Under the pieces are notes generated by a model, which was given only the letters and a program-made list of their open reading frames with translations, searched no databases and was not told where the DNA came from. Below are positions 1 through 10,195 of a stretch of 10,195 bases of DNA, in pieces. The DNA is from Phytoactinopolyspora endophytica (GTDB lineage Bacteria > Actinomycetota > Actinomycetes > Jiangellales > Jiangellaceae), in NCBI RefSeq assembly GCF_004138495.1, contig NZ_ML142850.1, positions 3,281 to 13,475 of the forward strand. Reading direction: 5' to 3'. Numbering within the stretch: the stretch's first letter is position 1; every line of letters starts with the position of its first letter. A program made the translations under genes and the position numbers.

Positions 1-414
1 AGGCGCCAGCAAGGCGGCAATCGATCCGGTATGAACGAGGTCAGCGGACTCGTCGATGATTCCGTCGAGCTTCCACTCGAGATCGAAGTCGTAGCTGACG
101 GTGCCGTCGGCGCAGAGGCGTGCGGTCGCGACCGACGTGCGCTTGCCTGCTTCCGCCGCGACGAGCCGAACAGCTGAACCGTCGAGCCAACGCCGGATCC
201 GGAACCCGTGCCGATCCTCCGCGATCCGGGTCGCGAGGCTGACTCGGCGGCCGAGACGCCCGAGAGCGACCGCGACATTCGCGGGGCTGCCGCCCGGTGA
301 CTCATCCACGGTGCCGTCCAACCGGTGCACGACATCGACGAGCGCTTCACCCACAACCAGGACCTTCCCGGCCACGACCCCATCAGCATCGATGCTGCTG
401 GTTTCAGCTGTCAT
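1..414 (-). CDS. PfkB-family sugar kinase (probable fructokinase), 3' part outside window
   Basis: This is the N-terminal 138 residues of a ribokinase/PfkB-family kinase; the reading frame stays open to the left edge. Visible family features are a first beta strand ending GEALVD (residues 22-27) and the substrate-site segment PGGSPANVAVALGRLG (40-55). These are followed by the 'D.HG' stretch and an RTSVATARL strand (92-100), all in the usual order. The ATP-binding C-terminal signature lies outside the window. ATG at 414 is preceded by AGGAGA with a 7-base spacer (422-427). It is the last gene of the array in view, 94 bases after the GH32 stop, with a strong hairpin between them. Family knowledge: such kinases phosphorylate fructose, ribose, KDG or related sugars. 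Context with GH32 and GH172 favours fructose to fructose-6-phosphate in the cytoplasm. The family is near certain; the substrate is inferred. Confidence 0.93.
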   Translation of the reverse strand, partial: MTAETSSIDADGVVAGKVLVVGEALVDVVHRLDGTVDESPGGSPANVAVALGRLGRRVSLATRIAEDRHGFRIRRWLDGSAVRLVAAEAGKRTSVATARLCADGTVSYDFDLEWKLDGIIDESADLVHTGSIAALLAP

Positions 415-442
415 TCTGCCGTCTCCTGTAGTGGTGGGCGGA

Positions 443-484
443 CGTCCTGCAACGCGAGTGCTATGCGCCATGCGTTGCAGGACG
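443..484 (-). other. Intergenic inverted repeat (13-bp perfect stem) before the kinase gene
   Basis: CGTCCTGCAACGC at 443-455 is perfectly complementary to GCGTTGCAGGACG at 472-484, with a 16-base loop. It lies wholly in the 94-base gap between the GH32 stop (509) and the kinase start (414), 28 bases upstream of the kinase ATG. No T-run follows on the minus strand, so a standard intrinsic terminator is not indicated. It could be an mRNA processing or stability element that sets kinase level relative to GH32, or a protein-binding dyad. Confidence 0.6.
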
Positions 485-508
485 CTTTGAGTTCAGGACA
501 CTCGTACG

Positions 509-1951
509 TCAGGCGTCCGGGAGTACCGCGGTGTCGAGGTTCCACACGTGGACGTATGCTTCTGCTCCTGACGTCACGGTCAGTTCCGGGTTCGACCAGT
601 ACACGCGCGTGGTCAGAGCAGCGCCGTCGCCGGTGAAGAGCTCGACGAGCGAACCGTCGACGAACACTGAGAACTCGCCCGTCCTCGGTCTCGGCACCGT
701 GAACTCCCGCGTACCCGCCGTTGAGTCGCTGACCTCGACGTTCACTATCGTTCCCGGAGGATCGACGCTGATGTTCAGTTCTGACTCCCCGGAGACGATC
801 GACCAGCCGCCGACGCCCTCATTCAGGTTCCCGGCCAGCTCGAGGGCGGGGCGGTCGATGACGACGCCCGTGGCCAGCTCAGCCTTGGTGACCACGGGAC
901 CGAGCCGCAGCCGCCGGAGCTCTGAAGCCGGCTCGGCCCGCGCTCGGTCTCCGTCAAGGGATACTGTCCGCGGCAAGGACAACGCGCCTACGTGCCGCAT
1001 CTCTGCCTGCGTCCGGGCCGGCACGCGCTCTTGTGCCCAGCCCCACATCAGGGTCCGCCCGGATTCGTCCGTGGTCACGGCAGGCGCGTAGAAGGCGTCA
1101 CCATAATCGAGTAATCCGACCTGCTCGCCGACGAAACGGCCGTCGGCGACGGTCCCTGCGAAGTACACCGAATGCATCAAGGGTTTCACCGCGTCCGGCA
1201 CCTGACAGCTGACGATGAGTAGTACCCGATCACCGGAGAATACGAGCTGCGGGCACTCCCAATGCTCGCCGAGATCGAGTCCGTCGCGGATACGCGGGGC
1301 ACTGTAGAAGATGCCGCGGTACTCCCACGACGTCGCGTCGCGCGACTCGTATAGCAGCACGGTGCCGTGCCTCTGACCGTCCACGGTCCCGCTGCCCAGC
1401 AGCATCTGCCATCGCTCGCCGTCGTGCCACACAAACGGGTCCCGGTGGTAGCCGCTCCCGAGATCGGCCGGCGGGGCGGGGATCAGCGGATTCGCGTCGT
1501 CCTTCGTCCACTCCGTCAGGTCCGCCGAACCCCATGCCCGGCACACCGACTCGATCCGGTCGTCATCGTCCCCGACCACGCCGGTGTAGTAGATGGCCGG
1601 GCGCCCACTCACCTCCCGCAGACAACCGGACCAGCAACCGTCCGAGTCCGGCATGCCATCCGAGTCGCGTGAACCGGGCATACGCTGCGGGCTCGGCGCG
1701 ATGGCGTCGTCGTGGCGGGTCCAGCGCACCAGGTCCGGCGACGACACATGCCCCCAACGCGGCGGGCCCCAGAACGGCGCATCCGGATTCGCCTGGAAGA
1801 ACAGGTGGTACCTCCCGTCCCACTGCACTGGGCCGTTCGGGTCGTTGATCCAGTTCCGGGCGCCGGTGACGTGGTACCGCGGCCGCCAGAAACCTGGCGC
1901 GGCCGTGTCGGCCGCTGGCGTCGTGGGCGTCGTCGGATCCGTCTGCGTCAC
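509..1951 (-). CDS. Glycoside hydrolase family 32, intracellular beta-fructofuranosidase
   Basis: The protein is 480 aa from the GTG at 1951. It has the full set of GH32 motifs: WINDPNGP at 34-41 (nucleophile D37), the YHRDP transition-state motif at 168-172 (D171) and HWECPQL at 230-236 (acid/base E232). A five-bladed propeller region is followed by the C-terminal beta-sandwich with VFVDGSLVELF at 429-439. Family activity is retaining cleavage of beta-D-fructofuranosides such as sucrose, inulobiose, fructo-oligosaccharides or levan. There is no signal peptide, so it should act in the cytoplasm on imported small sugars. The frame is open upstream to 2047, but that would run far into the preceding gene. 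The GTG at 1951 shares GTGA with the GH172 stop, typical of translational coupling, and GGAG lies about 10 bases upstream. Exact specificity cannot be read from sequence; context suggests it finishes the product of the GH172 enzyme. It contains one TTA codon (1112-1114). Confidence 0.95.
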   Translation of the reverse strand: MTQTDPTTPTTPAADTAAPGFWRPRYHVTGARNWINDPNGPVQWDGRYHLFFQANPDAPFWGPPRWGHVSSPDLVRWTRHDDAIAPSPQRMPGSRDSDGMPDSDGCWSGCLREVSGRPAIYYTGVVGDDDDRIESVCRAWGSADLTEWTKDDANPLIPAPPADLGSGYHRDPFVWHDGERWQMLLGSGTVDGQRHGTVLLYESRDATSWEYRGIFYSAPRIRDGLDLGEHWECPQLVFSGDRVLLIVSCQVPDAVKPLMHSVYFAGTVADGRFVGEQVGLLDYGDAFYAPAVTTDESGRTLMWGWAQERVPARTQAEMRHVGALSLPRTVSLDGDRARAEPASELRRLRLGPVVTKAELATGVVIDRPALELAGNLNEGVGGWSIVSGESELNISVDPPGTIVNVEVSDSTAGTREFTVPRPRTGEFSVFVDGSLVELFTGDGAALTTRVYWSNPELTVTSGAEAYVHVWNLDTAVLPDA

Positions 1952-3324
1952 TGCCTCGACTCCAGGAAGGAGGCACGGACCCGGCGTGCCTGCCCAGCGT
2001 TGGCCACCTGCCGCTCCCGGGTGTCCGCCGCACGCCGGGAGAACCATTCGGCGCGGTTCCGCTCGAACTCCGTCATCCGTTCGTCGCGCCGGCGCAGCAT
2101 CGCCTGGCGAACCTCGTCGAGCGTGTCCCGATCCGGCAGCGGCACACCGTCGGCCGGCGGCGACTGCGGCCGGCGGGGCAGCCGCTCGTCAACCGGCGGA
2201 ATCTCTAAGCGAGGGCCGGGCAGCGTCTGGTACCAGTACGCGGTGGACGACCAGTCGTCAGCGAGGTGGTTGGCGTGGCCGTGCTCCATCGTGACCCGGA
2301 TCTTCTTCTCGAACCGCACCGGGTCGGCGAGGTGGAACCGATAGCTGACCTGGTATCCGGGCACGTCACCCTCGTGCACGATGGTGCCGCAGAACGGGTA
2401 CGCGTTGCGTTGCATCCCCCAGGCCTGGTTGAAGTAGTCCTCGCCGCCGGTGCCGTGCATGCTGGGCGGCCAGCCGTCGTCGTCGATGAAGATCATGTCG
2501 TCGCCTTCGCCCCACCAGGTACCGGGGAAGTGCGCGACAGAGTGGTTGCAGCCGATGTAGTTGCCGGCGCCCTCGGTCTCCAAGATCACGTAGTTGCCGA
2601 CGCCGTCGAGGTTCGGCACCTGCGTCTCCAGGCTGTTGACCTGCAAGTCCGGCGCCCAACCATCGCACGGGTTCTCTCGCCGCCAGTGTGCGTGGAAATA
2701 CAGCGTGTCGTCCGGCAGTGGGTCGGCGTAGAGCTCGTAGTCGACGTAGTAGTACTGCACGTACGGGACGTCGTTCTGGTTCTCCACCTCGATCCGTGCC
2801 CGCGAGTTGAACGGCATCGGCAGGTAGCAGTTCAGCGCCGCTGGACCGCCGAACGTGAGCCGCTCCTCCTCCTTCACCGAAACCGTGAACGGCAGAGACG
2901 CGAAGTTCCCAGCTATCGAGTTTCCGATGCAGAAGAAGTCGCCGAGCGGGGCGACCACGCTCGGCTGTTCCTGGTCGTCCCAGTACATCCGGATCATCAC
3001 CTTCCGGTAGTAGTCCGGGTCCGTGATCTCCCAGTTCACGCCCAGCGCGTTGTGGATCTCCAGCATGGCGACACCGGCCTGACGCGGGTCGATCAGCCCA
3101 GGGCCGATGATCCGGCGGCAGGTCTGGGTAAGCCACAGGTGCGTAATGCACCCTGGGCCTTCCAGATCCGCGAGCACGGCCGTCTCGCCGGGCATGACGA
3201 CGAACGCGTCCTCGTTCCCACCGGTCTGGTCCCAGCTGGACACCCTGGCGCTGCGCGCCTGTCGGCGCTTGGCAGCCCGAGAGAGAAGATCATCGCCGAG
3301 CGCGAAGGGAAGGTTGTTCGACAC
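1948..3324 (-). CDS. DUF2961 / glycoside hydrolase family 172 protein (candidate alpha-fructofuranosidase / difructose dianhydride hydrolase)
   Basis: The protein is 458 aa from GTG 3324. DUF2961 (GH172) features in order: SSWDQTGGN at 29-37, GPGCITHLWLT at 56-66, the long jelly-roll core, WWGEGDD at 270-276 and GTGGEDYF at 291-298. In the characterised Bifidobacterium dentium enzyme (recalled from the literature) the nucleophile and acid/base are Glu270 and Glu291; the equivalents here are E273 and E295. There is no signal peptide, so it should be cytoplasmic. An ATG at 3432 would add 36 residues, but that stretch has only about 63% G/C at third positions, contains a 17-bp palindrome and lacks a nearby ribosome site. 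GTG 3324 has AGAAAGGA about 10 bases upstream. An 85-residue Pro-rich then highly charged tail ends the protein. The stop overlaps the GH32 start. Other GH172 members act on D-arabinofuranosides, so the substrate is inferred from neighbours. Confidence 0.9.
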   Translation of the reverse strand: MSNNLPFALGDDLLSRAAKRRQARSARVSSWDQTGGNEDAFVVMPGETAVLADLEGPGCITHLWLTQTCRRIIGPGLIDPRQAGVAMLEIHNALGVNWEITDPDYYRKVMIRMYWDDQEQPSVVAPLGDFFCIGNSIAGNFASLPFTVSVKEEERLTFGGPAALNCYLPMPFNSRARIEVENQNDVPYVQYYYVDYELYADPLPDDTLYFHAHWRRENPCDGWAPDLQVNSLETQVPNLDGVGNYVILETEGAGNYIGCNHSVAHFPGTWWGEGDDMIFIDDDGWPPSMHGTGGEDYFNQAWGMQRNAYPFCGTIVHEGDVPGYQVSYRFHLADPVRFEKKIRVTMEHGHANHLADDWSSTAYWYQTLPGPRLEIPPVDERLPRRPQSPPADGVPLPDRDTLDEVRQAMLRRRDERMTEFERNRAEWFSRRAADTRERQVANAGQARRVRASFLESRQ

Positions 3325-3407
3325 GAGATGCGGGTCCTTTCTGATTGGTACGTACTGGGTGGCTTCAACCGGCCTGGTTTCCTGCCACTGAATCCGCTGC
3401 GGACGAT

Positions 3408-3424
3408 GGACTCGATTCGAGTCC
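3408..3424. other. 17-bp palindrome in the permease-GH172 gap
   Basis: GGACTCGA-T-TCGAGTCC is an 8-bp perfect dyad with a one-base centre, in the 121-base gap between the MalG-like permease stop (3446) and the preferred GH172 start (3324). A one-base centre is poor for an RNA hairpin loop but good for a dimeric DNA-binding protein. It does not match the AATCGATT operator near 8050. It could be an internal operator, an RNA stem with opened central pairs, or chance. Confidence 0.4.
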
Positions 3425-3445
3425 CGTGACATGCGTCTATCGCTG

Positions 3446-4333
3446 CTACCCCTTGAGTCCTGACGCCTTGATCGACTCGATGATCTGACGCTGCAGCAAG
3501 AGGAAGACCAGCAGCGTCGGGATAGCCGCCAGCAGCGACGCGGCCATGATCAGGTTCCACTCCCCTCCGTACTGGCTCTGGAATGTGGCGATGCCGACCT
3601 GGACTACCCACAGGTCCTGGTCACGAGCGACGACGAGCGGCCACAGGAAGCTGTTCCAGGCGGCGAGGAAGGTGATGACGCTCAGCGATGCCAGCATCGG
3701 TGTGCTCAGCGGCAGCACAACTTGAACGAATCGGCGCAGGTAGCCGGCCCCATCCAGATCCGCCGCCTCCTCCAGCTCCTTCGGGAAGGACAGGTAGAAC
3801 TGGCGCATCAGGAACACCGGGAATGCGGTGAACGCGACCGGCAAGATGAGCCCTGCATAGGTGTTGTCCAGACCCATCCGGGTCACCACGTAGAACAGCG
3901 GCACCAGGATGACCGGCAGCGCGACCAGCAGCGTGCAGAAGAACATACCGAAAATGACCTCACGGCCGCGGAACCGCAGCCTCGCCAGCGCGTACCCGGC
4001 CATGGCGCCGAGCCCGACCAGGAGCACCGTGATAGCGACCGACGTCACCAGGCTGTTCAGCAGATACCGCGCGAACGGGATGCGAGTGAACACGTCGGTG
4101 ATGTTGTCCAGAGTTGGGTTGTCCGGCAGAAGGCTGGAGCTGGTCGACTCCTCTGGCGGCCGCAGTGCTCCGGAGAGCATCCATAGCAGCGGGAACAGCT
4201 GCACCGCCGCAAGCACGGTGGCGAGCACCAACGCCAGCATGGTCGACACTCGCGTGCCGCGCCGCCGACGGCTGCCGCGCATCGCCAGTGCACCTGCGCC
4301 TGTGCGTCGGCGGTCGGCCTCAGTCCCGCTCAA
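3446..4333 (-). CDS. Carbohydrate ABC transporter permease, CUT1 MalG-like
   Basis: This 295-aa inner-membrane permease has about six hydrophobic segments; the first is near residues 31-52, after a basic N-terminus. The EAA loop that docks the ATPase is clear: EAADLDGA at 189-196 with the conserved LP at 207-208. The C-terminus, IIESIKASGLKG, is typical of MalG-type subunits, where GLKG-like ends are common. The start is a TTG at 4333, chosen because AGGGAGG lies only 5 bases upstream. It overlaps the stop of the MalF-like gene by 14 bases, suggesting coupled translation. A later ATG (codon 18) is possible. It forms the channel with the preceding permease and takes sugar from the lipoprotein receptor. 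Substrate is inferred from the glycosidases downstream. Confidence 0.95.
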   Translation of the reverse strand: MSGTEADRRRTGAGALAMRGSRRRRGTRVSTMLALVLATVLAAVQLFPLLWMLSGALRPPEESTSSSLLPDNPTLDNITDVFTRIPFARYLLNSLVTSVAITVLLVGLGAMAGYALARLRFRGREVIFGMFFCTLLVALPVILVPLFYVVTRMGLDNTYAGLILPVAFTAFPVFLMRQFYLSFPKELEEAADLDGAGYLRRFVQVVLPLSTPMLASLSVITFLAAWNSFLWPLVVARDQDLWVVQVGIATFQSQYGGEWNLIMAASLLAAIPTLLVFLLLQRQIIESIKASGLKG

Positions 4334-5243
4334 AACGGCCTCCCTTGGTCAGCCAGAAAGCGATCCCGGTCAGCACCATCAGCGCCAGGGCGTACCAAAC
4401 CGCCATCGCCGACGCGTAACCGAACTGGTTGCCGCGGAACGCCTGCTGGTAGATGTAGAAGATTCCCAGGCTGGTCGAGTTCGCCGGGCCGCCCTCGGTC
4501 ATCACGAAGATCAGGTCGAACGCCTGTAGCCCGGCAAGCCCGGCGATCGTCGCCAGCACCAACGCGAAGAACGTCGTCGGCCGCAACAGCGGCAGCACCA
4601 CGCTGAACAGTGTGCGGAGGTAGCCCGCGCCGTCCAATCGAGCCGCCTCGAACAGATCACCCGGGATGTCCTGCAGCCCGCCGAGCAGGATGATCATGTA
4701 GAAGCCGACGAAGAACCAGATGCTGACGAAGACAACCGTCCACAGTGCCCAGTCCGGATCGCCGAGGAACGACGGCGGGTTCTCGACGCCGAGAGCACGC
4801 AGCCACGAGTCCACCACCCCCACGCGGTCTGCCAGCATGTACCGCCACACCAGACCGACGACGACCAGGCTCACTGTGTATGGGGCGAAGAAGGCCGCCC
4901 GGAAGAACGCACGACCCGGCAGGTTTCCGTTCACCAGCAGCGCCATCACCAGTGCCAGCACATACAGCCCCGGCACGAACGCCCCGACGTAGAGCAGCGT
5001 CACGCGCATGCTGTCCATGAACTGCGGGTCGTCGAACATGCGGCGGTAATTCTCCAGCCCGACGAAGTCCATCCGACCGAACCCATCGGCCGAGGTGAAA
5101 CTCAGCACGAACGCCATGAGCATCGGCACCAAGACGAAAACGCCGACGCCGATAGCCGACGGCGCCACGAACGCGTAACCGGCCAATGCCTCGCGTCGTC
5201 GAAGACTCATCCGTCCCGTCAACCGGCCGCTCAACCGGCTCAT
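4320..5243 (-). CDS. Carbohydrate ABC transporter permease, CUT1 MalF-like
   Basis: From the ATG at 5243 this is a 307-aa integral membrane protein with about six hydrophobic segments; the first (residues 21-48, AGYAFVAPSAIGVGVF...) follows an RRREAL basic stretch. The EAA loop is EAARLDGA at 199-206 with LP at 217-218, and the 'MTEGGP' turn at 248-253 is characteristic of MalF-type subunits. The start is uncertain. In-frame ATGs at 5366, 5345, 5339, 5243 and 5210 all lack a strong ribosome site. I prefer 5243 because its length matches the family and because the upstream stretch carries a stable inverted repeat and, near 5366, atypical codons. A start at 5366 would leave only 13 bases after the binding-protein stop. 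It overlaps the next permease by 14 bases. Confidence 0.93.
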   Translation of the reverse strand: MSRLSGRLTGRMSLRRREALAGYAFVAPSAIGVGVFVLVPMLMAFVLSFTSADGFGRMDFVGLENYRRMFDDPQFMDSMRVTLLYVGAFVPGLYVLALVMALLVNGNLPGRAFFRAAFFAPYTVSLVVVGLVWRYMLADRVGVVDSWLRALGVENPPSFLGDPDWALWTVVFVSIWFFVGFYMIILLGGLQDIPGDLFEAARLDGAGYLRTLFSVVLPLLRPTTFFALVLATIAGLAGLQAFDLIFVMTEGGPANSTSLGIFYIYQQAFRGNQFGYASAMAVWYALALMVLTGIAFWLTKGGRFERD

Positions 5244-5294
5244 CGGTCCGCCACCGTGCCGTTCGGTTCCGCCTCGCGGGTTGTCCCCGTCTTC

Positions 5295-5317
5295 GTACGC
5301 CGGCCTGGTGGGCGTAC
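5295..5317 (-). other. Stem-loop between binding-protein and permease genes
   Basis: GTACGCC (5295-5301) pairs with GGCGTAC (5311-5317) around a 9-base loop. It falls 63 bases downstream of the binding-protein stop, just before the first permease. Known precedent: stem-loops between binding-protein and permease genes (as between malE and malF) protect the upstream mRNA, so the receptor is made in excess. That role is inferred here. If the permease starts at 5366 the repeat is inside coding sequence. Confidence 0.4.
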
Positions 5318-5379
5318 CGCTATCTCGTGTGGAAGTCATCGTCATCAGGTCTGAAGTTCGAGGCATGAGACTGGCCGCC

Positions 5380-6909
5380 TCAGGAGCCGAGCGGGGCGCC
5401 GTCGTAGTCCGCCAGCGCGTCATTGATCCGTCCGTGGGCGTCCGCGGCCGCCTGCGCTGGGTCGACGCCGTTGAGCTGCGCGTCCTGGATGGCGTCGGTG
5501 ACGGCCTGGACCACCTCCGGAGTGAACCGCGGCTCGCCTCGCCCGTACGGTGTGTCGTCACTGTCGAGGTTGCCGGGGTCGAGTCCCAGGACATCGAACG
5601 CGGCGTAGGCCATCAACTCGTCCTGGTCGAACAGGCCGTCGTCGTTGGCCTTCTGCATCACCGATTTGCGCACCGGCAGGCTCTTCTTGGCGTCGAACGC
5701 CCATGTGACCAGGCGGTCGACGCTCTCCTCGCCGGCCAGCGCCCAGGCGCAGAACTCGGCGGCCGCCTCTGCGTGCGGGCTGTTCTTGTTCACGCAGAAC
5801 GCCCAACCGCCCATGTCGGTGATGGGGTCGGCGGAGGTGTCCGGGACCGGGAGCGGGAACATGCCGTACTCGAAGTCGGGCGCGCCCTCCTCCAGGAACG
5901 AGCCTCCGGCCGTCACCATCTGGGCCATCGCCGCGTAGCCGCTCGGCATGTTGGACACCAGGTCCCCGCCACCGCCGCCCTGCATGGTCCGCGGCGCCAC
6001 ACCCGCGTCGATCGCCTCCTGCCAGAATCCGAGTGCCGCCGCGGTCGCCGGCGAGTCGAAGGCCGATGCCAGCCCGGTCTCGTTGACGACGTCGCCGCCG
6101 GCCTGCCAGAGGAAGGGGTACCAGGTGAAGTTCTGGTAGACGTTCGGCGTGGTCTCGAAGAGGACGCCGAACTGGTCTCCCGTGGTGAGCTTGTCCGCGA
6201 CGTCGAGCAGCTGATCCCACGTCTGCGGGATATCGCCTTCGGACAACCCGGCCTCCTCGAAAGCCGCCACGCTGTAGAACATGGTCAGCGGTTCGCTTTC
6301 CATCGGGATGCCGTACACCCGGCCATCGACGACACGTGTGCTCAACGCCGACTCGTAGAAGTCATCGATGCCGTCGCCGAGCGCATCGGTGAGGTCGTAC
6401 AGCACGTCGCCGTTGTAGTAGCGCAGGAAGTCTCCGGGGCTGATGACGAACAGATCGGGACCGGAGCCGGCTGAGAACGCCGACTGCAGCTGCGTACCCT
6501 CGATGTACTCCGAGACCGGGATGTAGGTCAACGCGACCTGGACGCCGCCTCGCGCGTTCCACTCGTCCACGAGGTCGAGGAACCAGTCGCTCTGGGCCTC
6601 GACCGCGTAGCCACCGCCTTCCTGCGGCGCGTACCACTGCCAGAAGTCGATCACGTCGTTGCTGGTGCCAACGTCTCCCCCGGTGCCGGCTCCGGGGCCA
6701 TCACCGTTGTCGTTGCCGCAGGCCGTGAGAAATGCCCCGCCGCCGGCCAGTCCGGCACCAAGGCCGAGCGAGCTGGAGAGGAATCGCCGGCGGGAGAAGC
6801 CGGCTCGATGGCCGCCATAGCCGGAACGGCGACCTTCGCCACCATCGCGGGGTGTCCATAGCTTCCCCGGCGGCACCACGCCGCCAGAACGGTGTCGTCT
6901 GAAGCTCAT
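5380..6909 (-). CDS. Sugar ABC transporter substrate-binding lipoprotein (family 1, Tat-type signal)
   Basis: This 509-aa protein is the extracellular receptor of a CUT1 importer. An unusually long n-region (about 38 residues) leads to a twin-arginine motif SRRRF (39-43), a hydrophobic stretch and a lipobox LTAC at 61-64, giving Cys64 as the lipidated residue. The Gly/Asp-rich linker that follows is usual for lipoproteins. The mature part shows family-1 features: 'FWQWYAP', a 'GSGPDLFVISPGDF' strand-turn near 148-161, 'VYGIPMESEPLTMFYS' and 'GGWAFCVNKNS' near the second lobe. ATG 6909 has AAGGGA about 7 bases upstream. It begins 66 bases after the repressor stop with no terminator between them, so the two are probably co-transcribed. 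Aromatic residues in the mature region (FWQWY) suit sugar stacking. Ligand is inferred to be a fructose-based di- or oligosaccharide. Confidence 0.96.
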   Translation of the reverse strand: MSFRRHRSGGVVPPGKLWTPRDGGEGRRSGYGGHRAGFSRRRFLSSSLGLGAGLAGGGAFLTACGNDNGDGPGAGTGGDVGTSNDVIDFWQWYAPQEGGGYAVEAQSDWFLDLVDEWNARGGVQVALTYIPVSEYIEGTQLQSAFSAGSGPDLFVISPGDFLRYYNGDVLYDLTDALGDGIDDFYESALSTRVVDGRVYGIPMESEPLTMFYSVAAFEEAGLSEGDIPQTWDQLLDVADKLTTGDQFGVLFETTPNVYQNFTWYPFLWQAGGDVVNETGLASAFDSPATAAALGFWQEAIDAGVAPRTMQGGGGGDLVSNMPSGYAAMAQMVTAGGSFLEEGAPDFEYGMFPLPVPDTSADPITDMGGWAFCVNKNSPHAEAAAEFCAWALAGEESVDRLVTWAFDAKKSLPVRKSVMQKANDDGLFDQDELMAYAAFDVLGLDPGNLDSDDTPYGRGEPRFTPEVVQAVTDAIQDAQLNGVDPAQAAADAHGRINDALADYDGAPLGS

Positions 6910-6975
6910 GATGCGGTCCCTTCGTTGGATCCGATACGTGCTGTTGTCTGGGTGTGCTGTGGATCTAGGAGGTGA

Positions 6976-8016
6976 TCAGCCAGTCGCCTGGTCGAACTCG
7001 CATCCGCAAGAGCGCCGCACGTGCACGGTCGGCGGGACGACCACGGCGTTGACCGTACGGTCTGGGTCGGCGATGCGTTGGAAGAGCTGTTCAGCCGCGG
7101 TCCGGCCGATCTCCTCCACCGGCTGCGCCGCGACGGTGAGCGGCGGGTCAAGGAGGTCGAAGAACGGCTGGTCATCGAAGCCGACAACGGCGATGTCCTG
7201 TGGTACCCGCAGTCCGAGCCGCCGCACCGCCCGCAGGACGCCCAGTGAGATCAAGCCATTCGCACAGAACACCGCGCTCGGCGGCTCCGGGTGTCCGAGC
7301 GCTTCGATCGCCAGCCGCTCCCCGAGCTCGAACGTTCCCTGCACACCGACGGCATCAGTCATCTCGCCTTCGATGACCGTGAGCTCGGCACCTTCGGCCG
7401 CATCGACCGCGTCCCGGCACCCGTTCAGCCGTTCCCGGCTCGGTGTCGCGGCCGTGGTTCCCATCACGGCGGCGATCCGCCGGTGCCCGTGTTCGATCAG
7501 ATGCGAAACCAACTCGCGCGCCCCGGCCCGATGGTCGACGAGCACGGCGTCGAACGGGTCACCGGCCACCCGGCGGTCGAGCGCGACGGTGGGGATACCG
7601 GCATCGAGAAGCTGCTGCAATGGTCCGACCTTCTCCGCCGACGGCGCGACGATGACACCGGCTACGTTCTCGCCGATCATCAAGTCGAGGTACAGCTGTT
7701 CCTGCTCCAGATCCTCGTCGGTGTTGCAGAGCAGAACCGCGTGCTTGTGCTCCGCGGCGACTCCCTCGATGACTCGGGCTACGGAGGCGAAGTACGGGTT
7801 CTCGACGTCAGAGATGACCAGCCCAATGGCGTCAGCCCGCTGCTTACGCAGCGCCTTCGCCGCCCGGTTCGATCGGTACCCGAGGGACGCCGCGGTCTCC
7901 CGGACCTGTCGCGCCATCTCCGAGCTGACGCCCAGTTCACCGGCGAGCGCACGGGACACGGTCGCGGTCGACACACCCAGCGCCTGGGCGATCTCCCGGT
8001 ACGTCGGTCCCGCCAT
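6976..8016 (-). CDS. LacI-family transcriptional repressor
   Basis: This 346-aa protein begins with a LacI helix-turn-helix (YREIAQALGVSTATVSRAL, residues 6-24) and a hinge region RAAKALRKQ (51-59). The periplasmic-binding-protein-like effector domain starts at AIGLVISDVENPYFASV (63-79). The C-terminal part contains 'VGFDDQPFFDLLDPPLT', the usual LacI signature near the dimer interface, and ends with a Cys-Gly-Cys. ATG 8016 is supported by AGGAGAGGAG (8024-8033) seven bases upstream. A tandem palindromic operator lies 28-54 bases upstream of the start, so autorepression is likely. As the first gene of the array it would be transcribed with the transporter and glycosidase genes. The inducer is probably the imported sugar or a product; it cannot be read from sequence. 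Confidence 0.96.
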   Translation of the reverse strand: MAGPTYREIAQALGVSTATVSRALAGELGVSSEMARQVRETAASLGYRSNRAAKALRKQRADAIGLVISDVENPYFASVARVIEGVAAEHKHAVLLCNTDEDLEQEQLYLDLMIGENVAGVIVAPSAEKVGPLQQLLDAGIPTVALDRRVAGDPFDAVLVDHRAGARELVSHLIEHGHRRIAAVMGTTAATPSRERLNGCRDAVDAAEGAELTVIEGEMTDAVGVQGTFELGERLAIEALGHPEPPSAVFCANGLISLGVLRAVRRLGLRVPQDIAVVGFDDQPFFDLLDPPLTVAAQPVEEIGRTAAEQLFQRIADPDRTVNAVVVPPTVHVRRSCGCEFDQATG

Positions 8017-8023
8017 GTCCGGA

Positions 8024-8033
8024 CTCCTCTCCT
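8024..8033 (-). promoter_or_regulatory. Ribosome binding site of the LacI-family gene
   Basis: AGGAGAGGAG on the minus strand, seven bases before ATG 8016. It is the strongest Shine-Dalgarno match in the window and fixes the repressor start. Confidence 0.8.
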
Positions 8034-8043
8034 GCCGATGAGA

Positions 8044-8070
8044 CGTAATCGATTACGCAATCGATTACGC
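8044..8070. promoter_or_regulatory. Tandem LacI-type operator
   Basis: CGTAATCGATTACG at 8044-8057 is a perfect 14-bp palindrome. It is followed by the near-copy GCAATCGATTACGC at 8057-8070, sharing the core AATCGATT (8047-8054 and 8059-8066). The cores are 12 bp apart, roughly one helical turn, so two dimers would bind adjacent faces. LacI-family sites are typically such CG-centred, A/T-flanked palindromes. Position next to the LacI-family gene makes it the natural operator. I see no second good copy elsewhere in the window. Confidence 0.82.
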
Positions 8071-8080
8071 CTAATGTAAA
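8052..8080 (-). promoter_or_regulatory. Candidate promoter of the operon
   Basis: On the minus strand, TTTACA (8080-8075) is followed after 17 bases by CGTAAT (8057-8052). These match 5 of 6 and 4 of 6 of the vegetative -35 and -10 consensus. The second operator half lies in the spacer, and the first overlaps the -10 and start region, a geometry suited to steric repression. Predicted from sequence only. Confidence 0.5.
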
Positions 8081-8432
8081 CCACACTCCGGTCGCGCACA
8101 AGTGCCCGCCAGTGACACGGCCGAATGAGACCGTAACCGTGCTCGCCGCTGCCGGCTCGTCACCTCAGGCTGCCAGTGCCATCCGCAGGGCCGAAGCCCT
8201 AGACGCAGGCGACATCGCGACCGTGACCGTCGAGCTCATCGACCTATGACCAGCGTCGTCGGTTCCGCGCACGGCGGCATCGGGGGCAGAATCAAGGTGT
8301 GCGTGGACGCTTCGTAGTCGCGACCTCGGCGATCGATATCGCCGACGAGTTCAACGCTGCCTTAGATGACAGCGCAGCCGTCCCGACGCTCTCAGTCGAC
8401 ATCGCGCCGACGGATCCGGGCTAGGATGACGG
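8081..8432. other. Divergent intergenic region with weak coding-like pieces
   Basis: This 352-base gap between the operon promoter and the SARP gene contains no gene I can support. Two short plus-strand frames look mildly coding, with about 74-75% G/C at third positions. One is a 45-codon frame at 8112-8249 (GTG start, ending VTVELIDL). The other is a 41-codon frame at 8299-8424 (GTG start, containing ATSAIDIADEFNAAL, ending two codons after TDP). They are in different frames and lack ribosome sites, so they may be remnants of a decayed gene or chance. There is an 8-bp inverted repeat TCGGCGAT/ATCGCCGA (8326-8345, 4-base spacer) and a small AGGGC-CGAA-GCCCT hairpin (8187-8200). I see no terminator, tRNA or repeat array. 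Confidence 0.45.
8396..8427 (+). promoter_or_regulatory. Candidate promoter for the SARP gene, possibly leaderless
   Basis: TAGGAT at 8422-8427 is a good actinomycete -10 hexamer and ends five bases before ATG 8433, so transcription could start at the ATG itself. TCGACA at 8396-8401 is a 5-of-6 match to the -35 but the 20-base spacing is long. The same bases include AGGA, which could instead be a ribosome site with a 6-base spacer. Confidence 0.35.
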
Positions 8433-10195
8433 ATGCGGTTCCTGGCGCTTGGCCCGGTGGGCGTCGTCACTAGCGGACGCAGGGTCACGCTCGCGCGTGG
8501 GCAGCAGCGGACCATCCTGGCACTGCTGCTCGCGGGCGATGGCGAGATCGTCAGCGCCGACCGGCTGGTCGACGCGCTGTGGGGATCGTCTCCCCCGTAC
8601 ACCGCCCGGAAGTCGCTGCAGAGTCACGTCTCCCGGCTGCGCCACCAGCTGCTGTCGCTGGCACCCGGCGAGCCGACACCACTGAAGAGCGCGCCCGACG
8701 GTTACCGCCTAGACCTCACCGTCCACGAGTTCGACGCGCGCATGTTCCGGGACCTGTTAGGGCAGGCGAAGCGTAGCCGCGACCCACGGGAGAAACTCGC
8801 CCTGCTCGACCAGGCGGAGAGCTGCTGGGACGGCCCGGCGTTCGGCGACCTGGCCACGCATCCCGGATTGACGTCCGCGGCCCGCCACCTCGACCAACAG
8901 CGTGAGGCCGCGGCGGCCGACCGCATCGACGCCCTGCTCGCGCTCGGCCGGCACGACGAGACACTCCAGACCCTCCCCCGGGTCGTGGAAGCGGAGCCGT
9001 TCGACGAGCGGGCCCACGGCCAGCTGATGCGCGCCTTCGTCGCGGCCGGCCGACGCGCCGCGGCGCTCGCCACCTTCCAGGAGGTGCAGACCCGGCTCCG
9101 CGACGAGCTGGGGGTCGACCCGTCGCCTGAGCTGCGAGGATTGCACGAGGAGATCCTGCGCCAGGACACGGTGCCGCCCCCTCCCCCGCTGTCTCCGACA
9201 ACGCCACCGGCCGAGTCCACACGGCGGTCGGATCCGCTGCTGGGGCGGGACCGTGACATCGAGATCCTGAGCACCTGGCTGCGGAGCGCCTCGCTGGTGA
9301 CGCTCACCGGGCCTGGCGGCATCGGCAAGACTCGTCTGGCCGAGCGCCTCGTGGAGCACACGGCCGCGACCTGGCGCGACGGCGTCATACCTTGCGCACT
9401 GGCGCACGTGCGGGACGCCGAGGGCGTCGGCGGTGCGCTCATCACCGCGCTGGCGATCCAACCGTCCGGTGGACAGTCGGTGACCGACGCGCTGGTGTCG
9501 GGTCTCGGGGACCGGCACCTGCTGCTGTTGCTCGACAATTGCGAACATGTGCTCGAAGCCCTGACCCCGCACGTGGCAGCGATCGTGGCGGGTTGTCCCG
9601 GCGTCACGGTGCTGGCCACGTCACGCGAGCGGCTTCGGTTGTCGAACGAGCGGGTGTGGCCGGTGACGCCGCTCGGTGTCCCGTCTGAAGGGGCACCGAC
9701 CGCCGATGTGCTGGCCACCCCTGCCGGGAGCCTGTTCCGGATGCGGGCACAGGCCGTGGATCCGGCCTTTCGGCTCAGCGACACGAACGCCGGCGCCGTG
9801 GCCGAGCTCTGCCGCCGCCTCGACGGCATGCCGCTGGCCATCGAGCTCGCCGCCGCCCGCACCCGGGCCCTGGCGCCGGCCGCGCTGGTGGAGCGGCTCA
9901 ACCAGCGCTTCGCCGTACTCGCCGGTGGGCCGCGGCACGAGGGCGGCCGGCACCGCACCCTGGAGGCGGTGGTTGCATGGTCCTACGACCTGTTGGCCGC
10001 AGATGAGGCCGACCTCTTCGACCGCCTCGCGGTGTTCGCCGGCGCGGCGCCGTTGCAGGCGATCGAGGCGGTGTGCGCCGACAGTCACCTCCCGACCTGG
10101 AAGATCGCCGGCCTGCTCGGCGAACTCGTCGACAAATCGATGGTCGTGGCGCAGCACGACGGTGACGACCTGCGCTACCGGCTGCTCGACACCAT
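8433..10195 (+). CDS. SARP-type AfsR-like regulator with STAND (NB-ARC) ATPase, 3' end outside window
   Basis: There are 587 complete codons and the frame runs off the right edge. Domains in order: an OmpR-like winged helix (about 1-95, with LARGQQRTILALLL, DALWG and SHVSRLRHQL) and a BTAD helical domain (about 98-243, ending DELGVDPSPELRGLHEEIL). A Pro-rich linker (247-260) leads to an NB-ARC ATPase with Walker A GPGGIGKT (293-300), Walker B LLLLLD (to D368), the TSRERL sensor (396-401) and GMPLAIELAA (465-474). A winged-helix-like region follows; TPR or other sensor repeats would be expected beyond the edge. Known relatives (AfsR, DnrI-type) activate secondary-metabolite or developmental genes as DNA-binding transcription factors, with ATP hydrolysis modulating activity. 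It is divergent from the sugar operon and its targets are unknown. One TTA codon lies at 8757-8759. Confidence 0.95.
   Translation, partial: MRFLALGPVGVVTSGRRVTLARGQQRTILALLLAGDGEIVSADRLVDALWGSSPPYTARKSLQSHVSRLRHQLLSLAPGEPTPLKSAPDGYRLDLTVHEFDARMFRDLLGQAKRSRDPREKLALLDQAESCWDGPAFGDLATHPGLTSAARHLDQQREAAAADRIDALLALGRHDETLQTLPRVVEAEPFDERAHGQLMRAFVAAGRRAAALATFQEVQTRLRDELGVDPSPELRGLHEEILRQDTVPPPPPLSPTTPPAESTRRSDPLLGRDRDIEILSTWLRSASLVTLTGPGGIGKTRLAERLVEHTAATWRDGVIPCALAHVRDAEGVGGALITALAIQPSGGQSVTDALVSGLGDRHLLLLLDNCEHVLEALTPHVAAIVAGCPGVTVLATSRERLRLSNERVWPVTPLGVPSEGAPTADVLATPAGSLFRMRAQAVDPAFRLSDTNAGAVAELCRRLDGMPLAIELAAARTRALAPAALVERLNQRFAVLAGGPRHEGGRHRTLEAVVAWSYDLLAADEADLFDRLAVFAGAAPLQAIEAVCADSHLPTWKIAGLLGELVDKSMVVAQHDGDDLRYRLLDT

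Follow-up and report, generated by a model that had tools for sequence, protein, structure and literature searches.

Gene order and control elements of the locus

The window, a 10,195-nucleotide stretch of Phytoactinopolyspora endophytica contig NZ_ML142850.1, carries on its minus strand a lacI gene followed by genes for a binding lipoprotein, two CUT1 permeases, a GH172 (DUF2961) protein, a GH32 protein and a PfkB kinase, as identified from reading frames and profile searches. The features are as follows.

8073..8101, minus strand: possible promoter of sigma-70 type (TTGTGC-17-TACATT), read by eye immediately upstream of the operator
8044..8069, no strand: tandem LacI-type operator made up of two CGYAATCGATTRCG palindromes that overlap
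6976..8016, minus strand: lacI-family repressor gene, 346 aa (Peripla_BP_3 5.2e-41, LacI HTH 7.1e-9)
5380..6909, minus strand: CUT1 solute-binding lipoprotein gene, 509 aa (SBP_bac_1 1.1e-35)
4320..5243, minus strand: CUT1 permease gene A (BPD_transp_1 2.8e-13; likely start ATG 5243)
3446..4333, minus strand: CUT1 permease gene B (BPD_transp_1 4.9e-17)
1948..3324, minus strand: GH172 gene of predicted alphaFFase1 type, 458 aa (DUF2961/PF11175 3.5e-85 over the whole profile; likely start GTG 3324)
509..1951, minus strand: GH32 beta-fructofuranosidase gene, 480 aa (Glyco_hydro_32N 4.9e-63; likely start GTG 1951)
443..484, minus strand: GH32-pfkB hairpin with a 13-bp perfect stem, possible terminator or processing signal
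1..414, minus strand: 5' part of pfkB, fructokinase-like (PfkB 1.1e-10 on the truncated part; likely start ATG 414)

The initial annotation had placed a LacI repressor, CUT1 importer, GH172, GH32 and PfkB on one strand, and the family matches bear out every gene. Its description of short gaps or overlaps fits the two junctions that overlap (14 bp between the permease genes, 4 bp between GH172 and GH32), but not the gaps of 66 bp (lacI to binding protein), 136 bp (binding protein to permease A), 121 bp (permease B to GH172) and 94 bp (GH32 to pfkB). The GH172 start codon at 3324 has a ribosome-site-like stretch, AGAAAGGA, 10 bases ahead of it. The order from lacI to GH32 is common to three further genomes of the same family, Jiangellaceae, and since it has been retained in all three, the arrangement is not a product of chance. 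An Rfam search returned no matches.

In these three relatives, lacI is likewise the first gene of the operon (78-83% identity), and the position of the operator ahead of it is conserved. The operator palindromes were obtained in 0 of 200 shuffles. Across the 7.6-Mb genome, the only perfect operator sites are the two preceding lacI; each of the four operon-carrying genomes holds two such sites, and none was found in the four non-carrier genomes searched (of 18 non-carriers). Both Jiangella loci have a TTGACG-17-hexamer arrangement where the window has its possible promoter; a strict promoter scan did not pick up this site or any other at the operator. We infer repression by LacI, in which the repressor would occupy the tandem operator, next to the promoter of its own gene, until a pathway sugar releases it. 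One repressor with one target promoter would offer a clean genetic handle.

The binding protein has an N-terminal hydrophobic stretch, seen in sequence and hydropathy, that ends in the lipobox LTAC. A scan of the eight window frames and of two genes in the left flank found no ABC ATPase, and six OB_MalK matches lie elsewhere in the genome. The CUT1 importer is thus not self-contained, its ATPase gene being located outside the operon.

At the other end, pfkB runs past the low edge of the window. Its C-terminal part beyond that edge matches the PfkB fructokinase 7fca (151 bits), which is also the best PDB match of the J. aurantiaca orthologue (233 bits); against the NCBIfam fructokinase model, with its cut-off of 450 bits, the window part scores 47 bits and the J. 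aurantiaca orthologue 104 bits. In another GH172 locus (L050), a ROK kinase after GH32 resembles the ScrK fructokinase (363 bits, cut-off 400), and the 16-kb stretch of one relative (G004) contains no kinase. Between GH32 and pfkB lies a perfect 13-bp inverted repeat (443-455/472-484; fold z -3.55) that, read along the operon strand, is not followed by a run of U. A terminator scan gives part of this hairpin a weak hit in the other orientation, with a count not above that of shuffles. The kinase is an optional part of the operon, situated behind a hairpin, and its fructokinase specificity is putative.

The GH172 enzyme and its association with GH32

The closest PDB match of the GH172 protein by sequence is alphaFFase1 (7v1v, 569 bits), compared with 4kq7 (204), DgGH172c (177) and ExoMA1 (107). 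The predicted model (pLDDT 65.7), which contains a long C-terminal helix at residues 404-457, likewise has 7v1v as its top Foldseek match, with 53% identity over 445 columns and an E value of 5e-42. This identity exceeds the 47.45% used to assemble the homologue set of PMC8605356. Of the 12 listed site residues of alphaFFase1, 11 are identical, including the catalytic pair E270/E291 and W267, D292, W298 and Y187 of the -1 subsite. The +1-subsite residues E85 and K147 are kept as E125 and K187 in the numbering of the 494-aa frame; their alanine variants in alphaFFase1 keep activity on pNP-arabinofuranoside but retain less than 5% on inulobiose (PMC8605356). Among the calcium side-chain ligands, N31 and D33 are identical and N272 is replaced by D, the commonest letter among relatives.

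Phylogeny, which the initial annotation had proposed as a check, groups the protein with alphaFFase1: in a tree from a short search, the two share a 70-row clade (support 99), with the D-arabinofuranosidase ExoMA1 distant and outside it. The protein is the only full-length GH172 copy seen in its genome. A second DUF2961 match there is a 139-aa frame with no sugar genes noticed nearby by eye, and it was not counted. We predict a difructose dianhydride I (DFA I) synthase/hydrolase of the alphaFFase1 type, in which E331 would be the nucleophile and E309 the acid/base (494-aa frame numbering). Neither GH172 nor GH32 has an N-terminal signal-type hydrophobic stretch by sequence and hydropathy, in agreement with the earlier view that both enzymes lack export signals.

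The GH32 protein is most similar in the PDB to the beta-fructosidase 1uyp (158.8 bits) and contains the GH32 motifs NDPNG, RDP and EC. Within 300 bp, GH32 accompanies 50 of 57 GH172 copies with both E85 and K147 and none of 27 copies without them, a count over 84 of 97 copies, 13 being left out for short flanks. It adjoins 42 of the 49 E85+K147 copies that have 5-kb flanks, and lies within 6 kb of two of the 27 others. The GH32 query was the window's own protein, so distant GH32s can be missed; one locus scored as GH32-free (L027) has a GH32-domain frame after GH172. On the tree, the association amounts to two independent contrasts on supported branches (four on all branches), too few to test.

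Substrate range and competing explanations

We consider it probable that the operon is under LacI control and serves to take up and degrade alpha-D-fructofuranosyl disaccharides, with DFA I and the corresponding open form, inulobiose, as the likeliest substrates. The intact sugar would enter by way of the lipoprotein and both permeases, powered by an ATPase encoded elsewhere. Cytoplasmic GH172 would then open the alpha-fructofuranosidic bond of DFA I by a retaining mechanism to give inulobiose, which GH32 would cut into two fructoses, and the PfkB kinase would probably yield fructose-6-phosphate. Because the published equilibrium between DFA I and inulobiose favours DFA I by about 9:1 (PMC8605356), cleavage by GH32 would pull the GH172 reaction forward. 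Dedication to difructose dianhydrides or alpha-fructofuranosides, as originally suggested, gains support from the tree, E85/K147, the adjacent GH32, the fructokinase-like kinase and the single-target operator, and it is from these that we infer the substrate. The same annotation described a complete route, which is an overstatement, given an importer without an ATPase in the operon and an optional kinase behind a hairpin.

A narrower variant of the same pathway logic, compatible with the DFA I reading, holds that nature supplies some other alpha-D-fructofuranoside (diheterolevulosan II, alpha-Fruf-(2-6)-Glc or another dianhydride) as the main substrate, with DFA I as a side substrate. We regard this as possible without favouring it. 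AlphaFFase1 itself also makes diheterolevulosan II (PMC8605356), and the window-type GH172 forms its own clade (support 100) with two Jiangella and five Streptomyces copies, distinguished from 56 other E85+K147 copies by 28 clade-specific residues, among them G330 directly before the nucleophile, N291 and A122. All five Streptomyces loci with a window-type GH172 also keep a second GH172. In four of them, this second copy falls with alphaFFase1 in a 33-row clade (support 90) with GH32 adjacent each time; the fifth, a piece at a locus edge, was left off the tree. Retention of both types together suggests different jobs and hints at a second specificity. Against the variant stand the conserved catalytic, -1 and +1 residues and the single full-length GH172 of the window genome. 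More tentative, and on balance doubtful, is the idea that the window subclade consists of paralogous alpha-fructofuranosidases with a non-DFA I substrate, the window operon being their stand-alone version with its own importer. If so, actinomycetes with both types would degrade two distinct disaccharides of fructose, cyclic or alpha-linked. As the two types occur together in Streptomyces, differences in specificity among GH172 enzymes can be tested directly.

An ordinary fructo-oligosaccharide or sucrose operon, with GH172 as a passenger storing or detoxifying inulobiose as DFA I, would accord with the published equilibrium (PMC8605356) and with GH32 handling beta-fructosides alone. We find it unlikely, as a plain LacI-SBP-permease-permease-GH32 operon that lacks GH172 (L146) is present elsewhere in the genome, and GH172 and GH32 stay paired, overlapping here and adjacent in most copies. 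Less likely still is an operon for D-arabinofuranose-containing oligosaccharides with GH172 as an exo-alpha-D-arabinofuranosidase. True D-arabinofuranosidases exist in GH172 (PMC10115798, PMC10509167), and alphaFFase1 cleaves alpha-D-arabinofuranosides well in vitro (PMC8605356). The importer also points this way: outside Jiangellaceae and S. jeddahensis, the binding protein is nearest to those of four Clostridia loci (174-188 bits), in each of which two GH172s but no GH32 were found, and scores 75 bits or less against the remaining loci. The window importer thus differs from that of most GH172-GH32 loci, which counts against the DFA I reading. Yet in a D-arabinan operon GH32 and the fructokinase-like kinase would be without a role, E85 and K147 are kept, and neither DUF4185/GH183 nor DUF608/GH116 gave a match in the 94%-complete window genome, in searches that matched 3 of 3 test genomes (GH183) and 3 of 14 control genomes (GH116). 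GH183 genes are present in two operon-carrying Jiangella genomes, but there the strong matches and the operon are on separate contigs, and about 2 kb from these matches is another GH172 with a low score (C39, C227), so that the arabinan set looks separate; this placement takes G002/G019 and G003/G016 as the same assemblies. With GH32 present and GH183 and GH116 not found in the 94%-complete genome, we rejected a D-arabinan locus.

Comparison with known systems

The D-arabinan locus of Microbacterium arabinogalactanolyticum resembles the window in its GH172 family, ABC importer and intracellular exo-enzymes (PMC10509167). It holds ExoMA1 (GH172), GH183 and GH116, the latter two not found in the window genome, and the passages of PMC10509167 on the locus name no GH32; the compared part of ExoMA1 has a gap opposite K147. 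DFA-III catabolism in Blautia and Arthrobacter follows the logic proposed here, in that the intact dianhydride is imported and opened to inulobiose, from which GH32 releases fructose, and two Blautia strains have a sugar kinase near the DFA-III genes (PMC11538131). There, the opening enzyme is a GH91 DFA-IIIase acting on DFA-III instead of a GH172 (PMC11538131). Our model of an 895-aa Blautia protein has a pLDDT of 45. In the three-stage inulin-DFA I pathway proposed for Streptomyces davawensis (BN159_0187, 0193, 0194), also an actinomycete, GH172 adjoins GH32 as in the window, and DFA I would be formed by an extracellular GH91 inulin fructotransferase (PMC8605356). A beta-helix family search aimed at GH91 gave 12 matches, at most candidates for such an enzyme.

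The closest parallel is the Bifidobacterium dentium operon (BBDE_2039-2043 and a LacI gene) of PMC8605356, the founding paper of GH172, which proposes the same route from LacI, GH32, DUF2961 and ABC importer genes and cites unpublished results for growth on DFA I. The pathway idea is therefore not new, and searches of the open-licence literature listed no publication that deals with the Jiangellaceae operon. Both operons combine LacI, GH32, GH172 and an ABC importer, both have enzymes without export signals, and the two GH172 proteins share their active site. Unlike the window, the B. dentium operon has no kinase named in the text of PMC8605356 that describes it, and the GH172 of the window falls in a subclade of its own. 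The route in that mouth bacterium is discussed in terms of caramelised sugar (PMC8605356); in Jiangellaceae, enzymatic inulin breakdown may be a likelier source. The new element relative to the published system is the tandem operator preceding lacI, and the operon would extend a little-studied catabolic route to Jiangellaceae.

Identity and placement of the GH172 enzyme

Among PDB sequences searched with phmmer, the GH172 protein of the operon is closest to alphaFFase1 (7v1v; 569 bits), the difructose dianhydride I (DFA I) synthase/hydrolase of B. dentium, followed by 4kq7 (204 bits), DgGH172c (177 bits), and the D-arabinofuranosidase ExoMA1 (107 bits). A structural model of moderate confidence (13 sequences, mean pLDDT 65.7) has 7v1v as its top Foldseek match, at 53% identity. 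In alphaFFase1 numbering, the residues N31, D33, E85, K147, Y187, W267, E270, T288, E291, D292, and W298 described in PMC8605356 are identical in the window enzyme, and N272 is replaced by D. According to the available text of PMC8605356, E85 and K147 variants of alphaFFase1 fall below 5% on inulobiose but retain pNP-arabinofuranoside activity. Consequently, E85 and K147 are the best sequence marker for a disaccharide substrate.

Relatives were taken from the best 80 of at least 585 loci confirmed in a scan of GTDB genomes, a sample biased to window-like proteins that contains 97 GH172-like frames. The tree has 99 rows, comprising 94 of these frames (three were omitted), the window protein, and four solved chains; it is a quick, short-search tree in which long branches, including ExoMA1, are flagged. 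Phylogeny had been proposed in the initial annotation as a check on the enzyme's assignment, and it supports that assignment: in this short-search tree the window protein groups with alphaFFase1, and ExoMA1, DgGH172c, and 4kq7 fall outside their 70-row 99* clade. Nested within the latter is a 100* clade of the window GH172, two Jiangella copies, and five Streptomyces copies (best 80 of at least 585 loci). Fixed differences of this group include G330, preceding the nucleophile E331, and N291 (494-aa window frame). Judged by sequence, the window enzyme is thus a member of a distinct GH172 type, so that its natural substrate may be a different alpha-fructofuranoside. Each of the five Streptomyces loci that have the window type carries two GH172 genes (L006:6103-11467, L007, L008, L009, and L010); the second copy is nearer alphaFFase1 with GH32 adjacent in the four placeable cases, the fifth being a piece at the locus edge. 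In L006, GH32 and PfkB sit between the two GH172 genes.

Operon layout and conserved neighbours

The window covers bases 3281-13475 of contig C2 in a 7.6-Mb, 94%-complete genome. As initially annotated, genes for LacI, a binding lipoprotein, two CUT1 permeases, GH172, GH32, and PfkB all lie on one strand, which is the minus strand. The GH172 and GH32 genes overlap by 4 bp, and GH32 and pfkB are 94 bp apart.

Features in and around the operon
Window edge, minus strand: pfkB, last gene of the series, cut off at the edge
443-484: perfect inverted repeat of 13 bp in the GH32-pfkB gap
8044-8069: two overlapping palindromes, CGYAATCGATTRCG, 28-53 bp before the start of lacI
8433-10193, plus strand: SARP/AfsR-type regulator, divergent, adjoining the operon at right

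The inverted repeat is followed by no U run on the operon strand, and its sequence was not seen, by eye, downstream of GH32 in carrier genome G004 or J. aurantiaca. Two genes to the left are convergent with the operon, one of them a second gene of lacI type and the other encoding a D-2-hydroxyacid dehydrogenase.

Within the best 80 of at least 585 loci, 84 of the 97 frames have flanks of at least 1.5 kb (13 were dropped), and GH32 lies within 300 bp of 50/57 E85+K147 copies versus 0/27 others (Fisher 7e-16, relatedness ignored), or within 6 kb of 52/57 versus 2/27. By parsimony the residue pair changed four times, with only two independent contrasts on supported branches and four on all; of these contrasts, 1.5 on average point in the same direction and none in the opposite one, a number too small for a test. 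In the same sample, 68 of the 97 frames have 5-kb flanks, 49 with E85+K147 and 19 without.

Neighbours of GH172 in frames with 5-kb flanks (best 80 of at least 585 loci; E85+K147 copies versus others)
GH32, adjacent: 42/49 versus 0/19
CUT1-like permease, within 6 kb: 46/49 versus 9/19
LacI-type gene, within 6 kb: 39/49 versus 6/19
PfkB or ROK kinase, within 4 kb: 18/49 versus 0/19

Present near just 18 of the 49 copies, the kinase is the least constant of the operon parts. In one relative, L050, its slot is filled by an unrelated kinase family, a ROK kinase after GH32 (scoring 363 bits against the fructokinase model ScrK, under its cut-off of 400). In J. anatolica (L005:2189-5635), the region upstream of the operon contains the PfkB kinase along with a further GH32, different from the first, and one more gene of LacI type. 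The window GH32 subclade is separate from the Arthrobacter-type partner.

Among the best 80 of at least 585 loci, the binding protein most resembles its counterparts in Jiangella, G004, and S. jeddahensis, followed by four Clostridia loci at 174-188 bits; the remaining loci reach at most 75.

L056:14325-18247, L059:13334-16045, L067:15500-18196, L073:5483-8257: Clostridia clusters (three Lachnospiraceae, one unassigned Eubacteriales)

These four encode an alphaFFase1-like GH172 (K147R, Y187F), a second, divergent GH172, and an unassigned protein of roughly 900 aa; a search for GH32 in them found none. The L056 member of the large protein has no match in Pfam or PDB, and other members match MGH1-like Pfam (3/4, best 2.8e-10) and the GH116 catalytic domain (2/4, best 4.8e-6). 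It is possibly a glycosidase partner of GH172.

Operator and genomic distribution

In the whole window genome, the perfect CGYAATCGATTRCG-type pattern occurs at 8044-8069 only, and a reversed control pattern does not occur. A search that tolerated one mismatch covered eight family genomes, namely the four carriers and four chosen of 18 non-carriers. Each carrier (the window genome G000, G004, G016, and G019) has exactly two perfect sites, in tandem, and perfect sites are absent from the four non-carriers searched (G005, G006, G013, and G018). Single one-mismatch sites number four in G000, five in G004, and three in G005. Ahead of the operator, the window and both Jiangella loci show, by eye, a promoter-like TTGNNN-17-hexamer; the fit is poorer in G004. 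These results are strong evidence that the putative repressor has one target and hence that the operon is dedicated; repression itself is predicted.

A full-length window-type GH172 was found in 4 of 22 same-family genomes searched, and the best match in the other 38 of the 60-genome set has E 3.6e-15. This patchy distribution suggests that the operon was gained and lost over time. No GH183 or GH116 was found in the 94%-complete window genome. GH183 is present in both Jiangella carrier genomes, with strong matches on a contig other than the operon's, at a distance of about 2 kb from another GH172 with a low score (G002:C39/G019:C39 and G003:C227/G016:C227, paired handles being assumed to denote the same assemblies); this looks like a D-arabinan set separate from the operon. 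The window genome has six MalK-type ATPase matches, which could power the operon importer, and two GH32 matches in total. The second GH32 (G000:C20, L146:3184-9199) belongs to a plain LacI-SBP-permease-permease-GH32 operon that lacks GH172, apparently near another SARP-like frame (judged on the N-terminus only).

Relation to known systems

In the available text of PMC8605356, B. dentium has the same gene set, and uptake and breakdown, including the splitting of inulobiose by GH32, are already stated for it; the window operon therefore belongs to an already known system. Other GH172 members include D-arabinofuranosidases (described in parts of PMC10115798 and PMC10509167). In Blautia, according to the available part of PMC11538131, DFA-III is handled by GH91 instead of GH172. 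What the window operon adds to the known system is an operator with clean definition, together with a GH172 subtype worth assaying.
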